Made by a program: the position numbers and the translations under genes. A DNA stretch of 64,000 bases. Origin: Idiomarina sp. GTDB lineage: Bacteria > Pseudomonadota > Gammaproteobacteria > Enterobacterales > Alteromonadaceae. This document shows, piece after piece, positions 1 to 64,000 of the stretch; the stretch's first letter is position 1, and every line of letters begins with the position of its first letter. The notes below the pieces were generated by a model. The model saw nothing but the letters and a program-made list of their open reading frames with translations. It searched no databases and was not told where the DNA came from. The stretch is taken from positions 183,989-247,988 of the forward strand of contig JAIUMU010000003.1 of assembly GCA_022565355.1 (NCBI GenBank), written 5' to 3'.

Positions 1-2
1 AC

Positions 3-365
3 TTCAAAGAGGTAAATGATACTTGGGGGCATTCCGTTGGTGATGAATGTTTGCAATGGGTTGCACGGTGCCTAAAAAGGGAATTACGGGATACTGATAT
101 TCTTGCGCGCGTAGGCGGTGAGGAGTTTGCCATTGCATTGCCTGGGGTAAACAAAGAAAAGGCACAAGCCCTTGGTAAACGATTATGCTTTGCTGTGGCA
201 GAACAGCCATTAACCGTTGATGGCAACACCATACCCCTTTCCATCAGCATTGGTGGTGCACTCTGTAGCGATAAGCATCGCGATTTTCAAATGCTGCTGA
301 GCGATGCAGATCAAGCCTTGTACAAAGCAAAAGACAATGGCCGTAACCAGTTGGTATTTGCTTAA
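3..365 (+). CDS. Diguanylate cyclase, C-terminal fragment of GGDEF domain (5' end outside window)
   Basis: The open frame runs in from the left edge, so the ATG at 51 is internal: the upstream codons already give the metal- and substrate-binding part of a GGDEF domain (FKEVNDTWGHSVGDECL). The active site is GGEEF, and an RxxD inhibitory site (RDTD) lies five residues before it, so both catalysis (two GTP to c-di-GMP) and product inhibition look intact. The domain ends with the usual DQALYKAKDNGRN segment, and the protein stops at 365. The N-terminal sensor domain cannot be seen. Certain as a GGDEF protein; the input signal is unknown. Confidence 0.9.
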   Translation, partial: FKEVNDTWGHSVGDECLQWVARCLKRELRDTDILARVGGEEFAIALPGVNKEKAQALGKRLCFAVAEQPLTVDGNTIPLSISIGGALCSDKHRDFQMLLSDADQALYKAKDNGRNQLVFA

Positions 366-503
366 TCTGCCAAAGATGCTCGTTTAACCCATCATTTATC
401 CAACAAGCTCTAACACCAAATATGATCTATACCGCCGATTTTGAACTACTATAGAGATTATTATTTCTTTATTAATGCGTGTTTAATAATGCGTGGGATT
501 ATT

Positions 504-1160
504 ATGAAAAATATCGTTGAAAATAACGTTACTTCGGTGAGTGTTACTGCCCCTACAGCGGCTAAAATCGCTGCATTTATGTTGCTGCCGGTACTTGCCG
601 CTTTCGCCTCATTCAGTGGACACGCCCAAGAACGTTCCGCTCCAGAAAACATGCAGTTTTCACAAACCGAGCAAGGTTGTTTAGGTGCTTTTGATCACTC
701 CTTACGGGCACTGCACTCCACAGAGCAACATAATTTATGCGAACTCACTAAAGATAAAGTTGTGCTCGTGGTAAATACCGCAAGCCAATGTGGCTACACC
801 GGGCAGTTTGCAGATTTAGAAGCACTCTACCAAGAATACCAATCGCAAGGCCTTGTTATTCTTGGTTTTCCTTCAGATAGTTTTCGCCAAGAGCATGCTG
901 ATGAAGCGGCAACTGCTGATGTTTGCTTTCGAAATTTTGGGGTAAGTTTTCCGATGATGGCTACCTCATCGGTTACGGGTAACAATGCCAACAGCATCTT
1001 TAAAACACTTACCCAAGCAACTAGTGAAGCACCCGGTTGGAACTTTCATAAGTACCTAATTTCTGCGAATGGCGAGCAGGTTGCCAGCTTCGCCAGTGCG
1101 GTAAAGCCCACTGATGAGGCAATCGTTAGCGCCGTTGAAGAGCTATTAAAAGCGCGGTAA
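504..1160 (+). CDS. Exported glutathione peroxidase-family protein (thiol peroxidase)
   Basis: About 218 residues. The fold is the GPx/thioredoxin type: NTASQCGYT carries the peroxidatic Cys (about residue 96, a Cys and not a selenocysteine), the Gln follows in FRQEHAD, and the catalytic Trp lies in WNFHKYLI. In bacterial relatives such enzymes usually reduce peroxides with thioredoxin rather than glutathione. The N-terminus has a hydrophobic stretch ending SGHAQE, which looks like a signal peptide, so I infer a periplasmic enzyme. The track's start at 441 adds an unlikely N-terminus; ATG 504 (or 489) gives a sensible leader, but no strong ribosome-binding site decides it. The FPSDSF segment differs from the common FPCNQF motif. 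Confidence 0.85.
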   Translation: MKNIVENNVTSVSVTAPTAAKIAAFMLLPVLAAFASFSGHAQERSAPENMQFSQTEQGCLGAFDHSLRALHSTEQHNLCELTKDKVVLVVNTASQCGYTGQFADLEALYQEYQSQGLVILGFPSDSFRQEHADEAATADVCFRNFGVSFPMMATSSVTGNNANSIFKTLTQATSEAPGWNFHKYLISANGEQVASFASAVKPTDEAIVSAVEELLKAR

Positions 1161-1200
1161 ATATTACCGCTTTTAGTTACCAGAGCAGATACACAAAGCA

Positions 1201-1536
1201 ATGAGCACTGCATATTACCCTCAGCAAAACCGACGACGGCGAGAGCGCGACGGTGAGCGTACCAGCAAGCCAGAACAGGTAAACTATTTTCAACAAGCGT
1301 TTACCTGCTTAAAAGCAATGCCCGAACGCGTAGATATAATTCGTCAGAATTTAGAGTATTACGAGCAGCAGCCGCATTTACCGAAATCGGCAAAAGCGGC
1401 CATTAAGCGCTTCCAATATTTACTTGCCGTAACCAATGATCCCGCAGAAATGGAACGATGGGTAATGGCCGATAGTTACGAGGGGCGAAAGTTTCGGCAA
1501 TTACCCCTGTTACTTAAAGGTGTGTGCGATGAATAA
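1201..1536 (+). CDS. Small basic protein of unknown function
   Basis: A 111-residue protein that I do not recognise. The N-terminus is rich in Arg (NRRRRERDGER) and Gln. The rest is predicted mostly helical with no membrane segment or signal peptide, and includes two Tyr residues in LEYYEQQPH and an acidic-basic helix around MERWVMADSYEGRKF. It lies 40 bases after the peroxidase gene on the same strand, with codon use like its neighbours, so it may be cotranscribed. The arginine patch would fit nucleic-acid binding, but that is a guess. I accept it as a gene because of spacing, length and amino-acid composition. Confidence 0.6.
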   Translation: MSTAYYPQQNRRRRERDGERTSKPEQVNYFQQAFTCLKAMPERVDIIRQNLEYYEQQPHLPKSAKAAIKRFQYLLAVTNDPAEMERWVMADSYEGRKFRQLPLLLKGVCDE

Positions 1537-1594
1537 CCAAGAACGCTTGTGTTCACGCCCGATATCCATTCTAAACAGAGCAGCCCTCAGTTTA

Positions 1595-2647
1595 CTACAA
1601 GCCCTGAAACTCGAATGGAGCCGAGGCTACAAAGTTAGCACTAGCTTCGCCTGCGTAAATCTGCCCCTCATCTAACGCTAGTTTCTTCACCTCGGCACCC
1701 GCACTGAAGTTCACTTTACTAAAATCTACCCAAACGGTATTTGGGGTAAGTACATTTTCGAAGTAGTAAACCAAATTACGTTGATCTGCCACTACACGCC
1801 ACCGCGTGTTCGATAAGTGGGGTTCTTCTGGCGTGCCGATACCATAGGGTACTGATACATTACGTACTACGCTAAATACACTGGCAGCAGCAATTTGCGG
1901 ATCGCTCGTTTGTGGAATCATATCGAGGTAGTACGAAGCCCGAACAAAGCGATCGGCGGCCTTACCGGTGCCAGGCAAAAATGCTTTACCTGGCACACTT
2001 TGCCAATAGCTTTTTATCGCAAGTTGCTGAGCGAAAGGTGGATCGTTGGTCATTACTTGGTAATCACGGCTATGGTGGATTTCTAACTTGCCGCCGATAT
2101 ATTCAAATATGGCGCTATCGCCGCTAGCATCTGAGAGTGATAAATGCACGGTGGTAAACTTATCCGTGCCAGGTATAAAATCAGAAACGATCGCAAAAGG
2201 TTCCGCAGCAAAAAACTCCACCGCCTCGGCTACGGTAGCAAAATTATCGAGCGCATACTGTGCCCATGCTGAAATGGTAAGCCCCGGGGCATCACCCTGC
2301 TGATCAAATTCTGGATACTCAGAGGCCACTAACCACAACAAGTTGGCCACCAAGCCTTTTTCATTCATGCCATCTGGGGTAGCAATATCCCATGAGCTAG
2401 CGGCAACGCTGCCATATTTTGAACGCCAGGTAATAGAATTTGGCCCTACTTGGCCATGCCGCTCCATACCACGTGGGAAAATCCATAGGTTGGCAGGAAT
2501 ATCAATTGAGAAATCCATACTGCGGCCTGTTAGCACGGTATCGTTTGGGCCTAAATAAACCAAACGAGTGCAAGCCTCTGCTGGGGTTGGTGCGGCAACA
2601 ACAGCTGCGAGAATTGCGGCCGCTAGTGTAGAAACAACTTTTTTCAT
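1595..2647 (-). CDS. Secreted choloylglycine hydrolase / penicillin V acylase-family amidase (Ntn hydrolase)
   Basis: 350 residues. A classical signal peptide (MKKVVSTLAAAILA...) ends in PAEA directly before Cys26, so signal peptidase cleavage would itself expose the N-terminal nucleophile Cys that this family needs. Other family residues are visible: the Arg and Asp of GRSMDF, the Asn of TNDPPF, and a late Arg in TRWRVV. The NLWIFPRG segment is typical of the penicillin-V-acylase branch. Such enzymes hydrolyse linear amides: bile-salt conjugates, penicillin V, or N-acyl homoserine lactones in Gram-negatives. The substrate cannot be told from sequence; an acyl-amide or AHL acylase is more plausible than bile salts for a marine-type bacterium. 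It is transcribed toward the unknown gene upstream. Confidence 0.88.
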   Translation of the reverse strand: MKKVVSTLAAAILAAVVAAPTPAEACTRLVYLGPNDTVLTGRSMDFSIDIPANLWIFPRGMERHGQVGPNSITWRSKYGSVAASSWDIATPDGMNEKGLVANLLWLVASEYPEFDQQGDAPGLTISAWAQYALDNFATVAEAVEFFAAEPFAIVSDFIPGTDKFTTVHLSLSDASGDSAIFEYIGGKLEIHHSRDYQVMTNDPPFAQQLAIKSYWQSVPGKAFLPGTGKAADRFVRASYYLDMIPQTSDPQIAAASVFSVVRNVSVPYGIGTPEEPHLSNTRWRVVADQRNLVYYFENVLTPNTVWVDFSKVNFSAGAEVKKLALDEGQIYAGEASANFVASAPFEFQGL

Positions 2648-2737
2648 ATCAGCATACTCTCTATCAATGAGGTTACCCCCATTAATAGGTAATAGCTGTT
2701 ATGGTGTCAAACTGTAATAACCGTACTAGAAACATCC

Positions 2738-2763
2738 AAAATTAGCCGCAAAAGGCTGATTTT
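2738..2763 (-). terminator. Probable weak terminator of the suf operon
   Basis: On the minus strand AAAAT-C-AGCC pairs with GGCT-A-ATTTT around a TTTTGC loop, directly at the sufE stop codon. The T tract is only four bases, so efficiency is uncertain. Its position after the last suf gene and before a gene on the same strand supports the call. Confidence 0.45.
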
Positions 2764-3172
2764 AGCGCGCTGCTTCAGCGTGGGCTCTAATTTTTGCCAC
2801 AATTGCGCGTAAGCCATTACCACGGGTAGGGCTAATATGCTGTTCTAAATCGAGGGTTTGGAAGTACTCATCAATATCAAAGGCTAAAATTTCGCTCGGT
2901 GTACGTTGGTTATAAACCGACATCACCAAACCTAATAAGCCTTTCACGATCATGGCGTCACTATCTACTGAAAACTCTAATTTGCCATCGTTGTTTTTGC
3001 TGATGAGCCACACATCGCTTTGACAACCTTTCACTTTATAGATATCAAGCCGTTGTTCTGGGCTCAGCGCAGGCAAGGCTTTACCCAAATCAATAATGTA
3101 TTCGTAACGATTTTCCCAATCATCGAGAAACTCTAAATCTTCTAAAATCTCTTCATGGCTTGGTAATTTCAT
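2762..3172 (-). CDS. sufE: Cysteine desulfuration protein SufE
   Basis: 136 residues, the usual SufE length. The sulfur-accepting Cys is at about residue 50 in VKGCQSDVWL, the hallmark of the family. SufE takes persulfide sulfur from the Cys of SufS and passes it to the SufBCD scaffold. It is the last gene of the suf operon, about 80 bases after sufT, whereas in many bacteria sufE follows sufS directly. The ending KIRAHAEAAR is typical of the C-terminal helix. No oddity otherwise. Confidence 0.94.
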   Translation of the reverse strand: MKLPSHEEILEDLEFLDDWENRYEYIIDLGKALPALSPEQRLDIYKVKGCQSDVWLISKNNDGKLEFSVDSDAMIVKGLLGLVMSVYNQRTPSEILAFDIDEYFQTLDLEQHISPTRGNGLRAIVAKIRAHAEAAR

Positions 3173-3252
3173 ACGGTTTCCTAGTTACCTTGATTTGCGT
3201 GCTCTAACACACCGATAAAAGCAGCCCTTGCTGGGCAACGAAAGCACTCGAT

Positions 3253-3783
3253 TTAAAAGAACATGCCCGTTTCAAGCTGTGCTTCTTCGCTCATCATTTC
3301 GCGAGACCAGGCTGGATCAAACACGAGATCAACCTGCACATCACGCACATTCGGCACCATCGCTACCCGTAATTCTACATCGCCTACCAGCACCGGTCCC
3401 ATGCCACAGCCGGGGGCTGTGAGCGTCATCTCGATGTTCACAACGCCGGTATCTTGGTGGATGTCTACCTTGTAGATCAGCCCCAACGATACGAGGTTAA
3501 TAGGAATTTCTGGATCGTAGATACTTTCGAGCGCTTCCCAAACCTGATCCGAATTAATTTTGCCATCACCGGCATCTTCGAAATCCAGCACCAGCGCTTG
3601 GCGGCCAATCGCATCCGCATCGGTACCATCAATGCGGTACATATTACCTTTCCAAGTTACGGTATAATTACCGCCTAACTCTTGGGTAAGGGTAACGAAT
3701 TCGCCCTGTGGTATTATTTGTTTCTCGCCTTGCGGTACACGCCGAGCACGCACCTCACGCGAGGTAGCCATCATCTTTTGCAT
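3253..3783 (-). CDS. sufT: SufT, DUF59/MIP18-family Fe-S assembly factor
   Basis: 176 residues: an N-terminal extension of about 70 residues followed by a DUF59 (MIP18) domain with DPEIPINLVSLGLIYKV and the conserved Cys in TAPGCGMGPVL. Proteins of this architecture in suf operons are called SufT and help maturation of Fe-S enzymes. The start codon overlaps the sufA stop by one base (TAATG), so translation is probably coupled. The N-terminal part (about 1-70) contains a small strand-rich region (GGNYTVTWKGNMYRIDG) of unknown role. Confidence 0.9.
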   Translation of the reverse strand: MQKMMATSREVRARRVPQGEKQIIPQGEFVTLTQELGGNYTVTWKGNMYRIDGTDADAIGRQALVLDFEDAGDGKINSDQVWEALESIYDPEIPINLVSLGLIYKVDIHQDTGVVNIEMTLTAPGCGMGPVLVGDVELRVAMVPNVRDVQVDLVFDPAWSREMMSEEAQLETGMFF

Positions 3784-4142
3784 TAATTATTCACACTAAA
3801 ACTTTCACCACAGCCACACATATCAGCTACGTTCGGATTATTAAACTTCACTACACCGTTTATGCCTTCGCGCACATAATCAATTTCAGTGTTGCGCAGT
3901 AAATTCACCGAATCACTGGCAATCGCCACGATTAGGTTATCATTTACCTGCACCACTGCATCATCGGTTGCCGGCGCCTCTGCCATATCCAGCACATAAG
4001 CGTAACCTGTGCAGCCGTTTACTTTCGTGCTTACACGCACAATTTTGCCCGGCTCATTAGCCAACTTGTTGGTGAAATGGCGCACCGCACTCTCGGTGAG
4101 CGTTACAATATCTTTGCTTGGAACATACGCTTCAACAGACAT
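3783..4142 (-). CDS. sufA: SufA, A-type Fe-S carrier (HesB/IscA family)
   Basis: 119 residues with the three cluster-binding cysteines of A-type carriers: one in VNGCTGYAYV and two in the C-terminal CGCGESF. The length is typical. The protein receives Fe-S clusters from SufBCD and hands them to target apoproteins. It starts 14 bases after the sufS stop and overlaps sufT by one base. Its place in a suf operon favours SufA over IscA or ErpA, although the fold alone would not distinguish them. Confidence 0.92.
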   Translation of the reverse strand: MSVEAYVPSKDIVTLTESAVRHFTNKLANEPGKIVRVSTKVNGCTGYAYVLDMAEAPATDDAVVQVNDNLIVAIASDSVNLLRNTEIDYVREGINGVVKFNNPNVADMCGCGESFSVNN

Positions 4143-4156
4143 AATTTGCCTCCAGC

Positions 4157-5380
4157 TTACAGCAACATCGATTGGGCTTTCTTCAGCCCAGCGAACAAGC
4201 GTTCAACTTCTTGTTCCGTGTTGTAAATAGAAAATGAAGCCCGCGCTGTGCCTGGCACATCTAAACGGCGCATCAGCGGCTGTGCACAATGTTCACCCGT
4301 GCGAATGGCAATGCCCTGGCGATCCAATAAAAAGCCAATATCGGCAGGGTGAGCGCCTTCTAGCACAAAGCTTAGAATGGCCACTTTATCTGCCGCTGCA
4401 CCCACTACACGCATTGCCGGTAGCTGTTCAGCTAACTCTAACGCGCGCGCTAACAGTAATTTCTCGTGCGCTTGCATCGCCACTAAATCTTGTGCGGCTA
4501 ACCAATTCACCGCTGCACCTAAACCAATAACACCGGCAATATTTGGCGTGCCAGCCTCTAAGCGATTCGGTAGCTCACCCCAAGTAGCATCTTGATAGGT
4601 AACACTCGCTATCATTTCACCACCGGTTAGCCAAACAGGCCAATCGGCTAATACTGATTTACGGCCCCATAATACACCCACACCCGTAGGTGCGAATAGC
4701 TTGTGGCCAGAAAATACATAAAAATCAGCACCTATCGCCTGCACATCAACGCCACCGTGAGCAACGCCCTGGGCGCCATCAATTAATACCAGTGCTGCTG
4801 GCGCTTTCTCACGTACCTGGGCAGTGAGTTTTTGTACTGCATTTACCGTACCCAGCGCATTGGAAATGTGCGGCATAGCCACCATTTTCACGTTACTATT
4901 TAGTAACGCAGCGAAGGCACCCTCATTCAGGCTACCATCGTCAAAAATTGGCGCAATTTTCAACGTTGCACCGCTCGCTTTACACGCTTGCTGCCAAGGA
5001 ATAAGGTTGGCGTGGTGTTCAAGCTCGGTAACAACTACTTCGTCACCGGCCTGCAATCGCTCGCTCATGCCTTTGGCAATAATATTAATGCTTTCGGTAG
5101 TGCCGCTGGTCCAAATTACTTCCGCTCGGCTACTTGCATTAATAAACGCAGCTACGTCATCACGAGCTTTTTCGTAGCGGCGCGTAGCTTCATCCGAAAG
5201 CTTATGCGCACCACGGTGCACGTTCGAGTTGCACTCGGTATAGAATGCCAAAATTGCATCTAGCACGGCTTGTGGCTTTTGCGTAGTAGCGGCGTTATCC
5301 AAATATACCAGCGGTGAACCATTTACTTGCTGCTGTAAAATTGGGAACTGCGCGCGAATGGCCTCTACATCCCAGATCAT
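4157..5380 (-). CDS. sufS: Cysteine desulfurase SufS
   Basis: 407 residues, the standard length for a group II PLP-dependent cysteine desulfurase. The PLP lysine lies in FSGHKLFAPTGVG and the catalytic Cys in RTGEHCAQPL near the C-terminus; the short loop around that Cys is characteristic of SufS and not IscS. It removes sulfur from L-cysteine, giving alanine and an enzyme persulfide that SufE collects. The ATG overlaps the sufD stop by four bases (ATGA), indicating translational coupling. Confidence 0.97.
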   Translation of the reverse strand: MIWDVEAIRAQFPILQQQVNGSPLVYLDNAATTQKPQAVLDAILAFYTECNSNVHRGAHKLSDEATRRYEKARDDVAAFINASSRAEVIWTSGTTESINIIAKGMSERLQAGDEVVVTELEHHANLIPWQQACKASGATLKIAPIFDDGSLNEGAFAALLNSNVKMVAMPHISNALGTVNAVQKLTAQVREKAPAALVLIDGAQGVAHGGVDVQAIGADFYVFSGHKLFAPTGVGVLWGRKSVLADWPVWLTGGEMIASVTYQDATWGELPNRLEAGTPNIAGVIGLGAAVNWLAAQDLVAMQAHEKLLLARALELAEQLPAMRVVGAAADKVAILSFVLEGAHPADIGFLLDRQGIAIRTGEHCAQPLMRRLDVPGTARASFSIYNTEQEVERLFAGLKKAQSMLL

Positions 5381-6654
5381 TCAGCCTCCATCGCCACAAA
5401 GCGCTCATGCAAAATTGGCAGTAACCAATCCGCTAAGCTGTGGTTTGGCATTTGCGTGATCAGCTCCTGAATAAAGCCAAAACTAAGCATTACTTTCGCT
5501 TGGCTGGCGCTTAGCCCGCGCGAACGCAAGTAATACAGTGCTTCTTCATTAATTTCCGCTACCGTAGCACCGTGCGCACACTGCACATCATCGGCATATA
5601 TTTCTAACTCAGGCTTGGTATTCACACGCGCACCACGGGTGAGCAACAAATTACGGTTATTCAATTCCGCCAAAGTTTTCTGCGCATAACGGTGAATATG
5701 AATACGCCCATTGAACACCGCTACGGCTTTATCGCCCACAATACCGCGCGCGTTCTGCTCGGTAGTGCCATTTGGCACCGCATGTTCAATCGAGCTGTGC
5801 AGATCAAAATGTTCGCTCGGAGCCAACAAATAGATATTGTTAAATTTCGCAAAAGCATGCTCACCGGCATGGTGAATATCCGCATCAATACGCGAGATTT
5901 GGCTACCATAGCCCACCAACGTAGAGTTCAGGCGCGCTTCGTTGTGCAACTGAAAATGGCTACCGCCAATGTGAATCACTTTGCCGCCATGCAGCGCTAA
6001 ACGATAATGTTCAAGCTGCGCTTTATCGCCAATGAGGTATTCTGCAAATGCCGTATTGAATGCCGCTGCATCTGAACCACTTAAATTCGCACCATGCTCA
6101 ATAATGGCAGCCTTCGCGCCAGCGCCTAAACGCACCAAAATGCGATTATGGCTTTCTACGCCTGCGGTTACATAATTCACTATACGAATAGGTTGCTGCA
6201 CTTCGGCGCCAGCCGCGATATCAATAATAATGCCTTGCTGCGCCAACGTATCATTCAGCAAACCAAACAAATGCTTGGCCGGTTTTACCTTAGCGAAAAC
6301 GGCATGAGCTACTTCTTGCGCTTGCGCATCGGCGTTGCTAAAACTGCTAACACGCACACCATTTGGCAGTTGCAAGGCTTCGATTGCTGTTTGCAATTCG
6401 CCATCTACCAACACGATATCTAAGCTATTCAAACCAGCCACGGCAGGTGCATCATGTTGTTTAACATCGCCAGAAGCTGAAGTGAGCGCTAACTTATCAA
6501 ACGCATGCAACGAGGTGTAACGCCACGCTTCAGTGCGGCGCCCAGGCCATTCTTGCGTTGCCAATAACGCTAGTGATTCTTTCCGCTGCGGCTGCAGCCA
6601 ATCATTTACCGCACTGGCTCGTGCAATTGCTTGCGCTAACCACGATTGGCTCAT
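5377..6654 (-). CDS. sufD: SufD, Fe-S scaffold complex subunit
   Basis: 425 residues. The C-terminal half has the SufB/SufD beta-helix signature, including GRIHIHRYAQKT, TRGARVNTKPELEIYADDVQCAHGAT and LYYLRSRGL. SufD pairs with SufB and the ATPase SufC to build clusters and has been linked to iron acquisition. The conserved His of QCAHGAT is present. The gene overlaps both sufC and sufS by four bases, so B-C-D-S are tightly coupled. Confidence 0.96.
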   Translation of the reverse strand: MSQSWLAQAIARASAVNDWLQPQRKESLALLATQEWPGRRTEAWRYTSLHAFDKLALTSASGDVKQHDAPAVAGLNSLDIVLVDGELQTAIEALQLPNGVRVSSFSNADAQAQEVAHAVFAKVKPAKHLFGLLNDTLAQQGIIIDIAAGAEVQQPIRIVNYVTAGVESHNRILVRLGAGAKAAIIEHGANLSGSDAAAFNTAFAEYLIGDKAQLEHYRLALHGGKVIHIGGSHFQLHNEARLNSTLVGYGSQISRIDADIHHAGEHAFAKFNNIYLLAPSEHFDLHSSIEHAVPNGTTEQNARGIVGDKAVAVFNGRIHIHRYAQKTLAELNNRNLLLTRGARVNTKPELEIYADDVQCAHGATVAEINEEALYYLRSRGLSASQAKVMLSFGFIQELITQMPNHSLADWLLPILHERFVAMEAE

Positions 6655-7409
6655 TCTGCTTTCTCCCCAGCCTTTTCTAACCAGGCATAACCGGTTTTCT
6701 CAACTTCTTTCGCCAGTTCAGGGCCGCCACTTTTAGCAACCTTGCCATCGGCAAGAATGTGCACAAAATCTGGCTTAATGTAATCCAACAAACGCTGATA
6801 ATGGGTAATGATAATAAAGCTGCGCTTGCCATCACGTTGGCTATTTACGCCATTCGCCACTACTTGCAACGCATCAACATCCAAACCTGAATCTGATTCA
6901 TCCAAGATACAAAGCTTCGGCTCTAACAAAATCATTTGCATAATTTCGTTACGCTTCTTCTCACCACCAGAAAAGCCTTCGTTTACGCCGCGCTTCAAGA
7001 AATCCAGTGGCAAGTTCACTTGCTTGGCTGCTGCTTTCGCTTTCTTTAAAAATTCTGCTGCGCTTAACGGTTCTTCGCCGCGCGCTTTGCGTATTACATT
7101 CACAGATTCCTTCATGAATTCCATGTTGCTTACGCCAGGGATTTCTACCGGGTATTGGAATGCTAAAAACAATCCGGCTTGCGCGCGCTCTTCAACTTCC
7201 AGATCCAACAAATTGGTGCCGGAAAAATCAATGTTACCAGCGGTAGCTTCATAACCATCGCGGCCTGATAACACATACCCAAGGGTACTTTTACCAGCGC
7301 CATTTGGGCCCATAATCGCATGAACTTCGCCTGGCCCAACTTCAAGATTTAAACCTTTCAAAATGTTCTGGTCTTCTACATTCGCATGCAGGTTTTTAAT
7401 CGATAGCAT
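6651..7409 (-). CDS. sufC: SufC, ATPase of the SufBCD complex
   Basis: 252 residues, a soluble ABC-type ATPase. Walker A is GPNGAGKST (about residues 34-42), the signature is FSGGEKKR and Walker B is LCILDESDSGLD, including the SufC-specific DESDSGLD form. It couples ATP hydrolysis to conformational change in SufB-SufD. It starts three bases after the sufB stop and overlaps sufD by four bases. Confidence 0.98.
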   Translation of the reverse strand: MLSIKNLHANVEDQNILKGLNLEVGPGEVHAIMGPNGAGKSTLGYVLSGRDGYEATAGNIDFSGTNLLDLEVEERAQAGLFLAFQYPVEIPGVSNMEFMKESVNVIRKARGEEPLSAAEFLKKAKAAAKQVNLPLDFLKRGVNEGFSGGEKKRNEIMQMILLEPKLCILDESDSGLDVDALQVVANGVNSQRDGKRSFIIITHYQRLLDYIKPDFVHILADGKVAKSGGPELAKEVEKTGYAWLEKAGEKAE

Positions 7410-7412
7410 TAC

Positions 7413-8849
7413 TTACCCCACTGAGCCTTCTAAACTGATTTCCAATAACTTACCGGCCTCAACCGCAAATTCCATAGGTAACTCTTTGAATACTTCTTTA
7501 CAGAAGCCATTCACAATGAGCGATACCGCTTTTTCTGCATCCATTCCACGCTGCTTACATAAAAAGAGCTGATCATCACTCACCTTCGAGGTGGTTGCTT
7601 CATGTTCAACAATGGCGGAAGGGTTGCTGCTCTCAATGTAAGGGAAGGTATGCGCCCCACACTGATCGCCAATTAACAGTGAATCACACTCGGTAAAATT
7701 ACGCGCGCCATCAGCATTTGGCCCCATACGCACCAAGCCGCGGTACGCATTACTGCTGCGGCCCGCTGAAATACCCTTGGAAATAATGGTAGATTTGGTG
7801 TTCTTACCTAAGTGAATCATTTTCGTGCCCGTATCGGCTTGCTGCATGCCACGGGTAAGGGCTACCGAATAGAATTCGCCAACACTATTATCGCCTTTCA
7901 GAATACAGCTTGGGTATTTCCAAGTAACCGCTGAACCCGTTTCTACTTGGGTCCAAGAAATCTTGGCATTTTTCTCGCAAATACCGCGCTTGGTTACGAA
8001 GTTGTAGATACCGCCTTTACCGTTTTCATCACCTGGATACCAGTTTTGTACGGTTGAGTACTTAATTTCCGCATCATCTAAGGCCACTAACTCAACCACC
8101 GCCGCATGCAGCTGATTTTCATCGCGCTGAGGTGCGGTACAACCTTCCAAATAACTAACGTAACTGCCTTCTTCGGCAATAATGAGCGTACGTTCGAACT
8201 GCCCAGTATTAAGCTCGTTAATACGGAAATAGGTAGAGAGCTCCATTGGGCTACGTACACCCTTTGGAATGTACACAAATGAGCCATCGGTAAACACAGC
8301 TGAATTAAGTGCAGCAAAAAAGTTATCGGCACGCGGCACAACGGTGCCAAGGTACTTCTTCACTAACTCTGGATATTTTTTAATGGCTTCGGAAATGGGG
8401 CAAAAGATTACGCCCGCTTCTTCCAGCTTCGCACGGAAGGTAGTTACTACCGATACCGAATCGAACACGGCATCTACCGCAACACCGGCGAGCATCTCTT
8501 GCTCATGCAATGGGATACCTAGTTTTTCGTAGGTGCGCAGTAATTCTGGATCTACTTCAGCAAGCGATTGTGGCTTATCTTTCATACTCTTCGGTGCCGA
8601 ATAGTATGAAATTGATTGGTAATCAATTAAATCATAGCCGATATGTGCCCAATCTGGTTCAGGCATCTTCTTCCACAGTTCAAATGCGCGCAAGCGCCAC
8701 TCGAGCATCCACTCGGGCTCTTCTTTCATTGCAGAAATGTGCCGAATCACATCTTCACTGAGGCCTGGCGGCAAAGTATCTGATTCAATATCAGAAATAA
8801 AGCCGGCTTCATATTTCCGCGCGATGGCCTGGTCGATTTGTTCACTCAT
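7413..8849 (-). CDS. sufB: SufB, Fe-S scaffold subunit
   Basis: 478 residues, typical for SufB. Recognisable segments are [41 protein letters not shown] and the C-terminal [19 protein letters not shown] with [11 protein letters not shown]. The cysteine of the last segment corresponds to the conserved SufB Cys near the assembly site. First gene of the operon; promoter and a putative IscR operator lie within 70 bases upstream. No regulator gene (iscR or sufR) precedes it, unlike many proteobacterial suf operons. Confidence 0.97.
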
Positions 8850-8884
8850 GATAAACCTACTTAGTTTCTATCAAGGATGCCTGA

Positions 8885-8913
8885 ATTATATATTACCCGA
8901 GTATTTCACTCAA
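8885..8913 (-). promoter_or_regulatory. sigma70-type promoter of the suf operon
   Basis: On the minus strand TTGAGT (8908-8913) and a perfect TATAAT (8885-8890) are separated by exactly 17 bases. The predicted start of transcription is near 8878, about 29 bases before the sufB ATG. The -35 box lies inside the palindrome annotated separately. Confidence 0.65.
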
Positions 8914-8918
8914 GTATT
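8892..8918 (-). promoter_or_regulatory. IscR type-1-like operator overlapping the suf promoter
   Basis: Two 11-base half sites, AATACTTGAGT and ACTCGGGTAAT on the minus strand, are inverted around five bases (GAAAT). Half sites match at nine of eleven positions. The layout (ATAnYTGA-type half sites, AT-rich centre, about 25 bp) resembles the known type-1 IscR site. It covers the -35 box and spacer, a position that fits repression by [2Fe-2S]-IscR. The regulator itself is not encoded in this window, so the assignment is inference from the motif and the target genes. Confidence 0.6.
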
Positions 8919-9141
8919 AAGCGGGCGCATATTGCTCGTGCGCCAGAAAGGCCAATGTAAGCGTATAAACCACATCAATTGTAAAGGGTTTGTAGAATAT
9001 TCACGTGCCAGCAAAAAATGGTGCTTATTGTACCATTAAATGGGAGTTTTAGTTTACTTTCAGAAAGGAATTAAGCGCAGAAGTGGCAACCAGCAATGCT
9101 GATTACCACTCTTGGGGTAGGTGTGTGCTAGAGCCAAGCAG

Positions 9142-9543
9142 TTAACGTGTTGTTGGTAAACCCGCTTCCGCCCATGCGGTGAAACCGCCCGCCACTGAAT
9201 ACACGTTTTGCAAACCCATGGCTTGCAACGCATCTGCCGCTAATGCTGAACGGCCACCCGATCGGCAAATCAGATAAATTGGCTGCTGCGCTAACTCAGC
9301 TAAAGCCGCCTCAGTATCACAATGGGCGCTTACTTCTGGGTGTTGGTGAATACGCATTTCCAACACACCGCGTGGGTAGTTAATGGCACGATCAACATGC
9401 CCTGCTGCATACTCATCCGGCTCACGTACATCAACTAAGATGATATGGTTATCGCCCATTCTATTCGCCAACTCGTGCACGCTAATTTCCTGAATTCGGG
9501 CTTTAGCCTCATCGATTAACTGGTTAGAGGTTTTAATCAACAT
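9142..9543 (-). CDS. Single-domain rhodanese (sulfurtransferase)
   Basis: 133 residues forming one rhodanese domain: DVREPDEYAAGHVDRAINYPRG near the start and the active-site loop CRSGGRS with the catalytic Cys at about residue 93. The six-residue loop suits sulfur rather than phosphate substrates. The protein would carry sulfane sulfur as a persulfide, for instance to or from glutathione persulfide or thiosulfate. It lies downstream of the TauE exporter and the persulfide-dioxygenase-like gene on the same strand, a neighbourhood typical of sulfide detoxification loci. No signal peptide, so cytoplasmic. Confidence 0.92.
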   Translation of the reverse strand: MLIKTSNQLIDEAKARIQEISVHELANRMGDNHIILVDVREPDEYAAGHVDRAINYPRGVLEMRIHQHPEVSAHCDTEAALAELAQQPIYLICRSGGRSALAADALQAMGLQNVYSVAGGFTAWAEAGLPTTR

Positions 9544-9582
9544 ACTCTTCTCACTTCTACTAATGGCTATTGCAACATGCTG

Positions 9583-10356
9583 TTAAAGCACGGAGCGAAT
9601 CAGCACAAATACACCCATAATGACTAAAAATACGGCAAACCCTTTTTGCAATTTCTGTTTCGGGAGGCGCGTACCAATGAATACACCTAAGCTGCTACCT
9701 ACTACACCACCAGCAATCATTAACCCGATCACGGGCCAGTTAAAGCTTTGCTCAGCGGCCGTTAATACTTCGTAGTATTTGGCGAATCCCACTACCGATT
9801 TCATGGTGATAATTAACAAGCTCGTACCAATGGCTAATGGCAATGCTAAACCACCTAACAACACGAGAGCAGGTACGATCAAGAACCCCCCTCCCACGCC
9901 AACAAAGCCGGTAATTGCACCTACTAACAAACCATCCATTACCACGCGAGTTACGTTTAGCTTTTTCGGTAAATCTGAGCTGAGCGCTACTACCTGTTTA
10001 CTGCTATTGCGCCACATAAATACCGCAGCGATGAGCATTAGCACCACAAACAACAGCAGTTGCCAGCGCGAATCTACGATGGCGCCGGCCCAAGCACCCG
10101 CATAGGTACCGAACATACCCGGAATACCAAATAGCCACACGTGCGGCCATGAGATTAACTTCTTGCGCATATGCAAGCTGGCTCCGAATAAACTAATACC
10201 CGCAACGATCAATAGCGATGATGCAATTGCCATCTCGGCTGGCATATACACTAGGTACATCAGCACAGGTACGGTTAATATCGATCCGCCTGAGCCAAAA
10301 ATACCAAGGCTCAAACCAATCAAGATTGCACCGATTACTGCATTCACCATGTTCAT
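9583..10356 (-). CDS. TauE/SafE-family membrane protein (probable sulfite/sulfur-oxyanion exporter)
   Basis: 257 residues with about eight hydrophobic segments and the paired glycine motifs of the family (IFGSGGSILTVPVL near residue 20 and FVGVGGGFLIVPALVLLGG in the second repeat). TauE/SafE proteins are implicated in export of sulfite, sulfoacetate or related anions. Between a persulfide-dioxygenase-like gene and a rhodanese it would plausibly remove the sulfite produced by persulfide oxidation. A hairpin separates it from the upstream enzyme gene. Confidence 0.88.
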   Translation of the reverse strand: MNMVNAVIGAILIGLSLGIFGSGGSILTVPVLMYLVYMPAEMAIASSLLIVAGISLFGASLHMRKKLISWPHVWLFGIPGMFGTYAGAWAGAIVDSRWQLLLFVVLMLIAAVFMWRNSSKQVVALSSDLPKKLNVTRVVMDGLLVGAITGFVGVGGGFLIVPALVLLGGLALPLAIGTSLLIITMKSVVGFAKYYEVLTAAEQSFNWPVIGLMIAGGVVGSSLGVFIGTRLPKQKLQKGFAVFLVIMGVFVLIRSVL

Positions 10357-10373
10357 TTCTCCCGTACTACAAA

Positions 10374-10397
10374 AGAGCCAACACTATCGCTGGCTCT
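10374..10397 (-). terminator. Intercistronic hairpin/terminator between the MBL enzyme and TauE genes
   Basis: On the minus strand AGAGCCA pairs perfectly with TGGCTCT around a ten-base loop and is followed by TTTTG. It sits between the stop of the persulfide-dioxygenase-like gene and the start of the exporter gene, so it may lower or stop read-through into tauE and the rhodanese gene. Confidence 0.5.
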
Positions 10398-10427
10398 AAA
10401 CATCGTAGTTATTGTCACCGTTATGCT

Positions 10428-11297
10428 TTACAGCTGGTTAATCGGCACTTTCAAATAAATAGAGCCATTATCGTCCGCTGGTGGCATGTGCCCCGCGCGA
10501 ATATTCACCTGAATAGATGGCAAAATTAGCCGTGGCATTTCTAAGGTTGCATCACGCGCTTCCCGGCGTTGTTCAAACTCTGCTTCACTTACGCCACCAC
10601 CAACATGAATATTATTCATTTTTTGCTCTGCTACAGATGAAAGAAATTCATGTTTTCTACCTTTCGTTGGGTAATCATGGCAAACGTAAATCTGCGTTTC
10701 AGCAGGCAAAGTAAGTAACTTCTGAATCGATTGATACAAGGTTGCGGCGCTACCACCTGGGAAATCGCAACGTGCGGTGCCAACATCCGGCATAAACAGG
10801 GTGTCGCCTACAAATGCCGCCTGCTCATTTACGATGTATGCTAAATCCGCTGGTGTGTGTCCCGGTGTATGCAATGCACGGATCTGCAAATTACCTACCT
10901 GCAGCACATCACCATCCGCAAACAGCTGATCGAACTGGGCGCCATTTGGCAGGAACTCTTTTTCTAAGTTGAACACGTTCTTAAAAATGGTTTGTACTTG
11001 TTTAATGTGTTCGCCAATACCTACTTTTGCACCAAGTTTATTGCGGAAGAATGGTGCCGCAGATAAATGATCTGCGTGCGCATGTGTTTCTAGCACCCAT
11101 TCAACCTGGAGTTGCTGCTCTTGCACGTAAGCAAGAATTTCCTCAGCACTTTCGGTACTGGTGCGGCCCGATTTATAATCAAAATCAAGCACTGGATCGA
11201 TAATTACCGCCTTTGCTGTTGCTGGATCGGCAACAACATAACTAAAGGTTTCGCTATCGTTATCAAGGAATGCTTTTACGGAAAATTGCTGATTCAT
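10428..11297 (-). CDS. MBL-fold persulfide dioxygenase-like hydrolase (ETHE1/Blh type)
   Basis: 289 residues of metallo-beta-lactamase fold. Metal ligands are visible in THAHADHLSAAP, HTPGHTPADL, GDTLFMPDVGTARCDFPGG and HDYPTKGR. The Asp-rich GDTLFMPDVGTARCDF segment is characteristic of the ETHE1/CstB/Blh group, which oxidises glutathione or related persulfides to sulfite with O2 at a mono-iron centre. The adjacent exporter and rhodanese support this over a glyoxalase II role. No sulfide:quinone oxidoreductase gene is present nearby to feed it. Confidence 0.85.
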   Translation of the reverse strand: MNQQFSVKAFLDNDSETFSYVVADPATAKAVIIDPVLDFDYKSGRTSTESAEEILAYVQEQQLQVEWVLETHAHADHLSAAPFFRNKLGAKVGIGEHIKQVQTIFKNVFNLEKEFLPNGAQFDQLFADGDVLQVGNLQIRALHTPGHTPADLAYIVNEQAAFVGDTLFMPDVGTARCDFPGGSAATLYQSIQKLLTLPAETQIYVCHDYPTKGRKHEFLSSVAEQKMNNIHVGGGVSEAEFEQRREARDATLEMPRLILPSIQVNIRAGHMPPADDNGSIYLKVPINQL

Positions 11298-11338
11298 AAC
11301 GCCTCCTAACTTGCGTTGCTTGCAAGCTTCGCTCTGCC

Positions 11339-11376
11339 TACGTTAAGTAATGCCTGCGTTAAGTAAAGCTTGCGTT
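11339..11376. repeat. Short tandem repeat upstream of the persulfide-dioxygenase-like gene
   Basis: A 16-base unit, TACGTTAAGTAATGCC then TGCGTTAAGTAAAGCT (13 of 16 identical), followed by a partial third unit TGCGTT. It lies 42-79 bases upstream of the start codon of the minus-strand gene, in the likely promoter region. Confidence 0.6.
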
Positions 11377-11387
11377 GGTATTTACTT

Positions 11388-11405
11388 ACTTCAGTGAACT
11401 GAAGT
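11388..11405. promoter_or_regulatory. 18-bp perfect palindrome, candidate operator
   Basis: ACTTCAGT-GA-ACTGAAGT is a perfect inverted repeat about 91 bases upstream of the start of the persulfide-dioxygenase-like gene. It has no T tract on either side, so a regulator site is more likely than a terminator. The factor is unknown, and it does not match the ATTAG-N6-CTAAT boxes of the ArsR operon at the right end of the window. Confidence 0.45.
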
Positions 11406-11408
11406 GTT

Positions 11409-11462
11409 GCAGCACGGCCAATCGGCGAGAAAAACCGTGCTACAACTGAGCTCCGGGAGCTC
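11409..11462 (-). other. Two inverted repeats downstream of the peroxiredoxin gene
   Basis: GCAGCACGG (11409-11417) is inverted against CCGTGCTAC (11435-11443) with one wobble pair on the minus strand, and GAGCTCC-G-GGAGCTC (11448-11462) is a perfect palindrome 15 bases after the peroxiredoxin stop codon. Neither is followed by a clean T tract on the minus strand. Together they could form a transcript-end structure or slow read-through into the downstream gene. Confidence 0.4.
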
Positions 11463-11476
11463 TTCAGGCCATAAAC

Positions 11477-12118
11477 CTATAATGTTTTCTTGCTAAAGTA
11501 CCAATCAGTGTACTGATAGCCTTGCTCTTTCCGTGCTGCAGCTTCTTCCATAGTGGCCGGTGGCGGTACGATTACATCGTCGCCTGGCTGCCAATTTTCT
11601 GGCGTTGCTACTTTGAACTCATCACTTGTTTGTAGCGCTTTCAGTACTCGTAAGAATTCATCTACGCTGCGGCCGTTACTCATTGGGTAATACACCATGG
11701 CGCGGAGAATGCCTTCCGGATCAATAATGAACGTGGCGCGAACAGCCGAGGTATCACTCGCACCTGGCTGAATCATGCCGTAAGATTTTGCAACATCCAT
11801 GGATAAATCCGCGATAATTGGGAAGCCAATTTTTACACCGAAGTTTTCTTCAATGTTACGCGCCCAAGCAATGTGGGAATGAACGCTATCAATTGATAGG
11901 CCCAAGAGTTCGCAATTTAGCTCAGCGAATTGCTCTTGGCGTGTAGCAAAAGCAGAAAATTCTGTAGTACATACAGGGGTAAAATCAGCTGGGTGTGAAA
12001 ACAATACCAACCACTTGCCTTTGTAATCAGCAAGGGTTTTCATACCGTGCGTTGTTTTCGCGTTGAAATCAGGTGCTGGTTTGTTTAATTGTGGGAATGT
12101 AACTGTTACTTCAGACAT
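11477..12118 (-). CDS. Peroxiredoxin, Prx6 (1-Cys) type
   Basis: 213 residues. The peroxidatic Cys is at about residue 50 in HPADFTPVCTTEF, and the arginine follows in SDTSAVRATFIIDPEGILRAM. The long C-terminal extension (PENWQPGDDVIVPPP...YQYTDWYFSKK) is typical of the Prx6 subfamily. Another Cys lies at about residue 69 (LNCELLG), but no typical resolving Cys is seen. It reduces H2O2 and organic hydroperoxides in the cytoplasm. It lies upstream of the persulfide genes on the same strand, but the 180-base gap with repeats suggests a separate transcript. Confidence 0.94.
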   Translation of the reverse strand: MSEVTVTFPQLNKPAPDFNAKTTHGMKTLADYKGKWLVLFSHPADFTPVCTTEFSAFATRQEQFAELNCELLGLSIDSVHSHIAWARNIEENFGVKIGFPIIADLSMDVAKSYGMIQPGASDTSAVRATFIIDPEGILRAMVYYPMSNGRSVDEFLRVLKALQTSDEFKVATPENWQPGDDVIVPPPATMEEAAARKEQGYQYTDWYFSKKTL

Positions 12119-12485
12119 CGTTGTATCTCCAAATAGACGTTGTGCAAATACAAATCACTGTTTTGTGATTCACTACATTAGCGACGCCTAATATGGTATA
12201 AGCTTATAACTTTTAGAACTATATAACTTAGATAGGCTTAATAGGTTTTCTCGATTGAATAGGAATACGGCAATCGTTGAACATTCCTCGTAGTATTGCA
12301 GTTTTATGAAGTTAATATCACTGAATGTGCAGTTTATGCTTTTTCTCACTGCAACTTCATGGATATAATGGCGGCTCAATTAACCAATAGAGCAGAGCTC
12401 GGCGCAGTAAATATACGATTTGTTGAGGGATTCACCGATCTTGCCGTTTAACAAAGCGTTACTGTTCTGAATCTAAAAAGAGCCT
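12119..12485. other. Divergent intergenic region between peroxiredoxin and Na/Pi cotransporter
   Basis: About 367 AT-rich bases without a convincing gene. They must hold the promoters of both flanking genes. One 12-base palindrome, TATAAGCTTATA (12197-12208), stands out. A 63-codon minus-strand frame (12188-12379) has no family resemblance or ribosome-binding site and I do not accept it. Confidence 0.6.
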
Positions 12486-14222
12486 ATGTCCTACTCACTT
12501 TTTGATTTTCTACAATTAATCGGTTCATTGGGTATTTTCATTTTTGGTATGAAAATTTTCAGTGAAGGGCTACAAAAAATTGCTGGCAGTCGCTTGAAAG
12601 GTATTCTCGGCGGCATGACCCAGAACAGAATCTCCGGTGTGGTTACTGGCTTCGCAACCACCGCTATTACCCAATCCTCTACTACCACAACAGTTATGGC
12701 AGTCAGCTTCGTAAACGCTGGTTTGCTTACCTTTGTACAATCCACTGGTGTGATTATGGGGGCCAATATTGGTACTACCATCACCGCTTGGATGGTGGCA
12801 ATTTTTGGCTTTAAAACACAGATTACACCCATCGCCCTGGCTGTAATTGGTATTTTCTTCGCTTTCTTATTTTCCGGTAACAGCCGCTTGCGGAATATTG
12901 CTGAAACGATGGTTGGCTTTGGTATCTTGTTTATCGGCCTCGAGTTTATTAAAGGCTCTGTACCTGATATCAACACCAACCCTGAGATCTTCGCCTTTTT
13001 AGATAGCTACACTGATTATGGCTTTCTTTCCTTAATCTTGTTTGTGATCGTGGGTGCGATTCTTACCCTGCTTACTCAGAGTTCATCGGCGGCCACCGCA
13101 ATTACCCTGGTAATGCTCTTCGAAGGATGGATACCCTTCCCCATTGCTGCGGCCATGATCTTGGGTGAAAACATCGGTACCACGGTAACCGCAAATATAG
13201 CCGCGTTGGTGGGGAATGTGCACGCCAAGAGGGCCGCGAGGTTCCATTTCTTCTTCAACATTATCGGTGTGATCTGGATGCTGTTACTCATCTATCCATT
13301 CCTACACATGATGGATGTGGCCATTCAGTATTTCTTCTCAACGGATGTTTCCGTAATGGGTACTTCAGCCGAAGCGCGAACCAATGGTACCTTGGCGCTA
13401 TCGCTGTTCCATACATCCTTTAATATTCTCAACGTGCTCTTGCTGTTTGCTTTCGTACCCATGTTGGTGCGGTTTGTGGAATATATTCAGCCGGATCGTG
13501 GGGGTGAAGATGAAGAGTTCCACTTACGCTATATCAGCGCGGGGCCAATGACATCACCAGGTTTCTCTGTTGAGCAGGCGCACAAAGAAGCGCAGCAAAT
13601 GGGTGATATCATCGAGAAGATGCATCATTCAGTGCAAGAGCTGCTGTTTGATCCGAAAGCAGATAGAGCCAAGCTGGTTGAAAAAATCCATAAATATGAA
13701 GAAACCACAGACCAAATTGAAGTGGAGATTTCTGATTATTTAGTGCGTATTAGTGAGCATACCAACTTAGAGCATTCGCTTACCGAACGCATTCGTTTCA
13801 TGCAAACCATGATCAATGATATGGAGCGTATCGCCGATATCTATTATCAAATCGCTAAGCTTACTGAGCGTTTTGATGAATCGAGTTCAAGTTGGCCGGA
13901 AGTAGCATCCAGCGAAATGGCAGAAATGCTGGAAGCGGTTGGCAAAGCAATTGTGATCATGCAAGAAAACCTGGCTGCTAACTCAGGCAATGCAAACCTT
14001 GATAAAGCGCTAGTTGCAGAGCAACACGTAGATGCCACGCGCGATCAATATCGTGATACTCACTACGCACGTTTAGAAGCTGGCGAGTATGCGGCACGGG
14101 CTGGGGTGATTTTCATTGATATGCTCAACCGTTTAGAGCGTATTGGCGATCACATTCTGAACGTGAACGAATCGGCAGCAGGCCGCCGCTTGAAAGCAGT
14201 GCGCACTGATGGTGATGATTAA
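12486..14222 (+). CDS. Na/Pi cotransporter family protein with PhoU-like C-terminal domain
   Basis: 578 residues. The first 340 or so hold two inverted Na/Pi-cotransporter repeats, each with the QSS motif (TQSSTTTTVMAVSFVNAGLL and TQSSSAATAITLVMLFEGW), and about eight to ten membrane segments. Residues 360-570 are a helical PhoU-like domain with repeated acidic helices (MERIADIYYQIAKL, LNRLERIGDHILNVNE). The E. coli relative is YjbB. Probable function is sodium-coupled phosphate movement, with the PhoU domain as a cytoplasmic regulator. It is followed directly by a strong terminator, so it is transcribed alone. Confidence 0.93.
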   Translation: MSYSLFDFLQLIGSLGIFIFGMKIFSEGLQKIAGSRLKGILGGMTQNRISGVVTGFATTAITQSSTTTTVMAVSFVNAGLLTFVQSTGVIMGANIGTTITAWMVAIFGFKTQITPIALAVIGIFFAFLFSGNSRLRNIAETMVGFGILFIGLEFIKGSVPDINTNPEIFAFLDSYTDYGFLSLILFVIVGAILTLLTQSSSAATAITLVMLFEGWIPFPIAAAMILGENIGTTVTANIAALVGNVHAKRAARFHFFFNIIGVIWMLLLIYPFLHMMDVAIQYFFSTDVSVMGTSAEARTNGTLALSLFHTSFNILNVLLLFAFVPMLVRFVEYIQPDRGGEDEEFHLRYISAGPMTSPGFSVEQAHKEAQQMGDIIEKMHHSVQELLFDPKADRAKLVEKIHKYEETTDQIEVEISDYLVRISEHTNLEHSLTERIRFMQTMINDMERIADIYYQIAKLTERFDESSSSWPEVASSEMAEMLEAVGKAIVIMQENLAANSGNANLDKALVAEQHVDATRDQYRDTHYARLEAGEYAARAGVIFIDMLNRLERIGDHILNVNESAAGRRLKAVRTDGDD

Positions 14223-14270
14223 TTACTAGCGTGAATACAGCAACCCTGTATATCATTCGCTAGTTCGAGC

Positions 14271-14297
14271 AAAGGAGCACTTCGGTGCTCCTTTTTG
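14271..14297 (+). terminator. Rho-independent terminator of the Na/Pi cotransporter gene
   Basis: AAAGGAGCAC, a TTCG tetraloop, then GTGCTCCTTT continuing into TTTTT. A ten-base perfect stem with a stable loop, 49 bases after the stop codon. Confidence 0.92.
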
Positions 14298-14328
14298 TTA
14301 GCATTTTTCATCGTTAGCAACAGCCACT

Positions 14329-14361
14329 AAAAAAGGAGGCACCATATGGCAGCCTCCTTTT
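14329..14361 (-). terminator. Rho-independent terminator of the prp operon
   Basis: On the minus strand AAAAGGAGGC pairs with GCCTCCTTTT around an eleven-base loop and runs into six T. It lies 64 bases after the prpF stop codon and ends the methylcitrate operon. Confidence 0.85.
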
Positions 14362-14424
14362 GCTTTCATTACTGAATAACTTCAGCGCGTGGCACGCTAA
14401 GCATTACTTGCTAGGCGTTACGTG

Positions 14425-15600
14425 TTAAGGATTAATTGGCGGAATTCTTACCCAACCTTCCATCAACACGCGCGCACTGCGGCTCATAATGGCTTTAGTA
14501 ACCTGCCAATTGCCTGCTACTTGCTTTGCCTCTGCACCCACTCGTAACGTACCTGAAGGGTGGCCGAAGGTAACGGCGGTGCGATCACCGCCACCAGCGG
14601 CTAAGTTCACTAAAGTACCCGGTACGGCCGCGGTAGTGCCAATAGCTACTGCTGCAGTGCCCATCATGGCGTGATGCAGTTTGCCCATCGATAGCGCGCG
14701 CACATTTAAATCAATCGCCTCAGCAGCTATATTCTTACCGCTAGACGATACATAGCTTGCCGGCGGAGCTACAAACGCGATCTTCGGTGTATGCTGGCGA
14801 GCTTCTGCTTCGCTCACATCGCTAATCAAGCCCATTTGCAATGCGCCATAGGCCCGTAACTTTTCGAAAAACGCCAATGCTTCTGGGTTTTCGTTGATGG
14901 CACCTTGCAACTCAGTACCCACATAACCGATATCAGCTGCATTCACAAAAATAGTGGGAATGCCGGCATTAATCATGGTTGCTTTGAAAGTGCCCACGTT
15001 CGGCACGTGCAAATCATCGATTAAGTTTCCGGTAGGGAACATCGCGCCTTCACCATCGGCAGGATCAAGAAACTCAATCGGCACTTCCGCGGCCGGAAAG
15101 GTAACCCCATCTAGCTCAAAATCACCGCTTTCTTGCACTTCACCATTGCTAATGGGCACATGGGCAATAATGGTTTTCTTGATATTTGCCTGCCAAATCC
15201 GTACCACTGCAGTGCCATTCTCAGGCACCCGGCTGCGATCTACTAAACCACTACTCACGGCGAACGAGCCTACCGCAGAGGTTAGGTTGCCGCAGTTGCC
15301 GCTCCAATCGATAAATGCTTTATCGATGGCTACTTGGCCAAATAAATAATCCACATCGTGGTTGGCTTGGCTGCTCGGTGACAAAATCACTGTTTTACTC
15401 GTACTGGACGTAGCCCCACCCATACCATCGGTATGCTTACCATATGGATCCGGCGAGCCAATTACCCGTAGCAACATAGCATCACGCTCTGGCCCTGGCT
15501 GTTGCGCTGCAGTAGGTAAATCAGCAAGGCGGAAAAATACACCTTTACTGGTACCGCCACGCATATAAGTGGCGGGAATTTTAATCTGCGGTTTATGCAT
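14425..15600 (-). CDS. prpF: PrpF, 2-methylaconitate cis-trans isomerase
   Basis: 391 residues with the family N-terminus IPATYMRGGTSKGVFF and the later SGNCGNLTSAVGSFAV and GHPSGTLRVGAE segments. PrpF isomerises the trans-2-methylaconitate made by AcnD to the cis form, which ordinary aconitase can hydrate, so it always accompanies AcnD in the two-enzyme variant of the methylcitrate cycle. It is the last gene of the operon; two hairpins lie in the 89 bases between it and acnD. Length and motifs are normal. Confidence 0.96.
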   Translation of the reverse strand: MHKPQIKIPATYMRGGTSKGVFFRLADLPTAAQQPGPERDAMLLRVIGSPDPYGKHTDGMGGATSSTSKTVILSPSSQANHDVDYLFGQVAIDKAFIDWSGNCGNLTSAVGSFAVSSGLVDRSRVPENGTAVVRIWQANIKKTIIAHVPISNGEVQESGDFELDGVTFPAAEVPIEFLDPADGEGAMFPTGNLIDDLHVPNVGTFKATMINAGIPTIFVNAADIGYVGTELQGAINENPEALAFFEKLRAYGALQMGLISDVSEAEARQHTPKIAFVAPPASYVSSSGKNIAAEAIDLNVRALSMGKLHHAMMGTAAVAIGTTAAVPGTLVNLAAGGGDRTAVTFGHPSGTLRVGAEAKQVAGNWQVTKAIMSRSARVLMEGWVRIPPINP

Positions 15601-15612
15601 CTAGCTATCCTC

Positions 15613-15630
15613 TATGCATGTTCGTGCATA
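15613..15630 (-). other. Short hairpin just upstream of prpF
   Basis: TATGCA-TGTTCG-TGCATA, a six-base perfect stem 13 bases before the prpF start codon. With the larger stem at 15638-15666 it makes a two-hairpin leader before the last gene of the operon. Confidence 0.4.
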
Positions 15631-15637
15631 AGCGATA

Positions 15638-15666
15638 AGCGGCTGGGCATTAACAGCCCAACCGCT
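15638..15666 (-). other. Intercistronic hairpin between acnD and prpF
   Basis: On the minus-strand RNA AGCGGUUGGGC pairs with GCCCAGCCGCU (eleven pairs including one U-G) around a seven-base loop. No T tract follows, so it is more likely an mRNA processing or stability element than a terminator. Confidence 0.55.
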
Positions 15667-15689
15667 CAAAGGGTACGCACCTTGTTGCT

Positions 15690-18275
15690 TTACGCGTTTG
15701 CTAAGAAATCTTGGGCAAACCGCTGTAACACGCCACCAGCTTGATAAATGGTGAGCTCTTCCATGGTATCAATGCGGCATTTCACCGGCACTTCTACACG
15801 CTCGCCACTTGTGCGCTCGAACACTAAGCTAAGTTTCGCGCCTGGCGCTAATTTACCCTCAATATCAAATAGCTCGGTGCCATCAATATGTAGTGTTTTG
15901 CGCGTGGTACCTGGCTCAAACTCTACCGGCAACACTCCCATACCAATCAAGTTAGTGCGGTGAATACGCTCAAAACCTTCGGCTGCAATTACTTCTACCC
16001 CAGCCAAACGCACGCCTTTCGCAGCCCAATCTCGTGAAGAGCCCTGGCCATAATCGGCGCCAGCAACAATAATTAATGGCTGCTTACGCTCCATGTAGGT
16101 TTCAATCGCTTCCCACATGCGCACTACGTTGCCTTCCGGCTCCACTCGCGCTAACGAGCCTTGCTTAACTTGGCCATCTACCACAGCCATTTCGTTAATG
16201 AGCTTCGGGTTTGCAAACGTGGCGCGCTGCGCCGTTAAGTGATCACCACGATGGGTTGCGTAAGAGTTGAAATCTTCCTCTGGCACGCCCATTTTCGCCA
16301 AGTATTCACCCGCAGCACTATCCGCCATAATGGCGTTCGAGGGTGAAAGGTGATCGGTAGTAATGTTATCGCCTAACACCGCAAGTGGGCGCATCCCTTT
16401 CATCGTAGGCATGCTAGCTAGGCCACCTTCCCAATAGGGTGGGCGGCGAATGTACGTGCTTTGCGGGCGCCAATCGTATAATGGCGGCGTGGTTTCACCC
16501 ATATCCACAGAAATATTGAACATTGGGTCGTAAACTTCGCGAAATTGCTCCGGCTTCACGCTTGCTTTCACGATGGCGTCAATTTCTTCATCGCTTGGCC
16601 AAATATCTTTCAAGGTTACCGGGTTACCATCGGCATCGTAGCCTAAGGTATCTTTTTCGATATCGAAACGTATCGTACCGGCAATCGCGTAGGCTACAAC
16701 CAATGGCGGAGAAGCCAAAAAGGCTTGTTTCGCATACGGATGAATACGGCCATCAAAGTTACGGTTACCCGAAAGTACTGCGGTAGCATAAAGATCGCGT
16801 TCAATTACTTCTTTCTCAATTACCGGATCTAGCGCACCACTCATACCGTTACAGGTAGTACAGGCAAAGCCCACTACACCAAAGCCAAGTTGCTCTAACT
16901 CTGGTAATAGGTTTGCTTCTTCAAGGTACATTTTTACTGTTTTCGAGCCCGGGGCTAATGATGTTTTCACCCATGGCTTGCGCAACAACCCTAACTTGTT
17001 AGCATTCCGCGCAATTAAACCAGCAGCAATCATATTGCGTGGATTCGAGGTGTTGGTACAGCTAGTAATGGCGGCAATAATACAGGCGCCATCTGGCATT
17101 TTGCCTTCTTCGTTTTCCACTACGCCAGAAATACCGCGCTTGGCCAACTCAGATGATGGTAACAACGCATGCGGGTTAGAAGGGCCCGCTAAGTTGCGCG
17201 CTACTTTGCTTAGATCAAAGGTAAGCACCCGCTCATATTCGGCAGTTTTCAGGCTATCAGCCCACAGGCCAGTTTCTTTAGCAAAGGTTTCTACCAATGC
17301 GATTTGCTTATCTTCACGGCCGGTAAGTTTCAAGTAATCAATGGTTTGGCCATCAATATAAAACATTGCCGCAGTAGCACCATACTCTGGGGTCATGTTG
17401 GAAATCGTAGCGCGATCGCCAACCGTAAGCCTATCAGCGCCTTCGCCGAAGAACTCTAAGTAAGCGCCTACTACACGCTCACGGCGCAAGAACTCTGTGA
17501 TTTCCAACACCAAATCGGTACTGGTAATACCCGGCTGTAATTTACCGGTAAGCTCAACACCAATAATATCGGGCAAACGCATGTACGAGGCACGGCCAAG
17601 CATTACGCTCTCGGCTTCTAAACCACCTACACCCACGGAAATAACACCCAGCGCATCTACCATCGGCGTATGGCTATCGGTGCCAACACAGGTATCCGCA
17701 AACGCTACGCCATTCTGCACTTGCACAACCGGCGACATTTTCTCAAGGTTAATTTGGTGCATGATGCCGTTGCCAGGCGGGATTACATCCACGTTTTTAA
17801 ACGCGGTTTTGGTCCAATTAATAAAGTGGAAACGGTCATCGTTGCGGCGATCTTCAATTTCGCGATTCTTTGCAAACGCATCTTTATCGAAGCCCGCATG
17901 CTCTACAGCAAGGGAGTGATCAACGATAAGCTGGGTAGGCACCACTGGGTTCACTTGGGCCGGATCGCCACCTTTTTCGGCAATCGCATCACGCAAACCA
18001 GCCAAATCTACCAAGGCGGTTTGGCCAAGAATATCGTGACACACTACGCGCGCTGGGAACCATGGGAAATCGAGGTCACGCTTCCGCTCAATAATTTGCT
18101 CAAGGGCGGCGTTTAATTGCGAAGGCTCGCAACGGCGCACCAAGTTTTCAGCCAAAATACGCGAGGTATAAGGCAGTTTTTCATAAGCACCGGGTTTAAT
18201 CGCTTCTACTGCAGCACGAGTATCGAAATACTCTAGATTGGTACCAGGTAACATTTTCCGGAATTTAGTATTCAT
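15690..18275 (-). CDS. acnD: AcnD, Fe-S-dependent 2-methylcitrate dehydratase
   Basis: 861 residues, the AcnD length and shorter than AcnA. The [4Fe-4S] ligands are in ITSCTNTSNPRNM and FACTTCNGMSG. Substrate-binding segments include DSHTPMVDALGV and YGQGSSRDWAAKG. It dehydrates 2-methylcitrate to 2-methylaconitate, replacing the cofactor-free PrpD of E. coli, and needs PrpF downstream. Being an Fe-S enzyme it is a client for the Suf system nearby. Between prpC and acnD there is a perfect 14-base hairpin. Confidence 0.96.
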   Translation of the reverse strand: MNTKFRKMLPGTNLEYFDTRAAVEAIKPGAYEKLPYTSRILAENLVRRCEPSQLNAALEQIIERKRDLDFPWFPARVVCHDILGQTALVDLAGLRDAIAEKGGDPAQVNPVVPTQLIVDHSLAVEHAGFDKDAFAKNREIEDRRNDDRFHFINWTKTAFKNVDVIPPGNGIMHQINLEKMSPVVQVQNGVAFADTCVGTDSHTPMVDALGVISVGVGGLEAESVMLGRASYMRLPDIIGVELTGKLQPGITSTDLVLEITEFLRRERVVGAYLEFFGEGADRLTVGDRATISNMTPEYGATAAMFYIDGQTIDYLKLTGREDKQIALVETFAKETGLWADSLKTAEYERVLTFDLSKVARNLAGPSNPHALLPSSELAKRGISGVVENEEGKMPDGACIIAAITSCTNTSNPRNMIAAGLIARNANKLGLLRKPWVKTSLAPGSKTVKMYLEEANLLPELEQLGFGVVGFACTTCNGMSGALDPVIEKEVIERDLYATAVLSGNRNFDGRIHPYAKQAFLASPPLVVAYAIAGTIRFDIEKDTLGYDADGNPVTLKDIWPSDEEIDAIVKASVKPEQFREVYDPMFNISVDMGETTPPLYDWRPQSTYIRRPPYWEGGLASMPTMKGMRPLAVLGDNITTDHLSPSNAIMADSAAGEYLAKMGVPEEDFNSYATHRGDHLTAQRATFANPKLINEMAVVDGQVKQGSLARVEPEGNVVRMWEAIETYMERKQPLIIVAGADYGQGSSRDWAAKGVRLAGVEVIAAEGFERIHRTNLIGMGVLPVEFEPGTTRKTLHIDGTELFDIEGKLAPGAKLSLVFERTSGERVEVPVKCRIDTMEELTIYQAGGVLQRFAQDFLANA

Positions 18276-18318
18276 AACGAACCATCACAATTAGCAAAGG
18301 AATGAAGGGCTAACAACA

Positions 18319-18348
18319 AACAGGGAGAAACACATGTTTCTCCCTGTT
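18319..18348 (-). other. Perfect intercistronic hairpin between prpC and acnD
   Basis: AACAGGGAGAAACA is followed, after two bases, by its exact inverse complement, giving a 14-base stem. On the minus strand it is followed by TGTTGTT, not a true T tract. It could partly terminate or protect the upstream prpB-prpC part of the transcript. Confidence 0.65.
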
Positions 18349-18356
18349 ATCACGTT

Positions 18357-19481
18357 TTAGCGCTCGCTGATTGCTGGCACAGGGCGTGGGCCTGGGCCGG
18401 TGTAATCGGCGCTTGGGCGAATAATACGGTTATTTGCGCGCTGCTCTTTTACATGCGCTGTCCAACCGGTAACTCGCGACATCACGAAAATTGGCGTGAA
18501 CAACTTGGTTGGAATGCCCATGAAGTGGTACGCCGAGGCATGGAAGAAATCCGCATTCGGGAATAACTTCTTCTCGCGCCACATTACTTCTTCACAACGT
18601 ACAGATACATCATACAAACGGGTATCGCCGTACTCGTCTGCCAACTTCTTCGACCATGCTTTAATAATATCGTTACGCGGATCACATTCGCGATACACCG
18701 CGTGGCCAAAGCCCATAATCTTGTCTTTGCGCGCGAGCATACCCATTAGGGTTTCTTCAGCGGCGTCGGCATCTTTCATGTTCTCAATCAATTCCATGGC
18801 CGCTTCATTAGCACCGCCATGCAATGGGCCGCGCAGTGAACCGATTGCGCCAGTAACACAAGAGAAGATATCTGAAAGCGTAGAAGCACATACCCGAGCG
18901 GTAAAGGTAGATGCATTGAATTCATGCTCTGCATAAAGAATTAACGAGGTATTCATTACTGCAGCGTGCAATTCATTTGGTGCCTTATCATGCAACAGGT
19001 GCAAGAAATGGGCGCCAATTGAATCATCATCGGTTTGTGTTTCAATGCGCACGTTATCGTGAGTGAATCGGTACCAATACAACAAAATGCTTGGGAATGC
19101 GGCAAGCAAACGCTCAATTTTGGCATCGGCTTGGCTAAAATCTTCTTCTGGCTCAAGATTGCCTAAAAATGAGGCACCGGTTCGCATTACATCCATTGGG
19201 TGAGCATCAGCAGGAATGCGCTCCAGCACATCTTTCAGTGCTTGTGGTAAGCCACGTTGTTTTTTCAAGCGCGCTTTGTATTCATCAAGTTGCGCTTGCT
19301 TCGGTAGTTCGCCCTTGGCAAGTAAATAAGCAACTTCTTCAAAGCTTACTTTATCGGCTAACTCTTTAATATCGTAACCATAGTAGGTTAATCCAGAGCC
19401 ACTTTGGCCCACTGTACATAGTGCGGTTTCGCCCGCTACTTGGCCGCGTAAACCAGCACCTGTTAGTTTTTTATCAGACAT
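18357..19481 (-). CDS. prpC: PrpC, 2-methylcitrate synthase
   Basis: 374 residues, the short citrate-synthase type. Active-site segments are GPLHGGANEAAMELI, MGFGHAVYRECDPRN and the Asp region FFHASAYHFMGIP. The N-terminus GLRGQVAGETALCTVGQSGSGLTYYGYDI is characteristic of PrpC. It condenses propionyl-CoA with oxaloacetate. It follows prpB with a 58-base gap in the same transcript. Neighbours rule out the housekeeping GltA, which is longer. Confidence 0.96.
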   Translation of the reverse strand: MSDKKLTGAGLRGQVAGETALCTVGQSGSGLTYYGYDIKELADKVSFEEVAYLLAKGELPKQAQLDEYKARLKKQRGLPQALKDVLERIPADAHPMDVMRTGASFLGNLEPEEDFSQADAKIERLLAAFPSILLYWYRFTHDNVRIETQTDDDSIGAHFLHLLHDKAPNELHAAVMNTSLILYAEHEFNASTFTARVCASTLSDIFSCVTGAIGSLRGPLHGGANEAAMELIENMKDADAAEETLMGMLARKDKIMGFGHAVYRECDPRNDIIKAWSKKLADEYGDTRLYDVSVRCEEVMWREKKLFPNADFFHASAYHFMGIPTKLFTPIFVMSRVTGWTAHVKEQRANNRIIRPSADYTGPGPRPVPAISER

Positions 19482-19539
19482 TATTATTCCCTCTTAACTT
19501 GTATTGAATTTCTGTTGCTTGGCAGCACTGCTCAAATCA

Positions 19540-20418
19540 TTACTTTTTAAATAACTGATCGAGCTTTTCTTCAAATGAGTGGTAGTTCAAGAAATCATAG
19601 AGCTCAGCGCGTGTTTGCATGATATCTATCACTTCTTTTTGGTCGCCATTCGCAAGAATACTTTCATAAACTGTTAGTGCCGCTTTGTTCATCGCGCGGA
19701 ATGCGCTTAACGGGTACAGCACCATTTCTACGCCTACTTGGGCTAACTCAGCTTTATTAAATAGCGGTGTAGCGCCAAACTCAGTGATATTTGCGAGCAC
19801 AGGAACATTCAGCGCATTGGTGAATGCTTGATATTGCTCTAGGGTATGCACTGCTTCTGCGAAAATTGCATCCGCACCTGCTTCTGCGCAAGCTTGAGCA
19901 CGCTCAATTGCCGCCTCTACACCTTCTCGCTGCAATGCATCGGTGCGCGCCATAATTAAAAATTGCTCATCGGTACGTGCATCAACGGCCGCTTTTACGC
20001 GATCAACCATCTCGCCCTGAGAAACAATTTCTTTATTGGGGCGGTGGCCACAGCGTTTTTGCGCTACTTGATCCTCAATATGAAAGCCGGCAGCGCCAGC
20101 GCGGGTCATTTCTTTCACGGTACGGGCAATATTAAATGCCCCACCCCAACCCGTATCGGCATCTACCAATAATGGTAGATCAGTAGCACCGGTAATGCGG
20201 CGAATATCTTCACACACATCATTTAAAGAGGTCATGCCTAAATCTGGTAAGCCAAACGAAGCGTTAGCAACACCTGCACCAGAAAGATATAGCGCCTTGT
20301 GGCCGGCTCGTTCAGCCATCATGGCAGTGTAGGCATTAATCGTACCTACGATTTGTAGTGGTGCTTCATTGGCAATTGCTTGGCGAAGCTTGCCGCCAGC
20401 ACTTTGAATAGAGGTCAT
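19540..20418 (-). CDS. prpB: PrpB, 2-methylisocitrate lyase
   Basis: 293 residues from the ATG at 20418, which has a good ribosome-binding site (GGGAG seven bases upstream) and gives the usual N-terminus [16 protein letters not shown]; the track's start at 20433 would overlap the regulator gene. The isocitrate-lyase-family motif [10 protein letters not shown] holds the catalytic Cys, and [12 protein letters not shown] binds Mg. It splits 2-methylisocitrate into pyruvate and succinate, the last step of the cycle. It lies one base after the GntR stop, so translation is coupled. Confidence 0.96.
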
Positions 20419-20419
20419 G

Positions 20420-21103
20420 TTAACTCCCAGCATTTAACAGTTTAAGTTCGATGTTCTTGCGTGAAGCGCCAATATGGCGGCGCATCAATAAATCGGCGAG
20501 TTCGCCATCGCGATTCGCAATCGCGTTAATAATCGCTTTGTGCTCATCAAATGCCCGCGAAACCCGCGGGCCGTTCATGCCAAGCTGCACTCGGTACATT
20601 CGAACCAAGAAGTATAGCTCGTCACAGAGAATGTTGATGAGATATGAGTTTTTACTACCTAGAATAATGCGGTAATGAAAATCCAAATCACCCTCTTCCT
20701 GATAATAACTTTCGCCTTCACGCACACGCTGGCTTGCTAAGTGCGCTTCGAGTAAGGCACTTAATTCGGCAATTTCTGCATCATCCATATTCTCAGCGGC
20801 TAAACGGCAGGCTAAGCCTTCTAACTCTTCGCGCAACTGATATAATGAGAGCAAGCCTGCGAGCGATAAGGTTACCACGCGAGCACCAGCGTTCGGTGTG
20901 CGCTCGATCAAATGGCAGCGTTCTAAGCGTGCGAGCGCTTCACGCAATGGTGCCCGGCTCACGCTAAAGCGGCGTGCCAGCTCTGGTTCACTAATTTTGC
21001 TGCCCGCCGGAATATCGCCTTCCACAATCGCGCGTTGAATTTCCAACAACAAACGATCTGAAGAAGTAACCGGGGAACGCCAGATGGGGCTTTGAATGGC
21101 CAT
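20420..21103 (-). CDS. GntR/FadR-family regulator of the methylcitrate operon
   Basis: About 227 residues: an N-terminal winged helix ([36 protein letters not shown]) and a C-terminal all-helical FCD effector domain. I choose ATG 21103, which has AAGGG eleven bases upstream; the track's GTG at 21115 abuts that same sequence and has no room for a ribosome-binding site. It is the first gene of the prp transcript and probably its repressor, released by a pathway intermediate such as methylcitrate. A GntR gene in this position resembles the regulator called PrpQ in related bacteria, recalled and not checked. An operator copy overlaps its own translation start region. Confidence 0.9.
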
Positions 21104-21104
21104 G

Positions 21105-21116
21105 ATTGTCGACACC
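21105..21116. promoter_or_regulatory. prp operator copy 2 (downstream of promoter)
   Basis: ATTGTCGACACC matches ten of twelve bases of the perfect palindrome ATTGTCGACAAT at 21178. It lies between the ribosome-binding site and ATG of the GntR gene. A bound regulator here would block transcription elongation or initiation. Confidence 0.65.
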
Positions 21117-21132
21117 CTTGTATGATGTAAGC

Positions 21133-21161
21133 ATTTTAAAGCTTAATTATGACACTATCAA
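21133..21161 (-). promoter_or_regulatory. sigma70-type promoter of the prp operon
   Basis: On the minus strand TTGATA (21156-21161), a 17-base spacer, and TAAAAT (21133-21138). Predicted transcription start near 21126. The promoter lies between the two operator copies. Confidence 0.7.
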
Positions 21162-21177
21162 GGCACCGTTAAGATAT

Positions 21178-21189
21178 ATTGTCGACAAT
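21178..21189. promoter_or_regulatory. prp operator copy 1 (perfect palindrome)
   Basis: ATTGTCGACAAT is a perfect 12-base palindrome 17 bases upstream of the -35 box, and 73 bases (about seven helical turns) from copy 2. Size and symmetry suit a FadR-type GntR dimer. It could also influence the divergent EVE gene at 21265. Confidence 0.7.
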
Positions 21190-21264
21190 CTGCTGGCATT
21201 CACCGCAATTCAATTACTTAACGCGCCCTGTTGGGGTAAATCCACCTGATCACAAGGAAACACC

Positions 21265-21738
21265 ATGCGTTATTGGTTAATGAAAACAGAGCCCGATGAA
21301 TGCAGCATCGATGATTTCGCAGCAGATCCCGCGAAACCAATACGTTGGGATGGCGTGCGTAATTACCAAGCCCGCAATTTCATGCGGGAGATGGAGGTTG
21401 GTGACCAAGTTTTTATTTATCATTCCAGTTGCCAACAGATTGGCGTAGCTGGTGTTGTGGAAGTGCAACAAGCCGCATATCCCGATCCAGCACAATTTGC
21501 AGAGCAATCCGCTTATTTTGATAGCAAAAGCACTAGGGAAAACCCGCGTTGGAGCGCGGTAGATTTAACCTTCGTTACGAAGTTCAGTAAGGTGATCTCG
21601 CTGGCTACCTTAAAAGCGCTTCCTGAACTGAAGGCCAACCCATTGGTAAAAAAAGGCTCGCGCCTTTCCGTAGTGCCGTTCACAGAAAGCGAATGGCAGG
21701 CAGTAAATAACATCAGCAACCTTGCAAAAAGCGGCTAA
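21265..21738 (+). CDS. EVE-domain protein (PUA-like, Thy28 family)
   Basis: 157 residues making a single EVE domain: [18 protein letters not shown] at the start, [28 protein letters not shown] in the middle, then the GVAGVVEV strand. EVE domains have a PUA-like fold and bind modified bases in nucleic acids; the bacterial single-domain family is conserved but its role is not settled. It is divergent from prp and is followed 55 bases later by ybiT. A clear AAGGAAAC ribosome-binding site precedes the ATG. Confidence 0.93.
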
Positions 21739-21793
21739 AGAGCGTACAAAGGCACCGCATTTCGCTTCACTTGTTAGTTTGGATACCAGTTAC

Positions 21794-23380
21794 GTGATTT
21801 CTGCTGCAAATATCACCATGCAATTTGGTGCAAAACCCCTATTCGAAAACATTTCTGTAAAATTTGGCCAAGGTAACCGTTATGGTTTAATCGGCGCCAA
21901 TGGCTGCGGAAAATCAACCTTTATGCGCATTTTAAGTGGCGAGCAAGAGCCATCTGCCGGCAATATTTCGGTAGAGCCAAATATGCGCGTAGGTAAACTT
22001 CGCCAAGATCAGTTCGCCTATGAAGAATATTCGGTGATCGATACCGTACTCATGGGCCATGAAGAATTATGGCAAGTAAAAGAAGAACGCGATCGCATCT
22101 ATAGCAATCCGGAAATGAGCGATGAAGATGGTATGCGCGTAGCCGATTTGGAAGTTCGCTTCGCCGAACTCGATGGCTACACTGCAGAATCTCGCGCAGG
22201 TGAACTGCTGCTAGGCGTAGGCATTCCAGAAGAAGCCCATTGGGGCAAAATGGCAGAAATCGCGCCTGGCCTGAAACTGCGGGTATTGCTTACGCAAGTG
22301 CTCTTCTCCGATCCAGATATCATGTTGCTCGATGAACCTACCAACAACCTCGATATCAACACGATTCGTTGGTTAGAAGATGTATTGAATCAGCGCAACA
22401 GCACGATGATTATTATTTCCCATGATCGCCACTTCTTAAATAGTGTTTGTTCGCATATGGCTGATATCGATTACTGTGAGCTACGCGTATACCCAGGTAA
22501 CTACGATCAATATATGTTTGCCGCTACCCAAGCGCGCGAGCAATTGCTTTCTGATAATGCCAAGAAAAAAGATAAAATTGCTGAGCTGCAGAGCTTTGTA
22601 AGCCGCTTCTCGGCGAATGCTTCAAAAGCAAAGCAAGCAACTTCGCGAGCAAAACAAATTGAAAAAATTCAGCTTTCGGAAGTAAAAGCCTCTAGCCGAG
22701 TGAACCCGTATATTCGCTTCGAACAAGAAAAGCAGCTGTATCGCTTAGCGCTCGAAATTACCGATGTACATAAAAGCTTTGCCGATAATCACGTATTAAA
22801 AGGCTTAAGCAGCACCATTGAAGTGGGCGAGAAAGTTGCCATTCTTGGCGCAAACGGTATTGGTAAAACAACTTTACTGAAGTGCCTTATGGGTGATTAC
22901 ACACCTGATTCAGGTAAAGTGAAATGGTCGGAAAACGCGAATATCGGCTACTGCGCCCAAGATCATGCGCATCTATTTAAGCAAAAGATGACCGTGCTAG
23001 ATTGGATGATGCAATGGAAAAAGCCAAGCGATGATGAACAATCGGTGCGGGGTGTACTTGGCCGCATGTTGTTTTCACAAGATGATATCGCCAAACCGGT
23101 AAGCATTCTTTCTGGTGGTGAAAAAGGCCGTATGGTGTTCGGCAAGCTAATTCTGCAGCGGCCAAATATTTTGGTGATGGATGAGCCTACCAACCACCTT
23201 GATATGGAATCGATAGAATCATTAAACTTAGCGCTAGAAAAGTACGTGGGCACGTTGATTTTCGTAAGCCATGATAGAGAGTTTGTATCATCATTGGCTA
23301 CACGTATCATTGAAATCACCGAGAATGGCTTACGTGATTTCGCCGGTAGCTATGATGATTACTTGGCATCATTGAACTAA
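21794..23380 (+). CDS. ybiT: ABC-F protein YbiT (ribosome-associated ATPase)
   Basis: About 528 residues from the GTG at 21794, which aligns with the usual YbiT start ([25 protein letters not shown]); the track start at 21722 lies inside the EVE gene. Two ABC domains: Walker [10 protein letters not shown] and GANGIGKTT, Walker [11 protein letters not shown] and [10 protein letters not shown], second signature LSGGEKGR, while the first signature is replaced by IAPGLKLRV as in YbiT. A charged linker ([26 protein letters not shown]) joins them. ABC-F factors act on the ribosomal E site to relieve stalled translation. No membrane part. A terminator follows. Confidence 0.92.
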
Positions 23381-23443
23381 TTGAGCAATAACAAACCAGC
23401 TCATCGCTGGCCTTCATAGGGTTAGCCGAATACACGCACAAGG

Positions 23444-23484
23444 AGCCCTCGATAGTTACTGCAAGTAGCTTCGAGGGCTTTTTT
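23444..23484 (+). terminator. Rho-independent terminator of ybiT
   Basis: AGCCCTCGA pairs with TCGAGGGCT around an 18-base loop and continues into TTTTTT. The stem is nine perfect pairs. It also ends six bases before the convergent gene's stop at 23491, so it may serve both strands, but the A tract on the other side is weak. Confidence 0.85.
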
Positions 23485-23490
23485 GTAGTC

Positions 23491-26400
23491 TTAATCTGTT
23501 AACTGTTCTTCACACACTACTTTATTTCGCCCTGCTGCTTTGGCGGCATATAACGCCTGATCTGCTTGCTGCAACAACGTTTGATGATTAAACTGCTGAT
23601 TAATCTCGGCCACACCTATACTGGCGGTTACCTGCAAATCATTGGCAATTGCTGAGAAATCAATAGCCGCAATAGCGGCACGTACCCTCTCACTTACCTC
23701 TGCTGCTTTTCTACAATCAATTTCCGGGAATAAAATAACAAACTCTTCACCACCCCAACGGGCAACAAAATCTACTTCGCGAACCGTACGCTTAATTACC
23801 CCAGCTACTATTTGCAATACTTGATCGCCCACTTCATGCATATGGCGGTCATTAATTTGTTTGAAATGATCAAGATCCAACATAGCAACACTAAGCCGCT
23901 TGTTCGTGCGCACTGCACGTTTGATTTCTGCAAATAACCGTTCATCAAACGCTCTACGATTCCCCACTTGTGTAAGTGAATCTTCATTTGCCAGCGCCTC
24001 TAACTCTGCTGTTTTTTCTGAAACTAAGCGCTGCAATTTCACCCGTGAAAGCTCCAACGTTCTAACCCGCAGCCATACTGCTGCAACTACAGCCAAAACA
24101 AGAAGCGTCCAGAACCACCAGGTTTGATAGATATTCGGAGCTTTGCTGAAGCTGATAGTAGCGGGTTCCGACCAACTACCGCCCGGATATCGGCTGCGCA
24201 CTGCAAAAGTAAAATCACCTGGAGGTAACGATGTATATTCGGCACTTGCAGCGTTTCCTCGCTCGATCCAATCGTCATCAAAGCCTATCAAACGTACTTG
24301 ATATTGAATATGCCTTGCCATTCGGTAACCTAAACCAACATAATGAAACTCAAACCGCTCGGTACTCGCTGGCAGGCGACTATTGGGTGCAAGCCTCATT
24401 GAATCTGCTACTGCGCGCTCGATCACTGCAGGCGGAGATTGCACACCATGCTGATTAATATCTTCCGGAGCAATCACCGTCACCCCCGCAGCCGTTGCAA
24501 ACCAAATGTGGCCATCTGCGTCGAGGGCTGATGACGGCCCGCCAGTGTTTACTTGGCTACTCGCCATACCATCCGTTTCTACATAATGGTTCGATTGTAG
24601 TAGATTGCTTTCCCCCGCTAACCACGCTTGCAAACTATTTGCTGTAACCCTAGTTACGCCTCTACTTCCGCCTAGCCAGAGGTTCTGATCGAAATCAAAG
24701 GTTAAGCTAAAATACTTATCAAACGGCAAGCCCGCGTTCCGATTCAGCACTCGCCAATAGTGCGTTGCAGAAAGATTCTTATCACGCGCCAATAGATACT
24801 CAGATTCAGCAAAAATGAGCACTCCTCGATCTGTTCCAAACCAGGTGTAATCGCCATTGTTTTTCATAGTGAACGTATTTTGTGCAGGGCTAACTCGTTC
24901 AATATGCACCGCTTCGGCTTGCCATTCTTCAAAGGCAGTTGTATTACCATTCAGATAAACTCGGCTAATCCCGCCGGTAGATGCAACCCAGATGTCACCG
25001 TTTGGCGCCAGCGTAAGCCCTGTCACAGTTGGGTTTATTAAGCCATCGCTAACATCTAGATGGCGCACTAATTCGATGGCTCCAGGCGAAACCCTTAGCA
25101 CAAAAAGCCCCAACGGCGATCCTGCAACCAGTAAATCGCTATTGGGTAACTTCAATAGCGCGCGAATTTCTGCCAGTGAACTGCCTTCATCACGCCCCAA
25201 ACGAGCGGTAATTTCACCATTGGTAATTTGCAGTACGCCTGCGGTATAGGCGCCCACATAAATAACATCATCATTGTTTTGTGTATCATGGGTGAGGCTT
25301 AAAACCGATACATCCTTTACTATATCGGTGAAAAGCCGCTCTGCAGAGCTTTCAAAAACGCTTAAGCCCTCACTGGTACCAACCCATACCCGATGATTAT
25401 TATCTAAGGTAATGGCGCGAACATAATCACCAATTAGGCCTTGTGTGCGTGTAAAACTGGTAAATAAGGCGTCGCGCAGTTGCACCAAGCCACCATGGGT
25501 GGAAATCCACATGTTTTCTTCATGGTCGCGAAAAATATCCAGCACATGAGGATTCGGTAAGCCTTGCTCAACTCCTAGCGTACTCACACCACGATTGCTT
25601 AATCTACCTACGCCATGGGTAAGAGTGCCATACCATAAAGCGCCTTCAGCCCCCTCTTCTAATGCTGTAATCGTTCCCTCAATAGCAACCGGCCAAGGCT
25701 GGAAAGATTGCTCAGGTTCGTTCTGAAAAAATAAGCCATTATCACTAGCCACGAGTAACATTCCGCTCGAATGTTGCAGCACATCCCGAACTTGTCCATC
25801 GAGCAAGAGGGAAACCTGCTCAAATTCATCTGTTTCTTGATTATAGCGCGATAAACCATTGCTAGTTCCTACCAGTACCTCATTATCTCTTTCACCTTGG
25901 GCGGGCATGGCGTAAACTCGATACGCAAAATCACTCGATAAACCCTCTGCAACACCATACTGCCGCATGTTACCATTCGTATCGTAGCGCACCACCCCAT
26001 GCCCTTCAGCTGCCGCCCACAAATGCCCTTCGTGATCCACCGCAACCCTAAACACAAATCCCGGAGCAGCCGACAAAGGATGCCACAATTCGCCATCAAA
26101 GCGCGCAATCCCTCCGCGCGGACCGGAAATGTAGATATGATTGTTCGTTGGATTATGAGTAATTCCCATAACACCCGTTTCAGGGAGCCCAAGGGCTTCA
26201 ATATCATCGAACACATCGAAGCTGCGGCCATTGAAACGCACTGGGCCTTCCCAAGTAGCAAGCCATAAGTAGCCGTCGGGAGTTTGGGTAATGTTATTTA
26301 CCGAGTTATGAGGGAGGCCATCACGCGTGTTCCAATGCGACATCGCATATTGAATTAACGGCTTATTAAAATCACCCAATGATTTTGGGCTGGGGGTAGA

Positions 26401-26553
26401 GTGCTCTTGCTGCATAACAGCACTGGCGTGCACTAGAGAAAATGGCACACTTGGCAATAAAACACACAAAGCAAGCAGCGCGCCGAATAAGACTCGTCTC
26501 GAAGTACCGGATGGCTTTGTTTTCATTTTGCTATCGCAGCAGCTACGATTCAT
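23491..26553 (-). CDS. Propeller-sensor diguanylate cyclase (two-component regulator propeller, Y_Y_Y, GGDEF)
   Basis: 1020 residues. After a leader (VLFGALLALCVLLPSVPFSLVHASA) come many short regulator-propeller repeats (for example DGYLWLATWEGPVRFNGRS, EGHLWAAAEGHGVVRYD, NHRVWVGTSEGLSVF) to about residue 700, then a Y_Y_Y-type domain (PNIYQTW preceded by YTSLPPGDFTFAVRSRYP), one membrane helix (TWWFWTLLVLAVVAAVWLRV, about 810) and a GGDEF domain. The active site is GGEEF and an RxxD I-site (REVD) precedes it by five residues, so it should make c-di-GMP under product control. The periplasmic propeller probably senses a ligand such as a carbohydrate. Start codon uncertain: ATG 26553 or 26526. 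Confidence 0.9.
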   Translation of the reverse strand: MNRSCCDSKMKTKPSGTSRRVLFGALLALCVLLPSVPFSLVHASAVMQQEHSTPSPKSLGDFNKPLIQYAMSHWNTRDGLPHNSVNNITQTPDGYLWLATWEGPVRFNGRSFDVFDDIEALGLPETGVMGITHNPTNNHIYISGPRGGIARFDGELWHPLSAAPGFVFRVAVDHEGHLWAAAEGHGVVRYDTNGNMRQYGVAEGLSSDFAYRVYAMPAQGERDNEVLVGTSNGLSRYNQETDEFEQVSLLLDGQVRDVLQHSSGMLLVASDNGLFFQNEPEQSFQPWPVAIEGTITALEEGAEGALWYGTLTHGVGRLSNRGVSTLGVEQGLPNPHVLDIFRDHEENMWISTHGGLVQLRDALFTSFTRTQGLIGDYVRAITLDNNHRVWVGTSEGLSVFESSAERLFTDIVKDVSVLSLTHDTQNNDDVIYVGAYTAGVLQITNGEITARLGRDEGSSLAEIRALLKLPNSDLLVAGSPLGLFVLRVSPGAIELVRHLDVSDGLINPTVTGLTLAPNGDIWVASTGGISRVYLNGNTTAFEEWQAEAVHIERVSPAQNTFTMKNNGDYTWFGTDRGVLIFAESEYLLARDKNLSATHYWRVLNRNAGLPFDKYFSLTFDFDQNLWLGGSRGVTRVTANSLQAWLAGESNLLQSNHYVETDGMASSQVNTGGPSSALDADGHIWFATAAGVTVIAPEDINQHGVQSPPAVIERAVADSMRLAPNSRLPASTERFEFHYVGLGYRMARHIQYQVRLIGFDDDWIERGNAASAEYTSLPPGDFTFAVRSRYPGGSWSEPATISFSKAPNIYQTWWFWTLLVLAVVAAVWLRVRTLELSRVKLQRLVSEKTAELEALANEDSLTQVGNRRAFDERLFAEIKRAVRTNKRLSVAMLDLDHFKQINDRHMHEVGDQVLQIVAGVIKRTVREVDFVARWGGEEFVILFPEIDCRKAAEVSERVRAAIAAIDFSAIANDLQVTASIGVAEINQQFNHQTLLQQADQALYAAKAAGRNKVVCEEQLTD

Positions 26554-26587
26554 GGTATCGCCTATTTTCCCTAAAAGGTTTCCACAC

Positions 26588-27343
26588 TTACTGCTCGTCT
26601 GGAACAGTTAGAACTAGGGTTACGCGCCTATTTTCGCTGCGCCCTTCAGCATTATTATTATCTGCTATTGGCATACTATCGGCATAACCGATTGCTCGCA
26701 AGCGTGTTGGCGCAATCTCATTATCAATCAAATAACGTACCACATAAGTTGCCCGGGCCGCCGATAATTCCCAATTACTTGGGAACTGCGCCGTATTAAT
26801 AGGCACACTATCAGTGTGCCCCTCAATACTAATATTATAGGCACTACGGTTCAGCAACTCGATAATCGGATGCATTACTTGATCAGCACTCTCACCAATA
26901 AATTCTGCTTCGCCACTGCGAAAGAGAATCTGATCATTTAGGCGAATATTTAAGCTTCCTGGGCTCGAAGAAATATCCACCATATCGCTTAATCCGGCCT
27001 CAGAAAACTCACTCGTAAGCGAAGTGCCAATGCTTGTTAATTCCTGCTCTGTTGCTGAATTTGGATCAATGCCGAGCACTCTCATCAACGCATTCGCGCG
27101 GTTCACTTGCTCACGTTCCGCTGGTGAACCACTGAAATCAGCATTCGCGAGCAATACCACAAAAAGTATCAGCAACAAGGTAATAATATCCATATAAGTG
27201 GTTACCCACTCTTCATCCTCCTGAGAAGGGATATCATCAATACCAGCAAAATTCTGCCTACGGATTGTTTCCGCAGCAGCTTCGCGATCTTGCCGCAGCG
27301 CTTCGCTTTGCGCCGCTATTGAACTCGGTTTACCAAATCTCAT
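26588..27343 (-). CDS. MotB-type stator / OmpA-domain protein
   Basis: 251 residues: a cytoplasmic N-terminus, one membrane helix with the proton- or ion-carrying Asp (TYMDIITLLLILFVVLL), a linker, and a C-terminal OmpA-like peptidoglycan-binding domain (ISIEGHTDSVPINTAQFPSNWELSAARATYVVRYLI). It pairs with the MotA-type gene upstream, whose stop it overlaps by four bases. Such pairs drive flagellar rotation, but no other flagellar gene is in the window, so it may be an accessory stator. Ion type (H+ or Na+) not assignable by eye. Confidence 0.9.
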   Translation of the reverse strand: MRFGKPSSIAAQSEALRQDREAAAETIRRQNFAGIDDIPSQEDEEWVTTYMDIITLLLILFVVLLANADFSGSPAEREQVNRANALMRVLGIDPNSATEQELTSIGTSLTSEFSEAGLSDMVDISSSPGSLNIRLNDQILFRSGEAEFIGESADQVMHPIIELLNRSAYNISIEGHTDSVPINTAQFPSNWELSAARATYVVRYLIDNEIAPTRLRAIGYADSMPIADNNNAEGRSENRRVTLVLTVPDEQ

Positions 27344-28191
27344 GCGAACGGGCTCTTTTTGGGTGTATCCAATTGCTCTTTAAATTTCTTCTTGCCGTTG
27401 CCGTTACCCGGGCCTTTTCCACCAATATTGAGTTCATCTTCAACATGAGCAAAGAAAGTAGATAAATATTCTCGGATGTAACTCGGGTTGCGCCCTTTGG
27501 CAATCAGCATCACCCCTTCACGAATCATATTCATGAGCTGCACACGGCGCTCGGTTCTGCGCTCAAATTTAATCGCGATTGGTTTGAAGAATAAATTTGC
27601 GAGTGCTACACCATACAAGGTAGTAAGCAAGGCAAAGGCCATATCGCTGCCAATTTGCGCCATATTGCTTTCACCCATACCCTGGAGCATATTCACTAAA
27701 CCTACCAAAGTACCCAACATGCCGAATGCCGGCGCAAACATGGCCATGGTGCGATAAATTTGCGCTTCAGCCTTTTCACGAATCTTCATTTTTACAATGC
27801 GCCACTCCAGCAATTCCGACATATCTTGGTGCGGCGTATTATTAATTAAGAGTTCTAAACCAGTGCGCAGAAATGGGTTTTTCACTTGCTCGAGCTGGTC
27901 TTCTACCTTTATTAAATTACCCTGCACTAACTGGCGCGCTACATTCACCAGCTCCTGTTGATCATCTTGCGCATAGAGCTTTTCGTTTTTCAGTACAATC
28001 CACAGCACTTTGAATACATTCACTACTTCACGTAGCGGGTACGCCAGCAAAGTGGCGGCAAAAGTACCACCCAGCACTACAGCCAAGCCCGGTAAATTAA
28101 CAAAGCTCCACGCATCTTCTGAGGTAAAGAAAATTGCCGAGAATACGATGGCCATGCCGGAAAGCATGCCGATTAAAGTAGATAAATTCAT
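27340..28191 (-). CDS. MotA/PomA-type stator protein
   Basis: 283 residues with four membrane segments: two at the N-terminus (LIGMLSGMAIVFSAIFF and FVNLPGLAVVLGGTFAATLLAY) and two after the large cytoplasmic loop (MFAPAFGMLGTLVGLVNML and MAFALLTTLYGVALANLFF). The loop carries the charged residues that contact the rotor. C-terminal tail is Lys/Gly rich (GGKGPGNGNGKKKFKEQ). Forms the ion channel with the overlapping MotB-type protein. Upstream 226 bases separate it from the divergent dbpA. Confidence 0.9.
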   Translation of the reverse strand: MNLSTLIGMLSGMAIVFSAIFFTSEDAWSFVNLPGLAVVLGGTFAATLLAYPLREVVNVFKVLWIVLKNEKLYAQDDQQELVNVARQLVQGNLIKVEDQLEQVKNPFLRTGLELLINNTPHQDMSELLEWRIVKMKIREKAEAQIYRTMAMFAPAFGMLGTLVGLVNMLQGMGESNMAQIGSDMAFALLTTLYGVALANLFFKPIAIKFERRTERRVQLMNMIREGVMLIAKGRNPSYIREYLSTFFAHVEDELNIGGKGPGNGNGKKKFKEQLDTPKKSPFA

Positions 28192-28417
28192 GACATCCCA
28201 TGTTTTTTTACAGCAATTAACGCTTATTGCTCAGTATATTAAGATCAACCACTAACCAACCTGATACACATCAAACAAACTCACGTTCTGCCCTACATTC
28301 ATTCACCGTGATAATGCAAGCAGTAACGCTGAGATGTGCGTATAATGTGCATATTATTATCGTCCAAAGGCCATTTTTCTTTAATTTCGGCGTTGGTACC
28401 ACGGCCAAGGAACTTAT

Positions 28418-29785
28418 ATGTCTAGTGAATCGAATTTCTCATCATTAACGTTGCATCCCGCGTTATTAGAAACCCTATCTGAGCGTAATTTTCAGCAGAT
28501 GACCCCAGTGCAAGAGCAATCTTTGCCAGCTATTTTGGCGGGCCAAGATTGTATTATCCAAGCCCGAACAGGCTCTGGGAAAACCGCGGCGTTTGCACTC
28601 GGCTTGCTGCAAAAACTGGTGGTAGATCGTTTTCGCGTGCAAAGCTTAGTACTCTGCCCCACGCGTGAGCTAGCCGATCAGGTTGCGGAAGAAATTCGTA
28701 CGCTTGCCCGTGGTATTCACAATATCAAAGTGCTTACCCTGTGTGGTGGTGTGCCGCAGCGAGCACAAATAATTTCCCTTGAGCATGGTGCCCACATTTT
28801 AGTAGGCACCCCAGGGCGTGTGCTTGATCACTTGCAAAATCAACGTATCGATTTTTCTGAACTAACCACACTTGTGCTCGATGAAGCCGATCGAATGCTG
28901 GAAATGGGCTTTCAAACCGAGCTACAAAGCATTACTAAGGTGTTGCCGGCGCAACGGCAAACCTTATTACTAAGCGCCACCTACCCTGAACAAATTGAAC
29001 AACTAGCCGCGAAATTATTGCATGATGTGCAGCACATTAAAGTGCAAGAGCAGCGGGATGAAGCAGAGGTACTAAAGCCACAAATTACCCAAGTGTATTA
29101 TGAGCTAGGTGCCGCGCAACGAGATGAGGCGGTGAAGCGCATCGTGCAACACCATCAAAGCGAGCGTTGCGTAGTGTTCTGTAACACCAAACGAGTTACC
29201 CAAGCATTAGCGGATAGCTTAATTGCGCAAGGCTACAGTGCCTTAGCTTTGCATGGCGATTTAGAACAAAAAGATCGCGATCAAGCGCTGGTACAGTTTA
29301 ATAATGGCAGTGCCCGCATTTTAGTAGCTACCGATGTGGCCGCCCGCGGCCTCGATATTGCTGAGCTCGATTTAGTAATCAATGCTGAAGTGGCACATGA
29401 TAGTGATACCCACACCCACCGCATTGGCCGCACAGGCCGAGCGGGTGCAGAAGGCTTAGCGGTAACCATCGTAGGCTCTGGGGAAAAAGCACCAGAGAAG
29501 TTACAACCACTCCCTCCGGTGCAGCTACTTACTCAACCACCACTTACCGCCAGTATGGTTACCGTGCAAATTATGGGCGGTAAAAAACATAAACTGCGCC
29601 CAGGCGATATCGTGGGGGCGCTTACTAAAGATGACCAAGTGCCATTTACCAGTATCGGCAAAATTAAAGTATTGGCTGGCTGGAGTTATGTGGCCGTTGC
29701 CAACGATAAGCAACGCGTGGCGCTGCATATCTTTAACAACAGTAAATTGAAGGGCCGCAGCTTTAGGGCTTTTGTACTGCGTTAA
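28418..29785 (+). CDS. dbpA: DEAD-box RNA helicase DbpA
   Basis: 455 residues with all helicase motifs: Q motif (MTPVQEQSLPAILAGQD), Walker A ARTGSGKTAAF, PTREL, TPGR, DEAD (VLDEADRMLEMGF), SAT, ARGLD and HRIGRTGRAG. The C-terminal 75 residues match the DbpA RNA-binding domain (VTVQIMGGKKHKLRPGDIVGAL...IGKIKV), which recognises hairpin 92 of 23S rRNA. Role: late 50S subunit assembly. Its last 23 bases overlap the 3' end of the convergent gene at 29763. Confidence 0.95.
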   Translation: MSSESNFSSLTLHPALLETLSERNFQQMTPVQEQSLPAILAGQDCIIQARTGSGKTAAFALGLLQKLVVDRFRVQSLVLCPTRELADQVAEEIRTLARGIHNIKVLTLCGGVPQRAQIISLEHGAHILVGTPGRVLDHLQNQRIDFSELTTLVLDEADRMLEMGFQTELQSITKVLPAQRQTLLLSATYPEQIEQLAAKLLHDVQHIKVQEQRDEAEVLKPQITQVYYELGAAQRDEAVKRIVQHHQSERCVVFCNTKRVTQALADSLIAQGYSALALHGDLEQKDRDQALVQFNNGSARILVATDVAARGLDIAELDLVINAEVAHDSDTHTHRIGRTGRAGAEGLAVTIVGSGEKAPEKLQPLPPVQLLTQPPLTASMVTVQIMGGKKHKLRPGDIVGALTKDDQVPFTSIGKIKVLAGWSYVAVANDKQRVALHIFNNSKLKGRSFRAFVLR

Positions 29786-30368
29786 AAAGCTCGCTTTGAT
29801 ACAAGTAAACCGTATCTCCTAATGGCGAATCATCGTGATCAGACGCCACCGCTGCGGCAATAATTTGCACAGGCCCAGAATGATTTTCCGGTGCGCGCCA
29901 GCGCACCATCCACTGGGTGTACATATCGCCCGTATCGGCATCCTCCTGAGAAGGTTTGGGTGCGCTATGCCCCACATAGCTCACTCGCGCCAAGCTATCA
30001 ACGCGCTGTAAGTTCCCAGCCGCAAGTTCACCCACACTAGTTAACTCTTCCTGCGCTTCTGAAGCCGGAGATACCACAGCGAGCTGAAACCCACCCGCCC
30101 TATGCTCCGAATCGATTAACAGTACCTTCAATTCATACACCGCCCCAGGAGTAGCTTGCGTTGGGTACCCGGTAACAAACAAGCCACTTCGCTTGGTAGG
30201 TTCTGCACCCGCGAAATGGCATTGTCCGCAATCTGGTTCACCGTGCATACCCGTGTGGCCCGGCGGTGGGCCTTCAGGATGTGCATATACAGGGAAAATT
30301 ACAGCAGCAAATAACCCTAGCCCTAAAATTTGCATCCATTTTAGCCACTGAGCACGCCATTGAATCAT
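29763..30368 (-). CDS. Exported choice-of-anchor V domain protein with one CXXCH motif
   Basis: 201 residues. A hydrophobic leader (MQILGLGLFAAVIFPVYAHPEG) suggests export. Residues 47-51 are CGQCH, a c-type heme-binding motif, followed by the pattern of the 'choice-of-anchor V' family (GYPTQATPGAVYELKVLLIDSE.RAGGFQLAVVSP) and the family's typical end (AAVASDHDDSPLGDTVYLYQ). Members often stand next to redox or copper proteins, but the function is not established. It follows the Vgb-like gene by 37 bases and is probably cotranscribed with it. Only the distal His of any heme axial pair is unknown. Confidence 0.75.
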   Translation of the reverse strand: MIQWRAQWLKWMQILGLGLFAAVIFPVYAHPEGPPPGHTGMHGEPDCGQCHFAGAEPTKRSGLFVTGYPTQATPGAVYELKVLLIDSEHRAGGFQLAVVSPASEAQEELTSVGELAAGNLQRVDSLARVSYVGHSAPKPSQEDADTGDMYTQWMVRWRAPENHSGPVQIIAAAVASDHDDSPLGDTVYLYQSELFNAVQKP

Positions 30369-30405
30369 GCTGTAAACCTTCTTTTAGTGATCATGTTCTT
30401 GCGGA

Positions 30406-31413
30406 TTAATCGGATATCTTTGCTTGCCCAATAGTGTTCTTATCGGTACCGAACCAAATGCTATTGGTGTCCTCATCGTACACCATATGCCGCACTGTAC
30501 CGGCTCCGCTTGGTACTTCGAACAAATCACTCCAGGTTTCTGATGCGGTATCAAAAGCTACAAATCGATTGGGCTGCACTCCGGTTTCCACCACCCAAAA
30601 ATGCTGTTTTGCATCCATGGCCACTGCATAGGGCCGCGAACTTTCGCCAGCGGGCATTTGCCATTCGCCAAACATACCGCTCTCGGGGTTAAAGCTACCA
30701 ATGTAACCTGCAGCATAATCACCAAACCACACCGTACCGTTTTCTGCCACCGCTAATCTTCGAATTCTTGCAGCTTCCCGTGGTACTTCAATCTCAACTA
30801 ATTCGCCATCGCGAACGGTAGCAATTTGATTAGTGCCTAACATTACTACCCAAGGTTCATCGTTATGAACAACAATTCCATATGGCCGCGCCCGTGGCGT
30901 TGTTACCTCGTACATGGTGAAGGTTTCCGCTGCCGTATCAAAATAACCAATACGATTACCACCTTGCTCGGTAAACCAAATATTACCGCGGCTATCCCAA
31001 TCCATAGTATGCACATCGCGAGGGCCATCACCCGGCGGGGTGAATTTGCTAATCTCGCCATTTTCCGGGTTCACTAAGCCAATGTGCGCGGCACGATTAC
31101 CGGCATACCATGCACCGCGATGATCTGATATTACCGTATGAGGCCCAGCACCATCTTGCAAAGCAAACTTATGGAACTCGCCAGTAGAGGGGATGAGTTG
31201 CCCAACATAATGCGTTCTTTGTCCTACAAACCAAATGAGATCTTCACCACCAACCCAAGGATCACGAGATCTTGGCCCCTCATAAGGAACGTTCCATTCG
31301 TTTATTTCAAGTTGCGGGCCTACCGCTTGCTCATTGCTGCCATGGTGATCGGAAAGTACAGGGAATGCCGCAAAACTTACCGTGAGTAGAGCTGCACTAA
31401 ATAGTTTATTCAT
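30406..31413 (-). CDS. Secreted Vgb-like (streptogramin-lyase-family) beta-propeller protein
   Basis: 335 residues with a signal peptide (MNKLFSAALLTVSFAAFPVLS). The rest is a six- or seven-bladed propeller of repeats such as GNIWFTEQGGNRIGYFD, GAWYAGNRAAHIGLVNPE, GTVWFGDYAAGYIGSFNPE and QHFWVVETGVQPNRFVAFD, the pattern of virginiamycin B lyase. True Vgb is cytoplasmic and opens streptogramin B; this exported version beside a CXXCH protein more likely has another role, perhaps binding a ligand or electron partner. A GGAGGT ribosome-binding site precedes the ATG. Confidence 0.8.
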   Translation of the reverse strand: MNKLFSAALLTVSFAAFPVLSDHHGSNEQAVGPQLEINEWNVPYEGPRSRDPWVGGEDLIWFVGQRTHYVGQLIPSTGEFHKFALQDGAGPHTVISDHRGAWYAGNRAAHIGLVNPENGEISKFTPPGDGPRDVHTMDWDSRGNIWFTEQGGNRIGYFDTAAETFTMYEVTTPRARPYGIVVHNDEPWVVMLGTNQIATVRDGELVEIEVPREAARIRRLAVAENGTVWFGDYAAGYIGSFNPESGMFGEWQMPAGESSRPYAVAMDAKQHFWVVETGVQPNRFVAFDTASETWSDLFEVPSGAGTVRHMVYDEDTNSIWFGTDKNTIGQAKISD

Positions 31414-31604
31414 CCTACAGTACCTCCAACGTAACCTTGTATAATCAAAAGCAATTAATGTGCTAATTTAGTATGAATTAACTATATGCACTGCAAGCAA
31501 TAATGAGCGTTAAGAAAACGCAAAAAATCGACGATTGAGCGTATTTAACGCATTATTCTGCTTGAATTAAGCTCATCCATACTAAAACAATAAGGAAAAC
31601 GGCA

Positions 31605-32222
31605 ATGAAGTTATACGAAATGGCGATCGCGCCAAACCCTAGGCGGGTAAGAATGTTTCTTGCTGAGAAAGGGTTGCTAAACAAAGTGCAGCGTGTAGAA
31701 CTTGATTTGCAAAAAGGCGATAACTTGAAGCCTGATTTTGTTGCCAAAAACCCGATGAAGAAAGTGCCGATGCTAGAGCTAGATGATGGTACCTGCATTA
31801 GCGAAACCATGGCCATTTGCCGCTATTTCGAAGAGGCTCACCCAGAAACACAATCGTTACTAGGCGACACGGCAGTTGAAAAAGCACAGATTGAACAATG
31901 GCTCCGTTGGATCGATTTCTACCTGTTTTTGCCCACCGGAATGAGCTTCCAACACGGCAGCGGCTACTTTAACGACCGCATGAATTGCATTAAAGAATGG
32001 GCGCAAGATTGCCATGCGAAGGTGGTAGAGTTTTTTGATTTTCTGGAAAACCATTTATCCACTAACGATTATATTTGTTGCCAACGATTCACTGCCGCAG
32101 ATATCAATGCCTACACAACCGTGCAGTTTGCCAAGGTAATTGGGGTACGAATCAGCTCAGAGCAACCACATCTGCAGGAATGGCACGATCGCATTAACCA
32201 ACGTGATACTGCAAGCGTATAG
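31605..32222 (+). CDS. Glutathione S-transferase family protein
   Basis: 205 residues: N-terminal thioredoxin-like domain (MKLYEMAIAPNPRRVRMFLAEKG) with the cis-Pro region KKVPMLELDDGTCISETMAICRYFEE, then the all-helical domain with the N-capping Asp in TAADINAYTTVQFA. The usual catalytic Ser/Tyr position is near IAPNPRR, close to the plant/bacterial zeta-like and 'stringent starvation' relatives. Substrate unknown. Single gene; it converges with the YeiH-type exporter, whose stop is four bases away. Confidence 0.9.
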   Translation: MKLYEMAIAPNPRRVRMFLAEKGLLNKVQRVELDLQKGDNLKPDFVAKNPMKKVPMLELDDGTCISETMAICRYFEEAHPETQSLLGDTAVEKAQIEQWLRWIDFYLFLPTGMSFQHGSGYFNDRMNCIKEWAQDCHAKVVEFFDFLENHLSTNDYICCQRFTAADINAYTTVQFAKVIGVRISSEQPHLQEWHDRINQRDTASV

Positions 32223-32226
32223 GGCT

Positions 32227-33207
32227 CTAAGCCAAAATCCAGCCGAGCGATGCGACCGAAATGAGCACCCATAATAGTGTTGCCAAAAGCATCGGTTTAA
32301 AGCCTGCTTGGCGAATGGTATGTAATGAAAGCGAAGCCCCCACTAAGTACAAGCAAACCACCAACAAGCGCTTCGCCCAGGTGAATATTTCACTATAAAT
32401 GGCTTCGCCTTGCGGTAGTAAGTTAGCAATCACTATCGCTAGAATGTAAAGAATAATGAAGGTTGGTATCAGTTGTGGCTTATGGCTAGAAATTGCCGTG
32501 GTACCCTCCTCGCTGCCAGCGTGCTCAAGTTTTCGCGCTTGCAAGCGCTGATAAATATAAGCGGCTAACACTGCCACTGGCGCAATCGCTAAAGCCCGCA
32601 ACAACTTTACCGATGTAGCCGTTTCCAATGAGGCGGCATTAAACACTTCGGCAGCACCCACTACCGAAGAGGTATCATGAATAGCAATTGCCGCCCAGAT
32701 ACCAAATTGCTCGGGTGTGAGCTGCAAATAATGGCCAATCCACGGGAAAATCAACAGCGCTGCAGCGTTCAACACAAACACGCAACCCAGCGCTACCGCG
32801 ATCTGGTTTGGTTTTGCCTGAATCGCTGGCGCTACTGCAGCAATGGCGCTACCGCCACAAATCGCAGTACCCGAACCAATTAAGGCAGCGGTTTTCTGAT
32901 CCATGTGCAGCACCCGCGCAACACCAAGCGCCAGCACCAAGGTAAGCAGAATAAAAACAACAATCATGGGTAAGCTCGTTAATGCTGCCGATTTTGCCGC
33001 CGCAAAACTCACACCGAAGCCCAAACCCACAATCGAGATCGCCAATAGTTTCTTCACCCATTTGCTTGGGTTCACTTGCGACGGTACCCATTTAAGTAAT
33101 GCCATAGCCACGCCAAGCACAAGTGCCAGCGCAGAAGATATCAGTGGGGTTAAACACAGCAAACCAATGAAGACAAAGATAATGTGTTTGAGGGCAATAA
33201 CTTGCAT
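32227..33207 (-). CDS. YeiH/YadS-family membrane protein (putative sulfate exporter)
   Basis: 326 residues with about ten membrane segments. Family features are the paired repeats around ALIGSGTAICGGSAIAAVAPAIQAK and WAAIAIHDTSSVVGAAEVF. The family (UPF0324, YeiH) is annotated as putative sulfate exporters from genetic context in other bacteria; the substrate is not proven. The loop between helices contains KLEHAGSEEG. It has no operon partner here; the sulfur loci are far away. Confidence 0.87.
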   Translation of the reverse strand: MQVIALKHIIFVFIGLLCLTPLISSALALVLGVAMALLKWVPSQVNPSKWVKKLLAISIVGLGFGVSFAAAKSAALTSLPMIVVFILLTLVLALGVARVLHMDQKTAALIGSGTAICGGSAIAAVAPAIQAKPNQIAVALGCVFVLNAAALLIFPWIGHYLQLTPEQFGIWAAIAIHDTSSVVGAAEVFNAASLETATSVKLLRALAIAPVAVLAAYIYQRLQARKLEHAGSEEGTTAISSHKPQLIPTFIILYILAIVIANLLPQGEAIYSEIFTWAKRLLVVCLYLVGASLSLHTIRQAGFKPMLLATLLWVLISVASLGWILA

Positions 33208-33349
33208 GCAGATCCTTGTTGTTTTCTGCTGTTAGCGTTCAGCTTCTAGTATTTACGGCAGAGCGCAAACATATTCGCATTCCCATGCAGGAAATGATAC
33301 AAAATCAGCTAGTTTGATACTAATTTCACCATAAAATCGGATGCTTATC

Positions 33350-35782
33350 ATGTTTAAACATTTCCCTGCTGTTTTACTGGCCTGTATGGTTTTTACCTGC
33401 TTCGCCACCGCCGCACACGGCAAAGATATCCCGGAGTTTACCGAGGGCATGCAACAGCACGATGGCTTTTTCGCCTTTTACTATGATGAGGCAGCCGACA
33501 AAGTTTATCTTCAGGTACCTCGACAAAGCCCAGAGTTCATCTTCCAAAGTAGCCTACCACGTGGCATTGGCTCAAATGATATAGGCCTTGATCGCGGCCA
33601 GTTGGGTAGCACGCGGTTGGCGCAATTTTCTGTGCACGGCAAGCGCGCCTTACTTACTGAGAAAAACACCACGTACCGCGCCAATACAGATAATGCAGCT
33701 GAGCGTGATAGTGTTGCCGAAGCCTTTGCCGAATCGGTGTTATGGGGCTTCGATATAGTAGCTGGGAACAATAGCTACGTACTGATTGATTACACGCCAT
33801 TTTTATACACTGATATTCATGGTATCCAAGATCGTTTGCAGCGGATTAACGAGGGTAACTTCTCGGTTGATACCAACCGCTCAGTGTTGTGGCCAGATCG
33901 TATGCGCGCCTTCCCGAAAAACACTGAATTGGAAGCAAAAGTTACCTTTACTGGCTCCGGCGCAGGCCGTTATGTGCGCTCGGTTACGCCAGAGCCAACC
34001 GCCATTACGGTGCATTTACACCATTCATTTATTCAGCTACCCGATGATGGCTACCAGCCTCGCGCATTTCACCCCAGCAGCGGCTACTATGCCCGCGGTT
34101 TCCAAGATTATGCTGCACCATTGCGCGAAAGCATGGATCAGCGGTTTATTAGCCGCCATCGATTAGAAAAGAAAGATCCAAGCGCTGCGATAAGTGAACC
34201 GGTAGAACCTATCGTGTATTACTTAGATCCTGGCGCACCAGAGCCGGTACGCACCGCGTTACTGGATGGCGCCCAATGGTGGAATGAAGGCTTTGCGGCG
34301 ATTGGCTTTAAAGATGCGTTTATCGTAAAAGAACTGCCCGCTGAGGCAGATCCAATGGATGTGCGTTACAACATCATTCAGTGGGTGCATCGAGCAACCC
34401 GAGGCTGGTCTTATGGTTACTCAGTAGCGGATCCGCGCACTGGTGAAATATTAAAAGGCCATGTGAGTTTAGGTTCTTTGCGCGTACGCCAAGATATGTT
34501 GATTGCGCAAGGCTTGCTTGCGCCATTCGCGGCCGATAAAGATAGCGAGCAGCTTATGGATGAAATTGAAACCATGGCGCTCAACCGTATCCGCCAGCTT
34601 TCCGCACACGAAATTGGCCATACTATCGGTATTGCCCATAACTTCGCCTCGAACTCACAAGATCGGGCTTCAGTAATGGATTATCCACACCCGCTCATTA
34701 AAGTTACTGAAAGCGGTGAAATCAGCTTGAACGATGCCTACAGTAGTGGCCTAGGGCCATGGGATATGTTCACTGTAGCCTACGGTTATCAAGAGTTTGC
34801 TTCAGCAGAAGAAGAGCAGGCTGGATTGCAGCAACTGATAGAACAAAGCTATGCACAAAACATGCACTTTATTTCCGATCGTGATGCGCGCGCCATTCAT
34901 GGTGGCCATCCTACCGCGCATTTATGGAATAATGGCGCGAATGCCACCGATGAGCTAAACCGCTTAATCGATGTGCGCGCGAAAGTATTAGCAAACTTTG
35001 GCCTCGGAAATATTGCCGAAGGCCGGCCGCTGGATGAATTGGAGCCGATTTTAGCGCCAATGTATTTGTTGCATCGCTATCAAACCGAAGCTGCGGTGAA
35101 GCTAGTGGCTGGGGTGGATTATCGCTATGCGGTGGTGGGTGAAGCAAATATTGAGCAACGCCCAGTAAGTGCCAACGAACAGAACCGTGCATTAACCGCA
35201 TTGTTATCCACTCTGCACACTGATTTCCTAGCGTTACCAGAGCATATCGAACCATTACTGGTACCCAAAGCCTATGGCTCGCAAGTTAGCCGAGAAGATT
35301 TCGCTTCACGGATGGGCTTTTTTGCAGATCCGGTAACGATGGCCGAGGCCAGTGCAAACCACACGCTTACCATGTTATTAAATCCGCAGCGATTGAATCG
35401 TTTAAACTGGCAAGCCCAGCGCGATGAAGATTTACCAACGCCGTATGCTTTAACTAAAGCCCTATTCAACACTGCGTTGCATGAAAACACGCTACACGAA
35501 CCTATCGCGCAACGTGTGCTTTATTTAACCAGTTTTCAGTTGGTGAATACCATGTTTGATAGCGCTACGGCGCCGGAAGTTCGCAGCCAACTTGCGGCTG
35601 CGCTGAGTGAGCTACGAAGCGATCTACAGCAAAGTTCGAACCGCCGCGCGCGACAAGCAGAACTGCAACGCACCGCTCATTTCCGCAATCATTTAGCGCG
35701 CTTAATTGCGCAAGCCCTAGAGGATGGCGAGTGGCCAGAGCAATTCCAGCCAGTTGCGATGCCGCCGGGTTCACCAATTTAA
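33350..35782 (+). CDS. Exported zinc metalloprotease (metzincin, DUF5117/DUF5118 type)
   Basis: About 810 residues from ATG 33350, which has GGA eight bases upstream; ATG 33341 is the alternative. Signal peptide MFKHFPAVLLACMVFTCFATAAHG. The central catalytic motif is HEIGHTIGIAHNFASN (extended HExxHxxGxxH zinc site) followed by SVMDYP, the Met-turn, as in metzincins. The first 250 residues match the DUF5117/5118 pattern (GMQQHDGFFAFYYDEAADKVYLQVP). Probably a periplasmic or outer-membrane protease of unknown substrate. It is followed by a DsbD-like gene after 138 bases. Confidence 0.88.
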   Translation: MFKHFPAVLLACMVFTCFATAAHGKDIPEFTEGMQQHDGFFAFYYDEAADKVYLQVPRQSPEFIFQSSLPRGIGSNDIGLDRGQLGSTRLAQFSVHGKRALLTEKNTTYRANTDNAAERDSVAEAFAESVLWGFDIVAGNNSYVLIDYTPFLYTDIHGIQDRLQRINEGNFSVDTNRSVLWPDRMRAFPKNTELEAKVTFTGSGAGRYVRSVTPEPTAITVHLHHSFIQLPDDGYQPRAFHPSSGYYARGFQDYAAPLRESMDQRFISRHRLEKKDPSAAISEPVEPIVYYLDPGAPEPVRTALLDGAQWWNEGFAAIGFKDAFIVKELPAEADPMDVRYNIIQWVHRATRGWSYGYSVADPRTGEILKGHVSLGSLRVRQDMLIAQGLLAPFAADKDSEQLMDEIETMALNRIRQLSAHEIGHTIGIAHNFASNSQDRASVMDYPHPLIKVTESGEISLNDAYSSGLGPWDMFTVAYGYQEFASAEEEQAGLQQLIEQSYAQNMHFISDRDARAIHGGHPTAHLWNNGANATDELNRLIDVRAKVLANFGLGNIAEGRPLDELEPILAPMYLLHRYQTEAAVKLVAGVDYRYAVVGEANIEQRPVSANEQNRALTALLSTLHTDFLALPEHIEPLLVPKAYGSQVSREDFASRMGFFADPVTMAEASANHTLTMLLNPQRLNRLNWQAQRDEDLPTPYALTKALFNTALHENTLHEPIAQRVLYLTSFQLVNTMFDSATAPEVRSQLAAALSELRSDLQQSSNRRARQAELQRTAHFRNHLARLIAQALEDGEWPEQFQPVAMPPGSPI

Positions 35783-35920
35783 GCGAACCCGCACTTGCGG
35801 TGTTCATCGTTAACCTTTTACGGTTCGCCGCATTCTGAACAGGTACGGTCATCAAATTTAAGAAATGCACGTAGTATATTAATTATTCATCTTTAAGTGG
35901 CTACCTTAATAAGGAACATT

Positions 35921-37984
35921 GTGCGTAAGTTCTTACTGTTATTATTCGCCTCATGGCTTCTCATTGGCACCTCACTGGCGGCGCAAAGTGCGCCGAGCAC
36001 ACGTTCTGATGTGGTTGTACAGCCGCATTTAGAGGCGCGGCTGTTAGCGGAATATCAGCAAGTTACACCCGGCGATAAGGTAGTTATCGCCGTAAAGCTC
36101 ATGCCCGAAGCTGGCTGGCACACCTATTGGCTAAACCCTGGCGATTCAGGCCTAGCCACAGTGATTCATTGGGATTTGCCCAACAGTGAATTCATTGCTG
36201 AAGGCATTCAATGGCCGATAGCGCAAAAATTTAACATCGGCCACCTTTCCAACTACGGTTTTGAGGGCGATACCTATCTACTCTCAACTATTCATATCCC
36301 ACACGATTACGCCGATACCACGCTGCCGATAACTGCCACCGTTGATTGGTTGGTGTGTGAAGAAATCTGCATACCCGGAACAGCCACTTTTAGTGTAGAG
36401 CTTGCTGTGGGCGATTCAGTTTTAGCCGCAGAGAATAGCGCGGAATTTGCATTAGCGAGAGCCAACCTGCCAGAACTCGCAAGCTGGCCCGCCTATTTTG
36501 ATATACAAGCCCAGCAAGTAACTATTTTGGTAGACCACCCGAGTGCAGCGGCAATGGCGGATAGCTCATTGTACGCCTTTGTGGGCGCAGGAGAGTTAGT
36601 AGAACACCAACCTGCTGGCAGCATTAACGCCATCGACAGCCAGTTGCTCATTCAACGCCAATTAAATACTTACTTTCATGATATGCCGAGTGCTTTCGAG
36701 CTGCTGCTGGTGAATGATGAGCGCGCTGTACAAATTACCGTAGCCGCAAGCGAGCAAGGCCCAGCAGGTAATGTAGACACTGCTTCCACCTCAGCGAGCC
36801 TCGCTTGGGTATTGCTCTTGGCCATGGCTGGCGGTTTGCTCTTGAACTTAATGCCTTGCGTATTCCCGGTGCTCTCTTTGAAAGCCCTGCACTTGGCAAA
36901 CCAAAACAATAGCGCGCGAGCCGATGCGATTGGCTACACACTTGGCGTAATCATCACCTTTGTTGCCATCGCCGGATTGTTAATCCTCCTGCGCGCCGGT
37001 GGCCAAGCTTTAGGCTGGGGCTTTCAGTTGCAGAACCCGCTGCTAATTGCTTTGTTGGCGCTATTATTTATTGCCATCGCTTTAAATTTATTAGGGGTTT
37101 ATCAGATTGGTACTCGCCTTATGAGCCTAGGGCAAAGCGGCCATCAACAAAACTCTTTCGCAACCGGGGTGCTTGCTGTTGTAATTGCTAGCCCCTGTAC
37201 CGCACCCTTTATGGGCGTGGCTCTTGGTTTTGCCATTATCCAGCCACCCAGCATTGCCCTGCTTATTTTTGCTGCTTTAGGGTTTGGCATGGCATTGCCA
37301 TTTTTGCTGCTTGGTTTCGTACCGCAAGTGGCACGCTTATTACCAAAGCCCGGTGCGTGGATGGAAACGTTTAAGCACTGGATGGCATTGCCAATGAACC
37401 TTACTACAGTTTGGTTACTTTGGGTGTTTGGCCGCCAAGCAGGCGTAGATAGTTTAGCCTTGCTCTTAATCGCAGCGGTACTCTTTGCTACAGCACTGTG
37501 GTGTTTCGGTTCTGGGCAACTCAAACCAGCCAAGAAAGTGCGCCAAAATGTGCTTGGTTGGTTACTGCTCGCACTTTGCGCAGTAAGCCTGTTCTTTGCT
37601 TTGCAGATGCAGCAAGCCTCGCATGCTGCCAGCAACTCCCAGCAAAACTGGCAATCTTGGAGCCCCTCGGTGCATGATGAACTGCAAACCAAGCAACCAG
37701 TATTCGTTAACATGACCGCAGATTGGTGCATCACTTGTTTGGCGAATGAGCGTGTAGCGCTTGAAACAGAAGCAACCCGCGCGTTGTTTACCGAACACAA
37801 TATTGCGTATTTGAAAGGCGATTGGACCCTACAAAACCCGGAAATAACTGAGTATCTCGGGCGTTATCAGCGCAACGGCGTGCCGTTATACGTGCTGTAT
37901 TGGCCCGGTAAAGAAGCCCAGGTATTACCACAGATATTAACCCCGGCACTACTTCGTGAAGTAGTGCTAAATGCTAGTCAATAA
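35921..37984 (+). CDS. DsbD/ScsB-like thiol:disulfide reductase (membrane electron shuttle)
   Basis: About 687 residues from GTG 35921, which has AAGGA five bases upstream and opens a normal signal peptide (MRKFLLLLFASWLLIGTSLAA); the track start at 35897 lacks one. Three parts are seen: a periplasmic N-terminal domain with the Cys pair CEEIC, a membrane domain of eight helices with NLMPCVFPVLSLKAL and ASPCTAPFMG (the DsbD core Cys-Pro motifs), and a C-terminal thioredoxin-like domain with TADWCITC. It moves electrons from cytoplasmic thioredoxin to periplasmic thiol proteins. The next gene is a likely partner. Confidence 0.9.
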   Translation: MRKFLLLLFASWLLIGTSLAAQSAPSTRSDVVVQPHLEARLLAEYQQVTPGDKVVIAVKLMPEAGWHTYWLNPGDSGLATVIHWDLPNSEFIAEGIQWPIAQKFNIGHLSNYGFEGDTYLLSTIHIPHDYADTTLPITATVDWLVCEEICIPGTATFSVELAVGDSVLAAENSAEFALARANLPELASWPAYFDIQAQQVTILVDHPSAAAMADSSLYAFVGAGELVEHQPAGSINAIDSQLLIQRQLNTYFHDMPSAFELLLVNDERAVQITVAASEQGPAGNVDTASTSASLAWVLLLAMAGGLLLNLMPCVFPVLSLKALHLANQNNSARADAIGYTLGVIITFVAIAGLLILLRAGGQALGWGFQLQNPLLIALLALLFIAIALNLLGVYQIGTRLMSLGQSGHQQNSFATGVLAVVIASPCTAPFMGVALGFAIIQPPSIALLIFAALGFGMALPFLLLGFVPQVARLLPKPGAWMETFKHWMALPMNLTTVWLLWVFGRQAGVDSLALLLIAAVLFATALWCFGSGQLKPAKKVRQNVLGWLLLALCAVSLFFALQMQQASHAASNSQQNWQSWSPSVHDELQTKQPVFVNMTADWCITCLANERVALETEATRALFTEHNIAYLKGDWTLQNPEITEYLGRYQRNGVPLYVLYWPGKEAQVLPQILTPALLREVVLNASQ

Positions 37985-38034
37985 ACACACTTGTACTGTA
38001 CTGGTGCACGTTTAGAAACAACGAGGAACGAACC

Positions 38035-38670
38035 ATGAAAATACACTTCAATACCAAACTACGCCGCACCATGTTGGGTGTGGTAGGCGCAATGTTTGCC
38101 ACTGTTGCAACCGTGGCTATGGCGAACCCCGAAGTTGGTGAGCCAGCCCCTGCATTTAGCGTAACCGACACTCAGGGCCAAGTACATTCTCTGGAGCAAT
38201 ACAACGGCTCCATGGTGGTGCTCGAATGGACCAATCATGATTGCCCATTCGTAGTGAAGCACTATGCCACGGATAATATGCAAAATTTACAGCGGGAAAT
38301 GGCTGAGCAAGATGTTGTGTGGCTCACCGTTATTTCATCTGCTCCTGGTACGCAAGGCCACGTAAGCCCAGCACAAGCGGATGAGCTTACTAGCAGCCGT
38401 AACGCCGCTCCTGCCGCTGTATTACTGGATGAAGATGGCACTATGGGGCGAGCCTATGCTGCCCGGGTAACGCCACACATGTACGTAATTGATGGCGCTG
38501 GTGTACTGCAGTATGCAGGCGGCATTGATAGCATTCCAACCGCTAACCATGCCGATGTAGAACGTGCAGACCCTTACTTCGCAAACGCTGCGCGCGCGGT
38601 TCTTGCCGGCGAAACTCCTGAGCGACAAGTAACTCGCCCTTACGGTTGCACAGTTAAATACGCTGACTAG
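38035..38670 (+). CDS. Exported redoxin / thioredoxin-like protein with single active-site Cys
   Basis: 211 residues. Leader MLGVVGAMFATVATVAMANPEVG, then a redoxin fold (GEPAPAFSVTDTQGQVHSLEQYNG, VVLEWTNHDCPFVVKHYATDNMQ). The active-site position is a single Cys, DCPF, instead of CXXC, as in the thioredoxin-like family with NxxCPFV motifs. A second Cys lies near the end (YGCTVKY) and could be the resolving thiol. It starts 50 bases after the DsbD-like gene, so the two probably form an electron chain for a periplasmic peroxidase or repair reaction. Confidence 0.85.
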   Translation: MKIHFNTKLRRTMLGVVGAMFATVATVAMANPEVGEPAPAFSVTDTQGQVHSLEQYNGSMVVLEWTNHDCPFVVKHYATDNMQNLQREMAEQDVVWLTVISSAPGTQGHVSPAQADELTSSRNAAPAAVLLDEDGTMGRAYAARVTPHMYVIDGAGVLQYAGGIDSIPTANHADVERADPYFANAARAVLAGETPERQVTRPYGCTVKYAD

Positions 38671-38781
38671 TACACATATCATAAAAAAGCGTTATGATGG
38701 ATGCATATAACGGCGTGTTTAGGCACAGTATACTATCGCCTAATCACGCCGCCCTAAGCCGTTGCTGCCAAGGAATCCATT

Positions 38782-39621
38782 ATGAAAACAGCCACATTTC
38801 TAACGCTAGGCGTTGTATCATTATTGAGCTTTAACGCTGCCGCCAGCCAACCTTGCAAAGAATCAAGCACCCTTGATTTACAATTAAACGATAACAATAT
38901 CCGTATGCTAGAGATTGCTATCGGCGCCGGTTCCCTTAAATTAGCCGGTGGCGAGCATGATCACGGAACTTTAAAAGTAAAAATGTGTGCCTCTTCCCCC
39001 GAACGCCTTGAAAACATGCGAGCCAGCAGCTCTACACGCGGCAGTACCGCCATTGTGGAACTAGATGCCGGTGGCCGCAGCAACAGTTTCCGCCCTGGCT
39101 TATTTCGCAGCGCCAATTATGGCTATTTTGTGGTGAGTGGAGCGTTACCTAGCTCTTGGGGCGCCGCCGTTACTGTAGGCTCTGGCAGTGCTGATATCGA
39201 AGATATTGCCTCATTAAATATTACCCTTGGCAGCGGCAGATTAGCCGCTGAGAGCATCTCCGGACATGTAAACGCTACTGTGGGCAGCGGCACTGTGCGG
39301 CTGGATAGTATCGGCTACCTAGAAATTGGCGCCGTGGGTTCTGGCACAGTTACCACCGACGGTGTACATGGTTCCGTTACCGTTGGTTCCATTGGCTCAG
39401 GAAGTATTGAGCTTGATGAGATAAGCGGTAACGTTACTGTAAGTAATATTGGCTCAGGCTCATTAGCAGTAAGCGATGTGGGCGGTAATGTGGGTATTGG
39501 TAGCCTAGGTTCTGGCAGTATCAATGCGCGCAATGTAAGCGGTGATTTCAGCATTCGTATGAAGGGCTCGGGATCGGTGCGCACGCGTAACGTAAGTGGT
39601 TCACTTAACATTCCTAACTAA
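38782..39621 (+). CDS. Exported GIN-domain (DUF2807-like) repeat protein
   Basis: 279 residues with a signal peptide (TFLTLGVVSLLSFNAAAS). From about residue 130 it is a regular right-handed repeat of roughly 18-20 residues containing xGSGS/T, for example VGSIGSGSIELDEISGNVTV and NIGSGSLAVSDVGGNVGIGS, six or so turns ending at the C-terminus. This is the pattern of the putative auto-transporter adhesin head GIN domain or DUF4097 beta-helix. Function unknown, maybe adhesion or envelope structure. An M1 peptidase lipoprotein gene begins 12 bases downstream. Confidence 0.8.
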   Translation: MKTATFLTLGVVSLLSFNAAASQPCKESSTLDLQLNDNNIRMLEIAIGAGSLKLAGGEHDHGTLKVKMCASSPERLENMRASSSTRGSTAIVELDAGGRSNSFRPGLFRSANYGYFVVSGALPSSWGAAVTVGSGSADIEDIASLNITLGSGRLAAESISGHVNATVGSGTVRLDSIGYLEIGAVGSGTVTTDGVHGSVTVGSIGSGSIELDEISGNVTVSNIGSGSLAVSDVGGNVGIGSLGSGSINARNVSGDFSIRMKGSGSVRTRNVSGSLNIPN

Positions 39622-39633
39622 AGGATTTCTATT

Positions 39634-41613
39634 GTGTTGTTTCTTTCTGAACCCAAGTATATTGCGCACGCGCCAGTACTTATTCGCAAGCGCTGGATGA
39701 ACGTTATTGCTGCTGCCACCTTTACTGTTGCGTTGGCAGCCTGTTCACCGGCAAACGATGCCGGCCCTACTGATATCTCAGCAGCTAGTGAAGAAACGCC
39801 CCGCTCAGGAGCACTCGAGAACAACCATTGGCGGGTTGAAACACCTACCATTGATGCACATAGCTTCGCTAATAGTAATCAAGTAAGCACGCCACACTTG
39901 CATTTAAACTTGCGCGTGGATTTCGATGCCAAAGTGCTTTCTGGCTATGTAGAGTACGATCTTGAGTATCATGATGAAAGTGCCGATACGCTGGTATTAG
40001 ATACCGAAATGCTCAGCATCGCCCGGGCCGAGGCCTATACCAGCGGTGAATGGAGCAACACAGAGTATGCACTCGGTGATTGCGATGATATTTTAGGCAC
40101 CCCGCTCATTATAAGCCTGCCTGCTGGCACCGAAAAAGTGCGCGTTCACTACGCCTCATCTCCCGAGGCTACCGGGCTTGATTGGGTTGCCCCACAGGGA
40201 ACTGCTGGCGGTGTTTATCCATTTTTGTATAGCCAATCACAACCCCATTACGCACGCACATGGATTCCCATCCAAGATACTCCTCTGCAACGTTTTACCT
40301 TTACCGGAGAGCTCACCACACCACCTGAACTACTCGGTTTAATGGGCGCGAACAACCCACCTAACCCTGAGCGCACTGGGGTGTATCGGTTCGAGAGCCG
40401 ACAAAAAATACCCTCTTACCTAATGGCCATTGCAGTGGGTGATCTTGATTTTCATGCGCTGAATGAACGCATGGCGATCTATGCTGAGCCCTCTATTTTG
40501 GCATCAGCGGTAAATGAATTCGCATATACCACGGATATGATGGCGGTTACCGAGGAATTATTTGGCCCCTTCGCATGGGATCGCTACGATCAGCTCGTGC
40601 TGCCGCCCAGCTTCCCATTTGGTGGCATGGAAAACCCACAGTTGGCATTTCTAACTCCAACCGTAATTGCGGGTGACCAAAGCTTAGTGAGTTTAATTGC
40701 CCATGAACTAGCCCATTCTTGGTCTGGCAACTTAGTAACCAATGCTACTTGGCGAGATTTGTGGCTGAACGAGGGGTTTACCTCCTACGTTGAGAATCGC
40801 ATTATGGAAGCCGTATTTGGTGAAGAGCGCGCCTTAATGGAGCGTATGCTAGATGCACAATCCCTTGATGCGGCTATGCCCCATTTAAGTGAGCGCCAGC
40901 AAGTGCTGCATATCGAGCTAGCGCAACGCGATCCTGATACAAGCTTTACTGCTATTCCCTACACCAAAGCACAGCAATTTTTATTCTTCTTGGAAGAGCG
41001 CTTTGGTCGAGAAACATTCGATGCGTTTGTGCGCCAATACTTTGCTGATTTTTCCTTCCAAAGTATTACTACCGAGCAATTTCAAGAATACCTTGAGCGC
41101 CAGTTAATTCAACCGAACCCTGGGCAAGTTTCTCGCGAAGAAATAATGCAGTGGCTGTATGCCCCTGGGCTGCCTGATACCGCACCTCGCCCGCAAGTAG
41201 ATGTATTTGAGCGAGTACTTGCAGACCAACAGCGTTGGTTTGCTGGTGAAGCCATAGATACCAGCGGTTGGAGCATTCATGAGCGCCTATATTTCTTAAC
41301 TAACTTACCGAGTGATGTAAGCCAAGCTCAGCTCGCGCGCCTAGATGAGGAGTTTAACTTAACCAACACGGGCAATAATTCGGTGCTTTCAACATGGTTG
41401 GTAATCGCTATACAGCATCAATATGAACCCGCTATGCCACGTGTTGAGCAAATGCTTATGAGTATGGGTAGATTAGCTTACATTCGCTCTGTGTATGCTG
41501 CGCTGGCCGCTACGCCTGAGGGGTTAGCAACAGCACGCGAGATCTATGCCCGCGCGAAACCGAGCTACCACGTGCTTACACGTGATCAAATTGAAGATGT
41601 ATTGGGCTTATAA
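39634..41613 (+). CDS. M1-family aminopeptidase, lipoprotein (leukotriene A4 hydrolase-like)
   Basis: 659 residues from GTG 39634 (AAGGA eight bases upstream). The leader IRKRWMNVIAAATFTVALAAC ends in a lipobox, so it is a lipoprotein. The exopeptidase motif is FGGMENPQ and the zinc site HELAHSWSGN with the distal Glu in LWLNEG, as in the M1 family; length and the C-terminal helical domain resemble LTA4 hydrolase rather than PepN. It cleaves N-terminal residues from peptides in the periplasm or at the outer membrane. A clear terminator follows. Confidence 0.92.
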   Translation: MLFLSEPKYIAHAPVLIRKRWMNVIAAATFTVALAACSPANDAGPTDISAASEETPRSGALENNHWRVETPTIDAHSFANSNQVSTPHLHLNLRVDFDAKVLSGYVEYDLEYHDESADTLVLDTEMLSIARAEAYTSGEWSNTEYALGDCDDILGTPLIISLPAGTEKVRVHYASSPEATGLDWVAPQGTAGGVYPFLYSQSQPHYARTWIPIQDTPLQRFTFTGELTTPPELLGLMGANNPPNPERTGVYRFESRQKIPSYLMAIAVGDLDFHALNERMAIYAEPSILASAVNEFAYTTDMMAVTEELFGPFAWDRYDQLVLPPSFPFGGMENPQLAFLTPTVIAGDQSLVSLIAHELAHSWSGNLVTNATWRDLWLNEGFTSYVENRIMEAVFGEERALMERMLDAQSLDAAMPHLSERQQVLHIELAQRDPDTSFTAIPYTKAQQFLFFLEERFGRETFDAFVRQYFADFSFQSITTEQFQEYLERQLIQPNPGQVSREEIMQWLYAPGLPDTAPRPQVDVFERVLADQQRWFAGEAIDTSGWSIHERLYFLTNLPSDVSQAQLARLDEEFNLTNTGNNSVLSTWLVIAIQHQYEPAMPRVEQMLMSMGRLAYIRSVYAALAATPEGLATAREIYARAKPSYHVLTRDQIEDVLGL

Positions 41614-41676
41614 AGGCTGTTTACTAGACTAGGAATGGGCGATATTACTTAATCACTGTGATTCATTTACCACACT

Positions 41677-41705
41677 AGGCGCTCGTTTATATGAGCGCCT
41701 TTTTT
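41677..41705 (+). terminator. Rho-independent terminator of the M1 peptidase gene
   Basis: AGGCGCTC, an eight-base loop, GAGCGCCT and then TTTTT. Eight perfect pairs. Its T tract reaches the stop codon of the decayed minus-strand gene. Confidence 0.88.
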
Positions 41706-42389
41706 ATTCCGGCCGCATTGAATTGAACATGAGTTGCACTTGGAAGCTCGATTTCTTAAAGCTACTCAAGGCGCTAAAATCTTGTGGTGTCGCTTTTTTC
41801 ATCGCCAAATCGTATTCAAAACGTTCTATGCGCTGCAATAGTTCGCCAAGCTTGCCTTGATAATTCACTACCGCTTGCAAAATCTCATCAGCCACATTCA
41901 ATTGGCTTACGAATGCCGATGAGCATAATCACTTCTTTTACCGATTCAATTTTCCGGCGGGAGCCATAATAGGGGCTATTGGCAATGCGCAGCAAATTCA
42001 TCAGCAGCGTTGGACCTGCCTTCAAAGCCAGCGTCTACCCATGCTCGCACCGCTCGGATAATTTCTGGGCTAGGCACGATGCGTTCTACCAACTCAATAA
42101 TGACAAATTCTGGATTTATCGGCAGAAACGCTTTAGATAAGAGGAAGTCTGCGGAAACATTAATGCATACCGGTTGATTAAAGTGCTCTACATGTTCAGC
42201 GATGCCAGTACATAAATTATAAATCAATTCAGTAGTAGCCATATCTTCACCAACATCAAATGCAGTGAAGCCGCTATCATTACGATAAAGGAGTTCATGT
42301 GCATAAATGATGTTCTGGCGATCGTAAATCGGTTGTGAAGCGAAGAGCTGGCTCATCGAGTAGGTAAACTGCCTTGTTTTAACTAGCAA
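41704..42389 (-). pseudogene. Decayed EAL-HDOD (YuxH-like) signalling gene
   Basis: Three pieces in three reading frames belong to one family. From 42389: the start of an EAL domain (FASQPIYDRQNIIYAHELLYRN) to VRAWVDAGFE. Then in a second frame (about 42020-41900): TLLMNLLRIANSPYYGSRRKIESVKEVIMLIGIR, the core of an HDOD domain. Then in a third frame: the C-terminal end, ADEILQAVVNYQGKLGELLQRIERFEYD. The remaining coding length is about 225 codons against roughly 400 in intact relatives, so besides two frameshifts there are internal deletions (the EAL catalytic middle and most of HDOD). The ORF track splits it into two small ORFs and misses the middle. It is very likely non-functional. Confidence 0.85.
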
Positions 42390-42454
42390 ATGTTAGTTGT
42401 ATAACATTATCCTATTCTAAATAAACAAAACAGTGAATTCGTGATGCGGGATAA

Positions 42455-42814
42455 TTAAATCACTTCTATTTCAACATTCACAAGGCCCGAATCTATATCG
42501 CCAATAGCGCTGAATGCAGATCGGGATAGATCAATTATTCGCCCTTCAATAAACGGACCACGATCGTTAATTCTAACAACAACGCTTTTACCATTATTTA
42601 AGTTAGTTACCCTTACTCGAGTATCAAAGGGAAGCGTTTTGTGAGCCGCGGTTTTTGCATATTGATTAAAGCGCTCGCCATTTGCTGTTTGCCGAAACTG
42701 ATATTTCATCGCATAAAACGACGCCTGTCCGCGCTCTTTGTAGCCGATTAGTTCCGCGGGTGATCTGCTAGGTGCCATCGTGCAACCAATTAACATCATG
42801 CTGATGGTTACCAC
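42455..42814 (-). CDS. RlpA-like septal-ring lytic transglycosylase-family lipoprotein
   Basis: 119 residues. Lipobox MLIGC near residue 11, then the double-psi beta-barrel domain with [41 protein letters not shown] and the catalytic region [19 protein letters not shown]. The C-terminal SPOR domain of full RlpA is absent, as in many short relatives. RlpA cleaves denuded glycan strands, so a role in wall remodelling is likely. The N-terminus is short, and the true start may be uncertain. Confidence 0.88.
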
Positions 42815-42929
42815 AATAAGAGATGTGAATGCCTTAATTATTAACCCTATCGATACATTGCAGTGAACTTTCGCGGCTAATATTAACGAATCACGGAATT
42901 ACGCCGAGCTGCTTTCCGCTATTTTTACT

Positions 42930-43796
42930 TTATTCTGCTCTCGTAGAATCTTGCTCTCTAGGTAAATTCGCCTGCTTAGCCTGCTTTGGATTAATAAAAG
43001 GCTGTATCAGTAAAGCTGTTAATCGATTCGTTGGCGCTTCACGAAACTCATGTAAGCCAGTAACCATGTTCTGGTGGCCTTCTTGAGGTTGATTGCGGTA
43101 GGTGCCAAAGAGGCGATCCCACCAAGGTAGGTTAAAGCCAAAGTTACTATTGGTTTCGTGTTTGTGCCACGAATGGTGTACCCGATGCATATCCGGTGTA
43201 ACCACAAACCAGCGTAGTATCTGATCGGCTTTTTTCGAGATGCGAATGTTGCTGTGATTGAACAATGATGTTCCGTTTAGCAGCACTTCAAATATCAGTA
43301 CCGCTACTGCCGGAGCACCCACCAAGAGCACCACACCTATTTTTATAGCCATGGAAAGAAGCATTTCAATCGGGTGAAAGCGCACTGCGGTGGTTACATC
43401 TACATCCACATCAGTGTGATGCATGCGGTGTAAACGCCATAGAATTGGCACATGGTGAAAGGTAAGGTGCTGTAACCAAATCGCGAAATCGAGTAGCAAA
43501 ACAGCAACAACTATTTGCAACCACAAAGGCATGCCGAAGGCTGCACCAAGGTAATGCAGCGCGCCGAATTGCGCTTCACTCGCCCATAACGCTGCGCCAA
43601 TAGCGGCGGTAGGAAATACTAATCGCAAAGCAATGGAATCGATAATAATAATGCCGCTATTACTCAGCCAGCGGCTTCCGCGCGAACGCTCTCGTGAACG
43701 TTTCGGAGCTAAACCTTCCCACGATAGAAAGATCGCCAATAACCCCAAAAACGCACTGAGCCTTAACCAAATTTCATACGTAAGTAGAATTTCCAT
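42930..43796 (-). CDS. Sterol desaturase / fatty acid hydroxylase-family membrane enzyme
   Basis: 288 residues with four to five membrane helices and the histidine clusters that bind the di-iron site: HLTFHH, LHRMHHTD and HHSWHKH followed by NSNFGFNLPWWDRLFGTYR, the family signature. Substrate unknown: a lipid, carotenoid or hopanoid is possible. It is divergent from the DUF1499 gene. The ending is rich in charged residues. Confidence 0.9.
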   Translation of the reverse strand: MEILLTYEIWLRLSAFLGLLAIFLSWEGLAPKRSRERSRGSRWLSNSGIIIIDSIALRLVFPTAAIGAALWASEAQFGALHYLGAAFGMPLWLQIVVAVLLLDFAIWLQHLTFHHVPILWRLHRMHHTDVDVDVTTAVRFHPIEMLLSMAIKIGVVLLVGAPAVAVLIFEVLLNGTSLFNHSNIRISKKADQILRWFVVTPDMHRVHHSWHKHETNSNFGFNLPWWDRLFGTYRNQPQEGHQNMVTGLHEFREAPTNRLTALLIQPFINPKQAKQANLPREQDSTRAE

Positions 43797-43868
43797 TGAA
43801 ATCTTTCCTTAAACCATTAACTATCATCATATACCACATCACAACATACCGGATAAAAGGACAGCACC

Positions 43869-44600
43869 ATGAAAAAGTTACTTTGTTGGATAGCCAGTGT
43901 AAGCGGTTTTGCTGCGCTATTTACATTATTTATTGCTGGGCCACTGTATCGTGTAGAAATTCTTGAGCTCAGTACGGCATTCTTATTCATGCGCTGGGCA
44001 GCATACATTGGTATCGCAGCAATCGTATTGGTGATCATTGCGCTCATCATACTGCGGCCTACTGCGAATAAACACCGTATCGTGCTAGCGGTATCGCTCA
44101 TTTTTGGTTTTGTGGCTTTTTATCTACCATACGAGCAAATGCAAACCGCGCAAAGCGTACCGCGTATCCATGATATTTCTACCGATACCGTAAATCCACC
44201 AGAGTTCGTAGCTGTAGCGCCTTTGCGCGCAGATGCCCGCAATCCGGTAGAGTATGCTGGGCCTGAAACCGCGGCACAACAATTGGCTGCCTACCCTGAT
44301 ATTCAAACACTGCGGTTTTCGCAACCTCCGCAAACCGTTTTCGAAGCCGCATTAACCGTGGTAAATCGCTCTGGCTGGGAACTTGTTGCCGCAGAAGCAA
44401 ACGAAGGCCGCATCGAAGCCACGGCAACCACCACATGGTTTGGTTTTAAAGATGATGTGGTGATTCGTATTCACAGCGAAGATAGCGAAACACTACTTGA
44501 TATACGCAGTAAATCACGAATTGGCCTAAGTGATGTGGGAGCAAACGCAGCTCGTATTCGCAGTTTCCGAGAGGCCATCACCGCACAGTTAGGAGAGTAA
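43869..44600 (+). CDS. DUF1499-domain membrane protein
   Basis: 243 residues. Three hydrophobic segments at the start (about 1-30, 38-60, 68-83), then a soluble DUF1499 domain (VPRIHDISTDTVNPPEFVAVAPLRADARNPVEY, then a later WFGFKDDVVIRI). The domain is common but unassigned. It ends two bases before the lactate dehydrogenase-like gene, so they are translationally linked. Confidence 0.88.
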   Translation: MKKLLCWIASVSGFAALFTLFIAGPLYRVEILELSTAFLFMRWAAYIGIAAIVLVIIALIILRPTANKHRIVLAVSLIFGFVAFYLPYEQMQTAQSVPRIHDISTDTVNPPEFVAVAPLRADARNPVEYAGPETAAQQLAAYPDIQTLRFSQPPQTVFEAALTVVNRSGWELVAAEANEGRIEATATTTWFGFKDDVVIRIHSEDSETLLDIRSKSRIGLSDVGANAARIRSFREAITAQLGE

Positions 44601-44602
44601 GC

Positions 44603-45757
44603 GTGCTAGTGCCTGCGAACGCATATGATTACCGGCAGCTCGCGAAAAAGCGTCTGCCGAAGCAGTTCTTCGATTACTTGGAAGGTGGTTCTTACAATGA
44701 ACACACTGCTCAGGCGAATATCACTGCGTTTAACGATGTGCAATTGCGCCAGCGGGTGCTGCAAGATGTATCAAAGCGTTCCAGTGCTCACCAGTTGCTA
44801 GGTAAACCCGTAGCAATGCCCATTGCCCTAGGCCCAGTAGGTTTAGCGGGGCTATTTGCGCGGCGCGGAGAAGTACAAGCAGCCCGCGCTGCGAGTGCTG
44901 CGGGCATTCCATTTTGTGAATCTACTGTATCGTTATGTAGCATTGAAGAAGTAGCGGCAGCGAGCAAAGGCGAACTGTGGTTTCAACTGTATATGCTAAA
45001 AGATCGAGGCTACGCGAAAGAGCTTCTGGAGCGTGCCCATGCTTGCGGTATCGAAGTATTAGTGTTCACCGTAGATCTGGCAGTTCTAGGAGCTCGTTAT
45101 CGCGACACTCGCAACGGTATTGCTGGGGCGCAAGGGGTGCGTGCAGGGCTGGCAAGAGCCACCGATCTGCTGAGCCACCCACGCTGGCTCTTAGACGTTG
45201 CTATCAAGGGAAAACCGCTTGTATTTGGTAATTTACAAGCCGCAGTTCCGAACGCAAAAAGCTTACCGGCATTTAAGCATTGGGTAGATCAGCAATTCGA
45301 TGATGCTGTTACTTGGCAGGATTTAGAGTGGGTGCGCCAACACTGGCCTGGAAAAATCATGCTAAAAGGCATTCTCGATGCGAGTGATGCGAACATTGCC
45401 GCAGATATGGGCTTTTCGGCTATCGCAGTATCCAATCATGGTGGCCGCCAACTTGATTCAGTACCCGCCACAATTCATGCGCTGCCAGCTATTGTGGATG
45501 CTGTTGCTGGGCGCTGCGAAGTACTCGTTGATGGCGGCATTCGCAGTGGTTTAGATGTGGTTAAAGCGTTAGCTCTGGGAGCCAATGGCTGCCTGTTAGG
45601 TCGAGCTTGGGCCTATGCCCTTGCTGCACAAGGTGAGCAAGGTGTGGCGAATCTTATGGCCACCTTTAAAGCCGAAATAGATGTTGCCCAAGCACTTACT
45701 GGCTGCACTACCATTGCGCAAATCAACCGCGATATCGTGATTACAAACAACGGTTGA
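44603..45757 (+). CDS. lldD: FMN-dependent alpha-hydroxy acid dehydrogenase, LldD-like
   Basis: 384 residues starting at GTG 44603 (AGGAG seven bases upstream). The sequence follows E. coli LldD throughout: FDYLEGGSYNEHT, APVG.AGLFARRGEVQAARAA, FTVDLAVLGARYRDTRNG, ILDASDANIAADMGFSAIAVSNHGGRQLD (active-site His and Arg) and DGGIRSGLDVVKALALGANGCLLGRAW. It oxidises L-lactate to pyruvate, giving electrons to quinone. The usual lctP/lldP permease and lldR regulator are not adjacent. Other flavin hydroxy-acid oxidases such as glycolate oxidase are possible. Confidence 0.88.
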   Translation: MLVPANAYDYRQLAKKRLPKQFFDYLEGGSYNEHTAQANITAFNDVQLRQRVLQDVSKRSSAHQLLGKPVAMPIALGPVGLAGLFARRGEVQAARAASAAGIPFCESTVSLCSIEEVAAASKGELWFQLYMLKDRGYAKELLERAHACGIEVLVFTVDLAVLGARYRDTRNGIAGAQGVRAGLARATDLLSHPRWLLDVAIKGKPLVFGNLQAAVPNAKSLPAFKHWVDQQFDDAVTWQDLEWVRQHWPGKIMLKGILDASDANIAADMGFSAIAVSNHGGRQLDSVPATIHALPAIVDAVAGRCEVLVDGGIRSGLDVVKALALGANGCLLGRAWAYALAAQGEQGVANLMATFKAEIDVAQALTGCTTIAQINRDIVITNNG

Positions 45758-45776
45758 TAGCGGCGCAGGTTGGAAG

Positions 45777-46298
45777 TTAGGAACGGCGCTTCTGTAATTT
45801 TCGCTGCAAGGTTCTGCGATGCATTTTTAACGCCCGTGCAGTGGCAGAAATATTACCATCATGCTCTTGCAGCGTGCGCTGAATAAGCTCCCATTCGAGC
45901 GCATCAACACTTACCGGCTCGTCACTCAATTCTGGCGGCTCACCATCACCCGCCAAGGTTTTCAGCAACAAGTTTATCTCTACCGGTTTGGTTAAGTAAT
46001 CATCAGCACCCTGTTTGATAGCATGCACCGTAGTGGCAATGCTGGCGTAACCGGTGAGAATAATTACCCGAGCTTGCGGCCATTGCTGCTGTATTGCCGC
46101 TAAGTATTTTAACCCCGAGGCACCAGATAAATTTAAATCCAATAAAATGGCGGTGAAGTTTTCCTGCTTATGTTCACTTAAGGCTTGCTCTGGCGACGTA
46201 CAATGTTTACCAATCCAGCCATGGTGTTCTAGCCGCCGCAGCATCACTCTGCCAAAGGCTTCATCGTCATCAATCATTAATACTTGAGCATCGCTCAT
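45777..46298 (-). CDS. RegA/PrrA-like response regulator
   Basis: 173 residues: a receiver domain with phospho-acceptor Asp54 (AILLDLNLSGASGLKYL) and the switch Lys in DYLTKPVE, and a short C-terminal Fis-type helix-turn-helix (LEWELIQRTLQEHDGNISATARALKMHRRTLQRKLQKR). There is no AAA+ domain between them, as in RegA/PrrA/ActR. The kinase gene lies 65 bases upstream on the same strand. Likely controls redox- or respiration-linked genes; the targets are unknown. Confidence 0.9.
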   Translation of the reverse strand: MSDAQVLMIDDDEAFGRVMLRRLEHHGWIGKHCTSPEQALSEHKQENFTAILLDLNLSGASGLKYLAAIQQQWPQARVIILTGYASIATTVHAIKQGADDYLTKPVEINLLLKTLAGDGEPPELSDEPVSVDALEWELIQRTLQEHDGNISATARALKMHRRTLQRKLQKRRS

Positions 46299-46363
46299 GC
46301 TTTCGTTCTACCCCTTTCAAACGCTGCTAACGATCACTCCAATCGTTCCCCAGCATACTTGCA

Positions 46364-47623
46364 CTAGTTTCCGTTACCAGTATAAAGAGGTATACGCACT
46401 TCTTGTACCACTATTTCGCTGTTATCGCGTTTGCTATTGGTTAAACTTACCGTGAGTGAGCCATTGAACCGTTCTAACGTGGCATGGCTGAGCATCATGC
46501 CAATACCCAAGCCATTTTTACTATGCATACGCTTTAAACCTATCTGCTGCAGCTTCGCGAGAGTCATCGAGGCATTCGGATTCTCAATATGTAATAACCA
46601 ATCAGAATCCGAACAGAACGATTTAATCAGTAATTCGCCATTGCCTTTTGCAGAGGCCTCATGGGCTGCATTGCGCACTAAATTCAATAACGCAGGCAAC
46701 AACGCTTGATCTGCTAATACCATGCAACGGCTATCGCATTGAAAAACATAATCCACAGGAATTTGTGCGCTCGCGATAGTAATTTGCTCACGTAATTCGG
46801 CTTGAATATCAACAATGGGGACTATGCTGAGTTTATTCGTGTCGAGTGCATGGGTAACAGCACGTAAATCCTTGAGCAACACGCTCACGCGCTGTATTGG
46901 TTCCGCCATTTCCTTTATTACAGGATGCTCTGGGAACTCTTCAGCAAATTCCTCATGTAATAAACTCAAAGTACTCAACGGGGTGGCTAACTCGTGGGTG
47001 TACTGCGCTGAAGCAGTGGCTACCGCTAGTATTTGCTCCTGCCGCAATTGGTTTTCCCGCAGCTCCAGTAATTCTTGCTGACTGCGTTCTAACCGCTTGC
47101 GAATCACACTGATCGCGATGGCCAGCAAAATGGCAGCAACATAAAAGGTAACACTCATGCCAAAGTAGTGGCTAGCATCCGGTGTATGCATTGCATGTGC
47201 AGCATGTGCAGAATGCGAGGAATACAGTAGCAATACCGCCGTAAATAAACTCTGGGCGATGAGTATCACCGCCAGTATAGAAATCGCTTGGGGCCGGCTT
47301 AAGGTTAGAAAAGCGATCGCTACCGGCAGCAATAGCAGTGCATTTGCGGGGTTGGCGATGCCCCCAGATATCGCCAATGCCAATATCCATAGCACCGAAA
47401 GCGCCATAATCTGGACAAGAATCCGGTATTCCGCAGCCAGAAGATATGCACGCCAAGCAGCTACCGTTAACATCACACTCAGCGCACACAATGCCAACCA
47501 ACTATAATAACTATTTGCTGATTCACCGCTAAAATTCATGATCGCAATAATCGCAAACAGGGTTGCCGAACCAATGTACAGAGCCCGTAAAATATATGAT
47601 GTGCTGTTAACCACGCGCTGCAT
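46364..47623 (-). CDS. RegB/PrrB-like sensor histidine kinase
   Basis: 419 residues: six membrane segments (to about 174), then a HisKA/HATPase kinase. His210 is the phosphorylation site in QYTHELATPLSTL, the RegB-type H-box. ATP-binding motifs are RNAAHEAS and NGLGIGMMLSHATLERFNGSL. In the loop between helices 3 and 4 is GGIANPA, close to the ubiquinone-binding GGxxNPF of RegB. Between helices 5 and 6 lies a His-rich loop (SSHSAHAAHAMHTPDASHYF). I do not find the redox Cys that RegB carries after the H-box. Divergent from the SDR gene. Confidence 0.88.
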   Translation of the reverse strand: MQRVVNSTSYILRALYIGSATLFAIIAIMNFSGESANSYYSWLALCALSVMLTVAAWRAYLLAAEYRILVQIMALSVLWILALAISGGIANPANALLLLPVAIAFLTLSRPQAISILAVILIAQSLFTAVLLLYSSHSAHAAHAMHTPDASHYFGMSVTFYVAAILLAIAISVIRKRLERSQQELLELRENQLRQEQILAVATASAQYTHELATPLSTLSLLHEEFAEEFPEHPVIKEMAEPIQRVSVLLKDLRAVTHALDTNKLSIVPIVDIQAELREQITIASAQIPVDYVFQCDSRCMVLADQALLPALLNLVRNAAHEASAKGNGELLIKSFCSDSDWLLHIENPNASMTLAKLQQIGLKRMHSKNGLGIGMMLSHATLERFNGSLTVSLTNSKRDNSEIVVQEVRIPLYTGNGN

Positions 47624-47844
47624 GAATACCCCTTCTGTACGCCACCCTTGCTGTTGCTCAAGGTTACTACTTAACGCGTTCTAGTATAGGGGGTTAGGCT
47701 TTGATTACCAATGCACTAAATAAAACCTTTGGATTCCCATAACCGTATTGCTAATGTAGCTACTGAATTGCTTTATACACGAGGGCTTTGAGGTTAACTC
47801 AAGGGTGTATAAGGGGCAGGGATATAACTCACATTGGGTACTTT

Positions 47845-48669
47845 ATGAACAATAATAACGAACAGAAACGCATTTTTATTACCGGTGGCGCCAATGGTTT
47901 TGGTTTGGCGATTGCGCGCTTCTATGCACAGCAAGGCTGGCGTGTAGCAATTGGCGATATCGTGCAAGAAGAGCAAGCCAATGCGGCAGTAACGGAGCTG
48001 CAAGCACTTGCTAGCGAAGTTCGTTATTTTCATTGTGATGTTACCCAAGATAACGATTTACAAACAGTGGCTGATACGCTGGCAACAGAATGGCATGGCG
48101 TAGATGTAGTAGTGAATAACGCGGGTGTGGCCCAAGTTGGCGCTATCGACGATGTAAGCATGCAAGATTGGCAGTGGATTACAGAAATCAACTTGCTCGG
48201 TGTTGTGCGCGGCTGCCGTGTATTTACACCGCTGCTCAAGCAGCAGAAATCTGGGCATATCGTGAACGTAGCATCGATGGCTGGGTTACTCGATTTACCG
48301 AATATGGCCGCCTATAACACCACCAAGGCCGCTGTTGTTGCGCTTTCGGAAACTTTAGAGAATGAACTTGCGCCATTCAATATTGGTGTTAGCGTAGTTT
48401 GCCCTTCGTTTTTCCGCACGAACTTGGGCTCTAGTATGCGTAGTACGGTGCCCAATATGGATAAAACGCTTGATAAGTTAATGAGTAAAAGCGATTTAAG
48501 CGCCGATGATATTGCCGCTCAGGTAGCAGCTGCGGTATCACAACGGCGATTTTATGTGCTGCCGCATGCCCAAGCACGCCGCATGTGGCGTTTGAAGCGT
48601 TGGCTGCCGCGCGGAATATACGCCAAGCTTATGCAAAAGCAATTCGCCAAAGCAGGAGGCCGTAAATGA
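47845..48669 (+). CDS. Short-chain dehydrogenase/reductase (SDR)
   Basis: About 274 residues from ATG 47845; the track start at 47788 adds an unsupported leader. NAD(P)-binding TGGANGFGLAIA, the NNAGVA motif and the catalytic YNTTK are clear, with Ser in VASMAGLLDLPN. It oxidises or reduces a hydroxy or keto group, substrate unknown. It is first in a four-gene run with an aldehyde dehydrogenase, a Tat protein and a GMC oxidoreductase, and overlaps the aldehyde dehydrogenase start by four bases. Confidence 0.9.
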   Translation: MNNNNEQKRIFITGGANGFGLAIARFYAQQGWRVAIGDIVQEEQANAAVTELQALASEVRYFHCDVTQDNDLQTVADTLATEWHGVDVVVNNAGVAQVGAIDDVSMQDWQWITEINLLGVVRGCRVFTPLLKQQKSGHIVNVASMAGLLDLPNMAAYNTTKAAVVALSETLENELAPFNIGVSVVCPSFFRTNLGSSMRSTVPNMDKTLDKLMSKSDLSADDIAAQVAAAVSQRRFYVLPHAQARRMWRLKRWLPRGIYAKLMQKQFAKAGGRK

Positions 48670-50132
48670 GCCCATCATCCACCGCCGCACATACACAAGC
48701 AAACGAAACCACCACTATCGCCGCCATGCAGCAGCTATTTTCTGATCAACAACACGATTTTGCTAGCGCTCCTTTTTGGCAGGCACATCAACGAATTGAG
48801 CGGTTAGAGCGCTTGCAAGCAGCATTATTAGCCGAACAAGAGATGTTGATTCAGGCAATTCATGATGATTTTGGGCGCCGCTCTGCCGATGAAACACGGT
48901 TAGCAGAATTGTTACCCTCGATAGAAGGGATCAAGTATGCAAAAAAACGCATCCGCAAATGGATGCGGCCTGCTCGGCGAAAGGTAGGTTTAGCCTTTCA
49001 GCCTGCCAAAGCATGGGTTGAATACCAACCGCTCGGTGTTGTGGGTATCATTGTACCCTGGAATTACCCGCTCTATTTAGCCATTGGCCCTTTGGTGGCA
49101 GCCCTTGCAGCCGGAAACCGCGCGCTGATTAAAATGAGCGAATTTACCCCGAATACTGCAGCGGCATTAGCAAAACTAATTGCGACGATATTTCCTGCGA
49201 ATGAAGTAGCCATTATTACCGGTGAGGCTGAGGTAGCCGCCGAGTTTTCCAAGCTTCCATTCGATCATTTGTTGTTCACAGGCGGAACCAGCATTGGCCG
49301 GCACGTAATGCGAGCCGCGGCGGAGAACTTAACCCCGGTAACCCTAGAGCTCGGTGGCAAATCACCCGCTATTATTGGCCATGGCACTGACGGCAATAGC
49401 GTTGATATTGCTACTGCAGCAGAACGCATTGCCTTTGGTAAGGCCTTGAACGCTGGGCAAACCTGCGTTGCCCCCGATTATGTGCTTTGCCCCGAGCATG
49501 CAAAAGATGCCTTAGTAGCCGAGCTAAAAGTGCAACTAACGCGCATGTACCCAACGCTGCTGCATAATCCAGATTACACCTGGATTATCAATGACAAGCA
49601 GTTTGATCGCTTACATGGCGTATTACAAAACGCGATTAGCCAAGGCGCAAACGTGATGCCAGTGAACCCAGCGAATGAATCATTCACCGGAACACGTATT
49701 ATTCCTCCTACCCTGATCACCGATGCCACCGAACAAATGGACGTGCTACAAAGTGAAATTTTTGGGCCCATTTTACCCATTGTTACCTATCGTGAATTTA
49801 GTGAGGCTCTTACTTATGTGCGCAACGGCGATCGGCCGCTGGCGCTGTACTATTTTGGCGCGAACAAAGCTGAGCAGAATGCCGTATTGAAAACAACGCA
49901 CTCTGGCGGTGTTTGCATCAACGATACCGTGTTTCATGTGGCGCAAGATGATTTACCATTTGGTGGCGTAGGCGCCTCGGGGATGGGCCACTATCATGGC
50001 CATGAAGGCTTTTTAACCTTTAGCAAAGCACGGGCAGTGCTGCGCAAAGGCAAATTAAATAGCGCCCGCTTTGTATATCCTCCTTATGGTGGTAAGTTAT
50101 TGAATACCATTTATAAACTTTTTATTCGCTGA
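48666..50132 (+). CDS. Aldehyde dehydrogenase (LaoC / coniferyl-aldehyde dehydrogenase type)
   Basis: 488 residues. Catalytic Cys267 lies in NAGQTCVAPDYVL and Glu228 in ELGGKSPA; the NAD site includes GIIVPWNYP and FTGGTS. Sequence character is that of coniferyl aldehyde dehydrogenase and long-chain aldehyde dehydrogenases; the C-terminal tail KARAVLRKGKLN.ARFVYPPY is typical. It oxidises an aldehyde to an acid, probably the product of the GMC oxidoreductase two genes downstream. In P. aeruginosa LaoC is a comparable enzyme. Confidence 0.92.
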   Translation: MSPSSTAAHTQANETTTIAAMQQLFSDQQHDFASAPFWQAHQRIERLERLQAALLAEQEMLIQAIHDDFGRRSADETRLAELLPSIEGIKYAKKRIRKWMRPARRKVGLAFQPAKAWVEYQPLGVVGIIVPWNYPLYLAIGPLVAALAAGNRALIKMSEFTPNTAAALAKLIATIFPANEVAIITGEAEVAAEFSKLPFDHLLFTGGTSIGRHVMRAAAENLTPVTLELGGKSPAIIGHGTDGNSVDIATAAERIAFGKALNAGQTCVAPDYVLCPEHAKDALVAELKVQLTRMYPTLLHNPDYTWIINDKQFDRLHGVLQNAISQGANVMPVNPANESFTGTRIIPPTLITDATEQMDVLQSEIFGPILPIVTYREFSEALTYVRNGDRPLALYYFGANKAEQNAVLKTTHSGGVCINDTVFHVAQDDLPFGGVGASGMGHYHGHEGFLTFSKARAVLRKGKLNSARFVYPPYGGKLLNTIYKLFIR

Positions 50133-50138
50133 GGTGCT

Positions 50139-50756
50139 ATGGCCAACCCGGGTAACGTTCCAGCAGAGCCTATTGATCAGAGCCGGCGTGGCTTTTTAAA
50201 GCTTACGCGGGGCGCCGCTATTGGCCTTGCCGTCGCGGGTACCGTTGCGGCAATGGGTGGCGCAAGTGGTTACCGCTGGTGGCAGAAACGACGTGAACCC
50301 GGCTTCCAAGGCATGCTTGTTTTGCGCGAACAAGACGTACTGCTATTTTCTGCGCTACTGCCAGTAATTGTTGGCGCACACCCCGGTACCCATACCAATG
50401 CACCCAATCGCGAGGCACTGCTGGAACAAGCCTTGCGCGCCTTAGATAAAATGCTGGCAGCAAGCAGCCCCGCCATGCAAAAACAGATCTTCGATCTCGC
50501 CGATTTACTTACCATTCGGGCTACTCAAGGGCCGGCCACTGGCTACTGGGGAAGTTGGGATAGTGCCAGTGAAGCACAAATTAGTGCCTTTCTAACGCGC
50601 TGGCGGAATAGCCGAGTAAGTTTATTTCGCTTTGGTTATGCAGGGTTATGCCAGCTCCTGCAAATGGCTTGGTACGGTTTGCCTGATACTTGGTTCGCGA
50701 TTGGTTATCCAGGGCCACCACCTTATTTAAGAGGGCCTCTTGATGCCCGTTCCTGA
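50139..50756 (+). CDS. Tat-exported small subunit (LaoB-like / gluconate dehydrogenase subunit 3-like)
   Basis: 205 residues with a Tat signal peptide: SRRGFLKL followed by a hydrophobic stretch (GAAIGLAVAGTVAAMGGASG). The remainder is a helical domain (EQDVLLFSALLPVIVGAHPG, ISAFLTRWRNSRVSLFRFGYAGL) resembling subunit 3 of gluconate 2-dehydrogenase and the LaoB protein. Such subunits carry the cofactor-containing GMC partner across the membrane, because the GMC protein itself has no leader. The stop overlaps the GMC start by 14 bases. Confidence 0.82.
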   Translation: MANPGNVPAEPIDQSRRGFLKLTRGAAIGLAVAGTVAAMGGASGYRWWQKRREPGFQGMLVLREQDVLLFSALLPVIVGAHPGTHTNAPNREALLEQALRALDKMLAASSPAMQKQIFDLADLLTIRATQGPATGYWGSWDSASEAQISAFLTRWRNSRVSLFRFGYAGLCQLLQMAWYGLPDTWFAIGYPGPPPYLRGPLDARS

Positions 50757-52323
50757 TTTATTTCGTGAAGGTATGCAGCGTGGTTGGCGAGTATTCAACG
50801 GCGCCGCCCCCCTGCCCCCACTGCCACAAGCGGATGTGATTATTATTGGTTCAGGCGCTGGCGGGGCAACTGCGGCTGAAATACTCACGAATGCTGGGTT
50901 ACAGGTGTATATCCTAGAAGAGGGTTCGCTGAAAACATCCAGCGATTTCCACAATGATGAATTGCAAGCCTACGCCGAGCTCTATCAAGAGGGAGCTCTG
51001 CGTGCTAGCGCTGACGGCGGCATTGGTATTCTGCAAGGGCGTACTGTGGGCGGTACTACCACGGTAAATTGGACCAGCAGTTTCCGCACACCAGAATCAA
51101 CATTGCAGCATTGGCAAAGTGCCTATGGTATCGATTGGGCGAACGCCACCACAATGGCGCCTTGGTTTCAACGCTTGGAGCAGCGCTTAAATGTGAGCCG
51201 TTGGGAAATGGCCCCAAACGCTAATAACGATGTAATCCGTAAAGGTTGCGAAGCCCTTGGCTATAGCTGGGATATCATTCCACGCAATGTACAAGGGTGT
51301 TGGAACTTAGGTTATTGCGGCACCGGTTGCCCTATCAACGCCAAGCAATCCATGTTGGTAACCAGCCTTCCAGCAGCCTTAGAGAAAGGCGCCGTGCTGA
51401 TTCACAGCGTGCGAGTGCAGCGGCTGGCCCATAATGATGAACGGGTAAATAAGGTGCATTGCCGCGCTATGGACGCACAACTTAGCCAAGCCAGCGGCAG
51501 GCAATTTAGCGTATCGGCACCGCGAGTCATTGTGGCTGGCGGTGCCATTAATAGCCCCGCGCTTCTGCTGCGCTCTCACGCCCCAAACCCCTATAAAACC
51601 CTTGGTAAGCGTACATTCTTGCATCCTGTAGTGATGAGTTTAGCTACGTTTGCTGAGCCCATTAACGGCTTTTACGGCGCACCACAATCGGTGTATTCCG
51701 ATCAGTTTAATGAAGTAGCAGCGGATTCCGATCGCATGGGGTTTAAGTTAGAAGTACCCCCAATGCAGCCGAGTATTACATCGGCACTGATGGGTGGCTT
51801 CGGTGCTGATAATTGGCGCAGAGTAGCAAACTTAGCCAACAGTAATTTGCTGCTCGCATTAATGCGCGATGGCTTTTTTGCCGATGATCCTGGTGGCTCG
51901 GTGCAGCTGCGCAAAAATGGTGATGCGGTGCTGGATTACCCACTCAACCCCCGCTTGTTTCATACCGCGAAAATAGCACTGGAGCAGATGGCAGAGATTC
52001 AGTTCGCCGCTGGGGCGCACCGCGTTGTGCCACTGCACACCCATGCACTAGAAGTGGGCGGCATGCTTACCTATCGCTCGCAAGCTCGCGGATTGGTGTG
52101 GCAAGCGCACAATTTGCGAATTGCCAGTGCGCACGTTATGGGCGGCTGCCAAATGGGGCCTGATGCCAAACAAAGCGTAGTTGATTTGCATGGCAAACAT
52201 CATCAACTAGAAAATCTGTATGTATTTGATGGTTCAATCTTTCCTACCAGTATTGGTGCCAATCCACAGCTATCAATTTACGCATTTACAGCTAAACTAG
52301 CGGAAGAGTTCATTAATTCTTAA
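50743..52323 (+). CDS. GMC oxidoreductase (LaoA-like alcohol dehydrogenase)
   Basis: 526 residues from ATG 50743, seven bases after GAGGG; the track's TTG at 50740 is one codon earlier. FAD-binding GSGAGGATAAEIL, the GMC signature near GRTVGGTTTVNWTSSFRTP and the C-terminal HVMGGCQMGPD with GSIFPTSIGANPQ. It oxidises primary alcohols to aldehydes with an acceptor other than O2. No leader of its own, so it would be exported by the Tat protein encoded upstream. LaoA of P. aeruginosa oxidises long-chain alcohols; this gene order C-B-A matches from memory. Confidence 0.88.
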   Translation: MPVPDLFREGMQRGWRVFNGAAPLPPLPQADVIIIGSGAGGATAAEILTNAGLQVYILEEGSLKTSSDFHNDELQAYAELYQEGALRASADGGIGILQGRTVGGTTTVNWTSSFRTPESTLQHWQSAYGIDWANATTMAPWFQRLEQRLNVSRWEMAPNANNDVIRKGCEALGYSWDIIPRNVQGCWNLGYCGTGCPINAKQSMLVTSLPAALEKGAVLIHSVRVQRLAHNDERVNKVHCRAMDAQLSQASGRQFSVSAPRVIVAGGAINSPALLLRSHAPNPYKTLGKRTFLHPVVMSLATFAEPINGFYGAPQSVYSDQFNEVAADSDRMGFKLEVPPMQPSITSALMGGFGADNWRRVANLANSNLLLALMRDGFFADDPGGSVQLRKNGDAVLDYPLNPRLFHTAKIALEQMAEIQFAAGAHRVVPLHTHALEVGGMLTYRSQARGLVWQAHNLRIASAHVMGGCQMGPDAKQSVVDLHGKHHQLENLYVFDGSIFPTSIGANPQLSIYAFTAKLAEEFINS

Positions 52324-52357
52324 GCGGATACTAAACCAACCATTACATCGAGAGCCG

Positions 52358-53002
52358 ATGCAGCAGATAAAAGCGCCAACACTGTTTAGCACATCAACGC
52401 ATCAGCTGCTGCGTAGTGCCACCCAAAGCGCTCATGCTCAGATTGAAGCACACACCTTGCTGGCAAGGTTGCTTGCGGCTGATTTAGAGTTAACAGAATA
52501 TGCGGATATTTTGTTTGGCTTCCGTTATTTTTTTCAGCATTTTGAAGCCCGCTTAGCTGCAGAGTGCGGGGTACATCAAGAATTAAGCGAATATCAATAT
52601 CGCAGCAGAGTTCCACTGCTAAATCATGATCTACAGCAGCTCTCAAGCACACTTCCGCATTGGCTGGAACCCTATTACAGCCACGAAGATGGGTTGGCGG
52701 TTACCCACGCACTACCCAAATTAACAACTGCTCCACAACAGCTTGGCGCCCTTTATGTGATAGAGGGGGCAAGCCAAGGCGGCAGAATAATAACTAAGCG
52801 ATTAGCGCATCAATTCGCCAATGCTGATAAGATAGCCGCCTACTTTAGTTACTGGCAAACAGAGCCCGATTCTTGGAGTATTTGGCAACACTGCGCTGCA
52901 AGGCTCTCGCTAAGCCAAGCTCAGCAAGCAGAGGCCGAGCTCGCGGCGCGCAGTACATTTTTTGCTATTGAACGCGCCTTGGCGCACCGGAGACATACTT
53001 AA
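52358..53002 (+). CDS. Bacterial heme oxygenase (BphO type)
   Basis: 214 residues, all helical. The proximal His is probably in SATQSAHAQIEAHTLL and the distal helix is YVIEGASQGGRIITKRL, matching the GGxxI signature of bacterial heme oxygenases. It opens heme to biliverdin, CO and iron. The stop overlaps the ATG of the next gene (TAATG), a bacteriophytochrome, which needs biliverdin as chromophore. This is the usual bphO-bphP pairing. Confidence 0.92.
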   Translation: MQQIKAPTLFSTSTHQLLRSATQSAHAQIEAHTLLARLLAADLELTEYADILFGFRYFFQHFEARLAAECGVHQELSEYQYRSRVPLLNHDLQQLSSTLPHWLEPYYSHEDGLAVTHALPKLTTAPQQLGALYVIEGASQGGRIITKRLAHQFANADKIAAYFSYWQTEPDSWSIWQHCAARLSLSQAQQAEAELAARSTFFAIERALAHRRHT

Positions 53003-55116
53003 TGTCGCACCACGAACATCCGCAATCAACCAATACAGAAAGTGATACTCAGCTTGAGCCACTGATTGCTGCGTGTGAGCAAGAGCCGATCTATATCCCC
53101 CATGCTATTCAGGGCTTTGGTGCCACAATTGTTACCAACCCGAGTATGACCCAGGTACTCTACGCGAGCGCGAATGCCGCAGCATTTTACGCGCAACACC
53201 AGGAGCCCAGCACCCCTTTAACTGCAAAAATCACTCAACAAAGCGATTGGCTGCAGATTAACCCGCAAGAGTTTTTCCCTGATTCTTTATTTACCGAGCT
53301 CAATGATGCAGGTTGCAATGAAGCGATTTGGGTAGAAACAAACACGCTTAGTTATTTAGCTTGGCGGACTGATAGCTATTGGATTATTGAAGCAGAGCCC
53401 AATTACCCGCACGTAAGCAATTGGTTTGAAGTGCAATTTCAGCGGGCATTTCATCTCCTGCGCAGTAGCCAAACCCAACAGCAGCTGTTGCAAAATCTGT
53501 GTGATTTAGTGCAAGGTATTGCTGATTATAATCGAGTTATGATTTTCCAATTTGATGATGATTGGCATGGCAAAGTAATTACCGAAGCGGTTCGCGAACC
53601 CTTTAATAGTTTGTTACACCATCACTTCCCTGCAAGCGATATTCCACCTCAGGCTCGCGCCATGTACAGTAAGAACCCCATTCGGCTGATTCCTGATTGC
53701 GAGCAACCGCCTATTCCGCTCACTACAATCCATGGCACCGCCGCTGAAGCTGAAGCAAACCCTATCGATTTAAGTACCGGCTTATTGCGCGCAGTATCAC
53801 CGCTGCATTCGCAATATTTGCAGAACTTAGGTGTGGGCGCTTCAAGCTCGATTGCGATCTTTAAAGATCAAGCGTTATGGGGGTTGGTAGCATGCCACCA
53901 TTCCGAGCCGCAGGTATTAGATCGCAGGCGTAGACGCTTATTAGTAAGAATCGTTGAGTTCGCGGCCGAGCGTTTATGGCTAATTCATGCTCGCAATATT
54001 GAGCGTTATGTAATTCGCATGCAGGAAGCGCGGGAACAGTTGGCTATCTCCGCAAAAACCGCCGAAACCCCACATGAGCTGGTAAAAGAGCATGCTGAGC
54101 GCTGGCTTGATCTCTTTCAGTGCCATGGTATCTGTTATGTTCGTGGCGATAAAATGACTACCATGGGACAAAACCCAAGTAGCAGGGAACTACAAAAGAT
54201 TGTGCGCTGGCTAGAAGAACATGCTCGTGATGAGTTTGCTTGGCATAGCCATAATCTTAAAGATGAAGTGCCGGGTTTATTATTGGAAAACTCACTGTTT
54301 GCCGGCTTACTGGCTATACCGCTGAAAAATAACGCGGATGTATTCTCATACTTCTTATTGTTTCGCTTGGAGCAAGCCGAAATGCGGAGTTGGGCTGGCG
54401 TGCCTGAAAAGCTACAAGTAGAAACCGCAGCCGGCACAATGCTGGGCCCGCGTAAATCATTTGCATTATGGGAAGAGGAAGTGCGCGGCAAAAGCCGTCC
54501 GTGGCGCCCTGCTCAGCTGTATGCTGCACGTGATGTAGCACGAGACCTGTTGATTGTAGCCGACACAATGCAACTGAACATCCTTAATGACAAGCTCGAG
54601 GCAGTGAACCAGCAACTGGAGAAACTCGCCAGCTTTGATGACCTTACCGGTATTTGGAACCGCCGCCGATTAGAAGAAAAGTTATACAGCGAACTAAAAG
54701 AAGCGCAGCGTTATAAGAAACGTTTCGGCATATTGCTGTTTGATATCGACCACTTTAAACGGATTAATGACGAACATGGGCACAATGTTGGCGATCAAAT
54801 TCTGCAGGAATTAAGTGCCGTGGTAAAAGAAGCACTGCGCGACACTGATATGTTTGGCCGCTGGGGAGGTGAAGAGTTTTTAGTTATCGCACCAGCAACT
54901 GGCATGCCAGAACTGATGCAAGTTGCCGAACGAGTGCGTAAAGCAGTTGCTGAGCTGAACCAGGCCGGGTTACCACAAATTACCATTAGCGTTGGCGTGG
55001 CAGAGTATATCAATGATCAGAGTTGGGATGAGCTCATTGAGCGAGCCGATCGGGCCATGTACGAGGCAAAAGATAGCGGCCGCAATAGAGTGGTTGCCGG
55101 TACTGAAAAGAAATAA
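53002..55116 (+). CDS. Bacteriophytochrome with C-terminal GGDEF domain
   Basis: 704 residues: PAS, GAF, PHY and GGDEF. The biliverdin-binding Cys25 is at the N-terminus (AACEQEPIYIPHAIQGFG), PASDIP marks the GAF chromophore pocket, and PRKSFALWEEEVRGKSRPW is the PHY tongue. GGDEF begins near residue 545, with active site GGEEF and an I-site RDTD five residues before it. It should be a red/far-red-responsive diguanylate cyclase. It follows the heme oxygenase with one-base overlap. Confidence 0.96.
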   Translation: MSHHEHPQSTNTESDTQLEPLIAACEQEPIYIPHAIQGFGATIVTNPSMTQVLYASANAAAFYAQHQEPSTPLTAKITQQSDWLQINPQEFFPDSLFTELNDAGCNEAIWVETNTLSYLAWRTDSYWIIEAEPNYPHVSNWFEVQFQRAFHLLRSSQTQQQLLQNLCDLVQGIADYNRVMIFQFDDDWHGKVITEAVREPFNSLLHHHFPASDIPPQARAMYSKNPIRLIPDCEQPPIPLTTIHGTAAEAEANPIDLSTGLLRAVSPLHSQYLQNLGVGASSSIAIFKDQALWGLVACHHSEPQVLDRRRRRLLVRIVEFAAERLWLIHARNIERYVIRMQEAREQLAISAKTAETPHELVKEHAERWLDLFQCHGICYVRGDKMTTMGQNPSSRELQKIVRWLEEHARDEFAWHSHNLKDEVPGLLLENSLFAGLLAIPLKNNADVFSYFLLFRLEQAEMRSWAGVPEKLQVETAAGTMLGPRKSFALWEEEVRGKSRPWRPAQLYAARDVARDLLIVADTMQLNILNDKLEAVNQQLEKLASFDDLTGIWNRRRLEEKLYSELKEAQRYKKRFGILLFDIDHFKRINDEHGHNVGDQILQELSAVVKEALRDTDMFGRWGGEEFLVIAPATGMPELMQVAERVRKAVAELNQAGLPQITISVGVAEYINDQSWDELIERADRAMYEAKDSGRNRVVAGTEKK

Positions 55117-55234
55117 CATTGCTGGTTTATTACAGTGCCGCCTACCCTACATGAGCCCCAATGCCATTGAATGCGCTAAACATTCACCAAGCCTGCCGGA
55201 AGGGAGTGTTTAGCGCACCAATAGTATGCTTATC

Positions 55235-55612
55235 CTACCAAAAATAAGGCTTCGCGATTGCTAAGTGGAAAATAAACAGCAACTGCGCAAACGCTAACAC
55301 CGCCGCCACAATGCGAGTTCGGGTAGAGTACTTCGGCTTAATCGCAAAAACGCCGGCAGCAATATAACCGAATAAAAATACAATTTTTAAGGTTAACCAC
55401 GAATGCTCAAAAATATTAAACCGCATGAGGCCCAACAAACTCACCGCCATAATCAGTAAAATTGTATCGTTAACATGCGGTATCCAACGTAATGGAGTAT
55501 TTCGCCAAGTTGGCCTGCCACTTGCATCTAATCCTAAGCGCACCAACAACAAGATGCCGGTGATATAAGCCGCAAGCATGTGGATCATTTTAATCGGTAC
55601 GTACATTTCCAT
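55235..55612 (-). CDS. SirB2-family membrane protein
   Basis: About 125 residues from the ATG at 55612 (AGAGA upstream; the track's GTG 55642 is less good). Four membrane segments: IKMIHMLAAYITGILLLVRL, HVNDTILLIMAVSLLGLM, SWLTLKIVFLFGYIAAGVFAI and VAAVLAFAQLLFIFHLAIAKP. The KxIHxxxA start and WLTxKI centre are family marks. Function unknown, named from the sirB2 invasion locus. Divergent from hemN. Confidence 0.85.
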   Translation of the reverse strand: MEMYVPIKMIHMLAAYITGILLLVRLGLDASGRPTWRNTPLRWIPHVNDTILLIMAVSLLGLMRFNIFEHSWLTLKIVFLFGYIAAGVFAIKPKYSTRTRIVAAVLAFAQLLFIFHLAIAKPYFW

Positions 55613-55688
55613 CGTGTTGTCTCTTTTTAGTTGCGTGTGCACTTACACTTTAAATGCAGAAGTTTTAGCACATAGTTGTAGTAGAACG

Positions 55689-55702
55689 TTGTGGCAGATC
55701 AA
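55689..55702. promoter_or_regulatory. FNR/Anr-like box upstream of hemN
   Basis: TTGTG-N4-ATCAA compared with the consensus TTGAT-N4-ATCAA: the right half is perfect and the left matches three of five. It lies about 61 bases upstream of the likely hemN start, a position suited to activation. hemN is a classical anaerobic target, which adds weight, but one imperfect site is weak evidence. Confidence 0.4.
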
Positions 55703-55762
55703 TGTTACCGCGAATGAACAATACTATACTTCGTGCCATCAGAGAAAGAGGCAGGTTTCGAA

Positions 55763-57127
55763 ATGACCGATATTCGTTGGGATCCAGAACTTATTGCTCG
55801 TTACAACATTAACGGGCCGCGGTATACATCTTACCCTACTGCGTTGGCACTTACCTCGCCGTTTGCGGAATCACGCGTAATCAACGCACTAGAGGGCGGC
55901 GGCGATACATTAAGCCTTTATATTCACTTGCCATTTTGCCACAAGCTCTGCTTCTATTGCGGTTGTAATAAGGTAATTACCCGCCATCAGCATAAAGCAG
56001 ATCAGTATTTAGATGCCTTAGAGCAAGAAATGCGCTTGTACAAACCCTTACTGGCCAAGCGTGAACTAGGCCCTCTCCATTTAGGTGGTGGTACTCCTAC
56101 GTTTCTTACTGAAGTGCAACTTAGCCGATTAATGCAGATGCTCGAAGAACATCTTGGCTTAGTAGCCAACGGCGAGCATGAAATCAGCATCGAGATTGAC
56201 CCGCGCAGCTGTTCTTTAGCCAAACTTAAGCATTTGCGGGCACTTGGTTTTAACCGCGTAAGTTATGGTGTGCAGGATTTCGATAGCAAAGTACAAATTG
56301 CCATCAACCGTGTGCAAGAAGACGCAATGATCGAAACCTTAGTACAGAAATCACGTGAATATGGCTTCGAATCGATAAACCTAGATCTTATTTATGGCTT
56401 GCCGCATCAGCATCCAGAAAGCTTTCAGCGCTCGCTGGATAAAGTGGTAGCGCTCAACCCAGATCGTATTTCCCTATTCAGCTATGCCCATTTACCCGCG
56501 CGCTTCGCAGCGCAGCGAAAGATTAGCGACGCGAGTTTACCATCGCCAGAACTTAAGTTGCAGTTGCTAGAAATGGGTATTAAAACCTTCACTCAAGCCG
56601 GATATCAGTTTATTGGTATGGACCACTTTGCACGCCCTGAAGATGAGCTCGCAAAAGCGCAGCGCTCGGGTATGTTACAACGTAATTTCCAGGGCTACAC
56701 AACCCATGGTTCCGATGCGTTGTTGGGCTTAGGCAACTCATCTATTAGCCAGGTAAATGGCGTGATTTGGCAAAATAGCAAAGATTTACCGGATTACTAC
56801 GCGGCCCTGAAACAACAACAATTGCCCGTAGTAAAAGGCGTAAGCCTAACCCATGATGATCAAATTCGGGCGGATTTAATTGCTGAGGTAATATGCCATT
56901 TCCATTTAAATATCAAAGCGTTCGAAACAAAATGGCAATTGAATTTCCGCGAGTACTTTGCCGATAGCATTCCACGCCTCGCCAATTTCCTTGATGATGG
57001 TTTAGTAACCCTTGATGATAAAGCGCTCGAGGTTACGGCTATTGGCCGCTTATGGGTACGCAGTATTTGTAGTACATTTGATGCTTATTTACATGAAGGG
57101 CAGCAGCGTTACTCGAAAGTAGTGTAA
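55763..57127 (+). CDS. hemN: Oxygen-independent coproporphyrinogen III oxidase (radical SAM)
   Basis: 454 residues from the ATG at 55763, giving MTDIRWDPELIARYNINGPRYTSYPTA as in HemN; the track start at 55733 adds a short extension. The cluster motif is CHKLCFYCGC (CxxxCxxC plus the extra Cys), and GGGTPTFL follows. Converts coproporphyrinogen III to protoporphyrinogen IX in heme synthesis without O2. Length and the RYTSYPTA segment distinguish it from HemW. It converges with the DGC-domain gene. Confidence 0.95.
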   Translation: MTDIRWDPELIARYNINGPRYTSYPTALALTSPFAESRVINALEGGGDTLSLYIHLPFCHKLCFYCGCNKVITRHQHKADQYLDALEQEMRLYKPLLAKRELGPLHLGGGTPTFLTEVQLSRLMQMLEEHLGLVANGEHEISIEIDPRSCSLAKLKHLRALGFNRVSYGVQDFDSKVQIAINRVQEDAMIETLVQKSREYGFESINLDLIYGLPHQHPESFQRSLDKVVALNPDRISLFSYAHLPARFAAQRKISDASLPSPELKLQLLEMGIKTFTQAGYQFIGMDHFARPEDELAKAQRSGMLQRNFQGYTTHGSDALLGLGNSSISQVNGVIWQNSKDLPDYYAALKQQQLPVVKGVSLTHDDQIRADLIAEVICHFHLNIKAFETKWQLNFREYFADSIPRLANFLDDGLVTLDDKALEVTAIGRLWVRSICSTFDAYLHEGQQRYSKVV

Positions 57128-57148
57128 ATTGATTCGCCCAAAACTGAA

Positions 57149-57556
57149 TTATAATTTGGGTAAACTGGTAATCACTTTACCGAGGCCGAGCTTTGCGTAA
57201 ACATATTCTAATGCGTGATAGGTATCTGCTAATGAGTATTCTTTATTAGGGTTTTCTACTGTATCAACTTTTTCTTCTAACACATCTGTTAAATCGACAT
57301 GCCAGGTTGGCTGTATAGATTGCTGCTGCAGGATTTTATGAACGCAGTGCTGAGAGCAGCCATCAAGCGCTAAGATTTCTCGGCCCGAGTGCGCTACCGA
57401 AAGCAATTCATGCACACAACCACTAACCCCTGAAATACAGGACATCTCCGCAACGCCTTCACGATGAAGCCATGTAGCGATATCGTTCGCAATTTGCGCA
57501 CCATGCGTGCAGCCTGCGCACGAATACACCAAGGGATTTGTATTGAAATTCGCCAT
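57149..57556 (-). CDS. DGC-domain (Asp-Gly-Cys) putative zinc-binding protein
   Basis: About 135 residues from the ATG at 57556, with GAGGAG upstream; the track start at 57571 is five codons earlier and overlaps the ribosome-binding site. Cys motifs: YSCAGCTHGAQIAN, MSCISGVSGC and the family-naming LDGCSQHC. This is the DGC family (unrelated to diguanylate cyclases), a predicted zinc- or metal-binding protein of unknown role, often near heme or respiratory genes. Alone on its strand next to rlmA. Confidence 0.85.
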   Translation of the reverse strand: MANFNTNPLVYSCAGCTHGAQIANDIATWLHREGVAEMSCISGVSGCVHELLSVAHSGREILALDGCSQHCVHKILQQQSIQPTWHVDLTDVLEEKVDTVENPNKEYSLADTYHALEYVYAKLGLGKVITSLPKL

Positions 57557-57659
57557 AACTATTCTCCTCATTACGAAGCATAGTGTAAGCGCTATGTAAA
57601 AATGAGATGTTGATATGCATCAACCTCAGGTAGGAAATACAACGATGCGTGGTTGCTCG

Positions 57660-58658
57660 CTATTCGCCTTTTCTGAGAATAGTTACTGAAACCGCAACTC
57701 GCACCGATAATTGCTGTAAATTAGCAACGCGAGCTTTACCCTCTGCTGGAGCTCGGAACAGGTGCGGGGTCATACTTAAAAGATTTCGCACTGCTGCATT
57801 GCTAGATAGTTCCAATGAGTATTCAACAAACCGAGAGCGCTCATTCGTAAAGCTTCCTGCATTTACGCCACAATTCACTTTAGTATTTGCATCAGTATCT
57901 TCACCAGTGTGTTCGCCCGATCTTAAAACACGCTTTCGTTCTGGCTTGAGCTCTGGGTATATCAGTTCGCGTAATTCCAACAAGTGTTGGCCGGTCGGAT
58001 CAACCATTACTAACACACCACCGGGCTTCAACACACGATAAAACTCGTTGAACACAGGAAAGCCAAAAACACACAGTACAAAATCAAGTGAGGCATCTGC
58101 TATTGGCATTTGCGCATTAGTTCCTACAATCCAGTGTCCGCTAGCTTTCGCCTTATCTTTAGCTGTTAGCCCTGCATGTGAATTATTCTGGCTTGCTGGC
58201 TCAACAGCAACTTCTAATAGAGATTGCTTTGCAGCAGCCTGTATCGCCCACTTGGAGATATCGATACCTACCACACTAAGTGCGCTATGATTTGCATCGG
58301 GGTGTTGCAGCAATTCACGTAAGTAATATCCTTCGCCGCATCCTGCATCTAACACAGTAAAACACTCTTGGGAGCCACTACTATTTGCGGCCTCAGCAAA
58401 CACAGCCTCACTTATAGCCGCGGCAATTGGTTGATAATAGCCACTATTGAGAAACTCACGGCGAGCTGCCACCATGGCTTTACTATCGCCGGGGTCTTTG
58501 CTGCGCTTATGTTGCACTGACAGCAAGTTCACATAGCCTTGCTTGGCAACATCGAAGCTATGCCCGTTGTTACACTCCCAAGCACTTGCGCGCTCAGAAA
58601 GGCGCAACACCTCACCGTCGAGGGGGCACACTAAATTAGTAAAGGGTAACAACACCAT
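57660..58658 (-). CDS. rlmA: RlmA, 23S rRNA (guanine-N1)-methyltransferase
   Basis: 332 residues against about 270 in E. coli. The N-terminal zinc knuckle is CPLDGEVL plus ECNNGHSFDVAKQGYVNLL, and the SAM motif is VLDAGCGEGYYLREL. It methylates G745 of 23S rRNA. The extra length comes from two polar insertions, one around EPASQNNSHAGLTAKDKAKAS and one near GEHTGEDTDANTKVNCGV, both likely surface loops. Upstream of it on the same strand is the adaptor gene, 58 bases away. Confidence 0.9.
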   Translation of the reverse strand: MVLLPFTNLVCPLDGEVLRLSERASAWECNNGHSFDVAKQGYVNLLSVQHKRSKDPGDSKAMVAARREFLNSGYYQPIAAAISEAVFAEAANSSGSQECFTVLDAGCGEGYYLRELLQHPDANHSALSVVGIDISKWAIQAAAKQSLLEVAVEPASQNNSHAGLTAKDKAKASGHWIVGTNAQMPIADASLDFVLCVFGFPVFNEFYRVLKPGGVLVMVDPTGQHLLELRELIYPELKPERKRVLRSGEHTGEDTDANTKVNCGVNAGSFTNERSRFVEYSLELSSNAAVRNLLSMTPHLFRAPAEGKARVANLQQLSVRVAVSVTILRKGE

Positions 58659-58716
58659 TAAATCCTCTAATTACCATTACCTGGTAATTTTAGCGCATAT
58701 AAGCCCGGTCCCCTAA

Positions 58717-59778
58717 CTACTGATTTAACAATATAAGCTCTTCTCCGAAATTAAGTCCCGCAACCACTTCCACCATTTCTGCACCGTTGTGGGTGAATGC
58801 CTCACCTAAGCGCACTAAGCGGCGCTCTTGTTGGCCATTACGCCACACATGTACGTAATTAAGCTGACCTAACCGCGTAATCGCGAGTGCCGGCACGAGC
58901 AACGCCTCTCGCTCTCCTACTGGCACAGCAACCTTGCCGTACATGCCTGGATACATTCCTACGGTGCTCTCCGGCTGCAAACGCACGTTAAAACTACGCG
59001 ACGCTGTATCGGCAGCAGGTTCAATTTCCACAACCGTGGCATTGGTTTTGCTCGCAAACACATCAAGCTTAATCGGTAAGGCATCGCCCAAACTAATGAA
59101 AGCGAGCACCGATTCACTAACAGGCGCTTCTAAACGCAAGCTCTCTGGATCATACATGCTCACTAACAACATACCCGGCGTGGCGGTATCACCGGTAAAC
59201 ACTGCCCGGCGGCTTACCACACCACTAAAGGGCGCCATAATCACGCTAAAGCTTTCGCTAGTGCGAGCCTCAGATAGCGCTTCTCGTGCGCGAATCAAAT
59301 CTGCTTCTGCACTATCACGCGCAGCACGCGCCTCATCTAATCGTGCTTCTGGCAAAACGCCTTGGCTTACCACAGTAGCAATACGCTGGTAGTTCGAGCG
59401 CGCTTCGTTTACTCGCGCCTGAGCTGCTGCTAGGCCTTGCTCTTGCTGCCGTACGCGGGAACTGAGATCATCGCTTTCTAAGCGCAATAGAATATCACCT
59501 GCTTGCACCACATCTCCCGCATCTACTAGCACCTCGGCAACCCGGGCAGTAATGCGAGCAGAAATCGACGATTGTTGGCGAGCTTGCAAACTGCCACTAA
59601 AATTGCGAGTTTGCGATACCACAGTGGTGCTCACAGCAAATGTACTTGGCTCAGCGCTTGCTACCGGAGTACGCGTTTCAGTTGGCAGCTTGCCCACAAA
59701 ACTTCCGGCAAGCCAGGCGAACACCAACGCCAATCCCAATAGTGCAGCAACAAAAACAACTATACGCTTACGATTCAT
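58717..59778 (-). CDS. RND periplasmic adaptor (HlyD/membrane fusion protein)
   Basis: 353 residues. An N-terminal membrane anchor (VVFVAALLGLALVFAWLAG), barrel-sandwich hybrid (SGSLQARQQSSISARITARVAEVLVDAGDVVQAGDILLRLE), an alpha-hairpin with the ELARTSE-type coiled coil, and the beta-barrel region (GMYPGMYGKVAVPVGER). It links the RND pump to an outer-membrane channel, which is not encoded here. Its start overlaps the RND gene's stop by one base (TAATG), so they are coupled. The pump gene comes first. Confidence 0.92.
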   Translation of the reverse strand: MNRKRIVVFVAALLGLALVFAWLAGSFVGKLPTETRTPVASAEPSTFAVSTTVVSQTRNFSGSLQARQQSSISARITARVAEVLVDAGDVVQAGDILLRLESDDLSSRVRQQEQGLAAAQARVNEARSNYQRIATVVSQGVLPEARLDEARAARDSAEADLIRAREALSEARTSESFSVIMAPFSGVVSRRAVFTGDTATPGMLLVSMYDPESLRLEAPVSESVLAFISLGDALPIKLDVFASKTNATVVEIEPAADTASRSFNVRLQPESTVGMYPGMYGKVAVPVGEREALLVPALAITRLGQLNYVHVWRNGQQERRLVRLGEAFTHNGAEMVEVVAGLNFGEELILLNQ

Positions 59779-62700
59779 TATTCATTCTCCTGTTGCTGCG
59801 GCAAGCCATAGCCTTCCGCATCTTTATACATGAGGTAATACACCACTGGAATTACCAGTAAGGTGAATAAAGTAGAGGCGGTGATACCGAATATTACTGC
59901 CCACGCTAAGCCGTTAAAGATGGGATCAAGGGTGATTACAATATTCGCTAACATCGTGGTTCCCGCGGTTAACAAGATCGGCCGTGTACGTGCCGCTCCC
60001 GCATCAAATAATGCTTCTTTCAACGTGCATGGGGTACGCAAGCGCTGCTGAATAAATTCAATCAGTATTAACGCGTTTCGCACTACGATGCCGGCTAAGG
60101 CAATCATGCCGATCATTGCCGTAGCGGTAAATAATGCGGGGTTGGGATAACCCACAATATCGGCCTTGAACATATTCAAGAACCAGAAGCCCGGCATAAT
60201 CCCGATAACCGTAAGTGGAATGGATAACATCATGATGCCAGACACCCCTTTCAGCCCGGTTTGCAGCACCATTACAATGTATACACCGAGTAGAGCTACA
60301 CCGTAAGCAATACCCAGATCTCGGAACACATCGAGGGTAATTTTCCACTCGCCTTCCCCGCTCCATACCACTTGAATATCATCGGGTACACTCCAACCCA
60401 AGCCGGAACCATTATTGAAGTAATGGCGCTGCCAGTGCGGTACTTTCTCATTGCGATCACTATTTTGGTCCACCATCACATCTGCCACCACATCGGCCGG
60501 CACGCGGCCTACCGGCTCCGCATATACATAGGCAACTGGGCGCAGATTCTTATGCAGAATAGGCCGTTCGGCTGACATTTCTACAAATCGGCCTAGCTCG
60601 GCTAATTGTACTAATGGTGCAGGAGCCGCCACGAGCCCATTGCCTTGGCTTTGTTGCGCAATTCCCTGCTCACCACGTACGTACAGCGATAGCAGGTGGG
60701 CTGGGTTATCTCTACTGCCCACAGGCAATCGAATTTCAATAGGTAGCGGGTTAATTTCCGTAGGCTGCTGCAAGTAATCGATAGTTAACCCAGCGGTTGC
60801 TGCATGAATACTCTGATGAATATCTTGCGCACTAATACCCGATAGCGCCGCTTTTTCCCGATCCACCACAAAACGCCATACCTGATATTCATAGGGCACC
60901 GAAGTATCCACTTCACTAACAAAATCTTCTTTGCGCATGCGTTCCGCAAGCACCTGTGCAGCGCTCTCTAGATCTTCATAAGGGGTTTGCGTATCACCAT
61001 AGATTTCTGCAACCACAGTGGCTAGCACCGGCGGCCCTGGAGGCATTTGCACAATCTTCAAGCGAGCACCAACCTCTGCTGCAATTTCTTCTAGTGGATC
61101 TCGCAACCGATTTACCATTTCATTCGATTGCATCGTGCGCCGATGTTTATCAGCTAATACGATTCGAGCTTCGCCTTGCCATGGTTGATTGCGATGGAAG
61201 TAATGGCGCACCATGCCATTGAAATCCATTGGCGAAGCAATACCGGCAAAAGTAGCAACTGATGCCACTTCCGGTACACGCTGCAGATATTCAGCCATTC
61301 GCTCAAGCGCCATCGCCGTAGCTTCAACCGAATCGCCTTCACGCATATCCACAATCAGTTGGAACTCATTTTTATTATCATGCGGTAGTAACTTTAACGG
61401 TACCAAGCGCATTGCCGGTAAGGCGGCGGCGATAATAAATAGGCCGGCAACGCTCCACAAAAATATCTTCGCACGCTTTTTCGAATCGAGTAGCGGCTCA
61501 AGAATTTTTCGGTAACCTTTATACATTACCGAAGCCGTGGGATCATAAGCACCGGTTTGCTTAGCCTTACCCATAATTTTGTAGGCTAACCATGGCGTGA
61601 TCAAAAATGCCGTAATGGTTGAGAAAATCACACTTACCGGCACATTGAATGCCATGGGTGCCATATATGGCCCCATCATGCCGGTAATAAAGAACATGGG
61701 TGTGAATACAATAATAATCGCCAGCGTAGACATCAGCAGCGCGCTACGAATTTCCACTATTGCCGCGATTACCGTGCGCTTGGTAGCCTTGCCACTCTCG
61801 CGCATGTGCCGTTCAATGTTATCAATAGCAGCAATTGGATCATCTACAATTAAGCCAAGTGCCAAAATCAGGGCGAAAAGCGTTACTCGGTTAATGGTGT
61901 AACCGAATAGCAAATCCATCCCTAAGGTGGCGCCATACGCAATCGGAATAGCTATCGCCACTACCAGCGCTGCTCGCCAACTTAGAAATAAACCAACAAA
62001 AACCACCACTACGAGCACCGCAACAGCCAAGCTACTGATCAGTTCAGATACTTTATCGTTGGCGGTTTCGCCGTAATTACGGATCACGGAAATACCCACA
62101 CCTTCTGGTAACCAATCGGCTTCCAGCTCGGCAAGGGTAGCAAGCACATTATCAGCCACCCAAACCGCGTTCGAGCCACGCTGCTTGCCTACCGAAATGA
62201 ATACTGCCGGAAACTTATCGGCTCCAGAATCTGCGCCCAAGCCTTGAAATTCTGGGCCAGGGTAGAAAAAGGTATAGTTACTTGCCTGTTCCGGTCCATC
62301 AATCACATTGGCAACATCACGTAAGTATACTGGCTTGCCGTTCACTACATTCACAACAGTGTTAGCGAGTTCGCCAGCACTGCTGAAAAACTCCCCGCTT
62401 TCAATTTGCACTACGCGATTTTGTTGATGCAACATACCTGCGGTAATTTGGCTATTACTCACCTGCACCGCACGAGCAATATCGCTCAATGTTGTGCTGT
62501 GCGCAGCGAGCCCTACACTATCGAGCTCAATTTGAATGGTACGAGCTTGCCCGCCGGTAACCTCTACTCGATTAGTATTCTTAATTGATTTCAGTTTTTG
62601 CGTAGCTTGCTCAGCTACACGGCGCAAAGCAAACGCATCGGCTTGCTCCGCATCCGTGCTATACAATGCCGCCACCACAATCGCAACATCGTCAATTTCA

Positions 62701-63134
62701 ATCGGCTTTACAGCCCAACTGTTGACCACTGCAGGGATTTGATCTTGGCTGGAATAGAGCTTGTTGTAGAGTTTTACTAGCGAATCTTCGCGATCCTCAC
62801 CCACATAAAACCGCACGGTTACGGTGGCGTGATCGCGATTCGATTGAGAATAAACGTATTCTACGCCATCAATTTGCGAAACTAAGCGTTCGAGTGGTTC
62901 AGTAACTTGCGTAGCTACTTGGCGCGCAGATAACCCGGGAGCTGTTACCATTACATCGGCCATTGGCACTACGATTTGCGGGTCTTCTTCGCGAGGCGTT
63001 AGAATAAGTGCAACAACACCGAGCAGCAGCGCGAAGCCAATTAAAATCGGCGGAAACGCGCTGTTTAAAAACCAGTTAATGAGCTTACCCTGCTCTGCCA
63101 ACTGGCGATCTTTTTTCGTTGTTGCACCCATCAC
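59778..63134 (-). CDS. RND efflux permease (AcrB/HAE-type superfamily)
   Basis: 1118 residues, somewhat longer than AcrB (1049). Features: an N-terminal helix, two large periplasmic loops, and membrane helices with LALGLIVDDPIAAIDNIERH (proton-relay Asp pair) and MFFITGMMGPYMAPMAFNVPVSVIF. The fold is that of a heavy-metal/multidrug RND pump of the AcrB/CzcA superfamily; the substrate is not readable. The operon context (persulfide-type ArsR regulator and DUF2892 protein) points to a sulfur or thiol-related stress substrate. Confidence 0.9.
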   Translation of the reverse strand: MMGATTKKDRQLAEQGKLINWFLNSAFPPILIGFALLLGVVALILTPREEDPQIVVPMADVMVTAPGLSARQVATQVTEPLERLVSQIDGVEYVYSQSNRDHATVTVRFYVGEDREDSLVKLYNKLYSSQDQIPAVVNSWAVKPIEIDDVAIVVAALYSTDAEQADAFALRRVAEQATQKLKSIKNTNRVEVTGGQARTIQIELDSVGLAAHSTTLSDIARAVQVSNSQITAGMLHQQNRVVQIESGEFFSSAGELANTVVNVVNGKPVYLRDVANVIDGPEQASNYTFFYPGPEFQGLGADSGADKFPAVFISVGKQRGSNAVWVADNVLATLAELEADWLPEGVGISVIRNYGETANDKVSELISSLAVAVLVVVVFVGLFLSWRAALVVAIAIPIAYGATLGMDLLFGYTINRVTLFALILALGLIVDDPIAAIDNIERHMRESGKATKRTVIAAIVEIRSALLMSTLAIIIVFTPMFFITGMMGPYMAPMAFNVPVSVIFSTITAFLITPWLAYKIMGKAKQTGAYDPTASVMYKGYRKILEPLLDSKKRAKIFLWSVAGLFIIAAALPAMRLVPLKLLPHDNKNEFQLIVDMREGDSVEATAMALERMAEYLQRVPEVASVATFAGIASPMDFNGMVRHYFHRNQPWQGEARIVLADKHRRTMQSNEMVNRLRDPLEEIAAEVGARLKIVQMPPGPPVLATVVAEIYGDTQTPYEDLESAAQVLAERMRKEDFVSEVDTSVPYEYQVWRFVVDREKAALSGISAQDIHQSIHAATAGLTIDYLQQPTEINPLPIEIRLPVGSRDNPAHLLSLYVRGEQGIAQQSQGNGLVAAPAPLVQLAELGRFVEMSAERPILHKNLRPVAYVYAEPVGRVPADVVADVMVDQNSDRNEKVPHWQRHYFNNGSGLGWSVPDDIQVVWSGEGEWKITLDVFRDLGIAYGVALLGVYIVMVLQTGLKGVSGIMMLSIPLTVIGIMPGFWFLNMFKADIVGYPNPALFTATAMIGMIALAGIVVRNALILIEFIQQRLRTPCTLKEALFDAGAARTRPILLTAGTTMLANIVITLDPIFNGLAWAVIFGITASTLFTLLVIPVVYYLMYKDAEGYGLPQQQENE

Positions 63135-63141
63135 TTACTCC

Positions 63142-63345
63142 TTACTTAAATGCTTGGCCTGGCTTAAAACCCGCTGCTTTCAAAATCTTCGCCAGTGGGC
63201 AAAAGCCTGTGAAAGCTGCCTGCAGCATGTTTAAGCCTACAAAAGCAGTTAAAATCAACCAACCTTGGCTTACTTGCCAAGCAAGTACTACAGATACTAG
63301 TACAACAATTCCTGCAAACGCGAAAACAAAACGATCAATATTCAT
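63142..63345 (-). CDS. DUF2892 inner-membrane protein (YgaP-like transmembrane module)
   Basis: 67 residues with two membrane helices (about 8-23 and 29-45) and Cys49 in [15 protein letters not shown], the pattern of the DUF2892 module that forms the C-terminal part of E. coli YgaP. YgaP also has a rhodanese domain, absent here. The genes for rhodanese and DUF2892 are thus separate in this genome. It lies just downstream of the repressor and seven bases before the RND gene. Confidence 0.9.
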
Positions 63346-63484
63346 GCTTATCTCCTTTTGGCTGCATCTTCATACTATCGATACAGCGATTGATTAACAT
63401 ACCCATTAGCGTAACCACCAACACGATGTTGATTGCCATCTAATTCAGCTTTCTCGAGTTTAGCGAACAAATATCGATACAGCA

Positions 63485-63506
63485 TAAATTAGATAATGCT
63501 AATATA
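63485..63506. promoter_or_regulatory. ArsR-type operator copy at the DUF2892-RND promoter
   Basis: TAAATTAG-N6-CTAATATA, an inverted repeat with ATTAG/CTAAT cores six bases apart. The same extended pattern, TAWATTAG-N6-CTAATWTA, occurs at 63840-63861. It overlaps the -10 element of the candidate promoter for the DUF2892-RND operon, a position that gives repression. Confidence 0.75.
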
Positions 63507-63517
63507 TTGGATGTAAA
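63488..63517 (-). promoter_or_regulatory. Candidate promoter of the DUF2892-RND-HlyD operon
   Basis: On the minus strand TTTACA (63512-63517), an 18-base spacer and TCTAAT (63488-63493). Both boxes match five of six consensus bases. Predicted start near 63480, leaving about 135 bases of leader before the DUF2892 start at 63345. Confidence 0.5.
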
Positions 63518-63522
63518 AAAAT

Positions 63523-63825
63523 CTACTCGCAGTAGATTCCGTGCAACGATTCCAAAATTCGCATCGCTTTTTCGTCTTCAATTCGATACAACACTGTGGT
63601 GCCTTCCTTACGAAAGCCAACAATTTTCTGCTCCCGCAACTTCGCTAAATGTTGGGATAGCGATGATTGCGATAAACCAACTTTCTTCTCGAGCTCACCT
63701 ACCGACATTTCACCATTCACCAAATAGCAAAGCACCATTAAACGATGGCTATTCGCCAACGATTTAAGAAGCTGTTCTGCTGCGCCTGCATTCACTTGCA
63801 TCTGCTCAATTGAAATGGTGTTCAT
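63523..63825 (-). CDS. ArsR-family repressor, BigR/SqrR/YgaV-like (persulfide sensor)
   Basis: 100 residues, one winged-helix domain: LLKSLANSHRLMVLCYLVNGEMSVGELEKKVGLSQSSLSQHLAKLREQKIVGFRKEGTTVLYRI. Cys33 (LCYLVNG) and Cys99 (GIYCE) occupy the positions of the two sulfur-sensing thiols of the BigR/SqrR/YgaV group; no metal-binding histidines of the SmtB type are seen. These proteins are released from DNA when the thiols form a disulfide or tetrasulfide bridge. The gene has its own operator and is followed by the DUF2892 gene and pump. ATG at 63825 would give an almost leaderless mRNA; ATG at 63801 is an alternative start. Confidence 0.92.
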   Translation of the reverse strand: MNTISIEQMQVNAGAAEQLLKSLANSHRLMVLCYLVNGEMSVGELEKKVGLSQSSLSQHLAKLREQKIVGFRKEGTTVLYRIEDEKAMRILESLHGIYCE

Positions 63826-63837
63826 GTAATTCTACTC

Positions 63838-63866
63838 ATTATATTAGTAAGTTCTAATTTACTCAA
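63838..63866 (-). promoter_or_regulatory. Promoter of the ArsR-type repressor gene
   Basis: On the minus strand TTGAGT (63861-63866), exactly 17 bases, and a perfect TATAAT (63838-63843). The operator copy fills the spacer. Predicted transcription start near 63831, only about six bases before the ATG. Confidence 0.75.
63840..63861. promoter_or_regulatory. ArsR-type operator copy at the repressor's own promoter
   Basis: TATATTAG-N6-CTAATTTA, matching the copy at 63485 in both half sites and spacing. It occupies the spacer between -35 and -10, which fits negative autoregulation. Confidence 0.78.
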
Positions 63867-64000
63867 GTTCAAATTAAGTGCGGTAAGAACTGAATAGGAG
63901 GCACATCATAACTAAAAAAGCAGAGCGATAGAATCGCTCTGCTTACTTTCCCAGCATTATTTTTGTTAAGGGCGCAGAAAGTCACATCATTCATTTTCTT

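Follow-up and report, generated by a model that had tools for sequence, protein, structure and literature searches.

A persulfide-type ArsR repressor and the RND efflux operon it is predicted to control in Idiomarina sp.

Does the resistance-nodulation-division (RND) pump encoded behind a two-cysteine ArsR repressor in Idiomarina sp. belong to the response to sulfane sulfur, and what might it export? Persulfide regulators of bacteria are well studied. The locus considered here lies in the window, the whole stretch of 64,000 nucleotides that was analysed, and offers a simple test bed, with only one repressor gene of this type in a genome of 2.7 Mb, a 16-bp operator and a regulon probably shared with sulfide-quinone reductase (SQR) and persulfide dioxygenase (PDO). 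Its pump operon carries no other enzymes, and the locus opens the question of the substrate to direct test. Should the pump export persulfides, bacteria exposed to sulfide would have a way out for them in addition to oxidation; should it be a general pump, exposure to sulfide could change tolerance to other compounds in marine gammaproteobacteria.

Layout of the operon and family of the repressor

Four genes form a tight minus-strand operon. Open reading frames and Pfam matches confirm the order ArsR, DUF2892, RND permease and adaptor that had been read from the sequence alone, at the position claimed:

63523..63825, minus strand, arsR, an open reading frame of 100 aa for a two-cysteine (C33, C99) ArsR-family repressor of the SqrR/HlyU/BigR/YgaV group
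63142..63345, minus strand, YgaP-like membrane protein (DUF2892, PF11127), 67 aa, Pfam 3.9e-13, with a single cysteine, Cys49
59778..63134, minus strand, RND permease (ACR_tran), 1118 aa, Pfam 1.2e-140
58717..59778, minus strand, RND periplasmic adaptor (HlyD/RND_mfp), 353 aa, NCBIfam RND_mfp 5.6e-54, above the cut-off

The DUF2892 and permease genes are separated by 7 bp, the latter with a GTG start at 63134 and an ATG at 63131, and the permease stop and adaptor start have one base in common (TAATG). Pfam also matched HTH_5 (2e-12) in the arsR product and HlyD_D23/RND_mfp in the adaptor. Upstream of arsR lies a 12-pair terminator-like hairpin (63944-63918).

The best PDB matches of the repressor by sequence were HlyU (7e-23), SqrR (3e-21), BigR (4e-19) and YgaV (8e-16). 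An AlphaFold model built from an alignment of 18 sequences reached a pLDDT of 92 (just 73 without the alignment), and its top Foldseek matches were SqrR, HlyU and BigR, with TM scores of up to 0.89–0.91. Sequence and structure comparison thus agree in placing this winged-helix fold nearest SqrR, BigR and HlyU. Assignment to BigR proper was considered and rejected: the score against the NF040642 equivalog (98 bits) falls below the curated cut-off of 155, and the protein is therefore a member of the wider group and not BigR itself. C33 and C99 are its sole cysteines, and the proposal that they are the pair typical of the BigR/SqrR/YgaV group is borne out, as in alignments they fall on the redox cysteines of HlyU, SqrR, BigR and YgaV and correspond to SqrR positions C41 and C107. 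Both are invariant across the 18 aligned relatives and occur in 36 of 41 ArsR-like sequences of a wider set, the five exceptions coming from loci outside Gammaproteobacteria or from unclassified records. A single repressor of the SqrR/HlyU/BigR type was found in the genome, and likewise one in A. shirensis. With the operator sites described below, control of the RND operon by a persulfide-type repressor akin to SqrR, HlyU and BigR is strongly supported.

The small membrane protein scored 49.8 bits against PF11127 (cut-off 25.3). In E. coli its homologue is the C-terminal membrane part of YgaP, in agreement with its earlier description as the YgaP membrane module, and Cys49, the conserved cysteine of a GFC motif, is kept in 44 of 45 aligned sequences, E. 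coli YgaP included, the remaining one having a gap. The rhodanese part had been called missing. Within the DUF2892 protein this is correct; a rhodanese gene (9142-9543) is nonetheless present in another operon of the same window, behind the same predicted operator.

Predicted operators and a putative shared regulon

Comparison of the window with the loci of two Aliidiomarina relatives (L051 and L052) yielded the palindrome ATTAG-N6-CTAAT, found twice in each of the three, before arsR and in the gap between arsR and DUF2892. In the window, the sites and the promoter are as follows:

63843..63858, predicted operator O1, palindrome ATTAG-AACTTA-CTAAT in minus-strand reading, within the arsR promoter, kept in L051 and L052
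63838..63866, minus strand, sigma-70-like arsR promoter, TTGAGT-17-TATAAT, 10/12 matches, its spacer filled by O1
63488..63503, predicted operator O2, palindrome ATTAG-CATTAT-CTAAT, between arsR and DUF2892, kept in L051 and L052

O1 and O2 were detected as a 25-nt repeat of 80% identity, and the probability of a perfect site in Markov-shuffled intergenic regions was 0.001 for the O1 region and 0.0006 for the O2 region. The promoter is the best promoter-like site of the region, and by eye those of L051 and L052 resemble it. The span delimited in the sequence-only reading (58717-63861) barely takes in O1.

The same palindrome recurs at related pumps. In a total of 1.65 Mb from 100 RND loci of other genomes, 43 perfect sites were counted, and 41 of these were located at most 350 bp ahead of an ArsR, DUF2892, adaptor or RND gene or of a sulfur gene next to them, an upstream space amounting to 6.8% of the sequence. 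With L051 and L052 excluded as the source of the motif, the figure was 37 of 39, and because near-duplicate loci are included (L065/L081 and L073/L075), these counts are not fully independent. Nine control patterns with altered spacing, altered arms or reversed sequence gave 0–5 matches, at most one of them near such genes. At L034, L035, L039, L041, L199, L202 and L211, the site precedes an RND or adaptor gene that has no adjoining arsR. A search of the E. coli ygaV promoter for ATTAG-N6-CTAAT found none. On the scale of a whole genome, the bare pattern is non-specific, with nine perfect sites in the Idiomarina genome against six for the reversed control. The longer TATTAG-N6-CTAATA was rejected as a regulon finder, given 22 matches against 10 for its reversed control in 24 relatives, many at unrelated genes.

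The perfect sites of the genome include two in the RND operon and one each at sqr, a peroxiredoxin gene and dsbD. That of sqr lies 48 bp upstream of the gene, whose product has human SQOR as its best PDB match (4e-70), and the SQR orthologue of A. haloalkalitolerans also has a site upstream. The peroxiredoxin gene is the first of a second operon in the window (12118-9142):

12177..12192, predicted operator O3, ATTAG-GCGTCG-CTAAT in minus-strand reading, 58 bp before the peroxiredoxin gene, shuffle probability 0.0014
11477..12118, minus strand, peroxiredoxin of the 1-Cys Prx6 type, NCBIfam PRK13189 298 bits, above the cut-off
10428..11297, minus strand, persulfide dioxygenase resembling the corresponding half of Blh, 381 bits to the dioxygenase part of NCBIfam bifunc_ST_SDO
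9583..10356, minus strand, TauE/SafE sulfite exporter family protein, Pfam PF01925 2.9e-49
9142..9543, minus strand, rhodanese-domain sulfurtransferase, Pfam PF00581 6.3e-22

In A. shirensis, two sites were found between the divergent cydA and PDO genes, and the corresponding position of the Idiomarina genome holds two sites with one mismatch each. A perfect site upstream (L142) also makes dsbD a candidate member of the regulon, but near dsbD in A. shirensis and A. haloalkalitolerans, no such site turned up. The chance that four of the nine genome sites hit the four starts is about 1e-12, a value that serves as a guide only, since these starts were picked post hoc. Given that a single such repressor is found in the genome, these sites are best read as its regulon. 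Control of sulfide and persulfide genes, a mark of this repressor group, is thus predicted computationally from the operator common to sqr and the Prx-PDO-TauE-rhodanese operon. On this comparative evidence, it is highly likely that a sulfane-sulfur-sensing ArsR governs the RND operon, sqr and the PDO operon. As the same switch would act on genes that destroy sulfide and persulfides, the RND pump very probably belongs to the defence against toxic sulfur.

The pump, its relatives and what it may export

The permease has the conserved Asp pair of TM4 (D431/D432), and R1019 replaces Lys940 of AcrB, with Arg in each of the 120 relatives that are not gapped at this position. An ACR_tran permease with this Asp pair, together with an adaptor, fits an HAE-1-like tripartite RND efflux pump. 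The operon has no outer-membrane factor gene; genes for outer-membrane efflux proteins are located elsewhere in the genome. There is one cysteine in the permease and none in the adaptor, and examination of the pump sequence for sulfur-substrate features indicated none. The nearest named permeases are those of A. haloalkalitolerans (84%) and A. shirensis (82%), which points to an Aliidiomarina-like genome, and the family is very broad, with RND homologues at E<=1e-190 in 155 of 369 sampled genomes of the class.

In the clusters of its relatives, the ArsR, DUF2892, RND and adaptor genes are accompanied by a CoA-disulfide reductase-rhodanese, a Sulf_transp/DUF6691 pair (YeeE-like), small rhodaneses or SQR. 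One locus, in Pseudohalioglobus (L070), has the order ArsR-SQR-DUF2892-RND-adaptor, with an SQR matching the solved bacterial sulfide-quinone reductase 3sz0 (7e-148). In a tree of 105 permeases, the clade that includes this pump numbers 32, and 26 of them are encoded at most 6 kb from a two-cysteine ArsR. A second, distant RND clade (~37% identity, with the adaptor before the permease) has the same ArsR context separately, and many lineages between the two lack it, which indicates that the coupling of ArsR to RND pumps arose more than once. Taken in its entirety, the family is not one of sulfur pumps. Many RND relatives of 44–55% identity have no sulfur genes nearby, and a strict one-to-one link of the family to ArsR is ruled out by the many relatives without it.

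These results divide the earlier proposal of a sulfane-sulfur-responsive efflux pump. Its responsive half, membership in the regulon, is supported by gene context and operators, whereas no feature of the sequence gives the substrate. Export of a sulfane-sulfur compound by this pump is possible but somewhat doubtful, and a literature search found no description of an RND exporter of persulfide.

We consider it moderately probable that the locus is best explained as an autoregulated sulfane-sulfur-response operon whose pump relieves a surplus of sulfane sulfur. Reduced ArsR dimers would keep transcription off by binding O1 in the arsR promoter and O2 before DUF2892. Once persulfide or polysulfide levels in the cell increase through sulfide oxidation, C33 and C99 would, judging from the family, become bridged by a di- to tetrasulfide, and the bridged repressor would leave the DNA, relieving repression. 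DUF2892, permease and adaptor would then be produced alongside SQR and the peroxiredoxin-dioxygenase-TauE-rhodanese operon. The RND-adaptor complex, with an outer-membrane factor encoded elsewhere, may expel the surplus compound (persulfide, polysulfide or a product), and DUF2892 may help at the membrane. A narrower version, in which the pump would be a dedicated persulfide or polysulfide exporter and Cys49 of DUF2892 would take sulfane sulfur at the inner membrane and pass it to the RND-adaptor, seems distinctly unlikely; if true, the cell could dispose of the persulfide that SQR makes by export instead of oxidising it with persulfide dioxygenase.

The same repressor and regulon could instead serve a general stress pump, with the RND system removing damage products, metal-sulfide complexes or hydrophobic compounds and not persulfides. 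Broad drug pumps are indeed switched on by sulfane sulfur through MarR-type regulators (MexR-MexAB-OprM, MarR; PMC11211675), and metal sulfide export was proposed by the authors of work on Azospira (PMC5358917). The permease is moreover an ordinary ACR_tran protein of a very broad family, lacking any substrate-specific feature, and the acquisition of an ArsR context by two or more distinct RND clades is what would be expected of a recruited generic pump. Given that the operon repeatedly accompanies SQR, CoA-disulfide reductase-rhodanese, YeeE-like and rhodanese genes, and not drug or metal genes, we regard this explanation as rather unlikely.

Doubts about the sensor or about its link to the pump carry less weight. 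That the two cysteines sense another signal, such as H2O2, a metal or an organometal, would fit the frequency of metal sensing among ArsR proteins and the induction of E. coli ygaVP by tributyltin (Gueune 2008, as cited in PMC9774250). In V. cholerae HlyU, which among the solved structures is closest in sequence, DNA binding is nevertheless lost on treatment with glutathione persulfide, whereas H2O2 has no such effect (PMC10509353), the cysteines of the Idiomarina repressor are limited to the two of SqrR type, and sqr and persulfide dioxygenase genes carry the same operator, all of which makes another signal very improbable. A chance neighbourhood, with arsR regulating itself and other genes and the pump being independent, could account for arrangements that differ among relatives and for pumps that have no repressor beside them. 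It is scarcely credible in view of the second operator immediately before DUF2892-RND-adaptor, the frequency of two-cysteine ArsR genes in the clade of this pump and the operators found ahead of RND or adaptor genes that have no arsR in their vicinity.

Comparison with known systems

The sulfane-sulfur-response reading that we favour places the locus beside SqrR of Rhodobacter capsulatus, HlyU of Vibrio and BigR of Xylella and Acinetobacter, whose fold the repressor shares (TM ~0.85–0.91). Together with YgaV of E. coli, these systems have two cysteines in the same places, an autoregulated operon and a regulon that takes in sqr and the genes for persulfide dioxygenase and cytochrome bd, as is seen or predicted here. 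They differ in that the neighbour is an RND pump in Idiomarina, and the predicted operator, ATTAG-N6-CTAAT, also differs from the SqrR site, given as ATTC-N8-GAAT. By our own reading, V. cholerae hlyO DNA (PMC10509353) holds ATTAATTCAGACTAAA, two mismatches from the pattern and with the same spacing. E. coli ygaVP likewise sets a repressor beside a PF11127 membrane part and has the GFC cysteine in common, but YgaP includes a rhodanese domain and ygaVP has no pump, whereas here the membrane part stands alone, with the rhodanese in another operon.

Among pumps, MexAB-OprM of Pseudomonas aeruginosa resembles the present proposal as an RND system derepressed by sulfane sulfur (PMC11211675); it differs in its MarR-family regulator MexR, in being a drug pump and in an operon without sulfur genes. 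Closer in gene content is Dsui_3440-3443 of Azospira suillum, an operon of an unknown protein, an RND pump, SQR and an adaptor that is strongly induced by H2S and was flagged by Bar-seq; deletion of the whole operon left the H2S oxidation rate unaltered, and a DUF2892 gene gave one of the most abundant transcripts, which rose ~10-fold with H2S (PMC5358917). In its RND, adaptor and SQR genes, this operon resembles the Pseudohalioglobus locus, although no ArsR gene is named for Azospira. A survey of the gene neighbourhoods of sHdrR relatives states in one line that RND pumps are probably further targets of two-cysteine ArsR regulators (PMC12423496), the same coupling as here. The attachment of an RND pump to such an ArsR, put forward from the Idiomarina sequence, is real, but its novelty is smaller than implied, given this survey and the sulfide-induced SQR/RND/adaptor operon of Azospira. 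To that line of the survey, the present analysis adds the predicted operators, a putative common regulon within one genome and the occurrence of the coupling in two clades of pumps.

Operator-bearing sites in the source genome

The palindrome ATTAG-N6-CTAAT, the predicted ArsR site of the RND operon, was found at another operon within the window, separated from the RND operon by approximately 51 kb:

9142-12192, operon of peroxiredoxin, persulfide dioxygenase, TauE and rhodanese genes

Elsewhere in the genome from which the window derives (G000), a perfect operator was located upstream of dsbD (L142:2412-2427; contig C6:104411), where it also lies downstream of a cutA-like gene. No operator was seen by dsbD in Aliidiomarina shirensis or A. 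haloalkalitolerans. The same genome encodes a second, stand-alone PF11127 gene (L144; contig C5:96711-96887), whose region also contains a LacI-type regulator and sugar genes; no operator was detected there.

Sulfur genes at other RND loci

Loci L124, L200 and L201 represent a further RND lineage, in which genes for SQR, DUF2892 and/or an outer-membrane factor adjoin the pump, and no two-cysteine ArsR was detected near it. In a gammaproteobacterial MAG, a divergent Blh-like persulfide dioxygenase gene (L054:6680-7543) adjoins an RND gene that lacks an ArsR neighbour.

Proton relay of the RND permease

Within the RND permease (59778-63134), the Asp pair D431/D432 is conserved among the aligned relatives, with one Asn. 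R1019 corresponds to Lys940 in the AcrB proton relay, and Arg occupies this position in all aligned RND relatives having a residue there (120/120).
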